64,000 bases of DNA from Tetraselmis striata. Its lineage: Eukaryota; Chlorophyta; Chlorodendrophyceae; Chlorodendrales; Chlorodendraceae. The position numbers and the translations under genes are program-made. This document shows, piece after piece, positions 1 through 64,000 of this stretch; position 1 is the stretch's first letter, and every line of letters begins with the position of its first letter. The stretch spans positions 124,001 to 188,000 of the forward strand of contig VCJN01003563.1 in the NCBI GenBank assembly GCA_006384855.1, given 5' to 3'. A model generated the notes under the pieces. That model worked only from the letters and a program-made list of their open reading frames with translations, did not search any database and was not told the origin of the DNA.

Positions 1-1517
1 TGCCCACCCCGTCCCAAAGGCTGACAACCCTCAAGCCACCCGCCCGCCTGCCCGCCCCCGCTCGACGTTCCATCGCGGTCTCAGCGCTTTTCTGCTGCCA
101 GAAGGCGCGCATGCGTTTGGCGGGGGCTCACTTGTGCTCCTTCCCGATCGTCTCCGTCAGCGCTTGCGTGCGGATGTTATCCATGTACATGACTCGCTCG
201 ACGCCCGACATCTTGCCTGCGTTTGCTGGGCGGTGGTACTGCACGCCGCCGTCAGGGTTGCCACATGTCAGCGGCACAGTACGCCGCAACCCGGTGACGC
301 ATATCGAAAGCATCAGGGGATGCTGACATTGCTTTGGCTATCTTGTTTGCCTTTTTCCAACACTTTTGACACGTCGACAATGATATCCGGACTCGCTTGA
401 AGCATGCCATATGCACACGCAGCGTCAGTTAGAACAGCCGAATCAAAAGGGTGATTTAATGGATGATTCCGTAAAGGGCACCGGGAATAGAGCTCCGCAG
501 ATACGGTGATGCTCTGAGCCTCGAAGTGACGGTGATAGAGGGGCATGTGGCACCGGCCAGCTGATCACTCCTTACCCACGCAGAAAGTATACCGACATGA
601 CCGAGGATATCTAGCGAGAAGGGGTTTTAAGGGAGGTGGAGGGGCTTCGCTGCTTACCTTGGTAGAGGTAAGGCGGAGGCGCCGCACTGTTAACGGCGAG
701 GGTACTCGTAGCGGTGGCGCCGGTGGTGGCGTGTCGGCGTGCGAGATCGAATGGGCCGCGGTCCCGAGTTCCTCTATTTTTTTGTTTGGCTGCCCGCTGC
801 CGACGGATTAGCCGGTGCTGGTGCTTGAGCAGGGACCTTGGAATGCTCTGCGGGGGTGGACGGAGGACGCTGCACTGCTGTTGTTCGGTCTGTTGGACGG
901 TGTGGGGAGGGAGCTGCCGTTACTATTAACTGCCTGGACCGGTGCCGGCATGCTGCCGCGGCGCGGTGTAACGGGGATATGCTTACAGCATGTCTCGGCG
1001 CGGCAGCCATCAAGCAGGCCAACGCGAGGGGCTGCTCGGCGGCGCGAGCGCGCGCGTAATCCTTGTACTGTATGTTGCGCGTGATGAGCGCGCGATTGAT
1101 TGCTGTCGTCCGGCTGGGTGGCATCAGTAGTAGCAGCGGACGGGGTGGAGCTTCGATAGATAACGTATCATACAAAAAGTCAATCGCAATCTTAGCAGGA
1201 TAACTTGTGTTTAAATTCGGACATATATTATTAATATTGGGCTCCGGGATGGTGCCCAATCCGGCGCAGGTACGAGAACAACCGTAAGAATATTAATTTA
1301 CAACCGTCATAGCAGAGGGCGGATCACAGCATTTTTTAGTACCCGTATGTGCCGATGACGACAGGTAGGTACTATAAATGCTATGCTATGGAATTGCTAA
1401 TATAGTAAATAGTACTGGTACGAGCACGGGGATGATCCAATATCAAGGGCACTATTGATTTATTTAAATAAATATAATATCCGCCGCCGCGATGACACTC
1501 CTTGTGGCCGTATTAAT
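1..1517. other. Intergenic stretch, no gene recognised
   Basis: Several short open frames exist on both strands, but none shows a recognisable domain, splice pattern or codon signal, and the longest (minus, 774-1259) is Ala/Pro/Arg-rich in the way GC-rich shadow frames are. The stretch from about 1150 becomes AT-richer. It ends at the TA dinucleotide (1518-1519) used by the mariner-type insertion. Confidence 0.5.
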
Positions 1518-1519
1518 TA

Positions 1520-1566
1520 GCGAGAAAAGGCCCTATCTTTCAACACGCCCTATCTTTCAACACTTT
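1520..1566 (+). repeat. Left terminal inverted repeat plus inner copy
   Basis: Outer terminal repeat at 1520-1546, immediately followed by a second copy of its inner part at 1547-1566 (GCCCTATCTTTCAACACTTT), which pairs exactly with 3865-3884 on the other side. Confidence 0.75.
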
Positions 1567-1928
1567 CCCTAGAAGCCCTAGCTGTCCAGCCGTTGGGCCA
1601 CTACTAGGAGCTGTCTATGGCGCGTCCGATAGCCCTTGAGTAGGGCTACCTTAGGGCGGAGGGCCGCCCCCGATGGACTTTCCTGGTGTGTGCCAGGCAG
1701 GGTTGAAGCGATGGGGGTCAGCATTTTTTTCCGGGTCGCGGGAAAATAAATACGGGCGCGCGTTTCAACATATCAGAACCATCCGGCTGCACGTGGCCGT
1801 GCGTCGCCACTAACTCTCACCACCGTCCTTGCAGTGCCGCTTAGAGGCCGTGGTAGTCGGTCAAGGCGGGGCGTGGCTGCCCAAGTCCCTGGGGGACGAC
1901 ATAGCCCGCTCGCCAGTCAGCCCGCTCG

Positions 1929-3633
1929 ATGGCGGGTGGGCCATCGCGCGCCGCGATGCGCGGTCGTACGAGGGAAAGGTCGGGACAATTCTCAGCGCGC
2001 TCGTCTGGCCGCCCACCCAAGAAGCACACGGCAACCCGCAAGGCCGCCACCGACGCAAAACGTGGGCGAGGTCGACCCCGTAAAGAACCCCTCAGTCAGT
2101 CGAGTGACCCCTCTAACGCTTGAGGTGACTAAAACGTCGCTGAGAAGGCGAAGCGCGCGCTGGAGCATGCTGTCAAACTTGTTCTTGCTGGTGTCGAAAA
2201 GCCGGCCAAAGCTGCAAAGAGCTATGGCGTGAACAGAACGACGCTTATCGCTGTTGTCAAGAGGGCAAGAGAGGCTATGAAACAGGGCCAGACTCTTGTT
2301 GTTGTTGCTGGAACCCGCCCAACAACCATGACCCGTGAGGACAAATCGTCGCTGGCAAAGTGCGCCCTGATTTGGGCAGACCGTGGGCTGGCGCTAAGCA
2401 AGCGAGCCATCAAGAAGCACGCGCTGGACATCATTAAAAGCCGTGGCTATGATAAAGACCCTGTCGCCAAGATGTGGATCAAACGAGGGAAGATGTCTAG
2501 AAAATGGTTTCGCGGTTTCATGCGCCGCCACCCTGAGCTGCGTGCGCGGTTAGCTGACCGCTTAGATCCCAAGCGATGGCTTGTAACCAGAAAGGATATG
2601 CTCACACTATATAATGCCATCGCTGAATTTGAGAAAGAACATGGTCTGCTGGATCCTAGCCAAATCTTCAATCTAGATGATACCTCTTTTAGACCTGATG
2701 GGAGAGTGGAGTGGGTCATCACCAGGAAGGGAGCCAAGCGTACACACACGTTGCAGAACGCATCGCGGTTCTCCATCACTATTCGACCTGTCATTGTCGC
2801 TGATGGCACACAGTTTCCACCTCTTTTTATTGTGAAGGGGAAAAACATGCCAGATTGGTGGGACAAGCTAGACTTATCAAACACCATTCTGAGGGACGCC
2901 GAGCTTACAACACAGAAGAATGCGTGGATGGACGGCGACCTCTACCACTACTGGGTAGAGACGGTGTTCCTGCCCTACACAGAGGAACTACGCCACACAG
3001 GCAAAATATTGCTGATCATTGACAACTACAGGTGAGTAAGCTAGCTTGCACTTAGCGACTTCTACCAGCTCAAAAGATGGCATGGGAAACTTGCAATTAT
3101 CATCTTACATTTATATGTGGATTTTTATCCAGCGGGCACATCAGGGTTATTGCGGCGGAGTGCGCACTGACTGCAACCCTTAGCGCAGAAGAGAGCCCTG
3201 ACAACCCCGCGCAGGCGGTCAGCCCGAACCCAAGCTACCCAAGAAGGTGACGCCAGCAACTTTGCAGAGGGCTGGCGCTGCCTTGGAGACAGCAGCGAAG
3301 GCAGAAGAAAAAAAGGAGCAGCAAGTAAACAAGGCAGAGGAGGTGGCGAACGCCATGTGCCGCAAGACAGAGTTAGCCGAAGCCGTGGCTGAAGCTGAGC
3401 TAAGTGTGCTAGGTGCCCACGTCAAGGTTGCGGACGCTAAGATTGCCGCATGGCAAGATTCAAGTGCGCGCGAGCGCCAAGATGCGCGTGACGAAATGAG
3501 CGTTTTTGATAGCAGCGACAGTGAGGAAGGCGAGGAGGAGATAGAGGAGGAGGAAAAAGAGGATGGGGAACATGGCGATGACGAGCTGAACCCTGCCTAC
3601 ATAGATGAGGACGACGAGTGGCTGAACTGGTAA
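1929..3633 (+). pseudogene. Broken pogo/Tigger-like DDE transposase with AT-hooks
   Basis: A frame from ATG 1929 encodes two basic AT-hook-like patches (SSGRPPKK and KRGRGRPRKEP) and stops at TGA 2121. After a second stop (TAA 2130) the same frame reopens into a helix-turn-helix-like region and a DDE_1-type core running to 3035. First catalytic Asp lies in FNLDDTSF (near 2677), second in LLIIDNY (near 3020). A GTGAGT donor follows at about 3031 and an acceptor lies near 3131; the next exon reads SGH, as expected after the second Asp, but stops at 3247 before any third-Asp motif. A separate frame, 3247-3633, is an Ala/Lys coiled-coil-like and acidic segment that could be the old C-terminus. 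Family membership is inferred from these motifs. The missing third Asp and the in-frame stops argue for a dead copy. Confidence 0.65.
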
Positions 3634-3864
3634 CAAGTAGGTGCTACGAATTTGTAGGGTTCAGCCCCCCCCCCCCCCCCTCCCCCCCCCCCCCCGGCCC
3701 GAGATCCCGCCCTCGTCCGCCTTCATCCCCCACTCATCAAGCGTCCCCCAGCCCAGCATACGGACTCGCGGACTCAGAACCGGAGGAGGGGGGGGGGGGC
3801 GGGCAGTACCAAGGCGGATAGAGCGGCGGGCACAGCAAAAAGGGCGGGCTCGGCGGAGATGTCG

Positions 3865-4104
3865 AAAGTGTTGAAAGATAGGGCCGCCCGGGTTACTGCA
3901 CCCCTGCCCTGACTCACACGGCTAGCCAATAGGCATGCAACCCTTACACGAGCACCATTGACCACGCCCGACCGTCCACACCTAGGGCAACTTTAGGGCT
4001 TGGATCGGTGGGGTTTGTGCCATTGCAGCTGCTTCCTGGGTCCTGTGGCAGGGCAGGTGGTGGCAGGAAGCCAAAAATGTGTTGAAGATAGGGCCGTTTC
4101 TCGC
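3865..4104 (-). repeat. Right inner inverted repeat (3865-3884) and outer terminal repeat (4079-4104)
   Basis: The inner copy at 3865-3884 is a 20-bp exact reverse complement of 1547-1566. The outer copy at 4079-4104 matches the left end apart from one substitution and one missing T. About 195 bp separate the two on this side, against none on the left. Confidence 0.75.
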
Positions 4105-4335
4105 TATTACCCAACGCTTGCAAGACATCTGCCAAGCTAAAGGGATAAATTCCCTGGTAAGTGCTCCCCAAGTACCGCATGCACCTACAATTCGGGGACA
4201 AGATATCCCTTGTCGAGATGTGATAACTGAGGTGTGATAACCATGTCATAAATTTCCCACAGGAACACTGCATACTGCGACCCGGGCCCGCCCTTTATCG
4301 AGCAAGAATTTCCATACCCTTACGCGGGCGTCTTC
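4105..4335 (+). other. Probable 5' leader with an intron for the ParB-methyltransferase gene
   Basis: A good donor (CTG/GTAAGT, intron starting 4157) and an acceptor (CCCACAG ending 4262) frame a 106-bp intron. No ATG occurs from 4105 to 4156 or from 4263 to 4335, and the frame leading into the coding exon has a stop (TAA 4146-4148) upstream of the intron. This fits an untranslated first exon with ATG 4336 as start. The leader begins right next to the mariner right end, so that element could have supplied the promoter or cut off older 5' exons. The frame 4264-4335 looks protein-like, so truncation remains possible. Confidence 0.45.
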
Positions 4336-7300
4336 ATGGGGACGCACTTGTTGCACGACAATGTAACAAAGGCCGTGCGACACATAACAAACGGCAAATG
4401 GGAGAACCTTGACGCGGCAGTCGAGGATGGCTGCTTGTCAAAATCTCAAGCCACTTCTCTCCTCCGCAAGTGCCGCAAGGAGGCAAGCGATGTTCAGGGC
4501 CCCGCATGTCTCGATGATTGTGATCGGTAAGTGCCTGCCCATTATTTGCCCATTGATTCCCCATTTTCGCGTGCCTTCCGACCTATGCTTTTATACCGTG
4601 CAATAGTAGAAACTGAGTCATGATGTTGGTGCCTCTACAGGAAAATCGGCGAGTGTCTTCTTCTAACCTGCTCTACTGGGGAAGACATGCGACCGATCTA
4701 CGGCACGCCAACGGTCGGTCTCCATATCAAAGAGATCATCGAAACAGTATCGGGTGGTGCGATGACGAAGTTCAATGACACCGGGGCACCTTTGGATGTT
4801 ATCATCTCCGTGTGGCAACAAAGTGACCAAATCGTCGCCGTCGCAAGGTACCAAGCGTCCGGTTTCGCATACCAGAGGTAACTATGTAGGAGACACTCTC
4901 TGACTAACTTGACAATAGTTTGATTTATATGCCGTGAGTCGCGTAATTGCTTTCATCGTGTCAAAGATGCAATCGTACGTACTTATATTTCCGCGTTTCA
5001 CTCAGGATGGTGGCAAAGCCATGCCATGTTGTTCCAAAGGAGCCTACACATGCCCTGCTGCTTCAGTTTTGGCAGCCTTGGTTCATCAATGAAGACTCGC
5101 CGCCACCGTAAGTACCGGCCTTCGACCACCTCTCCATCACTAACTCTGTTCTACTTCTAATTATTACTTGTCTTTTAATAATAGCAAAGCAGTTTTTTAA
5201 TGTTCATACGACTGCCTGGCCCTCTAATAGTTACAATGCTATGCGCTTATGATAGGGTTGCCGAGAAGCCCGCGGAGAAGGTCGAAAAGGCGACTCCAAC
5301 TCACGCCGCGGCCGGGTATGATTGCTTGCTCCATTCGGGAGGACTACATGCTTGGGTTGATAACACCTTGATAACGTACACCACCGGCTCATATACAGTA
5401 AATCACTCTGTGGCTAAAATGCTTCTCTGTGTCATGTAGGCCTTCAAAGTCCCCCAAGAAGTCTAAAGCCGCAAAGCAAGCCTCAAAGTTACCGGCCGAA
5501 GAGCCAAAGACGGCAAAGGAGAAGGCTACGAACAAGTCATCTTCCCGGGCTCCCGTGGGGTAAGTCCCTATATGCCGTTAAGGAATGCTTCATAGTCATT
5601 TTATTGTCCGAGTCGGTGTCAATCAAAGCACGCGCGGCAACGACAGGGTTATCCTTCTGACACTTATACACGGATGCATTTTGCAGGTCTTCTACCGTGC
5701 CAAAAACTCCAAAAGAGGCTGCCGCAGGCGGCTCGAAGGCAGCGCCGGCCGCCGCCCCATCAACTGCAACGTAAGTAGAAGGGTGACATCGACATGCATA
5801 AAAATTGCTAATACAATAGACAACACACCTAATAAGTATGTGCTGCTTTGTGTTTAAATTGCAGGGCACTCGGTGAGTCGTCGCAAGGGAGGGCGACAGA
5901 TCATGGTGCATCAACCGCGGCTCAAGTCGACATGTACGTTTGAATTGCCACTGAAGTTTACTCTTCGAATGTATCTTGATGCGCATGGATTCATGGATTC
6001 ATTCACTTACAACGGGCGGCGCTTTTGGTTGTCATAGGCTCTCAAAGACCGCGGCGAAGAAACAGCCGGCAAAGGCTACATCAAAGGCAAAGACCGTACC
6101 ATCCAAGCAGGGTACAAACACACCAGAGCTCAGGTAACCACTCAAGCCACATTATTTCGTGCTGATTAAATCATGTTTAGATTCCATTTTTATTGACAGT
6201 TCCTCCATCTACTAAGCTATTTCTTGCATTCTTTCAGGATGTCAACCGCTCCAGCTCTAGTGAAGTACAGGCGGCCACTTGACTGGACTCCTTCAAAGCC
6301 AAACCACGACTGGTGCTTGAAGTACATTGACAACGGCACTATTCAAGTGTTCTTGTATGAAGGTAACTTATCACAGCTTTCACATGCCCTTTAACCATCG
6401 AATATATATTCATGGGTGAGTCCCATACATTTCACATATGTTGCATATATACACGTTTTGTACTAATGAAATGTGCAACTATATAAACACATTTATTGCC
6501 GATATATTTATGTTTCGCGTAGGGAGATTTCTTTGTGTTACGCATGTGTACAAGTAATTACTTGAACGGATTATTGCGATCCCACGGAACGACTCATGCG
6601 GTCAGGTGTGGCTGGGCTCATGCGTCCATGCTGTGGATGGACGCATGCGTCCATGCTGAGGATGGACGCATGCGTCCATGCTGTGGATGGAAGCATGCTT
6701 CCATGCTGTGGATGGGTGGATGCGTCCATGCTGTGGATGGACGCATGCGTCCATGCTGTGGATGGACGCATGCGTCCATGCTGAGGATGGACGCATGCTT
6801 CCATGCTGTGGATTGGCGCATGCGTCCATGCTGTGGATGGACGCATGCGTCCATGCTGTGGATGGACGCATGCGTCCATGCTGTGGATGGGCGCATGCGT
6901 CAATCCTGTACAGGGTTACCAGTGTCTTTGTTGGACAAAAGTGTATCTTTGTGATATAATTATGTCATGCATATAGTCTTCATTTTATTATTTATTTTAC
7001 TAATTATGACTATCTTCGCAGACAAGAAGGAGAAATGTGATAAAGCCGGCACTTTTGCCAGTGCAAGGGGAGTGTATCCATGTTACTCCCCCATCAAGCT
7101 TGGTGATGTTGCATCAGTCGAGATAAGCGGGACAGATAGTCTGTTGTTCAGATTCAAGAAGGACAGCGGTGATTCAACGGAGGGTGTCTTGGCCATCTCT
7201 GGCCTGGTTCCGAAATCCATGAACCCAACCCCCGCTTCGATATTGTCGAGTATCTGGGGCTACATCCCTGCGTGGCTTTTCAACCCCGGGTACGCAAGAG

Positions 7301-10300
7301 ACACCATTCGGGACGTCCTGACTTCAGAAGCTGTGAACATACACGCGAAGAAAACAGTCCCTTTCATGAAGAAGAACGCCCAGACAAACCTCTTCAACAT
7401 CTTCATGAATGGTTACCTTGGCTTGTTTGCAACGCATGGATCGCAACATCTTGTCGATCCGAGCTCCGGGGTCAAGATTTTAAGCCTCGTGACACTGAAC
7501 GCCAGGGTGCGCGATCGGCCCATTCATCGCTCATGAAATTTTCAACTATCCTATTCGTTGATGTCCTGTGTGCTGCTAACGTAATTTCCTCGCAACTGAT
7601 TCTTGTTCTCCACTCAGGTGCCGGGTGGGTCTGGGTCGGCTGGCACTTACGAGCTACCAATCGAAGTCCTTTCTCCTCCAACAGACGATCTCGCCGCGCG
7701 TGAGCTCCACATGCCTCATGTCCACGACTTGGCTTCTGAGTTCGAGGTAAATAAGCTTCCCTAATTGCGTAATAAATATTTTTAGTTAAGCTGGAATTAT
7801 GATTACGGCAAACCGGTTGTTGAGCTCTCAATCTAAGAATCGACAATATGCACAGGCCAACGGCAAGGATCATAGCCAGGGCAAGTTTATTGTTCTGATG
7901 ACCAGCAAGACGAGTTCTAAGCCCTTGAAGCCAAACGAGGTTGGCCATATGTTGCTAACACATGATTACGGGTCCAAGGTATGATTACCCCGGCTCTTGT
8001 TGCTTGGTAAAACCCGAAACCAACGATCAAGATTGCTTCAAAGTTTCCCAACGTTTGCCACCTCACAAAGTTTTACCTAAGAAAGTGTTTATTTACACAT
8101 GACAGGAGTGGATCGTAAGGATGAATAAGGAATTCAACTTCTATGTCATCGTCGGTAATCACCGAAGGGAGGCTTCAAAGCTCGTGATTTCCCGAACCGA
8201 GATCGAAGCCATCAAGCAGGAGCTATCCAAGTGGGAGTGCCTCGTTCTCTGCGCATTGAATGAGCAGGTTGCGAGATACATCGGCAATCGCCAAAATATC
8301 ACCAATGCCAACACCACAATCAACACCCAGCTTGACAACTACCGCCTTCTTCGCAAAGAATACGAGATGCTGCGCGAGATTGATGACAAGCGACTCGAGG
8401 GTGAGGGTGACGAAGAAGAGTTCTCCTACAAGCGCTGGAGTAGCGAGAGCAAGGACGATCTGGTCACGGATCCGGTTATGAAGGAGAAGTACTCGAGGTT
8501 CAGCTACCTATGGAAGAGTTGCGGATTCGCTCTTAAGCGGAATCCAGAAAACGTGAGTGCCCCTCCCCAGACGTATGAAGATATGTGTGTCAGTACATAT
8601 AACTCCTAAAATTACATGTATATCCTGAAACATATGAGCATATATTATCGACTCTACATAATTATTTATCTAGGTTATATAAGTTTGACATGGATATATA
8701 CTATAGATTAGGTAACTTCTCACCGGCTTATATATATATATAAGTCACTGTGTCATACATGAAGAACATCTTCGCTTGCGTCCATGCTGTGGATGGACTC
8801 ATACATGCGTCCATGCTGTGGATGGCCACATGCGTCCATGCTGTGGATGGACGCATGCGTCCATGCCCAGCATGGAAGCATGCGTCCATGCTGGGGATGG
8901 AAGCATGAGTCCATGCTGGGGATGGAAGCGTGCGTCCATGCTGGGCATGGAAGCATGCGTCCATGCTGGGCATGGACGCGTGCGTCCATGCTGTGGATGG
9001 AAGCATGCGTCCATGCTGGGGATGGAAGCATGAGTCCTTGCTGTGGATGGGGACATCGGGCCACGTTGGATTAGGTACGTTAAAGAACAACAAATATATT
9101 GTATATCCTAACAGTTGGCATTCTCTCCTTCTCAGGGTCAATTGGGTCCGCCATCTCACGCTGCTCTTTTCAAGGCTACTGTCATGAGGAAATATGACAT
9201 TTGGAAGGCAGTCGAGGAGCTCATGGAAGCGTTTCAAAGCGGGAGTCTGGAAATGCCGGAGCAAGGCTCTATTCTCAAGCTGCTCGATGGATTGAAACTT
9301 AAGTCTACCACCAAGCCAGCTCACAAAAAGGATGCCTTCCTCATCAGGGAGTGCAACAAGATCTTCAAGTCTAGGTGTCTTGATAGGGGCTACAGGCACT
9401 TCACCAAGAAGTTGGCATTGCAGGCTGGCATCGATTGCTACCCCCCAGACTCGGAGGAAGCTGATCAATCCCTCAAGCCGCATTTCCCCGAGCAAGTCCT
9501 GAAGGAGCTTACTGCTACATCACATGCACGGTGGGGATATCCAGAGGTAAGTCGCGCCGCCATTCTCATATTCATACATCCCATCTGCCTCAACCATGGT
9601 ATGCATCATTGCTGAAGAATCCTTGTCATGTGGTGCTCAGATTCGGAAGGTCGTCGACCGGCTGATGAATCCCAGCGACAATCTGACGGTGTTCCCAAAC
9701 GGCAGCGCTTGCACTCCCGCCATTACTCACCTGAAGAACGTGGAGTATCTCAGGGGGGTCGTCCTCACCCACTATGGCCAAGAATTCGGTAGGTTGCGCC
9801 AAGGAAATAACCGTACCTCGTAGTTGTATTGGCGCTTTGTCTATCGCAAACTGAGGTTTATGTGCATGTCTATAATCCAGATGCGGATTGGGATACCTTT
9901 GCGCGCTCGACCAGTACCTGGACCAAAGCAATTGACGGTGATCTTGAGAAATCCGATGCTCAAGGATTTGCTGTCCTGCTCCACCCCGTAATCCGGTCCA
10001 AGGAGGATCAAATCCAGGCGTATCTACAGCCCATTCCGGCAGAGAAGTGGTGCGTATTTTTCCCAAATTCCGGTGGGGCTTGATATAGAAATTCGCATTT
10101 GACATTGCTTTAGCTAATTAAGGTGGTATCTCTTCACACACTCGCATATGCAGGACACCGCCTAAGGACCCTCTTCAATGGGAGTCGTCCATGAGGACTT
10201 TCTTTGCTACAACAACGTACACCGCTGCGAGGCAACAGCGCCAGCTCACTCCTGTCCGGCAAAAACTCTTCCTGAAGTGGCACGATTGGATTAGGAAAGT

Positions 10301-11932
10301 CAAGAGCGGCTATTTCAGCAAGCGCGCTCAGGCTGCGCCGTTGACAAAAGATGCCCAGCAATGGAATTTGGTTCATCATCGAAGTGATCTCATTTCAAAG
10401 TAGCCCCCCCCCCCCCCCCCTCCCCACGGCTGGCGGTGTCATGCAGGCAACCGCAACGCGGTCACTAAAATAAGAGAGAATTGTCGTTTGTTTACAGGCA
10501 CATTATCATCAAGGGTGATTTCGACAATCACAGGGACAACATCAAGCAGTTGGTGGCATCCACAGCGAAGCCCGTATCTCTTCTCATCGCAGACAGCAAC
10601 TACGGGCTCAACTTGGGCCCCTGGGATGTGGCATGGACTTCGGAATTCAAGAACACACTGAGCTTGGTGGATCATTGCAACGATGGCCTGCAGAATTGCA
10701 AGTTCATCTGGTTCCTTACGGACCAGGCACTTCCCCATGCCATGGCCGCCATCTCCGAGCGCGACATGCAATTCAAGGTGTTCTATTGGAGCAAGAATCG
10801 CGGGAACTGCGCCGGTGACCGTTTCACATCCGATGGTGAGATCTTCTTGATGTGTTGGCCACCCGGCCACCAACTGGACATCTTCAAGGATCCCACTGAG
10901 CCCGAGCGGTACACTACCAACCCCTATTGCGCCCGCATACCATCCTCCAACATGTTCCGGCTGGAGTCAACCGATGTGAGCAAGCCCACCAACGCCGCGC
11001 AAAAACCAATTGCGCTCATTCGGAGGATCCTGGACTTTGCCACGGAACCGGGAAGTCTCATTTTGGATGTGACTTGCGGCACAGGCACTACAGCGGTAAG
11101 TGATCCGTCAGTGGCCCCGGCATCAATGTCTATATTACAAGTAATACAACCAAAGTGAACAACCAAAATTTATATTTTCTGTCATCAAAGTAGTGTGGCC
11201 GTCCGGTGACTTTGTGCTTGGCATTTTTCGCAGCTTGCTTCCATCGTCAGAATGCAAGACCTGGCTATTAGCCGCAAGGCCCGCATTCAAACCCCCGACT
11301 CCGTCATCTTGGTGGAGAAAGACGACACCCAGCACGAAGGCGCTGTGACGAGGATCAAAGAGTGGTTGGCTCTGAGCAAAGATGAAGCCGACGCGCTGGA
11401 GGATCGCAAACTCGGAACTTTTCCGAGGAAAGCTGGCGGTGGTGCTGAGGATGGCGAGGAGGAGGAGGAGGAGGCTGAAGAGCCTCTGGCGCAAGAACTC
11501 TCTTCCCTGACACATGTGGGCAAGAGTATTGCTGCGGGGCAAGATGATGGCCACGCCACTGAGGAGAACGAGCAAGCCGAGGCCAGTGAGGATGTCGCCA
11601 ATCCCGTTGGCGAGGATGATGATGATGATGAGGAGGAGGGGGAGGAGGGGGAGGAGGAGGAGGGGGAGGAGGAGGAGGAGGAGGAGGAGGGGGAGGGGGA
11701 GGAGGAGGAGGTGGAGGAGGAGGAGGAGGAGGAGGGGGAGGAGGAGGGGGAGGAGGAGGAGGAGGAGGAGGGGGAGGAGGATGAATATGATGATGATGAG
11801 GAGGAAACCGAGGAGGAGGAGGAGGAGGAGGAGGAGGAGGAGGAGGAGGAGGAGGCGGCGGATTCGGAGTGTGATGATGATGTCGAGGATGATGCTTCCA
11901 GCGATGCTGATGATGATGCGCTGGGTGACTAA
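4336..11932 (+). CDS. ParB-like domain / N-4,N-6-type DNA methyltransferase fusion protein (19 exons)
   Basis: Exons inferred from splice sites and unbroken frame: 4336-4526, 4641-4877, 5006-5107, 5256-5315, 5440-5559, 5687-5770, 5865-5933, 6038-6133, 6238-6362, 7022-7506, 7618-7746, 7856-7978, 8106-8552, 9136-9546, 9641-9788, 9881-10049, 10154-10399, 10498-11095, 11234-11932; about 1512 aa. Order: unknown N-terminal domain; Lys/Ala/Pro/Ser-rich H1-like linker (exons 3-8); unknown globular region; ParB-like part (ELPIEVL near 7650, GNHRREASKL near 8155); helical region; methyltransferase with motif IV-like ADSNYGLNLGPWD (near 10590), QKPIALIRRIL (near 11000) and SAM-binding ILDVTCGTGTTA (split by the last intron); then an acidic tail of Asp/Glu runs (11610-11930). 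Motif order IV before I fits the beta/amino-methyltransferase class that methylates N6-adenine or N4-cytosine. Canonical (D/N/S)PP(Y/F/W) is replaced by DSNY, so activity is uncertain. TGTAA follows the stop. Probably nuclear. Confidence 0.75.
6619..6910 (+). repeat. 25-bp palindromic minisatellite in an intron (array 1)
   Basis: About 11-12 head-to-tail units of 25 bp, consensus GTCCATGCTGTGGATGGAC plus GCATGC, lie inside the intron between exons 6238-6362 and 7022-7506. Each unit is itself a near-palindrome around CATGC, so the transcript could fold into serial hairpins. Units differ by single substitutions (GTGG/GAGG, ACGC/AAGC). Because 25 is not a multiple of three, all frames stay open by chance and give spurious ORFs. 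Confidence 0.9.
8776..9052 (+). repeat. 25-bp palindromic minisatellite in a second intron (array 2)
   Basis: The same 25-bp unit as at 6619-6910, about 11 copies, with different variant mix (CTGGGGATGG, CTGGGCATGG), inside the intron between exons 8106-8552 and 9136-9546 of the same gene. Confidence 0.9.
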
Positions 11933-12685
11933 GCCGCTTCCTGCCGCAAGCGGCCTCATGTGTGCGCGTAGGCACTTGGGCGGCCGCGCCTACTTTCCAA
12001 TTGAGAGCCGGCCATGAATACATGTGTAACAATGTGTCACCGCAATTGGTTTCGGAGCAATCATCTGCATATTATTCATGTCCTCACTTCATGCCTTTTG
12101 GCTGCATGACAAACATGATGGTTTCGGAGCTTGTCTATGTTATGGAACTTTACTCTTGCATTGCTTTTATTACCATCCATGCTTTGCTGCATGCTAGCTT
12201 TGATCATAGTTTACATGAAAATAGCAATGGCGATGTTATGGTTTCAAAGGATGATAGACCATTTCTATTACAGACTTAGTTAGCCATACTAACACCACAG
12301 CGCGGCCGCCCCACGTTAGTTACTTGGCAATACAGTACCAAGTTATTTCCGTGATCATCATCTGTACCAAGTTGTATCCATGATCATCACGTTGACCCAT
12401 CCATGCTAGCCCGGGGGCAAGACGTCGCTCGGCACTTAGATTATTTTTTGGCGTGTGTCTGGTCCCCTGAAAACAAGGGTTTTGAGGCCAACATTGCTTA
12501 ACACCGCAACCATGAAACTTTTGGTTAACCTAACATTTATTTTGAATCAATGTTCACACAAGTCAACCCCCGGTGTACGCTGCCCTGGCAAACAAACGCC
12601 CCCTTGACCCAATAGACACACTGAACCTGCCACCTCACATAGGAGCCACGCCCCCTAAATGCTCAATTCCCTTGACATCAAGTGA
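11933..12685. other. 3' UTR and intergenic stretch
   Basis: AT-richer than the surroundings, with three partial direct repeats of ATGGTTTCGGAGC or a variant near 12048, 12120 and 12238, and paired CAAGTT(A/G)T.TCC.TGATCATCA motifs near 12338-12388. No coding signal seen. Confidence 0.4.
12025..12029 (+). terminator. TGTAA polyadenylation signal, methyltransferase gene
   Basis: TGTAA, the usual chlorophyte signal, lies about 95 bp after the stop codon at 11932. Confidence 0.55.
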
Positions 12686-12705
12686 CCCCCCCCCCCCCCC
12701 CCCAA

Positions 12706-12743
<38 letters not shown>
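12686..12743 (+). repeat. C homopolymer followed by (CA)n microsatellite
   Basis: Eighteen consecutive C residues (12686-12703), then a CA dinucleotide array to about 12743. Confidence 0.9.
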
Positions 12744-12745
<2 letters not shown>

Positions 12746-13689
12746 CATAAAAACCCGCAAGTAACACCCTTCTAATGTGGTGTTCCTAGGGCCAGGAGGA
12801 GGTCTGCGAGGTGACACCGCACTTGGAAGCCGCATGTCAGTTGCGTTTGTTTTCGCACTTGTTCGATTACACAGCCACCGCCGCGATAGACAAGAAATCA
12901 ACACGCATACTGACTTTCGCAGTTAACTCCCTAACCCTTAAAACCCTTAAAAATAACCCGCAATTGCTGTGTCAGACTCCGCCCAGTCCCGGCGTTTGGC
13001 AATAAGCCCATCGTATTGAGACAATGTTATTCAGCGCAACAAAGTCGTGGCGCTGCCGCTGGCGGGCACCGCTGCGTCGCCAAAGCTCCACGACTTGGTG
13101 GGCGTGCTGAAGCAGCATCAGAAGAGGGCGGGCGGAATCATCAAGCACAACACCAACGCGGTCATTCAAGAGCATGGCCGCCACGCAAGCCTTCGTCCCC
13201 GGCGACAACTACCGTCGACGAGAGCAGTAGCCCGGAGCCCCTAGCCAATAAGTAGGCCAAGCAGCCCGCCAAGCCGACGGCTGGAGTGCCGGCCCTGGGT
13301 CGGATTGGTGCTGGGGCCAAGGCGGGCGGTGGGGCGTTCGGGTTGCGGGCTGGCCGACGGGCCGCCGTGGCAGCAGTAGCCGCTGCCGCCACCCGTGATC
13401 AGTAGGCCCGCCGCCGTGACGGTCCCGGCGGCCGAAACCGGATGTAAATAATGTATTCCGTCCACCCACTGCCGCGCGCCTCGCCGCCCACTGCAGCGCG
13501 CGCGCTCACAAGCACTGCCGCTCGCACTATCGCAGATGATTAGGCAAAAGCAGCAAGATCGGGAGCCTGGTGATGGGCAATCATGGTCTTCGACACGGCG
13601 GGTGAGGTGAGCAAGGGGGTACGCCGCATTGTGCGCGGTGTCGCATGCATGGCCGCGGATCGGGGTACCCTCTCAACACGGGGCACCCA
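12744..13689. other. GC-rich stretch without a recognised gene
   Basis: Short frames on both strands (for example plus 13047-13244 and overlapping minus frames 13162-13469) have Ala/Arg/Pro-rich shadow composition. The plus frame at 13047 begins plausibly but shows no family motif or splice partner. Nothing further can be supported. Confidence 0.35.
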
Positions 13690-14020
13690 TACCACCCGGG
13701 CTCACATGAAGGCCTTACTCGCAAGAGATTTCCTCAGGGTCCTGAGCTTGGTGGCGGCTCGAGAGCGTGTTCGCTGCCTCATCAAACGGCGCAGATTCGC
13801 CCGCCATGCCGAAGCTGCACGGCACGTCCGTGGATCACCCTTGCACACAGGTGCACGTGTGGCCCGGACTCTGAACCGTGCGCGCATCGGTCGTCCATTC
13901 CGCCTCGTGCGGGTTGCGGGCCGCTTTGAGGCGGCTTGCTGTGGTGATCTTTTTATCGGTGGATTTGTTACTGGCCTTTTTGTAATTCACACCAGTATCT
14001 GGTACAGTACCCTGCACCAG
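13690..14020 (+). repeat. Dispersed retroelement-like repeat, copy A
   Basis: About 330 bp closely resembles 59160-59500: both encode LLARDFL.VLSLVAARER.RCLI.RRRF and end in an AT-richer tail containing TTTTTGTAATTCAC.CCAGTA. The open frame here runs 13583-14137. The shared coding segment followed by a non-coding tail fits the 3' end of a non-LTR retrotransposon, but no reverse transcriptase is present, so that assignment is inference. Confidence 0.6.
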
Positions 14021-14451
14021 CGGCGCCAACAGCAGCTGCTCCGCCAGCACTATGTTACGCAGCACGCGTCGTCCATAGGCGGATATCTTACGCCGTCACG
14101 ATGTGTCGTCAGCGATGTTCTCCAACCGGCGCCTTAAACTCACCCACCCACCGAGGCAAGTCCCTTGATGGGATGTTCGCCGATTCCTACAGTGCTGACT
14201 CAGTGACCGCCATACCTGTACTTTCGCTGCGTGGTGACAGCACCTGATTTAGAGCCCGAGACGCATGTTGACAAAGCGACTGCGCACCTAGAGCACCCCG
14301 TCCTTTAGGAAGAGAAAAAACCTCGACCGGCTCCATGGCATCATACTGCTGCTACCCTTGCAAGCGTACGGCTGGCCGCACTCAAACCTTTTCACACTGT
14401 AGTGCGTAAATATACGAGCACACTGCATCTATTGGAGACTGAGTTCAGGCG
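14021..14451. other. Intergenic stretch
   Basis: No coding or RNA signal seen between the repeat and the Cys-rich frame at 14452. Confidence 0.35.
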
Positions 14452-17060
14452 ATGCTGCCTGATTATGCAGTATGCGCCAAGGGGTGCGAGTCGGTGGGCC
14501 GCTGTATGGGCGCCGGCTGCCAGGGCTGCAACGACTGCGCGTCCGAAGGGTGCTGCCCTGTCCGCAGGTGCTGCTCCGCTGCTGCCCGGCTCGCCGCTTT
14601 CCACGACGAGTGTCCCTCATCGAGCCCATTCCTGTCGAACTATACACGTGCAGGAAAATGCCGACTCCTGGATCGTACCGGGGTGGTTTGCAGATGAGTG
14701 TGCGGAAGTGGTCGCGCCCCGCGCGACTATCCACCCAGCTAACGTGTCGGCAGCACAGCTTTACGGGCTGATCCCACAGAGGCCTAGCAGCTACGAGCCC
14801 CGTCACGTATTACTGCGTAACGGCTGAATTTACATCTGGGGTCGAACGAAGGAATCGTCGAATCGAATAGGCAATATCGTTTGGAGGTGCACCTCTGGTG
14901 GAGGATAGAAGCGGAGGTGCCAGTCTTGAGTTCCACCTAATATCTGTGGGGCACCAGCATCGACGATACGTCGTGCGCGCATAATGTCGTATACTCGCGA
15001 CTAAGTTTACCGTCTTCGAGCCCATACCAACAAGCTATGTTGCTACCGCCATCAAGGATTACTGGAATCGTGCGAGTACAGTGTCACTTTTACACGAATT
15101 CTTGCTGTCTCCAATAACTTTCTAGTACCAAATCTAGTTGGCCTCAAACATACCCGTCAGAGCTTCTCCTCCTTGGATGTGTCAATGGAGGCATCAGTAC
15201 TGCTTCTCTCACAGCTCCCGGCGCGACTGAGTAGAGCACATCTGGCTGTGTGTTCGCACAGGCCCTCTCCCATCTTCCTAATGTTCACGGCGCTCTTCAA
15301 TGCGCCGTCTGGCATCGCGGCGATGGTGATTGGCTTTGCCAACCTGAGCAACGGCTGCAAGGAGCCCCTCCACGTTTTTCCTGCTCGTCCAGGTTGGTGG
15401 GCTGCCAGGCCATGCTGCAACTGCTCAAGTGTCATCAGCATGCCTACTCGCCATCGCTTTTTACCACTGATCCGCGAGCGCTCCGCCATTCTTGACTGTG
15501 TGAACCGCCTCTGCTCTTTGCAGGCATTTGTCTTCAACCTCTTCATGATCCTGTTTGCAGTGCGGCTGTATCAGCAGGTGACAACTCTCGCCCGGGGTCT
15601 CTACATTTTCTGTCACATATCCAGCGATGTTACGCATGCTGATAAGAACCCATGCCAGGCTTTCTAACTACGTTTGCTGAGCGCAGTTCTCGCAGCCCTA
15701 CCTTGAAGACAGCCCGCCCAGGCGCGCTGGCCGCATGTGCTGGCGCGATCCGGTTGTATGTCTCAAGTTTCTGGCCGCGCCCTGCGCCCTTGCCGTGAGC
15801 ATCACCGGCCTGGTGTGGGCTGGGGAGGCCGGGCCTCAATGCCCGCAGGTGCGTCCCCAGTCTGCCTGGTGACACGCTCCCCAATCTATCTCGCGTTCCC
15901 ATTCCCACAGCCATACCTTCTGCGGGAGGTTGCTAACCTTGCCACGCGCTGGCCTTTTGCAGCAAATGAAGGACATGACCATTTGGAGTAGCGTACTGAT
16001 GTGAGCCTCCCCAGCATCCTGCTCGTTGATTTCCCCTTACCATACTGCGCTGATTTACGTACACGCGTTATACACTGAGGATTGATGCACCTGGAGAATT
16101 CGCACTAAAAATGTTGGGATATTTACATGTGGCACAGGCTTATCTACCTCGGGACGGGCTGGCTGGTCATGCTCGTCAGCCTCTGCGTGTAAGCTCTGCG
16201 CTGCGCTGAATGGCCTTGTTCTGCATTTCTCATCTCACACACTGTCACCCCGGCTTGCGCCGCCAACGCTGCAGGCGCGTGAGCCTCACAGCTTGACCTG
16301 TGTCTGCGTCCAGGGAGTGCGGGAGATTCAGCGCGGCGCGCTGCGATGAGCGCTACATGGGCCGTTACACGGGGCACGGCGAGGCACAACCACCGCCTTC
16401 GGCGCCTGGTGCGCAGCAGCCCCCGGTGCAGCACCCGCCAATTGAACCAAACGCGTTCCAGAAGCTTGGATCAGATGTTGGCCACTTCTTCTACCCCACC
16501 GCTCCGCCGTATTATGAAGTGGAGGTGCGGCATCCAGCTGCTCCCAGCACTGCTATTTGTGCATGCAAACATGGGGATGTACCAAGAGCTCATATCACTA
16601 TTGGGTGCCAGACGAACAAGTGACGGGCGTATGCTGCCACGAGGCAACAGCTGCCGCAGTATTGCCTGTGCTGCATTGATTTCAGCAGGCTGCTTGTTCC
16701 ACGCCTGAGTCAATGGTCTTCCCGTTGCAGGCTGGACTCCCACACACAGGTCAAGGACAAGGTATTCACACCGCAACATCCACATCCTTTGCTCGGGAAC
16801 GTCTAGCATACTTTCGTGGGGGCTTGTTTCCGTCGACTTCCATGCACAGTTGCGTGTTGCTGTTCGCCGCACTTATCCCTCCTCGTCCTGTTTCGATCCC
16901 AAATACAGGCGCTGTGCAGTACCCTCCGATCTACGGGCAGCCAGCCGTAGGGATTCCTGTTTCACAAGGTGGTGAGACGTCGTATGTCCCGCCGCCTCAA
17001 TCAAGCGCGCCCTTGTCAAGCCACAAAGATGGCAAGGGCAAAGCGGCAAACAAAGTTTGA
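14452..17060 (+). CDS. Predicted four-span membrane protein with Cys-rich start and PPxY-type tail
   Basis: Downstream exons are well supported: about 15270-15390 (FLMFTALFNAPSGIAAMVIG, span 1), 15523-15578 (AFVFNLFMILFAVRLYQQ, span 2), 15687-15848 (FLAAPCALAVSITGLVWAG, span 3), 15962-15999, 16139-16189 (LIYLGTGWLVMLVSLCV, span 4), 16314-16525 and a last exon about 16908-17060 ending at TGA. The cytosolic tail is Pro/Gln/Tyr-rich, with PPYYEVE and YPPIYGQP resembling WW-domain-binding PY motifs. Upstream, a frame from 14452 is strikingly Cys-rich (CxxxC and CC pairs through about 14600); whether it joins this gene is uncertain, as is everything between 14700 and 15250. I do not recognise the family. 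TGTAA lies about 70 bp after the stop. Role unknown; likely an endomembrane or plasma-membrane protein. Confidence 0.5.
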
Positions 17061-17126
17061 AAAGCTACATGCAGCCCGATACAGCCTTGTGTGATATTAT
17101 TGTATATGAAGTAACTTGCTAGCTCA

Positions 17127-17131
17127 TGTAA
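17127..17131 (+). terminator. TGTAA polyadenylation signal, membrane-protein gene
   Basis: TGTAA about 70 bp downstream of the TGA at 17058-17060. Confidence 0.5.
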
Positions 17132-17617
17132 TTTATATGAAGTAACTTGACAGTTGAATCAGCGATGCGTCGATTTTTCAGAAAATTTTAAAAGAACGGG
17201 TTCTATATCACTGGCCTACAGTTCCATGAATTGCATTGCCAGCGCTTTAAAGTACCAGCAGCGAGCGTTTGCATTGCCAGCGCTTTGAAGTACCAGAGTT
17301 TTTTTCTCCATTACCAGTAGCGAGTACCAGTACTCATGGCCTCCCAAACGTGAGATCGTAATCGGACGGCTGTGTAATTAAGGATCGTGGGTGGGCGGGC
17401 GGGCGGGCGGGCGGGTGCATTATAGTACTTAGTAGTGCATTCTAGTCGTAGATACGCGCTTTAGTCATGCACCTACAGGCCCGATCCACTGCACTATACG
17501 GGTACCCGTACGGCAATAAAGCTCACCGCCGAAAAATCGATGCTTCGCCCGATAATATATAGCTCCTTAATTGGCCTTCAAGGGGTAGCACGCTACGCAC
17601 TATCAAATTAGTGGACC
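17132..17617. other. Intergenic stretch with short repeats
   Basis: Contains a direct repeat of TTGCATTGCCAGCGCTTT.AA near 17232 and 17270, and a (GGGC)n run near 17390-17415. No gene seen. Confidence 0.5.
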
Positions 17618-17895
17618 TTATGCGGGTTCGTGCCGCTGGGCCGTAAGAAAGTCCAGCAACAGATCAAGCCGGAACAAATTCAAAGAAATTTTAAATTTTA
17701 AATGTAGCACCCGCTGGATGGGGTCATGCTTCTGTACCTCTGCGTGGAGAGGGCGGAATGTCAGCACGGCAGCATGCAACTCCCTGGTGGCAACGTGGCG
17801 CGCCTCGTCGATGTAGCCGCCCGCGTCAAGCAAGGTCCAACCGGGATGGCTGCGAGCTGACTCCTCCCACTTCATGGCTGGGTCTCCTTCAGGGC
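17618..17895 (-). pseudogene. Fragment of an unknown protein-coding sequence cut by the LTR element
   Basis: A minus-strand frame of about 90 codons reads MKWEESARSHPGWTLLDAGG and continues with balanced composition and few low-complexity runs, unlike shadow frames. Its 5' side is interrupted exactly at the left LTR (17896), and the first few residues of the frame are LTR-derived. The sequence right of the element (24668 onward) does not visibly continue the protein. I do not recognise the family; it may be the end of a gene or an older transposon. Confidence 0.35.
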
Positions 17896-18343
17896 TGTTG
17901 ACGAACACTGGTCGCAGCAGGCGATCAACTGGTCCACTGAAGTGTAAGTGAGCCCATCTGACTTATAGGCAAATAAGCCTGATGATAATGTGTATTCTGG
18001 CTACTGCAGAAATGATGGAATGTACTGGTACTATCAAGTGACATATACTGGAACTGCAGAGCAAGACAGGTGTGAGGCATGTGAAGACGTGCCTCATACT
18101 ACACTCCATCAAACACACCCAGATTTATGACAGGTGTCCGACTGAACCTGAATAGCCTTTTAGATATTGGAACCAGATCAAGAAGCATGAGAAATGGACA
18201 GATGAGCAGATGGAGCATGACCCCAGCAAGGGCATCCTGCAGATGAGAATATAATGGGACATTTCTCATCATTTGTATTTACAATATTCTGATCCCACAG
18301 ACTCGGTCCCAACAGCAAGCTAGGAATTCTCCGAACATCTAGA
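17896..18343 (+). repeat. 5' LTR
   Basis: 448 bp, starting TGTTGACG and ending CATCTAGA, matching the 3' LTR except for an insertion or deletion of about 40 bp near 18005 and scattered changes. The LTR divergence suggests an old insertion. Confidence 0.85.
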
Positions 18344-18646
18344 GGTTATGGCTAGCTACACGACTCAAAGCTTCCACTGCCTCTAGCATGCTGTTCAGTT
18401 CTTCGTGCATGTGTGCATGTGTGCCTGCAGCTGTGTGCTCGCCTACTTCGTGCCAGCTTTGTGCTTACTTTGTGCCAGCAGCTTCGCTGCGGAGGAGGGG
18501 AAACTGTGTGCCTCTCTCAAACGACTTGTCAAACCCCTGGCCAGCTCTCTCTCTCGGCTAAACTCGACCGTTCCCTACCTAAGAAGCGACCCAGCTCCGA
18601 GCTCTTCTGCCGCCTTCTCAGCCCCACTTAGCTCCACTCCCTGATT

Positions 18647-20602
18647 GTGGCTGTAACAACCGATCGTCTCAACTTTGGCAAAGCTCCCCCTATCAGTCTC
18701 TCCTACTGTGTACCTGACTCCCTTGCATCAGGTCTCTCCCTTCCAAACTCAAGCTCAAGGAGGCCAAGTACCTGGAATTTCATCAGGTCTCTCCCTTCCA
18801 AACTCAAGCTCAAGGAGGCCAAGTACCTGGAATTTCAGGAGGTCAATGATGCTCGCCTCCTCGTGATCTGGTGCATCTCTGTGAAGCGCCACATCCGCGG
18901 TGTTCCTCGGTACCGCAACATCTTCAGCGCCAATGATACCATTGTTGATGACGCGCATCACAATGAAGCTGTCAGCTCTATGGCTTCCCTACCGCTAGAT
19001 AATCAAGCCAAGGGCATCGTGCTCAAGGCCGTTGATCGCGCCAATGAGACAGCAGGCGGACGCGCGGCGCTCAAGGCCTTGCAGGAACTCCGCGCTTCAT
19101 ACCTTCCAGGTGAACGTACCCTTCTCGTTCAACTGAAAGCGTCACTGAATCATGGTCAGAGTACTCATGAAAATCTCCTTGACTTCATGACCCGGCAGGA
19201 GGACCTGCAGATTGCCATCAAAGACTGTGGTGCGACTGTCTCGGATGACGACATGCTCGTATCCTTGCTCAATGGCATGCGCACTGAGGAGGCCACTATC
19301 TGAGGAGTGGTGAAGGGGGACCCCACTGTCACCACCTTCGAGCTGGCCAAGGCAAAGATCAGGACTGTCCAAGACCACAGCATTAGTATGGAGCAACCTG
19401 GCGCTGCCTTTGCTGCCTTTGCGCCAACTGGGGCGACTTCCTACGCTGCCCTCCAAGCCCGCGTCACTGAGCTGGAAGCTGAGAAGAAGAAGGCTGAGGC
19501 TGCAACCCGCAAGTCTGAGGTAGACGAACTAAAGGCTATGGTGGCTGCAATGCAGTCCCAGCACAACGCTGGAGGCGGCGGCAGTGCACTGCGCTTCAAT
19601 CCGCAGAACCGCCGCTGCTACAACTGCAATGCCATCGGACATTTGGCCCGTAACTGCCCCAAGCCCGACAAGAGGAAGACAGTAGGAGAAGGCCGCCCAA
19701 GGCTTGCACCTGGTTCAGAGGAGCCGCCCGCCAAGGAGTTTGGAGCACTGTCGTTCCACATGGCGCTACTTGCCAGCGCCACACCTGAGCTCCCACCCAT
19801 GCCGACTAACGCTTGGTCCGTGATGCCTACCAGCCGTCGCACCATGATCAGGGCAGCGCCGTCACCCCCGCTCAGCTCCCACAACCCGTTCGATTCCCTC
19901 ACCTTCTCCGATGACACCGCCGGCCCAAACGATGAGCCTACCCTCCTAGAGGAGCGCGAAATGCGAGACGCCATCGCCGCTGTGTCAGCTGAAGAGCAAG
20001 CTATTGTTGCCGCCGTTGCGGCAGTCGCTAAGGAGGAAGCTTCGGAGCGTGCCGCCATTGTTGACGTTGCAGCCTTCATCGCAGCCGAGCATGTGGCCAT
20101 GACTGTGGCCCGCACAAGCAAGGCGACCATCCTGCCCAACGACGTTGCCATGCGCCGGGCTATCATCACAAATGATCCCACCCCATGGCATGCTGACTGG
20201 CTGCACTCGGCCGCCCACCGCTCGGGTAAGGCACCAATCCCGATGCCATCTGTGACGCATGTCGTACCAGCTTCTCGCTTCAACGCGTCGACCAACAGTG
20301 GCATGTCTTCTAACTGCAGCCGCCTGAGCGATCATGATCTCGGGTACGACATCGCCGATGATGACGAAGCTATGCTGGTGGATTTCCAGCGTCACTGGGC
20401 GCCTGCTGCACTTGCAGCACGTGCCTTCGCTCCCGCTGATGATCTGACATTGTCACCCGTATCTGACGACACTGGCTGCGAGAACAATAGCGTTCCTGGG
20501 CTTATTAGCGACGACAGTATCAGTGACAATGACTTCTCCCGGCACGCAAGCCCAGCCTCGCTCTGTGGCATACATACCCACTACTCAGCCGCACACGACT
20601 GA
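18647..20602 (+). pseudogene. copia gag with CCHC zinc knuckle (broken)
   Basis: Frame 18647-19303 has the helical capsid-like stretch of copia gag proteins, then stops at TGA (19301-19303); the same frame reopens at once and runs to 20602. A CX2CX4HX4C knuckle (CYNCNAIGHLARNC) lies near 19617-19658. A 55-bp tandem duplication (18726-18780 repeated at 18781-18835) shifts the frame near the start. Downstream of the knuckle the protein turns into an Ala/Asp/Glu-rich linker. Gag would package the RNA. Breaks: the duplication, the TGA and the stop at 20602 with the frame moving to 20523-21089. Confidence 0.75.
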
Positions 20603-21089
20603 CAACGTCTTCCCCGACTCTGACAACATGCCGCACATGGCCCCAGACAACACTGATGATGACAAGGCCGTCTCGATCGGTCACCGCTCCTCCTCGTTGG
20701 GCGCACGCAGCAATCCCAACACCCGACGTGCATTAAAACTTCACCGCCGCGCCAATCGTGCCGCTGCCCGCACCTTCACAGCGTGGCCCATCGCCAGCCT
20801 CCCTGGGACTTCCCCAACTGCGCATGGTGTCATGCGCAACATATATCTGGACGATGCCGTGGACTCATGTCGCCTCGTGCCCCGCGATGCCGTGTCCATT
20901 CAAAATCCATCGACGCAGCATGTTGCTGCTCACGAGGGCGTCTCATCCAGTAACGCCAGGCTCTCCATGACCAAGAGTGCACGTCGTCATCGCAATCGCC
21001 GCTCAGCTCGTCGCCTTCGGAAGCGCGACCCCTTTGCCATCGGGGGCACCAAGCACCTTGCAGCCACCACCCCAGTTGTCATCCCCTAG
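20523..21089 (+). pseudogene. Gag-methyltransferase linker with Arg-rich patches
   Basis: This frame overlaps the end of the gag frame and continues toward the methyltransferase. It carries two basic patches (RRALKLHRRANRAAARTF near 20730 and RRHRNRRSARRLRKRDPF near 20985) that could bind nucleic acid or act in nuclear import; this is inference. A TAG at 21087-21089 separates it from the methyltransferase frame, which is the same frame. No domain recognised. Confidence 0.5.
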
Positions 21090-21189
21090 TCCCCTCCCAA
21101 CGCTATCGACCAAGTGGAGACTGCTCTGGCGCCCGCTGAACAGCGTTGTTTCCTTGGAGAGGCAGCGCCACTGCCGTCCATCCGCCACG

Positions 21190-22160
21190 TTCGTGCCAAC
21201 CCTGCAGCACTAGTGCCCCACCATCCACTCCATGTTGTCATCCTCTGCGCAAGAGCCACATTTGGCGTCATTGACGGACTCTGTGCAGCCGGACACTGCA
21301 TTGCTACCATCACACTCGTGGAGAATGACGCCACAGTGCGTACTGCCGGGATCCTTGAGCTCATCAGAGTCCGTGCAAAATTGAGTGCGCTCATCTCATC
21401 CGATGCGATCGCCAATGCCTACGATCGCCTCCCCACTCATGACGTCCAACTCCTCATCACAGACATGTTGCCGCACTTCCGCGTGAGGACCTTCTCGTGG
21501 CAACACCTCCGTGTCAGCCGTTCTCATCAGCTGGGAGGAATCAAGGCATGCATGACCAGCGAGCAAAGCCCTTCTATGCCGTCTGCCGTCTCGTCAAGCA
21601 GCTCAACCGCGCACATAGCGGTATTACCTACGTCATCGAGAATGTCGCTGGAGCCGGGCGTTTCCCCGCCATTCGCGCGGCCCTAGGGGAGCCTGTCCTG
21701 GCCCGCGCACACGAGCTCGGATCATCATCCCGCCGCGACACCCTTCTCTGGACCAACGCGCGCAACCCGGACGCCCTGCATGCCCACTACCATCGTTCGC
21801 TCTGTCGCCCGACCAACGTGGGCGATTTGATTGCCAAGGGTGGCTTCGCACCGGAGTGGCACGCTCCCGCCCACCTTCGGCACAGCAAGTTTGGCAAGTT
21901 TGTGTCCCGCAAAGGCAGTTTCGCGCACCGGATGCATGGGTCCACCCCGGGCAACAGTATGCTGCTACACAATGGCGTGTATGAGGAGGCATCCACCGAC
22001 ATCAAATGCATTTCTATGGGCTTCGATGCCAACGCCGTCGACTTCCCCGAGGTGTCCGCCGTTCTGCGTCGACGTATCATTGGAGCGTGTGTGGACTCAA
22101 ACGTGGCGCGCTGGCTGATGGCGGCCATCTCCTCCGCGTCCAAAGACGAGAGCGCCCTCC
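21190..22160 (+). pseudogene. DNMT3-like cytosine-5 DNA methyltransferase domain inside the retrotransposon
   Basis: Two overlapping frames (21114-21686 first part, then 21497-22531) together cover a C5-methyltransferase. Visible motifs in order: a degenerate motif I region (VVILCARATFGVIDGL near 21236), motif II-like LVENDATVR (near 21310), catalytic motif IV VATPPCQPFSSAGRNQG (21497, Cys in PPCQ), motif VI YVIENVAG (near 21632), motif VIII-like SSSRRDTLLWTN (near 21725), and motif X-like RRIIGACVDSNVARWL (near 22070). Spacing and the ENV/RRDTLLW context resemble DNMT3/DRM rather than DNMT1. The canonical FxGxG of motif I is not intact, and a frameshift near 21462 breaks the reading frame. 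Expected role in an intact relative: methylation of host or self DNA at cytosine. Confidence 0.8.
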
Positions 22161-22169
22161 TAGCATTCA

Positions 22170-22467
22170 CACCTTCCCCCACAAATGGATCTTCAACTCT
22201 GGCGCTACCTCACACATGGTGGCGCAGTACGAGGACTACTCCGACTATCAGACCATACCGCGCCGATGGATCAGCGGCTTGGGCGCCTACGCTGTGGGTA
22301 CCGGTGCAGTCCATATCAGCATGCGAGCCGTCAACGGCGATACATCCTGCAACACCCTTCACAACGTTCTTCATGTGCATGATCTCGCTTCCCGCACCAA
22401 TAACGAGGTGCTTCGTCTCTTCAGTGCGAGGCATGCGCGGGATGCCAATGCAGCTCTACATATATAG
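22170..22467 (+). pseudogene. copia aspartic protease (catalytic Asp changed)
   Basis: The third frame here reads WIFNSGATSHMVAQYEDY, matching the copia protease active site (W-hydrophobic-D-S-G-A-(T/S)-x-H-M), but Asn replaces the catalytic Asp. The GLGAYAVGTGAVHI segment follows as in the family. The frame differs from both neighbours, so frameshifts lie near 22165-22180 and near 22460. Confidence 0.7.
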
Positions 22468-22469
22468 TC

Positions 22470-23535
22470 ATGACAGCGCGCAGCAGCGCCATGCAGATCT
22501 CCGATGCCGTAACCATTCCCATCGAGAATGACGGGCGCTTATTTATCCTGCACAGTCACGTGCTCCGTCAGGGACGGCGTCAACGTCACGGTAGTCCGGT
22601 GGAAGCTGCCACAGCCCTCGCCGCAACACCCTCCAGCGCATTACCATCTGACAAAATATTGTGGCATGCGCGCCTCGGTCACATCCACGAGCGCGCCATG
22701 CACCGAGTTACCAATGGGGGGCCCGATGCCAACCTGCGTCATACCAGCCTTCCGTTCTGCAAGTCATGCGCAATCGTCAAATCCACTGTGGCCTCAATGC
22801 CGCGCATCTGTCATGAGAAACCAACTGTGCCATTCTCTCTCGTTGAGAGCGACCTCTGGGAGCTGCGCACTCCTTCGTTGCAAGGTCACACGTACTGCTG
22901 TGGGTACGTCGACTACGCGACATCCCTGGTGTGCTTAGTCTGCTGCAATTCCCGACAATGTGCTACCGCTACTCTGCGTTCATTCAACACCATGGTGGTC
23001 AGCTACGGCCATTCAATCGCAGCATTGCGTCTGGACAACGGTCAGCCTTCCGCGGTCAAGCATATGTGTCCGCCTGCGACGCCCTAACCATTCGCCGCAC
23101 ATATGTAGCACCATACAGCCAGTTCCAGAATGGGCTGATGGAGCGCACCTGGCGCACCCGCTGTATGCTGGACTACGCCAGCCTCCAAGACACCTACTGG
23201 GAGTTCGCCATGTCGGTCGCAGCCTACATCTATAACCGCACCTTCCGCCGTGGAGTTCATGGAATTCCACTTCACCTCGTGACTGGCGCCATCCCAGACT
23301 TGCGCCATCTCCGTGTGTTTGGCTGTGATGCCAATGCGCACGTTCCCCGGAGTACCCGGTACAAGGCTGCCCCTTCCGCCCGCCAAGGTGCCTTCGTTGG
23401 ATACTCCACAGACTCGCCGGCATGGCTTGTGTACTTTCCCGCCACGCGCTCTGTTGTGGCCAGTCGATCCGTCACCTTCGATGAAACTGATCGCTCCACG
23501 CCGTGCACCCTGGAGCACCCCGATTCATGGCCGTA
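22470..23535 (+). pseudogene. copia GAG-pre-integrase and integrase core (frameshifted)
   Basis: The zinc-binding pre-integrase segment is clear: ILWHARLGHIHERAM then CKSCAIVKSTV (His-His-Cys-Cys). The integrase core follows with Asp in VESDLWELRT, Asp in RLDNG, and, after a frameshift near 23040, Glu in SQFQNGLMERTWR, giving the D-D-E triad. The C-terminal part (LRVFGCDANAHVP, GAFVGYSTDSPAWLVYFP) is typical of copia. The integrase inserts the element's cDNA into the genome; this copy is interrupted. Confidence 0.8.
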
Positions 23536-23649
23536 TGCAGCCCCTCAAAAGGGGATGACTACACAGTCAGGAGGGGCCACAGCCGCCAAAACAGGAGGGG
23601 TTGTGCCCCGAGCACTATGCCCTACCTGCTCGGCATCAACCCATGACCG

Positions 23650-24112
23650 GGGACTGACTTTCGGAGGAGAATGCGAGTTTCGTCTTCATGGTTACAGCGA
23701 TGCTAACTTTCCCAGTCAGTGCAAGTCGACCAGCGGTTATGTATTCTTTCTTGCAGGAGCAGCCGTCAGCTACCTATCCAAGCTTCAGCCATTGGTAGCA
23801 CTCTCGACAGCAGAGGCAGAATATATAGCGCTTTGTGTCACAGCGCAGGAGGCAATGTTCTTGAGGCAGATGCTATCAGAACTGGGATTCAGGCAGGACG
23901 GCGCAACAACAATCGGAGAGGACAACCAGGCATGTATTACAATCACCACCAACGACGTGACCTCAGCCCGGACCAAGTACATGGACATCCGACTTCACTT
24001 TGTGCGAGATGCACAACGCTCTAAGAAAATCAAGGTGTACTATGTGCCCAATGCTGACATGCTGGCTGACACCTTCACGAACGAAGCCGCCTGCGTCCCG
24101 CCAGCAGTTTGA
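23650..24112 (+). pseudogene. copia RNase H domain; preceding reverse transcriptase absent
   Basis: HGYSDANFPSQCKSTSGYVF, ALSTAEAEYIAL and DNQACITITTN are the Ty1/copia RNase H signatures (Asp, Glu, Asp). The frame is continuous with the integrase frame from 22931, yet only about 110 bp separate them, so the reverse transcriptase with its YxDD motif has been removed without breaking the frame. Stop at 24110-24112, about 60 bp before the 3' LTR. Confidence 0.8.
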
Positions 24113-24160
24113 GGCCTTGAACTCGCGCATCATGAACTACAATATTGCACCTGCAACCAG

Positions 24161-24170
24161 TGAGGAGGGG
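24161..24170 (+). promoter_or_regulatory. Polypurine tract
   Basis: TGAGGAGGGG immediately 5' of the 3' LTR, the usual position of the plus-strand primer in LTR elements. Confidence 0.7.
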
Positions 24171-24662
24171 TGTTGACGAACACTAGTCGAAGCAGGCGAT
24201 CAACTGGTCCACTGAAGTGTAAGTGAGCCCATCTAGCTTATAGGCAAATAAGCCTGATGATAATGTGTATTCGTAATAGTGCAGTATAAATTACGGAAAT
24301 GATGCAATGATGGAATGCAGAAATGATGGAATGTACTGGTACTATCAAGTGACATATACTGGACCTGCAGAGCAAGACAGGTGTGAGGCATGTGAAGACA
24401 TGCCTCATACATACACCACTCCATCAAACACACCCAGATTTCTGACAGGTGTCCGACTGAACCTGAATAGCCTTTTAGATATTGGAACCAGATCAAGAAG
24501 CATGAGAAATGGACAGATGAGCATATGGAGCATGCCCCCAGCAAGGGAATCCTGCCTGCAAATGAGAATATAATGGGACATTTCTCATCATTTGTATTTA
24601 CAATATTCTGATCCCACACACTCTGTCCCAACAGCGAGCTAGGAATTCTCCGAACATCTAGA
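24171..24662 (+). repeat. 3' LTR
   Basis: 492 bp, same ends as the 5' LTR, directly after the purine tract and followed by the target duplication AGGGC. Contains an extra segment with a repeated ATGATGGAATG motif near 24300-24330. Confidence 0.85.
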
Positions 24663-24667
24663 AGGGC

Positions 24668-25042
24668 ACTCCGGGTCCTGTCTCCTTGCCCCCGAGTCGC
24701 CGCCTGGCCCGGCCTCTCCGCCCCAGAACGCCCGCCCGCCCGCCTTAATTATGTGCCGCCGGGCTCCCGCCTCGTTCTCGTCATCGCCGCCCTCGCCTGT
24801 TCACGGGCTAAGGGTTTCTGGGTGTTGCCGTAGGGCGCCGCCGAACACTCCGCCGTATTAAGCCGGGATTCGCGGATTCGCAGGTGGGACACATAAAGGA
24901 GGCGGAGGGGGGGGGGATAGTGGGACAGCCGAGCGAGGTTGCGCGAAATTGCGGGGATAGCCTACGCGATCCCCACGGCCCACTACACCCTAACCTAGTT
25001 TCGCTTGCTCTATGTTACTTCGTCCTCCCATGCTGCTGCGGT
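24668..25042. other. GC-rich stretch between two mobile elements
   Basis: Contains a pyrimidine-rich left part and a purine run near 24897-24920. The motif GGATTCGCGGATTCGC near 24865 and the G run that follows faintly resemble 3765-3800. No gene seen. Confidence 0.35.
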
Positions 25043-25044
25043 TA

Positions 25045-25862
25045 GGCCAGTGAGATTTAATTGTCGGTTTTGGGTCCCCCCCCTCCTCCGATTTGCCCCC
25101 CCCCCCCCCCCCTTGCCTCCAGAAATTCTGTTGCTGGGTGATATTCTATGTTAAAGTACTGTGCACCCTACTGCCAGCACGCAAACTTCGTTGTAAGCGC
25201 ATGTTTGTTCAGTTTAGGGATGGCTGAGGGCCGCCGTCGCTTTCGCCCGGAGCCCGTGACCATGTCCTCGTGCTCCACGCACACCATCGTCACTTGCTTC
25301 ACGAGATCAAAGGACAACTCCAAGTCTATGGCCTTCGCCACATGCCGCATCAGCTCATAGCAAGTGTGTGCTTGTAGCCAGTGCTAGTCAAAGACATGCA
25401 GCGCTGCCCGCCCCCCGAGTAGCCTGCCATCCCAGGTCACGGCCGCTTTCACAGTGCAGTTGGCGTTGCTTGCCATCGCACTGTTGGTACTAGCTCGACG
25501 ACGCGGCCGCTTACGGACCCTACCTCCCGCGCTAGGAACTGGCACAAGTTGGTGTAATGGTGTTTGCCGCTCAGGGTTGCGCACCGGTAGGCATGCATGC
25601 AGCTGCATGCAGCGGCGTGGCGGTGGCGGCGCGTACATACCCACACTACTCGGCGTGAGTGCGCGCACGACAATAACAGTTGGCCCTGTATCTAACAGAC
25701 ATATTTACATATTTACGTAACTATTTGGCCCGGTTGCAGAACGGTTGGGGAAGTACTGCCAATGTACTGGCTACACAATTGTCGGGGTTATACTGAATAA
25801 ATCCCCCCCTCCGATTTCGGCCAGAAAAGGACCCTAAAACCGACAATTAAATCTCACTGGCC
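25045..25862. mobile_element. Small TIR element with about 33-bp inverted ends and TA flanks
   Basis: GGCCAGTGAGATTTAATTGT continuing to TTTTGGGTCC at 25045-25077 is the reverse complement of 25829-25862 apart from one extra base. TA flanks both ends (25043-25044, 25863-25864). Just inside, CCCCCCTC.TCCGATTT occurs in the same orientation on both sides (25077-25095, 25804-25818). The interior carries a C homopolymer and a decayed minus-strand frame. TA flanks suggest the Tc1/mariner superfamily, but the ends are not related to the element at 1520-4104. Confidence 0.65.
25168..25480 (-). pseudogene. Decayed coding fragment inside the small TIR element
   Basis: Minus-strand reading ANCTVKAAVTWDGRLLGGRA continues, through one in-frame TAG near 25388, into YELMRHVAKAIDLELSFDLV and VCVEHEDMVTGSGRKRRRPS. 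Balanced amino-acid composition across the stop suggests a former gene, perhaps the element's own protein. I do not recognise the family. An 18-bp perfect palindrome (TGCATGCAGCTGCATGCA, 25594-25611) lies just upstream. Confidence 0.4.
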
Positions 25863-25864
25863 TA

Positions 25865-26130
25865 TTGCCCATTTGCGCGCAACGCTGTAGCTGCTTCAGT
25901 AGCTGTAATCCTTAGTAGCATTACCTTAATTTACATCAGGGCTTTCACAAAAGCGCACTACAACAGAACTAACAGCAACTATGAAAGGTTGCCAGCAAAA
26001 GAGAGACATAAGCCTGAAACCAAGCAAGGTCGAGCAGGAGGACAGGGAGCCATGAACCAAGAAGGAGCCAAGGGAACCACGAAGTCACTTAGCTGCCGGG
26101 AACTAAAGGAACCCCCGCCCCGGGGTAGGC
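25865..26130. other. Short intergenic stretch
   Basis: No gene or repeat recognised between the TIR element and the minus-strand fragment. Confidence 0.35.
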
Positions 26131-26132
26131 TA

Positions 26133-26789
26133 TCAGGCGTGGCGAGGACGCTTGCCGCCAATGACCCGGGTCATAGCAACACATGCCGACAAGCGACGCG
26201 ACGCAGGCGCAGGAGCACCATCACGTGCCGCACGCGCGGCCGCGACCCCGCCAAGAACGTTGTCTGCATGTGCCATGTTGATGAGCAAGGAGAAACGGCG
26301 GCGCCACGCAGACAAGAGCTGGCCGATTTTTTGGCCAGTGTGTGCTTGGCTAGCTTTCGCGAGCTCCACCAAGAAAGCCTCGGCGTGCGGGGCCAGCGAG
26401 CCAAACTCGGAAACGGCGAAAGGAACAAAGCGAAGCATGCCGGCAGCGTTTCGGACACCCTCGTCATACTTCTGGATTTTGCGGCGCTCTGCAGCCCGCA
26501 AAGCAGTCGTTGGATCCGAGGTTGACACGCCGAGGATAGGGGCATCGACAACAACCGTGCTTCCGCGGATGCCGCCATACCCAAAAAGCCCAACATCGGC
26601 AGGCCGCCCGTCGCTGCCCTTCGGGAGAGAAACAAGCACCGACGGGTCCGTGAGGATCTGGACACCCACGCCCAGCGCGGACTTCAGCAGCAGGTGTCGG
26701 TACGACAGCAGGTGGATGTATACAGTAGGCGTGGAATGATGCGTTACATGATGATTACATGTGCTTGCTGCAAAATTCAAGAAATCCAT
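26133..26789 (-). pseudogene. Retroelement-like C-terminal protein fragment
   Basis: A 218-codon minus-strand frame reads RPADVGLFGYGGIRGSTVVV, then RRKIQKYDEGVRNAAGMLRF and PFAVSEFGSLAPHAEAFLVE. This arrangement (Asp in a strand, VDAP/VDVT-like strand, a Lys-x-x-K-Y helix, then PFAVE.FG) resembles the nuclease-like domain found after reverse transcriptases in algal and fungal non-LTR-type elements; I make that link from pattern only. The N-terminal 20 codons overlap a repeat shared with 58943-59060, so the true exon probably starts near 26720. No reverse transcriptase lies upstream; the copy appears to be a 5'-truncated fragment. Confidence 0.45.
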
Positions 26790-27180
26790 TCAGAAATCCA
26801 CAAGAAAATCCAGCTAGACAAGAGGCGGGAACCGCCATGACAGCCACAAACCAGGCATGGCCACCAGCAATGACGATAATCATACTGTAATGATAATAAT
26901 GATGTAGCGACTACTAATGATAATGATGCGTTACACTATTCCGACGCGGACCGCTAAGCGGAGAGCGCGCCTTCCGCGAGATGGTGCCGCCTCGCCTTCC
27001 AACACCAACATTTCGTCGCCGCCGCCACGCCACGACTGTCATCACCACTGGCCCTAGAGGATTTAAAATCCTTACAGGGGGGGTACCAGTACGACCCTGT
27101 ACTGGTGTGAAAAAAACCCCGTATTACTGGTGTGAATTACAATAAAGGCAGTAACAAATCCACCTACTGCTAAAAGTACT
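26725..27180 (-). repeat. Dispersed retroelement-like repeat, copy C
   Basis: On the minus strand, 27180-27095 repeats the tail of copy A (GGATTTGTTACTG, then TTGTAATTCACACCAGTA), and 26860-26725 repeats 58943-59060 (GGCTGTCATGGCGGTTCCCG and GATTTCTTGAATTTTGCAGC). Tail before body suggests two copies in tandem. Confidence 0.55.
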
Positions 27181-27516
27181 ACTGGTACAGTTCCGCCGAA
27201 TATCAAGTCGCGGCTACTGCTGGTAGGTCGCTGGACCGTTCGCCCCGCCAGGTAGTCGCTAGATACCCGTATTCGCGACCATCCCGTGCTGCGGGAGTGG
27301 CAAAGTAGAATATTCACGACGCCGCGCCGCAGCCCAGTGGCCCAGGTAGACGCTACTTCTGACTACAGCCAACTGGCAAGGGGGGATCCAAACGATCCAC
27401 GACTGATAATGTGGGCATCATCGGCCGGTCTGGATGCGAAGCGTAGCTGAGACAACACCTCGGGCATGCGCGGGGCCTGTTCGCAGCGGGGCGGCAGGAT
27501 GGGGCCGCCTCGTAAT
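27181..27516. other. Intergenic stretch
   Basis: No gene recognised; candidate promoter region for the large channel gene downstream. Confidence 0.3.
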
Positions 27517-27720
27517 ATGCGGTGCTGCTCGTACCCCCTCTGGCATGCTGCGGCCACCGCGTTGCTCACCCTCCTCACTGTAGCTCGGCAGCCGAACCTC
27601 GCGTGCACCGCCGCCGCCGCCGATATGGATCACACATCAGACCTGTACGATGGAGCAACTGTTGTCACACTTCACAGCGCCACTGTGGACGTGGGGACGG
27701 CCGCTTCTGGTACATATCCA
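27517..27720 (+). other. Possible signal-peptide exon of the large channel gene
   Basis: A frame starting ATG 27517 has a basic start, a hydrophobic core (ATALLTLLTV) and a small-residue region (ACTAAAA) that could be a signal-peptidase site, followed by ordinary sequence and a candidate donor (CCAG/GTACGG) near 27721. It could be the first exon of the gene at 28238 onward, whose own start lacks a clear signal peptide. Not proven. Confidence 0.3.
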
Positions 27721-28237
27721 GGTACGGGCGCGCGCGCCGTCGCCGGCGCAAGCATCACATACACTGCCGTCCCGCGGATGTAACCGTTACCCCGCCGTAC
27801 CCCGTACCTGCCTCCCCATACACATACGAGCACAACCCAAAGTCATCGCTCTGTGAGTTGGGGGCCGGGAGCCTCGACGGATAATGATGGCCGGGCTGTC
27901 TGCGAACGACCGAACGTTGCCTTGCATACGTGATGGTATCAGGGAGCTTGGGCTTGGCAGCAAGTGGCCGGTCGCGGGCGGTCGCCTATGGGCTACGAGC
28001 AGTGGCTGAGGTACGACTGCCCATAGCGAGCGGAGAGTAGTCGGCTGATCGCGCCCAGGACGGCACCGCTTTGCGTTAATTGCAGGCGACGCCGGGCGGG
28101 GGGGTCCACTACGAGAGCGGCGGATCCCTGTCGTCCCAGAGCCGGATGCTCTTTATTTAGCGTCGAGCGGAGGAGGTGTGCAAGCACGGCGTCCAGCGGA
28201 GACACGGGACGAGGACCGATCGGCTGAGGAGGGAGCC

Positions 28238-31200
28238 ATGCAGTTGCCAACTTCATCACTTCTTCGTGCTAGCAGTGCTAGCATGCCGGGGATGCCATTT
28301 CCTGGCCGCAGGCACCTGCTACAGACCTGTCTAAACTGGATTTCAGACGTCGAATGGGTTGGCACAGGTACCTACCAGTCCTCCACGGCGCTCACCGTCG
28401 CCGACGCCTGTGCGCAGTGCCTCGCGCGGACGTGGTGCGGTTACTGGTACCTGGAGCCCGGGTTCATCACTCGGCAAGCGCATTTCTACGAGGGCGCCAC
28501 CGGGCAAACCGCGTCCTCAGGCAGTGATGCAGGCTATATTCGGGACAGAGTACCTTCGCCGCCACCTCCAGCGAGCCCCCCTCCACCTCCACTCCCGCCT
28601 CCCTCACCGCCCCCAGACTCACCTCCGCCCCCAAGCCCTCCACCCCCTCCAAGCCCACCTCCACCCCCAAGCCCCCCACCCCCTCCCAGCCCACCTCCAC
28701 CCCCAACCCCCCTTAACCCACCTGACCCACCCCCGCCATCACCTCCGCCCTCACCCCCGCCCTCTCCCCCACCATCACCTCCGCCATCACCCCCACCCTC
28801 TCCCCCGCCATCACCTCCGCCCTCACCCCCGCCCTCTCCCCTGTCATCACCTCCCCCCGGCCCACCGCCCCTGTCTCCACCTAAATCCCCACCTCCTCCC
28901 TCACAACCTCCACCGCCGCCTCCATCCAACCCTCCTCCAGGCCCCTCGCTTCAGACAGGAAATCCCCCTCCAAGCCCGGGTCAGCCCGCCAGCCCCCCAC
29001 CGCCAGCGACGCCGCCGCCACTGCCGCTGCCCCCGCCGCCAAACTCACCGCCCCCCAGCAGCCCTCCAAGCCCCCGCCCCTCGCTCCTGGAACGGTGGTC
29101 CCTCCATCACCACCTCCAAGGTAGGGTGCTTTCACACCACACTCCAAGGCATGTGCACATGGTTGTGTTGACAGCGGGTGCATGGCATTGCAGGTTTCCG
29201 TGTTCAAGAGCATGTTGTCCATAGCAGTGGCATTGATGGTTTCCAGATGATAGTGTCTCGTCTTTTAGGGATTGTGGACCATTATGTACGCGGGGCAAGA
29301 GCTTTCGCGGATCAATACAGCGATATTGACATTGTGGGAGATGCCTGACAAGCCGAGTTTGATTGCCAATTGTGTCCCGCAGTGCCCCATGGAGTCCGCC
29401 TCCTCCCTCTCCCCTCCCACCAAGTTCCCCTCCCCCAAGCCTGCCGCCTGTCTCCCCATCTCCTCCACCTCCTCCATCTCCTCATCCCCCTCCGCCCCTT
29501 GCGCCCGGCAGCACCGCACCAGCTTCACCCCCGCCAAGGTGTGACGCCGCCTCCCATTCCCCAATACATGCCCTGTCCAATTATCGGTGGTCCAATGAAG
29601 ATGAACCTTTTTTTAGCTTCACGCTGAGCTGAACGACTTCCATGCATGCCTTGCAGGTTGCCACCACCGCCGCAAGTTCCCTCTCAGCCACCCAGCCCCC
29701 CTCCTTCCAGCGAGCCTGCTGCTTCAAGTGCTGTGCCCCCGCCGCCCAGCACGCCCACTGTCATGCCACCCACCGGGTAAGTGGCAATTCCAAGATATCC
29801 CTATGCTATGTACCGTTGGTGTTGGAGCTCGCCATGCCCACATATTATATATAAAAATCAAGTCCAAGCACCCACTGCGCTCGCCTTGTTGGTTTCTGTG
29901 TACGGTTACTGACACCGCTTGGTGTCACCTGCCTGCAGTCCTCCACCCCCTCCCCTCAATCCAGCTACGAGCCCTGCGGTCAATCCACCGCCATCGCCTC
30001 CACCACCAAGCCGTATCATGCCACCCACCGGGTAAGTGGCAATTCCAAGATATCCCTGTGCTACATACCATTGGTGTTGGAGCCCGCCATGCCCACATAC
30101 TACATATAAGTCCAAGCACCCACTGGGCTCGCCTTGTTGGTTTCTGTGTATGGTTTCTGACACCGCTTGGTGTCACCCCCCCGCAGTCCTCCACCCCCTC
30201 CCCTCGGTCCAGCTGCGACCCCTGCGGTCAATCCACCGCCATCGCCTCCACCACCAAGCCCTCTCATGCCACCCACCGGGTAAGTGGCAATTCCAAGATA
30301 TCCCTGTGCTACATACCATTGGTGTTGGAGCCCGCCATGCCCACATACTATATATAAGTCCAAGCACCCACTGCACTCGCTTTGTTGGTTTCTGTGTATG
30401 GTTTCTGACACCGCTTGGTGTCACCCCCCCGCAGTCCTCCACCCCCTCCCCTCAGTCCAGCTGCGACCCCTGCGGCCAATCCACCGCCATCACCTCCACC
30501 ACCAAGCCCCTCCTCCACAGGCAACATGACACCTGCACCTCCCCCTCCGCCTGTCTCGCCACCGGCACCTGCGCCACGTCCTATGCAGCCGGGCGTCATG
30601 CCACCTCCGCCACCGCTGCAACCCAGGTATTTGACCTACAAGCCCGTCCCTATGAGCGCTGAACCAGTGCCTACGTTAAGATCATCATTGTTAGCCGTGT
30701 TTAATATGCAGCTCAGAAGAGGTGCTGACAAATGCCCTGTGCCTGGTTCCGCAAATCCAACCCCTCACAACAACCTTACGCCATTCCCGCTCAGCGTGAC
30801 GGCGGATCCTTCTCAGCCCGGTTCCCCACCCCCTCAACCGCCTGCCCTTGCCCCTGCCCCACCACCGCCAAATCCCAGTTCCCCGCCCCGCCCCGCCGAT
30901 GCCTCCTCTCAGCCCCCCGCCTCCAGAACCCAGTCCGCCACCGCAGCCTGGGCAAGAGGACACTCAGGTAATCGACGTGGAGCAGCCTTGGGTGGAGGAT
31001 TTTCTGAATAGCAATCTGGTCCCTGCGGATGTGGTCCCGCCTGAGATACACCTCAGGGGTGGAGCGGTGGAAGAGGTGCTGCAGCTCGGAGTATTCAGCG
31101 ATCCAGGTGGCCGCTCTTGCCCTTCTTACTGCTGGTGGTCACGGGTGGCTGTCAGAGACCTGACAGTGCCTGCCCCTATGATGCGGCAGGCGCATACGCG

Positions 31201-34200
31201 ATGGACCTCATGGATGGGGAGGTTGCTGTGCAAGTCAGCGGGCTGGAGGCCATTGATACTGATGCACCAACTCTAAGCGGCGATCAGGTAATGCCCCCCT
31301 TCCCAACTAGCCTGTCTTGCTCCGCCATAGTGGAAAGCCAGTTCATATTTGTTGCATGAGTATACCTGAAGGGGCCTTGTGGAAGGCTTTTACAAATCAT
31401 GTCGTGACGCCTGATATCATCTGGACCCAACGCCATGCGTCACAACCATCCCAGGGATTTGCTATACGCTACACTGCAAGGGACATATCTGGCAACGTGG
31501 CGACCGCCTCTCGCAGAGTGGGTTGACCCCCCCCCCCCCCCCCCCCCCTTCACGATGCTGGCACTTCTGTCATGCAATCATCACGAATTCTTTTCGAACG
31601 GCTGGCTCGGCAGCTACTGATAAGCCACTGCTTTACGCCACAGGTGGTAGTGCGCCCCCGCTGCGAGACGGGCGATCGTGTGTGCGAGGCTGCTCTCTGG
31701 GTATGCATGACTGGGCTAGGCTGCCAGCTTGACTTGCTGGACAGCAATGCCGCCAACCTGCCAGCGGTATGTATGTCTATTTATATCCATGGCCTACCTC
31801 GGTCGCACATGCGCATCCATCATATGTATACCATCCATCACTTGTATCCCTAAATGTCAAGATTTTCTTCCTAACACGGCATACCCTGTCCTCGTGCGGA
31901 ACTTTGCGCAGGGTCAGCCAGGATACCCAGACAGTCCACAGGTGCCCATCATCAAACTGCAGGGCGAGTGCAGCCCACCTGCGTGTGAGGATGGCACCGT
32001 TGCCTCCCTGGGCTTCCCTGTGCAAGTGTATCATCTGGTTGTGCACGATCAGTTTTCAGACCCAGGGGCATCGGCAAGAGATGCTGCAGGACGGGACATC
32101 AGCAAGCAGATAGAGACGGCGTATCATCCAAGACAGTGGAGCACCGCAGCTCCCACCCTTCCAGGGCAGCCCTTCATCGTGAAATACTCTGTGGCAAGCG
32201 CGGTGGCGGTGCGTCTCCTCTTTGTGGAGTGCCCCTCCGACGAGCGGCTGTGCAGCAGCGGTACCGCTGATCCACATTGCAGCCAGGCGGATGTGTGTGG
32301 CATTGAGCGCTTGCCAGAGTCAATCGACACGTTGCTTCAGGAAAGTTCTGCCGTCGGCACCCCAAACAGCCAATTGCGCGTTGACCTGGTGGGCGAGGAT
32401 CGAGTTCTGCTGGAGAGCGGTACGCCGTTCCCGCGCTGCAGCGGTGCCACACCGCCGGGTGTCACCTGCGACCGCGGCGCAGCACTCGTCGATCAGGGCG
32501 ATGACAACCGCATGTTGAGCTCCAAGCTTGATGTGCGCGCCCTGTCCCGCCTTGCCGGCGTTGAGACTGCTGCTGCAACAGATATGAATACTGCTGCGCG
32601 CAGTCAGCGTCCCTCATTTGCCGCTGTCAATGTGCATGCACGGCAACAACTGACGCCTGTCCTTGTCTTTCAGGTGGAAGTGCTGTGTCCTTATCATGAT
32701 CGCGTCGCCCCAAGCACGCAGCCGTGCGACTTCGACATCAATAGACCTGACGTATACCAGCTGCACTACATCGTAAGTTCCCCACCCGCCTGCCCGTGCG
32801 CCATTTGATAAAACCCGACCATCACACACATTCCGGCACAGTTGCCTCTGGTGTTGCCTCACTTCACCATCCCTTGTCAACTGGCAACTTCCAGAAGATG
32901 CCTGTGCCACAGAGGTTGGTTAAATGTGATTTGTTGCTGTTCTTGTACCATGTGGCCACTGCATAGGTGACTCCACTTGCGCTGGGACCAGACGCGGCCA
33001 TGCCCATTGGCGCAGCGGTTCGTACTGTGATAGTGCATCCGCGTTGCCCTGCAGAAGAGAGGCTATGCAGCGTGGCCTCGGCTGAGGATGATGTTGATGG
33101 CCTATCTGTGCCGTCCTGCTCCCGTGGGGGCGTTTGTGTGAACGAGCTCACTCAGCTCTCAAGCATCCTTGCTGCGATGACCTTGGACACTTTTTTTTGC
33201 CATCTCAACGGTTGTTTCACCTCCTTCGGTGCATCTCCTTGGGCAACCTGTTGTTGAAGTGCAGCAGGTGCGCGGCTGGCCTATCCAAAAAAAACAGTCC
33301 TGGTGCTACGTTCAAAGCTCTCAGCGTTGAGAGTTGCACAATTATTCACAACACATCATTGATTATGTTATTACGCTGCCACATGGGCTCAGCATCTTAC
33401 CAAATGTGTTCTTGTGTTATCTCGCAGCATTCGGTGTACGTCAAGTGTGGAGATGACGAGGACGCAACTGCATCCTTCGGCTCAGAGAAGAGCGACGCTC
33501 GTGCAGCTTGTGATGCCGGTGCGGCTGCACTCGGTGGAGACGGCATGGATCTCACCTCCGCAGTCCTTGCGCTGCCAGCCAGCTTCGAGCCGCGCGAGTG
33601 TGCAATGCGAAGCTGCGCCGCAAATCTGTTTGCGGTAAACGGGCTACAGGTGAGCCGCTGCAAGCCCGACGGGTCTGCAAGCACATGAGCCGAGAAAGGA
33701 AAGTACAGGGTTGGAACACACCGCTGTTGACATGAACCACGTCTCTAATTGGACTGAAAATGGCGCTGTATGGTTCGAATTCTCTTGACGCGAGCAAGCT
33801 AATGAACTCACTTGATGCGGTTTCACGACCACATCTGTGTACAGAATGTGCGACACGTTAGAATCAATAGGCACTGTGGGTTACTTCACAACGTGACGTG
33901 TTATTATTATTACCACATTTCTTGAAGTGACTGAAATGCGGTGATCCCCTCCAAATGACCAAACAGCTCCATGTTAGTTAGGTTTCTCTCCCTCTCTGAC
34001 TGAACTTGACGTGTTCTCTCCCTATCGCTTCTCGCAGGGTGCTCGAGTCAACACGTCAGCTTTAGTCGGAACAGAGATTGTGGTTCAATTTGCCGTTGTG
34101 GACCATCAAGGACGCGTCGCGTCTACAAACCGCACGCTTGTCATTGTTGAGCCTGAGCCGCCCTGTCCGCACGCCTCTCGCCCATATGCGTGCGTCGCCA

Positions 34201-37200
34201 TGGATAGCGATAGCCCGGACTGCTCCCCGGTGCCATGTGCCCTCCGAGTCGCCCTGCTGCGCGCTGACGAGCAGTTGCCTCCAGCACGCCTGGAGCTCTC
34301 TTCGCCACTTGGGTACAGCGACCCCGCAGATATCGTCGTCCAGTATGGCGAGCTGCTGGGGTGGAGCCTCACGCCATGCAGGCCCAGCTCATCACAAAGC
34401 AGCAGCGGGTGCGGCGCAATCGTGATCGGTGACAGTGCCGACTTGTACGCCATCGAGGTATGCCTTGCGTATTCGTCTTGTACTTTATGGTTCACTGGAG
34501 AACGCACATATTGTGTTCCATGTTTGACAGATCAAGTACTTGGAGCACCGTCACGCTGTTCATGCCGCTGACCGTGCTGCGGCCCATTCCTGGCGCCAGG
34601 TGGAGGAGGTGCTGCAGCTGGACTGCGTCGGCGCTCATAGCAGCCGCGGCGACGGGTGCAATGCCTGTCCTGTTGAGCTGGCGGGCGCCCCCGGGGGACC
34701 GCACTGCCTGCCGGGCCGCTATCAGTACCGCTATAACCTGATCCGATCACCGCCTGGGCCATCTGCTTCTGGCGAAGAGGACGATGCACCTGAGATGCCT
34801 CAAACGCTGGTGCGCAACCTGACCGTCGAGTGGCGCGCCACGGTGGAGATGGACCTTGTGCTGCAGCTGGCTGCTGGGTCTGACGAGCTGGTGGAAGGCA
34901 TCGCGGCGATGGGTGACAGCCCCACGATTGATGCACTGAGGGGCGCACTGGCAGAGTGGGCCGCAGCAGAGGCAGGCGCACCAATAGCCGCGGTCAGGGT
35001 GCGCTTAGCGGCGCCCCCAGGTGGGGTGGTAACCGCCGGAGCGACAGCGCTGCGGCTGGCAGTGACGGTGGAGCTGGTCAGCAGCCACCACGCGGATCTC
35101 CTGCCTGTGGGTGATGGCCTCGAGGCGGCAGCGGAGCGGCAGGCTGCGCGGCTGCTGGAGCTCGCGGGCGACCAACCGGGCCGCGAGCTCTCGCTCCTGA
35201 GCTCGCTGCAGCAGAACAGCAGCACGCGCGTCGACTTACTGGCCGGGATTCAGGTGCGCTTAGGGCACGCTTGCGCACATGCCTATCCCTTACGCCTTCC
35301 TTATAGTACAGCAGGTGTCCCAACAACACCCACACCACCACCTTGTTCTGTCATAGGGGAATCAGGGATAGGGGCTCCGCCTTTGTGCTGGCGTCTAGAG
35401 CCAGCATTGCTTCATCGGCCTAGTGTTCTGCAGCAGGGGACATGTTGGCGGAATGCAACTGGGAGTTGCACGTCGGATACTGTGAGTCTTGATGTGATGC
35501 TGGCAGTTATAAGCCGCGCCAATTGATGATTACTACATCACGTGATGTAGTAATCATCATCACGATTTCCTACATCACCACATCATGTGTATAATATCTA
35601 TGCTTGCGCACATCACCCCCACCCTCCTCCTCACTCTTGTTGCTCATGCCATTAGTGTGCGTACCAGTCTGCTTCATAGCGATGACGTTGCACATATGGT
35701 GGATCGTCCGTGTGTGCCACCGCAGGGCGTCCGCCTGTGGATGGAAGAGGGTCCGACAAGCATCCCACTTCGCTGGCGCGATGGCCGGTACGCATGGCTG
35801 ATCGCCGAGATTGGGCGGCAAGCGGCAGTGATGCGGGACCTGGAAGCTCGCGTTATGGGGCTTGCGATCAGTCTCGCCTCTATGCGCCTTGGCAACAGCG
35901 AGCTTGGCAGGCTTGCGCAGCAGGCGATCGTCGATGATGTCATGGCTGGCTATATCGGCCAAGCATCCGCATTGTCGGACCTTGGCCCATCCCTCGTGGA
36001 GGCGGCGGTCGACCTGCTGCCACCCGACAGGATCGAGGCCTTCCAAAACGAGTTTCAAACGGCGCTGGCAATGTCTGCGCTCAGCGAGGCATCCTTTGGC
36101 TTTGTTGACGCACAGGTGAGATCAGGAATGGGGATTTGTGTGCCAATTTCCACCTTTCGCCCGGTCCTGCCAAAGCATTCCCCCTTACGTGATCCCAGCA
36201 GCGCTTGCAGCGTTAAAGAGTGCTGTTATCAGCATCATCCATCCCGCTCTTTCATCGCACATTGAGTATCCACAGTATGGCCATGAAGCTGTGTAGTTGC
36301 ATGTACACCGCCATGGCCGGCTGGCACTGCGGCTTGCCATCAAGTCTTACACCATGGACATCAGTGCGCTGTGGTTTTGGTGACCGTCTCCCAGGCACAA
36401 AAAGTTACTAGTGTGTGTGAGCTCGTGGCTGTCCCGGCCTAATTTACCACTGGGAATGGCCGCCCGCAGAGCGCGGCCCACTTGTCTCTCCAATCGCTGA
36501 TTGGGGGCGCCGCTGCATCCAATGGTGACGGGTCCATTGACGGCCAAGACTGCCCAAGCGGCAGCGCAAGCATCGGGCCCGAGGTGCGATCGTGGTGTGC
36601 TTTAAAGTGATGCTTGGTGCGCATGCTTAATGCCAATGGGAGAGAGGCAGGCGTCTCTCCCCCACCGCCCCCCGTCTCTTTCTCTCTCTCCCTCTCTCCC
36701 TGTCTTGTGCTGACCACTTTGGCCTTGTACGTCCATCGCCCAATCCACCGCAGAGGCGCTATGCTATACAATTCACGGTGGAGGCGTCTGCAACTACGCC
36801 GCCCACAGCTGACGAGTCTGCCGCCGCAGCCCCTCCGGGGAGCCGCCGGCTGCTTCAGCTGCAGGAGAGGGCCCGAGCATCTGACTTGTTTGCTCCCACA
36901 GCAAGGAATTCTACAACTCAAAGTGGGTTGAAGATGTGGTATGGATACCATGTGACGCCGGGGCGACGGGAGCGGGCCGCGCAGGTGCGCCAGTCTATTC
37001 CCAATGCCTGAGGCCATTCAGCGCCTATCGGTAGCGCTGAATAACTTCATTGGAGTGCAAAATCGGCCACGAGTGGCAACGCCCCTGCTCTGCATGACCT
37101 CCGCACTTGTTGCCAATTGCCTGACTGCGCGCTGCGTGGCATGTTCGCTGCGCCGCAGGCATCGACAAGCAGCGTGCGCGCGCGCCGCGTAGGCGCCACG

Positions 37201-40200
37201 CGCGGGAGCGCCGCGCTGTTTGGCGGCGTCCTCATGCACATGCTTCGGCGGGAGAGGCCCAACCTGGACTGCGGCAAGGTGCGCCGCGCTGAGCTCAGCC
37301 GCCAGTCAATATACATCTGCCCCCCCCCCCCCCCCCTCTCCCTGAGCATGCCGGGCGTGCCGCTCCCTGTCATGCGCGGTGCTTGTGCCGCTGCAGGTCG
37401 CACCTGATGAGCAGCCGGGCGGTGCCGTATTTTCTCGGATCCTGGGGGCGCGATACGACCGGCTGTCACAGGGCTGCAGCGCGTACCTGCGCGCGGAGGC
37501 GGTGTCGCAAGACAGAGGCTCTTGGGGGCAGGAGGACGCCAGGCAACATCAAGAGGCCTATGCGGCGGAGGTCCCCCCCCCCCCCCCCCCCCCCCCCCCA
37601 ACCCATTTGCCCCATTGCGCTCGCCCACTGTGACGGTCCATCATAGCAACCAACAACTCCTCCTGCTCCCGCCGCTGCTGCTCTTCGGTGTTGTGCAGCA
37701 GCTACCCTGCTCGCATGCTGCTCACCAAACTGCTGCAGTAAATATAACATTCGTAATCGTCATTTACACGACATCAAAGTCGTTTACACGGCATTGTTGT
37801 TTACACGACACATGCAACACCGATGCTGTGACGACATCATGAGTGCTGTTTGCAGTGGCACATTCCCCCCCCCCCCCCCCTGCCCTTCCCGAACATCTAC
37901 CAAAGCTGTGCCTACCCTGCTAACATGGGCTAAGCTGTGCCTGCTGCAGGCCGACCCGCTGCACCCGTACGGCCGAGACGCGGTGTTTGTGCCCAGCAGC
38001 CCAATATACAACAAGCGCTTGCAGCTGGTGGGGGGGCCCTCCGCGGATGGCTCCGCATTTGCGATTCTTGCCAGATGTTTGCTGCGTTTCCTGCCGGGAC
38101 CACTGCATTGGCAGTACCCACATCGGGTAGGCGGGCTTGCTGACGCGCACAGATGGTTGCGGGTTCGCTCTCGCCAGGTGGGACGCGGTGGCTACTACAA
38201 CACCTCGGCCTACGAGTCTGCGGCATCGGACGTCAACGCGTATGGGGAGCCATTTGGCTGGCGCCACGTCGCTCTCCCTGGCTTCCGTGACGGATTCCCG
38301 CTGGTACAGTGACACTCAAAGCCGGCCGCCATGCTGCTCCCCTCCCCCCACTCCTCCTGGGGCCCCAGCTGCCAACCATGCTTGTCGGTGGCGCATTCTG
38401 CATCGCAATGAACAGAACCAACCTAACTGGTCATTCTGTGTCCTGTCCTCCACTCACAGCATACCCATATCATCCACATCAGCCAGGCGCGGTCCTCCAG
38501 AGCATTCCGCCACATTCCGCATCTCCGAACCTAGCGCGCGTCCTGAGACTTGGTTTCCCGTGCCACAGGTAGTGCAGCCGTCCGTCGGGGAAGCTCGCCT
38601 GGCAGAACTTCGCCAGTCCGTGGAGGCCGGCAACTACTGGGACGACCAGCGCTCTGAGGTATGTCTACGCGCGAGCAAAGACCAGCAGCCAAGTTCCCCA
38701 CCTTTGCCCATCGTTGTGTCCGCTGTTACCTGTTCTCCTGCCCGCGTCCGCCTCCTAACCCCCCCTCCCCCCCCTCCGCCATCCGCCACCCATCACTGCA
38801 GGAGCTGGCCGTCGAGGCGCTCAGCTATAGCCTTGAGATGTCTGTCTTCGCCTACGTCCAGATGATCTTCACGCTGAACCTAGATGGCTCCATTAGGTCC
38901 GCCTCCCTCTTCTGGTCTTCAAGGGGGAATCCCAAAGTAATAACCCAATCCACAGGCGGCCGCGCTGACGCCGCCTCGCACCCTCGTGCGCAGGTTCCGC
39001 ACGACTCACTTCCAGGCGATTCCCGACACCGGCGCCGCGGCACTTCCTGTCCAGTTCCTTCTCTCCATTGCTGTCACTGCAGCCTTGGCGGTGGTGCTCC
39101 TCTGGCAGGTGAGGAGCCTGCGGCCCCACGCGCTGCTCTGAGGCCGTCAACTCCCGGCCAGTCACAGCACCGCAAGCGACCGACACCTTCCATTGCCGCT
39201 GAGTTACAGTTGCCTGACGCCTGGTTCGTCTGCTCACGCGTTGGCGGAGAAGATGGCTCACGCATCGTTTTCCGATTAGTAGCGAAGCCTTTCAGGGAGG
39301 CACTGGATGCACCGGCAGTGTGGGTGTGTCTGTCTGTGAGGCACATCGTGTTTGGATGGCGTTTGACTCCGGCTTTCTTTCTTGAGCTTCCAACAACACC
39401 CGGCCGCAGCACACGGGGTGAAGAGCACGATGAGGAACGGCTGTGTGGCTGCTGCTGCTGCTGGTGTTGTTCTGGCTGGTATCACATCACTGAGCCGGGA
39501 TCTGTGGTTTGCAGGCGTTGCCGTGGAGTCTCTGCTGGAAGGCGCTGAAGCCTCGGAAGCGGCGGTTGCGACTGCATGGCTTAGTCACCGATTTCTTCGA
39601 CCACGAGGACATACAGCACGCCATCCGCAGGAATCGTATCGCCAGCATCAGTGTCAGTCGGGCAGTGCCGCTGGACACCCTCTCTGAGCACAGCAGCGCG
39701 AGGTCAATGTCAGAGGCGGCTGGGAGCCGCGACGACATCCTGCCCTTCACTGACAGCATTGCCAGCTTTCATGAAAAGACGGATGAAGCAAGCAAAACGG
39801 ACGAGGTGAGACGACCCCTCCCCCCCCCCCCCCCCTTCTGACAACCTCCTTCTTTTGCTGCTCAGTATTGCCTTGGCAAGCTGCTCACCCCTGACTGCCC
39901 CAGGCCACCACACGTGCACACTCGGCTCAGCTTGATGTGGCCCAGCGCACCCAATGGGCAGATTTCGAAGTGAAGTGTTTGGTTTGCACCCTGCGTGGCT
40001 GGGGGCAACGCAATGACGGCGCTGGTGTTCCGCTGCGCTTGGCTGCAGACACAGGACAACGGAACGTATGAATCGAAACCGCCAGCAGCGCGGCTGTTGC
40101 CTGGGCTGCTTGCCCTTGGTGCTGTGCTCGCGGCCGCCGCCTCGCTCGGCGCGGCTGTGCTGCTGATGGGCTCTTCATTGAGCCCGAGGGCGAGCTACCA

Positions 40201-43200
40201 GGTGCGGGCCAGCGGGCGGCCCGGCGATCCCCCGCCCCATTGCGCAACCTGCGCTGCTGTCCAGTACTGCCTGTCAGGTTGGGAGGCTGTTTGAAATCCC
40301 GGACGCGGTGCTAGACGTGACTGAACTCGTTGCATGTGGATGCAAAGGTCTACGACGCCCAAGCCTACGCACCGGCACGTGTTTTCTTGCCCAGAAAGGT
40401 GCGCAGAGCGGCTATGCCATGACAATGCTGCATGGCCCATCCTTCGTTGTTGTCTTATTGACAGCTAAGGGGCTCGCCACACGCGACTGACACGGCTTCA
40501 TCCCCGACTAGGACGACGCGGAGGTGCCAGGGGAGGTGGACCTGTGCCCCGGGTGCCCAGATCGCTGGCGGTTGCAGTCGGATCTGTCAGGACTGCAGGT
40601 CAGGCCAACCCCCTCCGACCTGTCTGTGATGTTCCCTGCCACCGCGTCCAACTGCTGTTTACCAGGCTGCCGATGGGCCGGTCACCAGCCAAGGCATTGA
40701 CAGTGTCCATGCACCTTGACCTCGGCGCGGTGTTAACACCCACACGCAGTAGCTGACGCTGTGTTGGTCCGGCATCGGGACTCGGTGTGCTGACAATGTG
40801 TACCGACCGCAAATCTACCTTCTGGGCATATCCGCCAACATTGCCTTGACGCATCAATCATCCGTTTTGAGCTCTTGACTTTGAAGCGGCAACGCATCTC
40901 AGCAGTGACGCCGTGATGATGTGCACGTGCACACTCTGTTGACGCGGCGTTGAGACTGATTGCAACTTTATTGAGACCCGCTGATGTCTTGTCGAGCGTC
41001 TCAAACGTAGCGACGGGGACATTCGCCGAGGGCACCTGCCATCGACGTGTTCTCAGCAATGCTCCGCAGCCAGCTAGCTCGGCTGACATCCCCCCCCCCC
41101 CCCCCCCCCCGCCCTCTCCACGATTGGCCTCCGGTTGCCCTGCCAGGGCATGGCATCAGACCTGACGCAAATGAGGGCGCTGGAAGGCATGTACGACGCC
41201 TTCCACTTCGTCACCGGCGTAGGCCTGATCGCCTCCATATGGCTGCTGCTTCAGCGCTGGTCGTGGCAGCCGCGCATCGGTATCATCCTGCGCACGCTGT
41301 CCTCCGCCGTGGGCGACCTCATCTCGCTGGCGCTCATCGCGCTGGGGGCGATTCTGATGCTGGCTGCCCTGGGCCATGTCCTGCTGGGCGACATCTACCA
41401 GCCCTTCGCCACGTTTGATGGCGCGCTGTACGACCTCCTGTTTGTCTGCCTGACCGGTGCGCTCCCTCCCGCCTCCCTCCGCCAGCACTTCTCACGTACA
41501 TGACCGCATGCCGGGCTTACGCCACCGGCACGCTTCCAGCCCGCACTGCGCTGTCGGCCAACCCAATGGAAGCTCCTGGGTCCGTCTATTGAAGCATTTT
41601 CCCGACGCAGATCACAGCACAGTGCCCGGGATCACGTTTGCGTTGTTGCTGTCTTGCTGATATGAACTCGAGCAGCAGCGCGTGCTGCAGCATCCCGACG
41701 CACGGTACCCATACCCCTGTGTGCGCCCCGGACCCAGGCGGCAAGATGTCGGACATCCACAGCGCCATGACGACCCCAGGGCGCGAGCAGCTGTGGGTGC
41801 TGGCCCTCCTGCAGCGCCTCCTCTACCTGCTGCTGTACATTCTGCTGGTGCTGATGATCCAGTCGTTCATCTTTGCGCTCCTGGTCTGGCAGAGCCCTGG
41901 AAGCCAGATGCTGGTGCGCGTACAGCCCGCCCCCCTAACAGAACCTGCGCCCACCGTGATCACCATCCCCACTCGGGTTTGCCCCCTATTGGTCACTCGT
42001 CGGTGGCGGCTGGCGTCCAGACCCAACCGTCTCCAATCCCTTACCCTTAACTGTCCTCGGTCAGCTTTCCACGAACAGCATGTCAGGGCGCATCCTGGCG
42101 GATTTTGCTCTCAGAGGGTTCCTGGCCACGCCTGCTCATGGCATCCAAACTCGCGGACCAACGCATGCTAAACAAACGACGGCGTGACAACAGTAGCCAC
42201 AGTCTCCTCACTGGTCTCGGCTTCTGGCTCCTCTTGCATTATAAATGTCCCGGCACTATGTCGCCGCCGCTTGCGCTTGCGACAATCTGATACTCTGACT
42301 CCAGTTTGGATCCATCTACTGTCCTTGGCCCAATGCTACGGGAGGGCAATGCAGAAGTGCAGATGCAGCATTTGTTCCCCCCCTGTACCGGCATGCACAT
42401 ACGGAGCTGCATTTCTAGAGCATTTGCAGCTTGACAACTAAGAGGGGGGGGGGGGGGGGGGGGGGGCAACATTGAGTGGCGGAGCGCCGCGGTTAACTGA
42501 GTCGGCTGGCGGCCGTCTGCTGCTGCTGCAGAGTGGCAAGGCGCCAACCATCCTCGGCCAGCTGAAGCTCGTGGCAATGGACGGGATCGCCACAGCGGCC
42601 GGCCGCCGCCGCCACCTCCGCCGGGTGCTGGGCCGCCGGCGCCGCCGGCGCACTCTGAGCGACCAGCGCAGCGCTCACCTGGAGGCGCTGAGCACGGCTT
42701 GCGCGTCGATTGCCGACCTCTCCAGGCGTCTGCAGGCCGCCAGCCGCTCGAGCTCCATCAACCCGCGGTCTTCATGGGATGCGCCCAGAAACATTACGGT
42801 ACGCCACGCCATTTCCCTCTTGTGTCTAGGTATCATTAGGTTTAAAGGTTAGGGTTTGGGTTTAGGTTTAGATCAAATCCCAAACATGCCAGACAAACCG
42901 CTCAACATATCTTCCGTAGCAACCGTCCATGCGAGCGTCGCGGCCATGTCTCCTCCTCCGCGCTATCAAAGCAATCATGCCTCAACACACCCGCCAGCAT
43001 TTCAGCGTTGCCTACCTTCGCATTCACCCCGGCGCGGGAGGGGCGGCTACGGTTGGTGTCGGCGCCAGTTGGCACTGATGACATCGGAAGTGGCCGGGCA
43101 TGAAGCAATGCAATTAGACGGGAGGTCTGTCTGTACTTCATACGGATGCGGCTGCATTGGTGCAAGCAGCTTGTCGTGGGAAGGGGTGGTCCAACGCATC

Positions 43201-44990
43201 AGGTAGTCGACGATTTGCCGTCTGCTTTGTGGCACGTATTGTCTGCATGTATTCGTAATGTACTGGTACTCGGCGGCCGGCGTATCGGAAATGGTTCTAT
43301 CATGGCCGCGGCCACCTGCATGTATTCGACAGCTCCTGGCCGTTTTGTTGCTTGCATCGCCGCCGCATGCAGTTGCTCAGCTGCGCAATGCCTGCCCCGC
43401 TGCCAAACAGGCATCCTCCCGCGTGGCGTCCATCAGCGCCGCGCTGGTCCACGCCCGCCGCTCGTCTCTTGCTCGTTCATTCGCCATCCCGCCATCACTG
43501 GGCGGTCTCAGCCAAGCTGCGTCCAAGAAATCTGCTTCGTCGCCGGCGGCCAGCCAGCGGCACACCGGGCCGGCGGTGGGCGGGTCGCTGGCTGGCAGGA
43601 TGGGCTCAGGGGCAGACCAGCTGAGCCTGCGCTCCGACATTAGGCGCCGCTCTGAACCTGGACCGTCGTGGTCGGCCCCGCTCCAGCTGAACGGAGGGAC
43701 GGCGCCCGGGGACATGGTGACGCCGCTGTCGGGCCAGGACGGTGGCGGCGACGGTGCGGACCCTCAGCTGATGCGGTGGGAGTCGGCCTCCAGGAGTACG
43801 CACCTGCGGCAGGCGGGAGCGTCATCGCTCGGAGAGCCGCCCTGGATGACGCCGTCGCACCGTGGCACACTGTTGCTGCGCCGCATCAGCAACGCGCTGT
43901 GGCTGCGGACCCCTGACGCGCGCGACCCAGCGCGCCGCTCGGGCGAGCAGCTGCCTGCCAGGCAGTGGGACGGCGACGAGGCGCTAGTGGGGCGCGCCGC
44001 AACCATCTTGGCGCGCCGCCTTGGGGAGGAGGGCGAGAGGCTGGTCAAGGTGAGGCTGCTCGGAGCCTCCTGCTCGGCAGAGGTCGAAGCGCCGTTTTGC
44101 TTTCCTCTCCCTGCTGGCAGTGCGCTTGGTGGCACGTGAAATGCTCCTCCCTCGCCCAGCGGGCATGACAAGGGTAAACTAGTTCTAAACTAAACTCAAT
44201 GAACTCATCATCCCTCGCCATGTCGCTGTCACTGACGTACGTTGGTTGCCATGCAGGAGCAGCAGCAGAACGGCCGGAGCCCGCTGGCGGCGATGCTGGA
44301 CACGGTGGCAGAGCACCTCGAGCTAGCAACGGCGCAGGCGGAGGCGCTGGCCGCCCAGTGCGAGGAGGTCGCTGCCCTGTCGGCTGCGCTGGGGCCGCTA
44401 ATCGCAGCGGCGTCTATGGGCCGCCAGCGCTCAGGCGCCACGCGCACGTTAGAGAAGACGCCAACGTGGGCCGTTCCTGTGACACCCGGGGGCATCGGGG
44501 TTCTGAGCCTGCCGTCCTCCCGTGCTGCTAGCCGGGCTGCGTCGAGAGTGGGGACTGCCGAGCCGCCACAGGTGTTGGTAGTCGGCCACTCGGACGCGGC
44601 GGAAGGACATGCAGGTGCTGGCCATGGATGACGCCGAGCCCGATAGAAGCGCTGGAGCCGAACCTGCAACGTGGGTGAGGGAGAATCCCGGCCGAGGGTC
44701 TCACGCAGAGCGCCAGCAGGACTCGCATGACAACGCCGACAACCGGCTCCACCGCTTCCAACAGCTGTCTCTGCAGCGCCCCGCCGGCAGCAACCTGGGC
44801 CAACCTGTGACGCCGGCCTGGCGCCCAACAACAGCCCCGACCGCCGGGGGCGCCGCTGGCGAGTCGCTCCCTGGCAGCACTGGGGGTGGGCACCACCACG
44901 GCCAGGTTTTGGGCAGCCGGCGGCGTACTGCGTCGACAAAACCGGCCATGGCCGCCCTAGGATGGGTTGGCGAGGAAGAAGAGCTCGACT
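28238..44990 (+). CDS. Giant polycystin/TRP-like channel with PAN-like, proline-rich and Ig-like ectodomain
   Basis: One long series of plus-strand exons; borders partly approximate. 28238-28555: Cys-bearing PAN/apple-like domain. 28555-30626: (PPSPPP)n stalk, including exons 29383-29540, 29657-29776, 29939-30031, 30187-30279, 30435-30626. 30913-35250: repeated Ig-like (DUF5011/HYR-type) modules, for example FAIRYTARDISGNVATASRR and VQFAVVDHQGRVASTNRTLV, with Cys motifs such as ECPSDERLC. 36900-38660: polycystin-type extracellular domain (HPYGRDAVFVPSSPIYN, ALPGFRDGFPLVQ). 38803-41890: membrane part with spans at 39045, 40095, 41200 and 41323, a pore-like FATFDGALYDLLF, and a last span LLYLLLYILLVLMIQSFIF. 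42470-44990: basic and coiled-coil cytosolic tail. Likely a plasma-membrane or ciliary cation channel anchored to the wall. Frame changes near 29080 and 31110-31160 and the start are unresolved; two adjacent genes are possible. Confidence 0.6.
29766..30283 (+). repeat. Tandem duplication of an exon-intron unit
   Basis: CCACCCACCGGGTAAGTGGC starts at 29766, 30021 and 30269, spacing 255 and 248 bp. Each unit holds the donor, a near-identical intron and a proline-rich exon (29939-30031, 30187-30279, first part of 30435-30626). Exon length (93 bp) and phase are preserved, so each duplication adds 31 residues without a frameshift. Confidence 0.85.
35524..35559. repeat. 36-bp perfect palindrome in an intron
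   Basis: TGATGATTACTACATCAC at 35524-35541 is followed at once by its exact reverse complement, centred on CACGTG. It lies between exons of the channel gene. Confidence 0.9.
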
Positions 44991-45243
44991 AGGGCAACCT
45001 GGGCCAGCAACCCACATCCTCTGCGTCGATCAAAACGGCGGCGCGAGGTAATGACATGCACTGCTGCATTGTAGAATACATGTGCAACTAGAGTACAAAG
45101 AAGAAGGCATGGAGAAAGCATACCAGGATATGGTTACACTGATATTAGTCAGGTGGCACAGAGCTGCCCTTGGAGTGAATAATTTGATCCAACATGGCCC
45201 AGCCGCGAGATTCCGCGCTGGGGACCACAAAGCATGTATTGGA

Positions 45244-45248
45244 TTACA
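45244..45248 (-). terminator. TGTAA polyadenylation signal, carboxypeptidase gene
   Basis: TTACA on the plus strand, about 225 bp past the stop; a second copy lies at 45134-45138. Confidence 0.5.
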
Positions 45249-45302
45249 TCGTGCTCATCAACTGGTAAACAAAGCCAGCCATGCCGAGGAAGGCCACTGT
45301 TT

Positions 45303-45307
45303 TGTAA
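45303..45307 (+). terminator. TGTAA polyadenylation signal, channel gene
   Basis: First plus-strand TGTAA after the stop near 44990; lies inside the downstream region of the convergent carboxypeptidase gene. Confidence 0.4.
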
Positions 45308-45372
45308 TATGAAAAGTCGTTTGGCAGTGTGTTGAGTGCTCACGAGGGGAGCTCTCTGCACATACAGAAGAA

Positions 45373-45453
45373 GGGGGGGGGGGGGGGGGGGGCAGAGAGA
45401 GAGAGAGAGAGAACAAGAAGGTCAACAGGGGAAGGGGGGGGGGGGGGGGGGGG
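45373..45453 (+). repeat. Two G homopolymers flanking a (GA)n run
   Basis: Twenty G residues at 45373-45392, a GA array to about 45413, and twenty more G at 45434-45453, in the carboxypeptidase 3' region. Confidence 0.9.
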
Positions 45454-45471
45454 TTAATTTGAGATGGGGGA

Positions 45472-47954
45472 TTAAGCCGCCCCCTGCTTGCGAGCCATCG
45501 ACACAGGAGCCAATATCCTGGGCCTGTCAACGCTGGGGTTGGCCGTGGGGGCATGGCTGGTGTTGAAGGGCGGCAGCGGCCTGGCTGCAAGGAAGGACCG
45601 CATCATGGCCAGCGCCGCAGCGGGCTTGTACTCAGGCACCATGTGCCCGCTGCCGCGGATGGTGACAAAGGACCAGTCGCCTTCATACTCCACCACGTAG
45701 CCCGCCAGCTGGCGCTGTCCATCCAGCGTCCAAGGCCGCCAGCGCGCGATGCGCTTGACACCGGTCGCTGCCCAGTACTCATCGAATTTTCCCTGCGTCA
45801 CGAAGCTGTTGAGCCCGGGGTCGGTGTCGCCGTTGTAGACCATCACGCGCAGCGCTGGGTTGTGCACCGCGGCCAAATGGATTGGCCGGACGTCCTGCTC
45901 GGACAGCGTGTAGTTAAAGCCGACGCCATTGTCGCCGCTAAAGAAGTTGGAGCCAGGCGACACGTGCAGCGCGGCGCGCACCGCCGGATCCGCCAAGAAC
46001 ATGCCAAAGGCGCGCCCGGGGCAGGGGTAGTCGTTCTGTGCAGCGCGGAGATCGGGCGGCGGCCACAAATAGGCGTGGCCCGCTAGGAAGGGGTTGCCTG
46101 GATTCCAGTAGCACTCGTCGTAGAGGCCATATGGGTAGTAGCTGCCAACCTCGCCGCTCACCTCTGCCAGGACCGACTGGCAGGCGGCGCCTTGCGTGCG
46201 CGAGCGCAGCTCGGTGCGGCTGCAGGTGGCGTGAATACGGTCGTAGAGCTCCTCTGAGAACTGGCCGTGCCCTGCAATCAGAAGGGCCGCCCATGGGCCA
46301 TCAGACAAATGCCAGCAAAAGCCTTGATGGAATACATCTGTTTTTGGTTTAGGATGATTAGTCTCTGGGCGGTTGCGCTCACCCAAGTGCTTTGGGCGAT
46401 ACTCAGGTGGCGTTATAAATAAGCTCCCTTGCAGGGGTTGATATCGTAATCGGGGCTACACTTGCAAGTCGGGTTGGTGAGGGGAGGTCTCAGGCACAGC
46501 CTTGGTCTCACCGTGCAGGAACTCAAGCTGCCAGTGCGGCTCCTGCGCCAGGCCGCAAAGCACTTGCGAGCCCAAGCAGCCATCCCCCACCACCATGCCA
46601 GCCAGCGCAATGCCTTGTGGGTCTGCCAGCAGCTCACGGGCGATCACGGGCACGTACACCCCCGCGTAGCTCTCGCCCACGAGGTACAGGTCGCGGCCCA
46701 GGTACGGCTTGAGTGCGCCGTTGAAGAGGCGAGTTAGGAAGGCGTGGTTGGCGCGTGCCACCAGCGAGTCATCCCAAGCCCCACATGACCTGTGCAGATG
46801 CAGTGGCGGGTCAGGTATAGAGAGCGTGCCCAGCCAGCAGCTGTCCATCTCAGGACTGGACGGGCAAGCTGATTCCTGGTGCACCCAGACAACCAACCCA
46901 TATTGCTTTGACTTGGAGTCCGTGCTGCTGTTGAACCATGTTTCGAGCCTGACATCGCGACGGTTCTAAGTCGTTTGCTTCGCACTCGTTTTCAAGCTAC
47001 GCCGGTGGTGGTAACCATTCACTGATAGACTACTTATTAGCTAGCCTCAGGTGGCGCCCGCTGCCTAGATACCCCTATTGTAGAATATGTCGACTTGATG
47101 CGGCGACTTTCCGCGCGAGCAGCGAACCCTCAATGCAATGATGCCAACAGCAGGCGACAGCAAAATTAGTCTACAACCACTCGCTGCATGGTTTCGGAGC
47201 TCCACCACGCGATGCGAATACGAAAATGAGGGGTAATAAAAGCACAAGCATTTCATCGATGCTCCGAAACCATACAAGTCGGAGCGCCGCCACGGCTTGC
47301 CGGTCGGCGGGTGCTGGTGTTTCGTCGTCGCGAGGGCGAGGTTTGCGGCCCCCAACTCCGAAACCATTCGCACCCTGCCCGTCGGTGCGGCTGTGTCGTC
47401 ACCAGCGATGTGATAATAAGCAGGGCGGCATGCCGGCAGGGCGGCAGGCAAGCCTGGACGAGCGGCGTGGCCGCGCACCTCCCGTCTCCGGATGGCCCGT
47501 CCGGCTCACAGTAGCTGAAGCCCACCGGCGGGGGGCTATTTACAATGAGCAGGCTGGCCAGCCGCGTCCAGCTGTACTCGTTGCGGATAAGGCGCGGTTG
47601 GTTTTCGCCGTCGGCCGCGATGCTGTCGGCATTGAGTAGTAACGGGCCAAACTCCACCAGAAGCCCAAACAGGCTGGTCGCACCTGGGCCGCCGTTGTAC
47701 CACACCAGCACCGGATCCTCGGACGGCCTGCCCTCCGACTCGATGAACACATAGTGCATTAACATCTGCCCGGGCGCGCCAGACGGCGGCCGGCCGGCGA
47801 AGCCGAAACCGCTGAACGTGCGCGACGGCAGCGGGCCGTCCCATCCTGGCAGCCCCGTTACCTCGCGGTGGAACTCGGTGGTGGCACTGCACGCCGCCAC
47901 CAGCGCGGCAGCGATCCTCAGCGCGACGAGGAGGCGCGCGCGCTTTGACGACAT
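45472..47954 (-). CDS. Serine carboxypeptidase (peptidase family S10), secreted or vacuolar
   Basis: Exons on the minus strand: 47954-47479, 46789-46512, 46271-45472; 1554 nt, 517 aa, phases consistent at both junctions. The start is the Met followed by a short basic stretch and a hydrophobic signal-peptide core (LLVALRIAAALVAACSA). S10 hallmarks are all present: oxyanion-hole VLVWYNGGPGATSLFG, nucleophile GESYAGVYVP (Ser about residue 199), acid in YNGDTDPGLNSF, and His in GSGHMVPEYKP. The length is normal for the family. It removes C-terminal residues from proteins or peptides in acidic compartments, or acts as an acyltransferase in some plants. It converges with the channel gene; 3' regions overlap. 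Intron 1 (about 690 bp) carries copies of a TTTCGGAGC hairpin motif. No lesion seen, so it should be functional. Confidence 0.9.
47188..47367. repeat. Inverted repeat motif in carboxypeptidase intron 1
   Basis: ATGGTTTCGGAGC at 47188-47200 pairs exactly with GCTCCGAAACCAT at 47261-47273; a further CTCCGAAACCAT lies at 47356-47367. The same motif occurs near 12048 and 12120. Confidence 0.7.
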
Positions 47955-48575
47955 CGCGGTGGGGAAAGTAGCGGGCAGAGGCCCTGATATCCAGACAAGT
48001 GACTCACCGCGGGCTACTACAACGCCGCGAAAGATGAACCCGCGCAGCTCGCTGTGTGCACTCACTCCAACCGCCCACCCATCACAAGCAGCGATATGCC
48101 GTAGGTGTTGTGCGACAGCGCGCACCCGTCGCGCAGCATTCTCCGCGTAGCATTCTTGCGACTATGTATTCCTCCATTCCGCTGCCGCCTGCTGCGGGGC
48201 AGAAAACGTCATATACTGTATTAAATACGTCACCGCGTTCGCGCGCGTGTGCCCAGTGTTCGGTGATAACCAAATTCTCGGTTCGTTATCTTTGCCCTAT
48301 TCGGTGATAGACTGGTAGTTACGAAGTGGTGGTAATTACAAAAGCAGCTCGCCACGGAAAATAAAGTACCTTATCTGCTACGAGGTAATCACCCGGTAAT
48401 TCCCCATAATTTTCAGGGTTGGGCATATTTATTGCAGTTTTCCGGCCCATAGCGACGCAAAAAACACCAAGAGACAGTGGCCAATAAATTACCCAGTGCT
48501 TGTAAAGAAATTGTTGCATGACTTTGATGAAAAAACCCGACCCTCCCGCGGGCTACCAGTGTCTTGATGACTTCT
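47955..48575. other. Carboxypeptidase upstream region and intergenic stretch
   Basis: No gene seen. The AT-richer part 48300-48540 has repeated GGTAATT and lies next to the decayed hAT sequence, of which it may be the non-coding end. Confidence 0.35.
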
Positions 48576-50254
48576 TTACGATTCGGTGGCTGCTCTGTCA
48601 TCGTCCAGCAGTGACTGCACATACTCCCCACAGTTGATGCGGGCTTCCACCGTGCTACTCGCCTCACTGTCCGCAGTGACCTTAGCAGAGGCGGAGTCTA
48701 GTACCGCGGCAGCCTCCTGGACATCGCTCCGAATCTTGATATCCGGCTTGACAGAGCGCATGTAACACTCCTGGCCAAAGTTGCACGAGAGAGCGGCGTC
48801 CACCTGTGCGCGCACCCGGGTCTACATTCTTGTGTATGAATACTCGAATGGCCATATTCTCCACACCCATATTATTCCACAGGCTCTGCGTGACTAGGTC
48901 AGCGAGAGAGAACACACGCTCGCACTCTATCTGACTAGCATGGATCGCAAGCAACATACGTGCGTGCCAATTCTGAAACAACTGGGTACTTGGTGGCGTT
49001 CTCACGCCACCAACCTTGCACGTCACACGGCTCATCCGGATTGTGCGCGGCGGTATCCTCGCAAAAGGTTGTCAGCTCAAAGTCTATCTGGGAAGCAAAC
49101 AGCTGCCTAGTCTCCTCAGATGTGTCACCGTCATCATCAGGGGCACCGTCACCATTAGCATCATCATCACTATCGAGGTCACACAAGGCAACGAGGCGCT
49201 TGGTGGGGGCGGCCTCGGCACACATCTAGGTGGATGCATTCTTCTTCTCTCGCTCCAAGTGCAGCTTCAGCTCCAGCAGTTTTGGCAGCAACGCCTCTGT
49301 CTTGTATCGCCTCATCAGCGCCTTGTTGCTGCGGCGCCGCGCTCTCTCTTCCTCGTCACGAACAGCCAACACAAAAATGTCCCAAGACAGAAGCGGGGGT
49401 CAACCAACGTTGCCAGTAACTCATGTCGGCGGTCGGGTTCAAAAGTGTTGAATAAGGGCGCCATCATTTTGTTCACCTCACCCATGATGGGGTCGATCAT
49501 GGCATCGCTTTGTGTCTTTAGATCACTGTTGACCATGTATGCATACCCACATGTGTTGCTAAGATTATTTCAGACAAGCAAAAATAAGATCGGGCAGGAA
49601 AGGGTGGGGGGCGTACTGCTTGTCACCATCGTCGTCCTCATCAGCTCTGCCGGCCGGGACGGGTGGCAGAGATGACCACAGATTGGTTGCGGATCTCGGT
49701 GTATTTGGCCTCCAGCTTGGCGGTGGAGTACAAGGCGTCGGACATCAGCCAATGAAAACCGGTACTTTGTGCCAGCTTGACGAGTTTCTAGGGGTGGGGT
49801 AGCACATCCTCCATGGCCGCTGCCACAGATCATTACGCGAGGGTGTGCTGCCGCTCTCGCAAGTTTGTGCTGGCGGTCTGCGGCATTGTGCCATACAGGT
49901 GGTCCACCACAACACGTGCCGGCTTGCGGCATAATGTTCCTTGTGGTATTTCAGGGACGTGTTGCTGTGATCGGGCTTGTAATCAAACATGTGCTCGGCC
50001 TCGCGGCCCAGCTCATCTTTAGGAATAGGGGGGGGGGGGGGGGGGGGGAGGGGGGCATACCGCGGCATCGGCGTCGTATTTCAAGTTTCTCACGAGCGTA
50101 TCGGTGCGCTGTTTCAAATGTGTTGGTTCCTCCTCGGCTGCTTGCTTATCGTCACCGTTAAGTTCTATCGGTGGTTTAGCGCTGGCACTGCCGGGCCGGG
50201 GCAAAGCGGACTGCGACGAGTCGCCAATAGGGCTCCGCATCAAGCCTCAGGAGA

Positions 50255-50530
50255 TAAATATCAAGAATTGGTGCATGACGGAAAAAAAAAGATCAAGAAT
50301 TGGTGCATGATCCAGTTGATCCGATCTTTAATCGATTTAATTGGGTTGCTAAACATTGGTGCACCGGTAAATCCAACCCCTTCAATATCGGTGCACCAGT
50401 AAAATCTACCACCGAAATATCGGTGCACCAGTAAAATCCACCACATAAATATCGGTGCACCAGTAAAATTCCGTGTCTAAATATCGGTGCACCAGTAAAT
50501 TATGCGAAAATATTGGTGCACCAGAGGTGA
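50255..50530 (+). repeat. Left subterminal GGTGCACCAGT array
   Basis: About eight imperfect units of 25-35 bp with core TAAATATCGGTGCACCAGTA; GGTGCACC is itself palindromic. Confidence 0.85.
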
Positions 50531-51351
50531 TATATGCAGTATTAATCGATTTTAATACGCGAATTTGATGTTAATCTGGAAGAAAGGAAATTTTGTCAAG
50601 TTCATGCGATGAAAATGAGCCTCAATTAACAGCATCATATCATTATTACACTTTGATCCATGCACCAGGTGGACAGGACGCACACCACATTACTGCAGCA
50701 TGTGTGATGCGCTAAGTACTAAGAAGCATGTATGGGACCAATCCCATACAACTTGGGAAAAAGATGGCGGCCCCTGCCCTCCCCCTTCGTCCGCGGGAAT
50801 AATCATCAATGAGTACAACCCTCTCCAGGTTGAGTATTATCGACACCTCTCCAGGTCAGATGAGTGTAACCCTCTCCAGGTTGTTAGGGATCATTGGGCA
50901 GAAGGTATATCGGAAGATGCTTATGCGGATATACAAAGTGAATATTGGTGCAATGCATGTGCAAGTGGCTGACTTCATGGTTGTAGCTGTGGATGGCTGC
51001 CTGGCTGCGAGCTGTCATGCACCCAATGCAGTGACCATTGATTGTAACAGACGGTGCTTACAAGTGATGGTATGCAATATCGACACCACTACCTACACGC
51101 AACGACAACACTATGATACCACCCCTAGTCAAGGTTCTTGTACACAATGAGCGCGTGCTCAAGTGTCGTCTCAGAGGTAGACTTCTTGAAGTCGTTGTGC
51201 TTCACAGCGAATAAACCCGCCAGAGGTTTATATCCTCCGCGGCCGCGCCCTCACCTGGATCCAGCCGATCGATCTCACCGGGGGAAACCCTTCCAGCACC
51301 CTGACCGCACCCAACAACCGCGTTGCGGTCTACCATATGGGATCGTGAGGG

Positions 51352-51735
51352 GTTGATCCACCGAAGTTTAAATATGTACCGTCCGATAATCTCAATGGTC
51401 ATTTCATTGCCGTCGAGGCGTCGATGCAATTGGGGAGCAATGATCCCGCATCTGTCCAACGGTGGCCGTCAGATCGTGGTCACCACGCATCGTCACGAGC
51501 GAAGCCGTCGATGACACATGTCTCCCACTGTGGCGGATTCTCGGTTGATCCACCTAAGTTTAAATATGTACCGTCCGATAATCTCAATGGTCATTTCATT
51601 GCCGTAGAGGCGTCGATGCAATTGGGGAGCAATGATCCCGCATCTGTCCAACGGTGGCCGTCAGATTGTGGTTACCACGCATCGTCACGAGCGAAGCCGT
51701 CGATGACACATGTCTCCCACTGTGGCTGATTCTCG
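51352..51735 (+). repeat. 192-bp tandem duplication inside the hAT element
   Basis: Two copies (about 51352-51543 and 51544-51735) that differ by a few substitutions, each containing AAGTTTAAATATGTACCGTC and ending near CTCCCACTGTGGC.GATTCTC. Confidence 0.85.
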
Positions 51736-51744
51736 GTTGATTCT

Positions 51745-52130
51745 TGGTGCACCAGTCGTTGATTCAATTACGCAGATAAATATTGGTGCATCGGTAGAAT
51801 ATACGGTTAAATGTTGGTGCATCAGTAAATGTCGGCACCGAAGTATCGGTGCACCAGTAAATTATGGCACCGAAACATCATCGGTGCACCAGTAAATACC
51901 GGTACCTTAGTATCGGTGCACCAGTAAATTCCGCCAGCTAAATATCGGTGCACCGAATATTACAGCCCAATAAATATCGGTGCACCAGTAAATTCCGGCA
52001 CCTAAAAATCTGTGCACCAGTAAAATCTACCACGTAAATATCGGTGCACCAGTAAATTCCGCGCCTAAATATTGATTCTTGGTGCGATTCACGATCTGTC
52101 TGGTGCACCATGATTCGATCTTTTATTGAT
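51745..52130 (+). repeat. Right subterminal GGTGCACCAGT array
   Basis: About twelve imperfect units of the same core as at 50255-50530, in the same orientation, ending about 20 bp from the right terminus. Confidence 0.85.
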
Positions 52131-52449
52131 TCTTGATGCGGAGCCTTAGTCGCCAACGCTACGGCGGTTCGTATGGCGGGATGGGCCGGGGCGCGAGCAT
52201 GGTGGCGGCGGCGGCATGGTTTCTTCGTTGCCGGCGGCCTGCATGTCGACTTCGGCCTCCGAAGCACCGTCGTCTGGCCGTGGCTGGGTGTAGGGTTGAG
52301 ACTTGAGACTTGAGGGTGTAGTGCTGTGATCGTGCGCCGTCTGGTGATGCTCTATTCCGTATTTCTTGGCGGCGGGCGCCAACCTGCGTTGCCGCCTCAC
52401 CAAGGAATACAGCAAGTGCAAGATGACGCATTACAGCAACTGAAAACAC

Positions 52450-53978
52450 CGTTTAACACATGCGCCATATACTATTGGCGCACCACCGCGTACTATATGC
52501 CGGGTACGGATGCAGCCACGTGCGACACCTGGAGCGATTATAGTACAATTTCTATGCGGATTCGGACATATCAGAGCGAATGGATTCTCTCGCTATAGCC
52601 GCTATACTCAAAAATCGTGCGTTTAGAGGGACTTCAAGTAGGGGGCATTCATGCCATTTTCGCTAGGTATTCAGCCTGAACTGAATTCAGCTGAAGTCGG
52701 GACTTCAGCGTGAAGTGTCCTGAACCGAAGCCCCTTCAAGGCAACCCTAGCTCGGACCCCCAGGGCATCCGGCGAGCGGGTCTTCGGAATCACCACCCCG
52801 CGGGCTGCGGCTGCTACGAGATCTCCTCCCCAAACGTCAGCATACCGCCTGCCACCCCCGTGAATGACACCTTCCCGCTGCCCGACGACAGTGAGAAGGA
52901 TGAGCGACTCCCCGTCCGTTGACAACGAGGCGGGCGGAGGTTGCTGTGGTGTTGGGCCTGCTACGGACCCCGCGCCGACTCCTACATAAAAGGGGAGGCC
53001 CCCCTCGCCAGGTTAGGCGCTTGTTGATCTCGAGCAAGACCCCGCGGACGACAGCCAGATCAAGAAGGGAGAGGCGCACGCCGCGGCCGGGCCGGAGATG
53101 ACGACAGTGGAGGCAATTTTGTATGCCCGTGCTGGAAACGTGCGGCATGTTCGAGCCGCCGAAGGGGAAGGCTGGCGTCCGACTTTGTGTCCCGGATATA
53201 CGGTGCCTCCGCTTCATCGAATACGAATGACGAGGAATGTCGTGCTGCGGCGAGAAATTTCGTGCTCGCGTCTTAGCGAAAGGTCGGGCGGCGAAGAGAG
53301 ACATCGTGACAAGCAACACGAGATATCAGTCGCTCTTATAGCCTAAAGGCGACCGCGGCTACTCGAGGTGGACTGGCCGGGAGCCGACCAACGGAACATC
53401 GTGTGGGGTGGGCAGCGAGTAGTCGCGCGGGCAATCCGCCCGCAAGAAATACTAAAATACTGTGCCGCCAATTTCGTCATCACGGGGTATGAGTATTTTG
53501 GTATTTTCCGGCCTCAAATACCAAATTACCAAAATACTAAAATAAAACTCGGTAACAAGTAGACCCGTTGCAGGAGTGTGGAATAGAGAGCCGTAAGGAT
53601 CAATCGTAGTAGCTGCTACATTGTACAGCCCCGCGTCCGCCGACCCACCGACCCGGGGCCCGGCGTCCGTCGACGGACGGGCGGCGAGGCGGACGGGCGA
53701 CGGTCGTCCGGCGTCCGGGTCTGGTCCACGCGGCGGGCTCGACGCTTCGCGCCATGCCCGCCCCGTAGGCCTGACGAACGGCGACCACCGGCCCGACCGG
53801 CGGCGGGCGGGCGGGCGGGCGGTTACCGTACTGGTATAGGTAGTCAGCATGTAAGCGTGACGTTAATTTTTGCCTGCGCAGAATTATGACGGAATCTATA
53901 GCGGAAAAATTGTCTATCTATATAATAATCTATGCGGAATAACCGTTCCGAAAGTCGGCGGCAGACACACTCACACAC
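52450..53978. other. Intergenic stretch with short palindromes
   Basis: No gene recognised. Features seen: clustered CTGAA/TTCAG motifs at 52670-52740, a TATA-like CATAAAAGGGG near 52984, a 16-bp palindrome CGTCCGTCGACGGACG at 53664-53679, and a (GGGC)n run at 53803-53822. Short frames are GC-rich shadows. Confidence 0.4.
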
Positions 53979-54375
53979 GCAAGGACAGACTAAACTCGTA
54001 ATTAACATGTTCTAAACTTGTTCATGGGGTTTCCTCCTCAATCCGAACCGATCTTCGGCTATCGTGCTGCTCAGTGGTACGGGTTACAAGGCACCTGTCG
54101 TTGCGCCTTTTTTTGCGCCCGTAGACATAAAAGCAGCCATAACAGCTGAGCCTACCATCTTCCAGTTTCGCTGCCTTACACGCAGCGATTAAGTATCTCG
54201 CAACTTGTTGCGAGCAAGGTCACCCCAGGTTGTTCAAGACCACACTCGGCTCGCCACCCGTGTGTAAAATTCTCATCCGTACGTCTGTGCGTTACCATGT
54301 GAGATGGAGAAGAACCCGTCGTTGAGCCGACGCTCGAATCGCTACAAGCAGACGTAAAGGCCCAGCCTATCTATA

Positions 54376-55152
54376 TTGCGGCACGAGCTTGCAACAACGT
54401 TGGCTCAGTTGAAGGCTCAAGACCGTGTGGTTGGTGGAGACGGAGCTCATGGCTTCGGTTCCGGGCAGCGCATCACGGGACAGCCGACAGGCAGCGGGGG
54501 AGCCGCAGTGCGACCCGACTTGCTAGAGCTAGCCCAGAGCGGCCGTGTCGGAGCAAAATCCGTGAGTGACGAGGACGACTACCTCGCGGTGCCATAGCTA
54601 CTGCGACGAGCAGAGTCTGGTTACGAGGCCGTTCGACCGGTCAGCCGAGTGTCTGGACTCTTTCCACTAAGCACCGACCCAATGAACGAGTACCTCAACG
54701 GATGACCGGCGTCTGCCGGCCCAGGAGGAGTATCTTTGGATGTCGTGTTTCGGCGCCCACATGGCCGCGCTTTTCGTAGCTCTCGACGAGCTGCTACCTT
54801 AGGCTGCAAATCAAGACTTCGCCCTCCTACCTTACGCGTGCTCGGAATCACGCCAAAGCCATCGACACGGCGTTTCGTTTTCGTTTAGCATTCTTACGGA
54901 GGCTTAATGAGGTCAAGCGTCTGCACCGACGGTGTTCAAGGCGTTCTGGATGTGCTGCGAGCCCATCACTTTCAGCATGCTTCTCAGCATTTGAGTTCTG
55001 CGATTTTTGGGGACCTAATGAAGGACTACGAGCGTCGCGTCTTCGACGAGGCGACAATTGCCAAAAGCGCAAAGCTACCGCTAATGCTCGAGTGGCAGCA
55101 ACCGCTGCAGGACGTGGGCGTGGCGGCGGGCGCGGGCGTGGCCGCGAAGTGA
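54376..55152 (+). pseudogene. Possible gag-like fragment of the tyrosine-recombinase element
   Basis: Frames 54376-54597 and 54907-55152, with a third in between (YLWMSCFGAHMAALFVALDE near 54740), have balanced, helical composition and sit where a structural protein would be expected. Stops and frame changes separate them. No family motif is visible, so the gag reading rests on position only. Confidence 0.3.
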
Positions 55153-55699
55153 GCACGAGTGACGGTGTGGGGTGCCTTTCGTCGGAGCTGCTGGCGCTTT
55201 GCGAGGCCACCTTTCGGTGACCGCCGCAAGGCGGACCCTAGCAGCTCAACGACGGGATGAGCGCCATGTGTCCAGACCAGACCCCCCCCCCCCCCCCCCC
55301 CACCTTACATACTTCTTTTAGACCTTCCTCGGTGCGGCGCTTATTCTTCCAGCTACAGCCGAGTGCGGCTCAATCATCCGCACACCCGCGCATGGCGGCT
55401 CAACAAACCGCCTCCCGTACCATCTCATCGCTGCGTCAGTTGGCTGTCACACTACGTGTTACAATTGGTTGGCAACGACCAAGCTTCGCGCGTGTGCGTT
55501 ACGCGCGCGACATGCGCTACGAGTGCATAGGGCGCGCGGGGTGGCCCTCCTACCTGAACCTAGCCCCGCAAACCCGTACTGGTGTTGCTGCAAACCTGTC
55601 CAACAACTACCGGCCAACCGCCGAAAACCTAACCCTGCCGCCGAGTTGTTTGCTAATGTGAACCGTCCCTCTGTTACTCTGTCGGCCAAGCGCCGCACT

Positions 55700-57100
55700 T
55701 ACGTAATTGACGAGCCCGAAGCTGTCGCCCTTGGGCTGCTCCACCCCGGTCTCGGTTGCATGACGCGTTCGGCTCAGACGAGCTTGGGCAGCGGATCCTC
55801 GACCTACTCTCCAGCTCCCTCACCGCTCAGACACTCCAGAGCTATGCCGGCATATTTTCTCACTTCGCGGAGTTCTGCCACGACTCCGAGAACATCAGCC
55901 CGCCGGAGGCGACCAGAACGACCACTGCTATTGTCGTCCGATATGTTGCTTGGATTGGTGAGCGGGGGCACATTGGGGCTAAGTCGTTGCAACCCTATCT
56001 TTCCGCAATCAACACGTTCTTTGAGCTACACAACCTCGACTTGATTGCCAAGGACAGCCTGCACCTTACTGCGGCTCGTCGTGGCGTGATGCTACGGTAG
56101 TAATGCCGCTTGGAGGCTGCCCCTGTGCGAGTCCCTCGGCATGCTGATGTATTGTCGCTTACATCTTCGTCGAGCGAGCAGAGTTGATTGTGTGTGCTCC
56201 CATCCCAGAGTACCAGTACAAGTTCCGAGCCCTTGTGGCCTCGGTTGTCAACTTCATGTTCTTTGCCAGGGGACTTATTGGCGTGTCCTACCGAGTGCGG
56301 GACGTGTATATGTCGACGATTACAACATTACCCGGCAGATGTAGAGAAAGGCCGCGCAGGTCGACGTGGTCCCGACGACATGCGCGTACTGCTCCTTCCA
56401 GTGTCGGAGCACCTCCGCATTGCGCGTCTCCTGCACCACTTCATGGACGACGTACAATTTGCCCCCTTGCTTGCTCATGCATGTTGCCGTGGCCGAAACA
56501 AACTTCTGGGCGGTCACTACCCCGAGCGATCAGTCCAAGTCTTGGACCGCCGCTACAATGTCGGACCGGCGGCTCTCTACGGCCGGTCGTCTTGTCGGTG
56601 CGTGTTGCCCCTCCCGCCGGCACTTCACGGAGCTCCCACAGCCTTCGCAAGGGAGCCACATCTGCCGCTAACGCCATCGGAACTCCGCTGTCCCAATTGA
56701 AATTGAAATTGATTTACGACATGCTGACTTGCTGCTCTCCACTGCCCAAGCCGAGTTGCTTTTAGGACATGCTTTCTACAACCGCTGTGGGAACCCTAGA
56801 CATTACGGATGCAGCTTCCGGCCTTCCTCCTTGTCGCCCGCGCCCCTCCTCCTCCCATGCCGCTTGGTATTGCCCCCCCCCCCCCCCCCCGCCGTGGCGG
56901 GGGTGTCGTGCTCGGTGGTCTGCGGAAGCGTGTATGTCAACGGTGGGTGTGCGTCCACTGTCCCACATTCGCTACCAAGGCGGTTGGGGCACAAACTTCG
57001 ACGTCGTTCTGGACTACTTTGACCCCCACGTCCTTCCTTCGCTTGGCGCGTGGTTCTTCTTCGGTCACATCGATCGCGCCCCTCCGCCACTTCCAAGTCC
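55700..57100 (+). pseudogene. Tyrosine recombinase, interrupted
   Basis: The N-terminal SAM-like core-binding domain is clear at 55756-56097 (SSLTAQTLQSYAGIFSHFAE, GAKSLQPYLSAINTFF). The catalytic domain follows in shifted frames: RALVASVVNFMFFARGL (56230), VEKGRAGRRGPDD (56340), the His-x-x-Arg motif in SHSLRKGATSAANAIG (56640), then GGWGTNFDVVLDYFDP (56975) with the nucleophilic Tyr. Between the last two lies about 260 bp with a C homopolymer (56873-56890), an intron or an insertion. Stop at 56098 and changes of frame indicate decay or unseen introns. This enzyme class integrates circular DNA by strand exchange through a Tyr-DNA link. Confidence 0.75.
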
Positions 57101-57489
57101 AACAAGACTCCGCAGCGGTGGCCTTCCCGGTGCCCCCTTCATGACATGGCGCTACCCCTTCTCCGTCAATCCACCGCTCTCTCCGTTCGCTCATCAATGG
57201 CAAAACCAGACTCAACTTTGAAATGTTCAAAACTGGTTTATGGGGTTCCCTCCTCTTCCCTAACCGCTTTTCGGCTACCGTGCTGCTCCAATATGGCGCA
57301 GTCGCCCCATAGCAGCGCTGCTTTTTGTGCTACCATGGTGTTAGAGCACCGCCAATTGAGGGGACAGGAACCGGTGACCGCTGCTGCTCAGCAACCATAG
57401 GGCTGCAGCTGCCGCCGCGACTGGGGAGCGTGTAATGGCCGATATCGATGTATGCTGGCGCAGCTTGCCGAACAGTGTTTGCACCACGG

Positions 57490-57830
57490 TTGGGCTGCAT
57501 TCCACTTTCCAGTACTGCAGGCTGTAGTGCAGTAGTGCAGTACTGCAGGCTGCAGTACTGCAGGTTGCAGTACTGCAAGCTGCAGGTAGGCTGCAGTGCA
57601 GGCTGCACTCAACATGTTGTAGTACTGTAGGCTGCGGTAGTGCGGGCTGCAGTAGCACTGAAAATGTTGATTATAGGGAAGGGCGGGACAGTGAAGGGCA
57701 TATATTTGGGGCACGTTGGGTAACTGCACTGCGGCCCCTTGTCGGGAAGTAATGCAGGCTGCAGTGCAATAGCTTAACTGCAGGCTGCAGTTTGTGCAGT
57801 CTGCAGTGCAGTAGTTACTGCAGCCCAACC
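57490..57830 (+). repeat. CTGCAG-rich minisatellite
   Basis: Irregular repeats of (CTGCAGTA)/(GGCTGCAG) with many PstI-type palindromes, densest at 57510-57605 and again at 57750-57825, between the two right-hand repeat blocks of the recombinase element. Confidence 0.85.
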
Positions 57831-57985
57831 CTGGTTTGCACGGTATCCTAGTAACCCGTGCTCAGTGGTACGGGTTACTAGGCACTTGTCGTTGCGCCCT
57901 TTTTGGGGTGCAGCATGAGTAGACATAAACGCAGCCATAACAGCTGCGCCTGCCATCTTCAGTTCGCTGCGTTACACGCAGCGCA

Positions 57986-58249
57986 CCCCTGACTCCGTTT
58001 TCCCTCGTCCACGCTTTCACTTGACCTTCCTGCCAATTTCGGCTCTTGTCCGTGTAAAACAGCCTGCGCGACCTTTTTGGCAAAAATAGACTCAACTCGA
58101 TCCGAAATGGTAGGATATTGCGTGAGATTGATGTTGAGCCACCCACCGCCTGGGCGGGCCCGACGACCGTCCTCGGGCCTCGGAATCGCGGGCCCTTCCT
58201 CCGCCTCCACCCCCGGCTGGGGATGGGGGCGGGGATCGTGCACGGGTGG
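57986..58249. other. Short intergenic stretch
   Basis: No gene or repeat family recognised. Confidence 0.3.
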
Positions 58250-58299
58250 CGCCTTAGTAGCCTTGGCCCCGCCCGTGCTGCCACTGCCGCGGAGGAGCA

Positions 58300-58930
58300 G
58301 TGTGAGCTGGACACCGGCGTCTCACGTCGTTGCTGGTCCGGTCAACTCCCCGTTCGTTGTTCTTTGAGCACCCTCTCCCTTCCTGTCATGTCGGCGCCTC
58401 CACATCACATTCGGCCTAGTGCCGCTATTGGAGTGGCCCGGGATGTTGTGCTGGGAAGGGAGTTCTACGTTCGGCGGAAGGGGACGCGGCCGAGCTCGCG
58501 GCGGATCTGGCTCTAGGCGGAACGACGCGGGCTGGACACCGGCGTCTTACGTCGTTGTTGGTCCGGTCAACTCCCCGTTCGCTGTTCTTTGCGCACCCTC
58601 TCCCTTCCTGTCCTGTCGGCGCCTCCACATCACATTCGGCCTAGTGCCGCTATTGGAGTGGCCCAGGATGTTGTGCTGGGAAGGAAGTTCTACGTTCGGC
58701 GGAAGGGGACGCGACCGAGCTGGCAGCGGATTTGGCGCTGGGTCTGTTGCACGCCCGTGGCGCCCCGTTCTGGGTTGGACCCCCCACTTCCGCTCCTTGC
58801 TGCGAGACCTCTACTTCGAAGCCCCTTTCCTGTCGGCGCCTTCAGATCACATTCGGCCTAGTGCCGCTATTGGAGTGGCCCGGGATTGTGTGCTGGGGAG
58901 AGCGTCCCTACTGCGTGGAGCGGCGGCTGG
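58300..58930 (+). repeat. Tandem repeat of about 225 bp, nearly three copies
   Basis: GTCGGCGCCT.CA.ATCACAT starts at 58390, 58615 and 58832 (spacing 225 and 217 bp); CACCGGCGTCT.ACGTCGTTG starts at 58312 and 58537. The first two copies are nearly identical; the third diverges in its first half. The plus frame is open across units but has shadow composition. Confidence 0.8.
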
Positions 58931-58942
58931 CTGGTGGCGATG

Positions 58943-59510
58943 CCTGATCGGTGGCTGTCATGGCGGTTCCCGCCTCGTGTGGCCCGTAGCTGGATTTTCT
59001 TCTGGATTTCTGCATCGATTTCTTGAATTTTGCAGCTAGCACATGTAATCATCATATTGCGCAAGTGGCCTGATGCCCTGATGACGACGACAATGCTGCT
59101 GCATGACGCGACGATGACTCGTCGCGCTCGATGCTGATGCAGGTAGTGCCAGTACCCTGCACTCGGGGCACTCGGGGCATCACCCGGGCTCACCAGGAGG
59201 CCTTGCTCGCAAGAGATTTCCTCGGGGTCCTGAGCTTGGTGGCCGCTCGAGAGCGTGCTCGCTGCCTCATCAGACGGCGCAGATTCGTCTCCCATCCCGT
59301 TGCTGAAGCTGCACAGCACGTCCGAGGATCACCCACACACACCCGTGCTCGCGTGGCCCGGACTCTGAACCGTGTGCGCATCACTCATCCATCCCGCCTT
59401 ATGCGGGATGCGGGCCGCTTTTAGGCGGCTTGCTGTGTTGATTTTCTAATTCTGGGGAACTGCCCTTTTTGTAATTCACGCCAGTACCCTGGCCAGTACC
59501 TGGCCTGGTA
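58943..59510 (+). repeat. Dispersed retroelement-like repeat, copy B
   Basis: 58943-59060 matches the minus strand of 26725-26860, and 59160-59500 matches copy A at 13690-14020, both at about 80 percent or better by eye. Copy B therefore links the two other fragments into one family, with an internal deletion near 59070-59150. The open frame 59131-59424 carries LLARDFLGVLSLVAARERAR. Confidence 0.6.
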
Positions 59511-59905
59511 CTCTTCCGAGCCTCGTCTGATACAATCAGCAATGTCAGTGCTGGTACATGTAGGTAGCTACGGGTATCCCCATACCTGTACCTCCGTACC
59601 CCGTAGCTCTCCTCGGCGGCGCCCCGGCGGCGCGCGCGGTGGTCGCCGAGGTCGGCGCGCGGACTGTGGCTACTAGTAATGGTTTGGATTACAAAAGCCC
59701 AAGTACTACTAGTACTGGCAGTCGCTACTGCTAATCCTCGCCACTGCCTGCTGGGCCTTCCCATAGTGGGCTGCGGCACCCTGCGCATCACTCAGCACGC
59801 GGCAGCATCACACTGGCCGCCTGCCTGCAAACGCGTCCCTTAGTCTCTGCCCGGCTGTCCCCCCCTACCCCGTCCCTTACTCCCGAATCAGCGGCAGCGA
59901 GCACG
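59511..59905. other. Upstream region of the EBP1 gene
   Basis: No coding signal. Pyrimidine-rich from 59840 to 59880, just before the start codon; no clear TATA box. Confidence 0.35.
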
Positions 59906-61468
59906 ATGTCTGACCACGACTCCGAGCACGAGGAGGAGCTGGACCTTAGCAACGTACGCCGCCCCCAGCCGCCAACCACCGCCGATAGACGCAATAAAAA
60001 GGCAGCCGCCGCGATCGCCGCCGCCGCGGGAACCCCAGTTCGCCCCTCCTGCGCGGGGCTCGTAACATCAATCTTCAGGCTATTTCTCGACACTGTCTAT
60101 GCCAGACTCCTCGATGGCTTGCACGTGCTCACCCGGGGCTGTTCCGCCGCGAACTGGGCTGCTCCGGCGCACGTGTGCCATGCCTGCTGTCGTGACGGCG
60201 ATGAAGATAAGCGCGTACCCGTACTAGTACGAGGAGGCGATGCCCCTCCTCCCCCTCCTCCTCCAAACCCCCGGCCCCCACAACCACACCCCGTTCTAAT
60301 CTACCCTGCGAGGTCAACATCCTAAGCTGCCTCTGCTCCAAGTGCGACCTCTTCCCTGACACCCGTCCACGGATTTCACGAAGCACATTAGCTCCCCCCG
60401 GTTCCGATCCTTAGTCTGTATTAATTTCGGAGCACTAGGTGCTCTTCTTACCGAATCTCTTAACCATCAACAGTCGTAGAGATGTTATGGCAGATTTTCA
60501 GACGCGATGGGAAGGGCATAAAAAGTGCAGTCGCTATCAGCTGTAGTACAGGGTGGCGCCTTGCGCTTTTTGTCATTTAGATGTAGATGTGCAGGAGGGG
60601 TGTCTAATTGTCTGATGGCCACACCTCTGCCCCCCCCCCCCCCCCCCCCCCCCCCTTCCTGCGCGCAGTCTGATGTCGTGACAAAGTACAAGGCCGCTGC
60701 GGAGATCGTCAACAGTGCGCGCCCGCGCCCTTTCCCCGCTGCTTGCTCCGCCCACCTGCCCCCTCCCCCCCCCCCCGCGGCCCCACCTGACCCATTTCTC
60801 TCTACCTGATTAGCTGCCCCCCGTCCGCTGCTGCTCGGCCCCCCGCAGAGACACTGGCGCTGGTTCTGGCGGACTGCAAGCCGGGCGCCAAGCTGGTGGA
60901 CATCGCGGAGAAGGGCGACAAGTCCATTGCGGAGTGAGGCCACCTTCTTGCTGCCCTGCCCTGCCCTGCCCTGCTCTACCGTGCCAAGCCTAGCTCCCCG
61001 GGGCTGCGCATCTGACATTGCCCTGCTCTGCCCCCCCCTCCCCCCCCTCCCTCCCCAACACAGGCTGTGCGCCACCCAGTTCAAGGGCAAGCAGATCGAG
61101 AAGGGCATTGCCTTCCCCACCTGCCTCTCCCTGAACAGGTCACCCCCCCCCCCCCCCCCTCTCCCCCTCTTCATGCCCTCATGCCCCCCTTCTGACCACA
61201 TGCGCAAATTCCATGTATCCAGCACACATCTCTGAGGCATGCCATGCCGCGTGCGCACCCGCAGCGTGGTAGGGCACTTCTCTCCGCTCGCGGATGACAC
61301 CACCGAGCTCAAGGAGGGCGACGTCCTCAAGATGTGAGTGCCTGGCCAGGCCCTGGGGTGCAGGCGAGCTGCGGGCGGCATATCCCAGGCGCCTGCGGTC
61401 CCATCCATTGTGCTGGCCGATGGTGGTGGTTGGTGGGGTGTATGAGTGTGTGTGTGTGTGTGTGTGTG

Positions 61469-61526
<58 letters not shown>

Positions 61527-63774
61527 TGTGTTGGGGGGGGGGGGGGGGGGGGGGATGCGGCTGTTGGAGAAGTTGTAGCTTGCTGAGGGTAAATGACGGG
61601 TGCGCTGACTATGTTCCCCCCCCGCCCCGCCCCTTTGCACACAGCGACCTGGGCGCCCACATCGACGGCTTTGTGGCCGTCACGGCGCACACGCTGCTGG
61701 TGCAGAGCGGCGCGGGCGCCGTGACGGGCCAGCCGGCGGACGTCATCCAGGCGGCGCACACGGCGGCGGAGGTGGCCATGCGCCTGATTAAGCCCGGCAA
61801 GAAGGTGTCCGCGGTGGCGGAGGCGCTGGAGAAGGTGGTGGAGGCGTACGGCTGCAACCTGGTGGAGGGCGTGATGACGCACCAGATGAAGCAGTTTGTC
61901 ATCGACGGCAACAAGGTCGTGCTCAACAAGGTGCCCCCCCCCCCCCCCCTGTCCTCTCCAACATAGCCCGGATGTATGGGAGCCGGCTCCAGGAGCGACT
62001 CCTTTTACATCAAGGAATCACGTGTGCATTGCAAATTAACATTTACATCACTTCGAAATAACCGAAAAAAAAATACAAAACAGAGCAACAATGGCCATGT
62101 ATCCGCTTGTTTTAGCTGTAACAAAACCTTCCGTGAGAATGGAATGTGAAAGACGAGTGTGTTATCCTTCCTTAGGTGTTTTATCCTTGTCAGGCGCAAT
62201 CAGAAGCCTCACTGCCTGTGGGTGCTGAGCGAGGGGCGGTGCGGCTCTGGCCTGGCTGTGCGCAGGTCACCCCAGAGATGAAGGTGGAGGAGGACGAGTT
62301 TGAGGAGAACGAAGTGTACGCGGTGGACATCGTGGTGTCCACCGGCGAGGGCAAGGCCAAGGTGAAGGACGAGAAGGAGACGACCGTGTACAAGCGCGCG
62401 CTGGACATGGAGTACAACCTCAAGATGAAGGTGCGCCGCGCGGCCGGGCTGCACCGGTTTCTTGCCTGGGGGGCGAACATGGCTTGGCTGCGCCTTGTTG
62501 GGTTCGACATGCGGCCTCTGAGCACCCATTCAGCCGGCCCCCTACCGCTCATCTCAAGTTGCGCATGCGGTTTGGTCCGACGCGCCGCCCGATCAAGCTT
62601 GACTGATGCGGGAGTGGCCGGACGGCCTCTGCACTGAGAGGCTGACTGCAGGCAGGGGTCTCATGTGTGCGTCGAGATCGCATGCCGGTGATACTGGGTT
62701 GACTGGGCGTAGGGCTTGTTCTGGCCTGGCCCCTAGACAATGCTCTCGGGTGGTGGCGCTGTGGCGTCCAGCTGACGCTCTTGTCCTCGGCGGAACTCTG
62801 ACATCGGAAAGCGGCTCGGATATCAGCTCGGCGCAGTGTTTGAACCCCCCCCCCCCCCCCCCCCCCCATTCTCGAAACAACCCATCCGCAGGCCTCGCGC
62901 GCCATCTTCTCGGAGATCAGCAAGAAGTACCCCTGCATGCCCTTCCCCATCCGCGGCCTTGACACCAAGCAGTCGCGCTTTGGTCTGGTGGAGTGCCTCA
63001 ACCACGGGCTGCTGCACTCGTACCCCGTGCTGCACGAGAAGGTGAAGAGCCCCCCTCCCTGAACACAGCCCTGGCTGGCACAGCCCACTGCACGCCATGT
63101 GTTAATGTGGTTCCAAGATATCAATTAAGCATTTGCAATTGTTTGCAGCGAAAGCTGTCCCAATGCTTAATGCTAGAAGGCTGTAGATGGCAGTGTTTGG
63201 TCGGGAATGTTGTGCGAAGTACAGCGCCCTATGAAGACTGCTGCCACCAGCTAGTGTCACTCGGTTGAGTGGGCGTGCGGGGCACTGAATACGGCCACGC
63301 CTCCACCCGCAGCCGGACGCGCTTGTGGCGCACTTCAAGTACACGGTGCTGCTGATGCCCAACGGCAACGACAAGATCACCGGCGTGCCCGCCCAGGAGA
63401 TCAAGTGCGCGCCGCCCCTGCGCTTCTCCTACCCCTACCGCCCCCAACATGCGTGGTTCCCAAGATCACAGGATGGTGCCTTGAGCTGCCTGTGAGTGTA
63501 TACTGACTCAGCTCTCCTGTGCTTGCACCCCTTGCTTTGCGCCGGCTGCAGGAGCGAGAAGACCCTGGAGGACGAGGAGCTGAAGAAGTTGTTACAGACG
63601 GCGCTCAAGCCCAAGAAGAAGAATAAGAAGAAGACCAAGAAGGTGCCATTGCCGCTGCTGCCCGGGGGCGCAGAAAATGGGAGTTGACGCGTGGGGGCTC
63701 ATCTTCTGCGTCGGAGAGCGGCTGTAGGCTGACAATGTGCCGCTGTGCATGCGGTTGCGCAGGAGGGGGAGTAG
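59906..63774 (+). CDS. EBP1: PA2G4/EBP1 homologue (M24-fold, proliferation-associated protein)
   Basis: Eleven exons with consistent phases: 59906-59953, 60669-60714, 60849-60933, 61064-61138, 61265-61333, 61645-61930, 62266-62430, 62892-63041, 63313-63404, 63552-63642, 63763-63774; 372 aa, close to the animal protein (394). Diagnostic segments: DVVTKYKAAAEIVN, KQIEKGIAFPTCLSLN, VVGHFSPLADDTTELKEGD, DLGAHIDGFVAVTAHTLLV, EGVMTHQMKQFVIDG, YAVDIVVSTGEGKAK, FKYTVLLMPNG, and a Lys-rich nucleolar-type tail. The family has the pita-bread methionine-aminopeptidase fold but is generally regarded as lacking peptidase activity; it binds RNA and ribosomal subunits and promotes growth in plants. The first exon is short and acidic. 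The last exon has only four codons, and its use is inferred; otherwise translation would run to a stop at 63685-63687. No lesion seen. Confidence 0.93.
60630..60655 (+). repeat. C homopolymer before an intron acceptor
   Basis: Twenty-six C residues end 13 bp before the acceptor of EBP1 exon 2, so they form part of the pyrimidine tract. Confidence 0.9.
61446..61554 (+). repeat. (GT)n microsatellite followed by a G homopolymer
   Basis: GT dinucleotides from about 61446 to 61530, interrupted by CATG and CGCG, then 22 G residues (61533-61554), within the EBP1 intron between exons 61265-61333 and 61645-61930. Confidence 0.9.
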
Positions 63775-64000
63775 GCGCTTGCCACCTGACGGCTTCTTTT
63801 CGTACAGTACTTGCGGTGCGCCGGCGGGGATGGCATGTCTTTGCGGAGGGGGAGGTGAAGACGGACCCAGGCCTGCGGGCCTGCGGAACCTCGGCGGGAG
63901 GTGGCGCCTCTGGCCAGAGGCTGCGCAACACTACGCTGGCCCGGGAGCCAGCCCCTCGCCAGCCCAAGCCAGCCCCTCAGCGGGAGGGCTGCCTGGGAGG
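63775..64000 (+). other. EBP1 3' UTR and window end
   Basis: No TGTAA occurs before the window ends; the transcript end is probably outside. A CCAGCCCCTC motif is repeated near 63950-63980. Confidence 0.4.

Follow-up and report, generated by a model that had tools for sequence, protein, structure and literature searches.

Tetraselmis striata (Chlorodendrophyceae, core chlorophytes) harbours a lineage of Ty1/copia retrotransposons in which a DNMT3-like C5-cytosine methyltransferase (MTase) domain is fixed in the single gag-pol frame, between nucleocapsid and protease. Hosts usually turn cytosine methylation against transposons; here a copia lineage has retained a DNMT3-like enzyme of its own while four families diverged, and the alga has several near-identical intact copies. 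Why a transposon carries a methyltransferase is an old question that is now testable: a sister family without the domain (family E) serves as a natural control that shares the nucleus, and carriers lacking reverse transcriptase (RT) separate the MTase from RT. The evidence as a whole is probably best explained by a copia lineage with a fixed, constrained MTase that was captured once, would be packaged in the particle and may methylate cDNA.

A copia lineage with a methyltransferase in its single frame

The window (the whole 64,000-nucleotide stretch of T. striata DNA that was analysed) holds one member of this lineage at 17896-24662, flanked by the 5-bp target duplication AGGGC (Table 1). An initial annotation had placed a DNMT3-like MTase inside a Ty1/copia element of a chlorophyte, with gag on one side and protease on the other, and the domain proved to be real and multi-copy. 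The parts said to surround it (LTR pair, 5-bp duplication, gag knuckle, protease, integrase and RNase H) were recovered by LTR alignment, Pfam and tblastn, and the PPCQ, ENV and RRDTLLW motifs can be read in the window copy. The extent first given for the MTase, 20600..22170, was too generous: about 21180-22150 is MTase, but 20600-21180 is linker. Pfam finds the order zf-CCHC, DNA_methylase, Pol_BBD, gag_pre-integrs, rve, SH3_retrovirus, with rve at 22.9 bits, under its 32.6-bit cut-off. The two LTRs show 21 differences over 448 aligned positions (K ~0.048) and 44 gap columns.

The window copy is dead. It has an in-frame stop in the gag region (19301-19303), a frameshift within the MTase between motif I and motif IV, a protease active-site motif altered relative to intact copies, and no RT. 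Given its stops, its frameshifts and the protease change, it cannot make the enzyme. The N-terminal MTase part sits in a different frame, and a clade profile matches in one frame over positions 95-327 of 327 (357.8 bits). RT is missing because of a deletion common to five further copies.

Table 1. Features of the window copy and its flanks (window coordinates).
Feature	Position	Strand	Basis and remarks
5' target-site duplication copy AGGGC	17891..17895	.	read in sequence
5' LTR	17896..18343	+	
gag region and linker start	18773..20602	+	tblastn to intact family A frame
gag zinc knuckle (zf-CCHC)	19613..19663	+	Pfam 5.7e-7
gag-to-MTase linker	19664..21179	+	broken by stops; tblastn to intact family A frame
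DNMT3-like C5-cytosine methyltransferase domain	about 21180..22150	+	Pfam DNA_methylase 2.1e-10 (core only)
motif IV PPCQP (catalytic Cys)	21506..21520	+	read in sequence
motif VI ENV	21638..21646	+	read in sequence
RRDTLLW (motif VIII region)	21731..21751	+	read in sequence; R-x-T vs DNMT3A R-x-R
protease region (Pol_BBD)	22186..22392	+	Pfam 1.3e-8
gag_pre-integrase domain	22644..22781	+	Pfam 2.4e-7
integrase core and SH3-like domain, frameshifted	22830..23491	+	rve 1.1e-4, SH3_retrovirus 9.5e-22
RT-deletion junction (1,479 bp, 493 codons)	23638..23643	+	6-bp microhomology; common to six copies
RNase H region	23644..24112	+	tblastn to intact copy
3' LTR	24171..24662	+	
3' target-site duplication copy AGGGC	24663..24667	.	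read in sequence

Five sibling copies that were read have a single open frame of 2,295-2,299 aa, in the order gag-MTase-protease-integrase-RT-RNase H. Sibling LTR pairs are up to 100% identical and target duplications differ, with a perfect 5-bp duplication at 16 of 20 loci. Pfam gives the intact copies L021 and L027 the order gag-PR-IN-RT-RH with RVT_2, i.e. copia; with RVT_2 present and IN preceding RT, these are not gypsy or DIRS elements. The proposed genome search for other copies found many with the domain in this position, and it holds that position in members of four diverged families; polyproteins from sources beyond the T. striata genome also have it there. Two T. striata loci share exact 1,169-aa runs with JGI Tetstr1 gene models, and Tetstr1 was the only named match in EukProt searches (limited sensitivity, length windows).

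Two deflating readings raised at the outset do not hold. First, the domain does not look like a processed host gene inserted into a single copy, a reading rejected in view of the many copies and the four families. Second, empty-site siblings were not found: family E (70 RT matches, one member read) is without the domain, but its RT is 50-51% identical to that of family A, and by sequence it is a separate family, one that does well without an MTase. One capture at the base of the copia lineage, followed by loss in family E, is quite likely.

An RT-less subfamily and constraint on the domain

Six copies, including the window copy, share one 1,479-bp in-frame deletion and make up an RT-less subfamily that spread while retaining the MTase. 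The window copy belongs to this subfamily in decayed form, and the RT for copying must have come from elsewhere. A splice origin of the deletion is not supported (there is 6-bp microhomology at its ends and no GT-AG), nor is a swap of the MTase cassette alone, as the raised divergence spans a longer stretch and the copies are mosaic.

The suggested dN/dS comparison across copies gave ~0.2 for the MTase between family A and the RT-less subfamily (p 3e-9), and the domain is thus under purifying selection between the two subfamilies. Recent family A copies, pooled, gave 0.42 for the MTase versus 0.15 for RT. For the RT-less pair L035 and L030, the count in the MTase is 10 nonsynonymous to 4 synonymous changes, with no detectable constraint. 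This last comparison, the spread of the RT-less subfamily and the domain-free family E copy would all suit a neutral passenger, held merely by its position inside the frame. Such a passenger is already disfavoured, and very improbable, given the low ratio between subfamilies and the catalytic residues conserved across four families and other sources.

Affinities of the domain and carriers in other element classes

Predicted structure and profile search both place the domain nearest DNMT3. DNMT2 came second in the profile search, 13 bits behind; single-sequence phmmer gave weak pointers to HaeIII, DNMT2 and HhaI. Matches to viral structures had weaker E-values than those to DNMT3 in PDB; the VIA-align result applies to the families on its list. 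Compared with the catalytic domain of DNMT3A/3B, the retroelement MTase has LCAG instead of LFDG in motif I and R-x-T instead of R-x-R, and no ADD or PWWP was found with it by Pfam. Of the motifs numbered I, IV, VI and VIII, the catalytic Cys and ENV are invariant in 8 of 8 aligned domains, down to 30% identity; the same eight have R-x-T (R-x-A in L046) at the DNMT3A R-x-R. A 25-row alignment that includes fragments has Cys missing in P0027 and ENV altered in P0011, P0019, P0025, P0027 and P0028. Motif I of the copia families read has changed to LCAG, and in family B it is degenerate; family D has PCA for PCQ. Together with the R-x-R change, these substitutions may leave some families with little or no activity.

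Animal DNMT3A (partial, and the only DNMT3 in a tree that has no algal one) falls outside a retroelement clade with support of 98.8/100. The main copia group joins P0005 and P0014 (87.9/85 and 82.1/86). Family B is placed without good support, outside in one tree (1.2/45) and with other copia in another (60.3/84), and monophyly of all copia MTases is just "not rejected" (p-AU 0.69). The clade profile scored L046 at 327 bits, P0099 at 310 and P0119 at 277, although none of the three had been used to build it. A prokaryote genome search returned 22 loci and an IMG/VR search 2; of these two, L044 was read and proved to be a C5-MTase of the ordinary phage type. A bacterial or phage origin was rejected, these 24 loci scoring just 23.5-44.7 bits with the clade profile. 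Searches of the genome for DNMT1-RFD, MBD and Retrotran_gag_2 gave no match, but the controls were likewise silent and so no absence is shown.

Capture of DNMTs by LINE, DIRS and gypsy retrotransposons has been known since 2018 (de Mendoza 2018, PMC5890265); what appears to be new is a chlorophyte copia element with a DNMT3-like MTase between gag and protease. As described in the available text of that paper, KnitGypsy-Dnmt3 of Klebsormidium nitens is likewise an LTR retrotransposon of the green lineage with an in-frame Dnmt3-like domain, multi-copy and under purifying selection, but it is a gypsy element, and its domain lies in Pol. SymbioDIRS-Dnmt3 and SymbioLINE-Dnmt of Symbiodinium (same text) are, as here, intronless MTases in retrotransposon frames; DIRS, however, has a tyrosine recombinase and no copia order. 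In the accessible part of a 2025 paper (PMC12344493), one sentence names "LTR Copia and DIRS" elements as DNMT3 carriers; its source for streptophytes and dinoflagellates is the 2018 paper, where gypsy is described, and that part gives no copia anatomy, chlorophyte, position or cross-class link. A 2019 review (PMC6338049) states that gypsy and DIRS retrotransposons encoding DAM or DCM occur in green algae, along with other organisms, and offers antiviral defence as a speculative role; in its available text "copia" is absent and green algal DCM and DAM carriers are not told apart. The open-licence PMC literature yielded no description of copia MTases in chlorophytes or Tetraselmis.

The same MTase clade occurs in LINE-type elements, one of them in the T. 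striata genome, and in the gypsy-type polyprotein P0119, whose layout is comparable to KnitGypsy-Dnmt3 and in which a PHD finger adjoins the MTase. In the LINE-type carriers P0006, P0007 and C2687 it lies between RT and RNase H, whereas by layout SymbioLINE, also a LINE, has its DNMT in an ORF that precedes the RT ORF (PMC5890265, available text). The closest MTases found are therefore on other retroelements (copia, gypsy, LINE), and the copia lineage may have acquired its domain from one of them; the source pool would be retroelement MTases common to LINE-type and gypsy-type elements. The initial suggestion of a separate capture thus holds in part: element class and domain position differ from the captures in that text, but the source may have been another retroelement. 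Since the type also occurs on two other classes of jumping gene, parasites may be using the enzyme as a mobile tool on host epigenetic marks. There is about an even chance that these MTases form a retroelement-specific DNMT3-like lineage that has moved among the unrelated classes copia, gypsy and LINE, at least two of them carrying it within one algal nucleus. It would then be an epigenetic module exchanged between elements, not the product of repeated, independent thefts of host genes; in Tetraselmis it is kept even in an RT-less, trans-mobilised subfamily. If so, parasites trade epigenetic modules among themselves, and the 2018 reading of recurrent capture from hosts would need revising.

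What the enzyme may do for the element

The location of the MTase, N-terminal to protease within one frame, suggests that it is produced along with Gag and taken up into the virus-like particle, which seems somewhat favoured. In the particle or the nucleus it might then methylate newly made double-stranded cDNA of the element, either ahead of integration or during it, and the copy would carry methylation on arrival, a tentative step with rather less than an even chance. Arriving methylated could hide or protect incoming DNA, or limit its expression.

RNA is a different candidate substrate: the domain adjoins the nucleocapsid and would presumably meet element RNA in the particle first, DNMT2 is the runner-up in the profile search, and RNA methylation was raised for the SymbioLINE enzyme (PMC5890265, available text). 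With DNMT3 clearly the best fold and profile match, this is quite improbable. The domain could also do a non-catalytic job, binding nucleic acid in the particle or guiding integrase towards chromatin that is methylated or carries H3 marks. The altered motif I, PCA in family D, the R-x-T change and the PHD finger in the gypsy-type polyprotein all fit that idea, but invariance of the catalytic Cys and ENV and constraint between subfamilies make it unlikely.

De novo methylation in eukaryotes usually silences, and the host has SRA-domain exons; the MTase could thus mark the element's own copies for silencing, with less host damage and persistence of the family. Slower retrotransposition that benefits the host is one option raised in the available text of PMC5890265. 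Such self-restraint is also unlikely: in many copies the two LTRs are near-identical and the target duplications differ from copy to copy, which indicates recent activity, and weak CpG decay does not suggest long-standing heavy methylation, in the CpG context at least. Older copies show no strong CpG-to-TpG decay. Between the window copy and L035, 3.4% of CpG versus 2.7% of other C/G sites have changed, and the reverse-direction control for this pair gave a larger excess (4.9% versus 2.0%). In L031, L032, L034 and L036 the CpG excess is ~2- to 4-fold, on small counts.

Copies of the element in the genome

Tetraselmis striata is a chlorophyte of the class Chlorodendrophyceae, with a genome total of 224 Mb. 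At two loci, the genome matches Tetstr1 gene models of this species exactly over 1,169 aa. In the window (C2865:124001-188000), the domain order of a Ty1/copia element bears out what the initial annotation had claimed: a DNMT3-like C5-cytosine methyltransferase (MTase) lies between the gag zinc knuckle and the protease. The window copy itself is dead, as multiple lesions indicate: gag and linker contain in-frame stops, the MTase is frameshifted internally, more frameshifts separate the later domains, the protease motif is altered and the reverse transcriptase (RT) is absent. Its LTRs (448 and 492 bp) differ at 21 of 448 aligned positions (K ~0.048). Elsewhere in the window, 248-bp tandem repeats (29758-30603) lie close to proline-rich coding stretches (28049-31011).

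Features of the MTase-bearing element in the window
Feature	Position	Detail
Ty1/copia element	17896-24662	target duplication AGGGC
Zinc knuckle	19613-19663	
C5-cytosine methyltransferase domain	~21180-22150	motifs PPCQP, ENV, RRDTLLW
Protease region	22186-22392	

The MTase-bearing element is a family, no accident. Searching the genome with PF00145 gave at least 123 matches (123 of 337 candidates were scored, and match counts are lower bounds). Among those listed are 17 strong matches, with E of 3e-16 or lower, and all 13 of these examined as sequence are other MTases; a further 14 are end pieces, and about 92 match the motif IV-VI core (E 4e-11 to 6e-6). Retroelement MTases account for all 23 core-type matches examined: C423, C2687, the window copy and 20 loci fetched for their score and long frame (L021-L040). 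The genome search for further copies, proposed in the initial annotation, found a multi-copy element with five of the 20 fetched loci in an uninterrupted single frame (2,295-2,299 aa). A perfect 5-bp target duplication flanks 16 of the 20, one further locus matches at 4 of 5 positions, and none was found at L031, L034 or L037; LTR pairs are up to 100% identical. The intact copy L021 has the order zf-CCHC, DNA_methylase, Pol_BBD, gag_pre-integrase, rve, SH3, RVT_2.

The RT-less subfamily and selection on the MTase

One identical 1,479-bp deletion (493 codons, in frame, with 6-bp microhomology) removes the RT in six copies: the window copy, L026, L029, L030, L033 and L035. They sit at different target sites (L035 with one mismatch), the two LTRs of L030 are identical, L026 and L035 have frames open over 1,806 and 1,805 aa respectively, and L035 retains the MTase, protease and integrase regions. 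To judge from these sequences, the RT-less copies must have depended on RT provided in trans. L026 resembles family A (to which the intact L021 belongs) over most of its 5′ part and is slightly nearer L035 in sections of the gag-linker and immediately past the junction, a mosaic pattern as expected of co-packaged RNAs. As far as our literature search shows, an RT-less subfamily carrying an MTase is new. A second, independent RT deletion occurs in the family A copy L036 (C162), which keeps the gag, MTase and integrase regions, frameshifted.

The dN/dS check suggested in the initial annotation gave a divided answer. Between L021 and L035, the MTase has 41 synonymous and 29 nonsynonymous changes (dN/dS 0.215; p 3e-9 against neutrality in a simple binomial test without correction for transition bias), but between L035 and L030 no constraint was detected (10 nonsynonymous, 4 synonymous; p 0.48). 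These comparisons show that the MTase was constrained over the longer span; they do not show the same within the RT-less subfamily for the time since it arose. Elsewhere, L021 versus L035 gives 0.16 for gag, 0.33 for protease-integrase and 0.69 for the linker (p 0.09); among recent copies of A, with non-independent pairs pooled, dN/dS is 0.42 for the MTase and 0.15 for the RT.

Related elements and the origin of the domain

An RT search of the genome (125 of 1,015 candidates scored, band counts being lower bounds) sorted the matches listed by identity: A at >=85% (n=14), C at 66-72% (n=6), D at 63-65% (n=33), a band at 58-60% (n=2) and E at 50-51% (n=70). One member was fetched for each of C, D and E. 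The MTase lies between zinc knuckle and protease in C (L042) and D (L041), and was not found in the one member of E (L043). Family B (L037, L039, L040), with an RT ~31% identical to that of A, carries the MTase in this position as well. The same arrangement extends to protein sequences from other sources: P0005 reads zinc knuckle, MTase, Pol_BBD, integrase, RVT_2, and the MTase precedes Pol_BBD in P0099 and the fragment P0014. In a pol tree of 19 sequences, A to E, P0005 and P0099 stand together against 12 other copia elements (99.5/100); B is the earliest branch (97.4/85), and E falls inside, adjoining P0005 without support (12.7/35). For the copia lineage, one capture followed by loss in E would be the simplest reading. 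The E matches are crowded on few contigs (C1776, with five, C805, C440, C776, C1230, C406), a pattern like that of nested or centromeric clusters.

Using the clade alignment to search proteins (7,998 candidates scored) gave at least 88 matches, the best 21 above 100 bits and the next at 55 bits; every one of these 21 whose context is readable belongs to a copia or LINE-type element. Both P0006 and P0007 are polyproteins, each ~3,800 aa long. P0006 has the order Exo_endo_phos (24.0 bits, just under the cut-off), RVT_1, MTase, with an RNase H-like stretch after the MTase; P0007 has RNase_H among its listed domains. Contig C2687 appears to be a LINE-type MTase carrier in the T. striata genome itself: its MTase (327 bits) lies in a frame that stays open for 3,505 aa, with RVT_1 (1.7e-26; 39% identical to P0006) ~3.3 kb upstream in the same phase and RNase H (25.0 bits, narrowly below the 25.8-bit cut-off) after the MTase, an order pieced from two stretches 2.1 kb apart. 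P0119 is gypsy-type (RVT_1 end, RNase H, MTase, PHD, Integrase_H2C2, rve). Its PHD finger (850-894) follows the MTase, and in P0006 a Cys/His stretch before the MTase (~2190-2260) is PHD-like by eye, with no Pfam match; the ADD of DNMT3 also includes a PHD-like part.

In tree 2, the retroelement MTases form one clade (98.8/100) against a partial animal DNMT3A and ten other sequences (DNMT2, other eukaryotic, bacterial, unassigned). Supports within the clade, for trees 1 and 2 respectively, are 98.7/100 and 99.3/100 for A, C, D, P0019, P0097 and P0099; 87.9/85 and 82.1/86 for the less firm joining of P0005 and P0014 to this main copia group; 98.5/99 and 98.3/99 for the LINE MTases; and 90.5/90 and 69.2/87 for LINE with gypsy. 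Family B has no placement in tree 1 (1.2/45) and goes weakly with other copia in tree 2 (60.3/84). The AU test rejected none of five constrained topologies (p-AU 0.14-0.69): monophyly of all copia MTases has 0.69, and B with LINE and gypsy, excluded by RELL alone, 0.14. Since the sole DNMT3 in these trees is the partial animal sequence, with algal DNMT3 left out, several captures from one host lineage outside the tree sample are possible. A scan of IMG/VR and prokaryote genomes returned generic MTases only (<=44.7 bits).

Already known are MTases borne by LINE, DIRS and gypsy elements (PMC5890265); one sentence of PMC12344493 names copia as a carrier, and according to a review (PMC6338049), green algae have gypsy and DIRS elements that encode DAM or DCM. 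As far as the literature search shows, two further points are new: a chlorophyte copia lineage of which four families have their MTase placed between gag and protease, and the occurrence of a single MTase clade in copia, gypsy and LINE-type elements, with two of these classes in one genome.

Proposed working, host context and other MTases

Given a single frame with the MTase upstream of the protease, the enzyme would be co-translated with Gag and probably packaged in the particle. Our best bet, by analogy, is that the putative MTase methylates the element's own cDNA prior to integration: PMC5890265 proposes cDNA methylation before integration for SymbioDIRS, which carries an enzyme with de novo activity on CG. 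The host probably reads 5mC, as SRA-domain exons on C2359, C249 and C2808 suggest; genome searches for MBD and DNMT1-RFD gave no match, and their controls were silent too. CpG observed/expected is 0.80-0.90 in elements and 0.88 in flanks, a weak footprint of CpG methylation.

The genome also holds a second multi-copy, intronless MTase of ~325 aa and bacterial type (motifs PPCVGLS, MEQ, GVGNAVPPLL) at L001, L002, L004, L006, L008, L009, L012 and L017, on contigs C1993, C776, C2337, C1455, C2272, C1230, C493 and C1496; L003, L005, L010 and L011 were assigned to it by frame length alone. L016 is a 630-aa, bacterial or phage-like MTase, so its contig, C2009, is probably a bacterial one within the algal assembly. 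The ~325-aa MTase is perhaps on another mobile element; on C1230, three same-strand copies lie within 25 kb.
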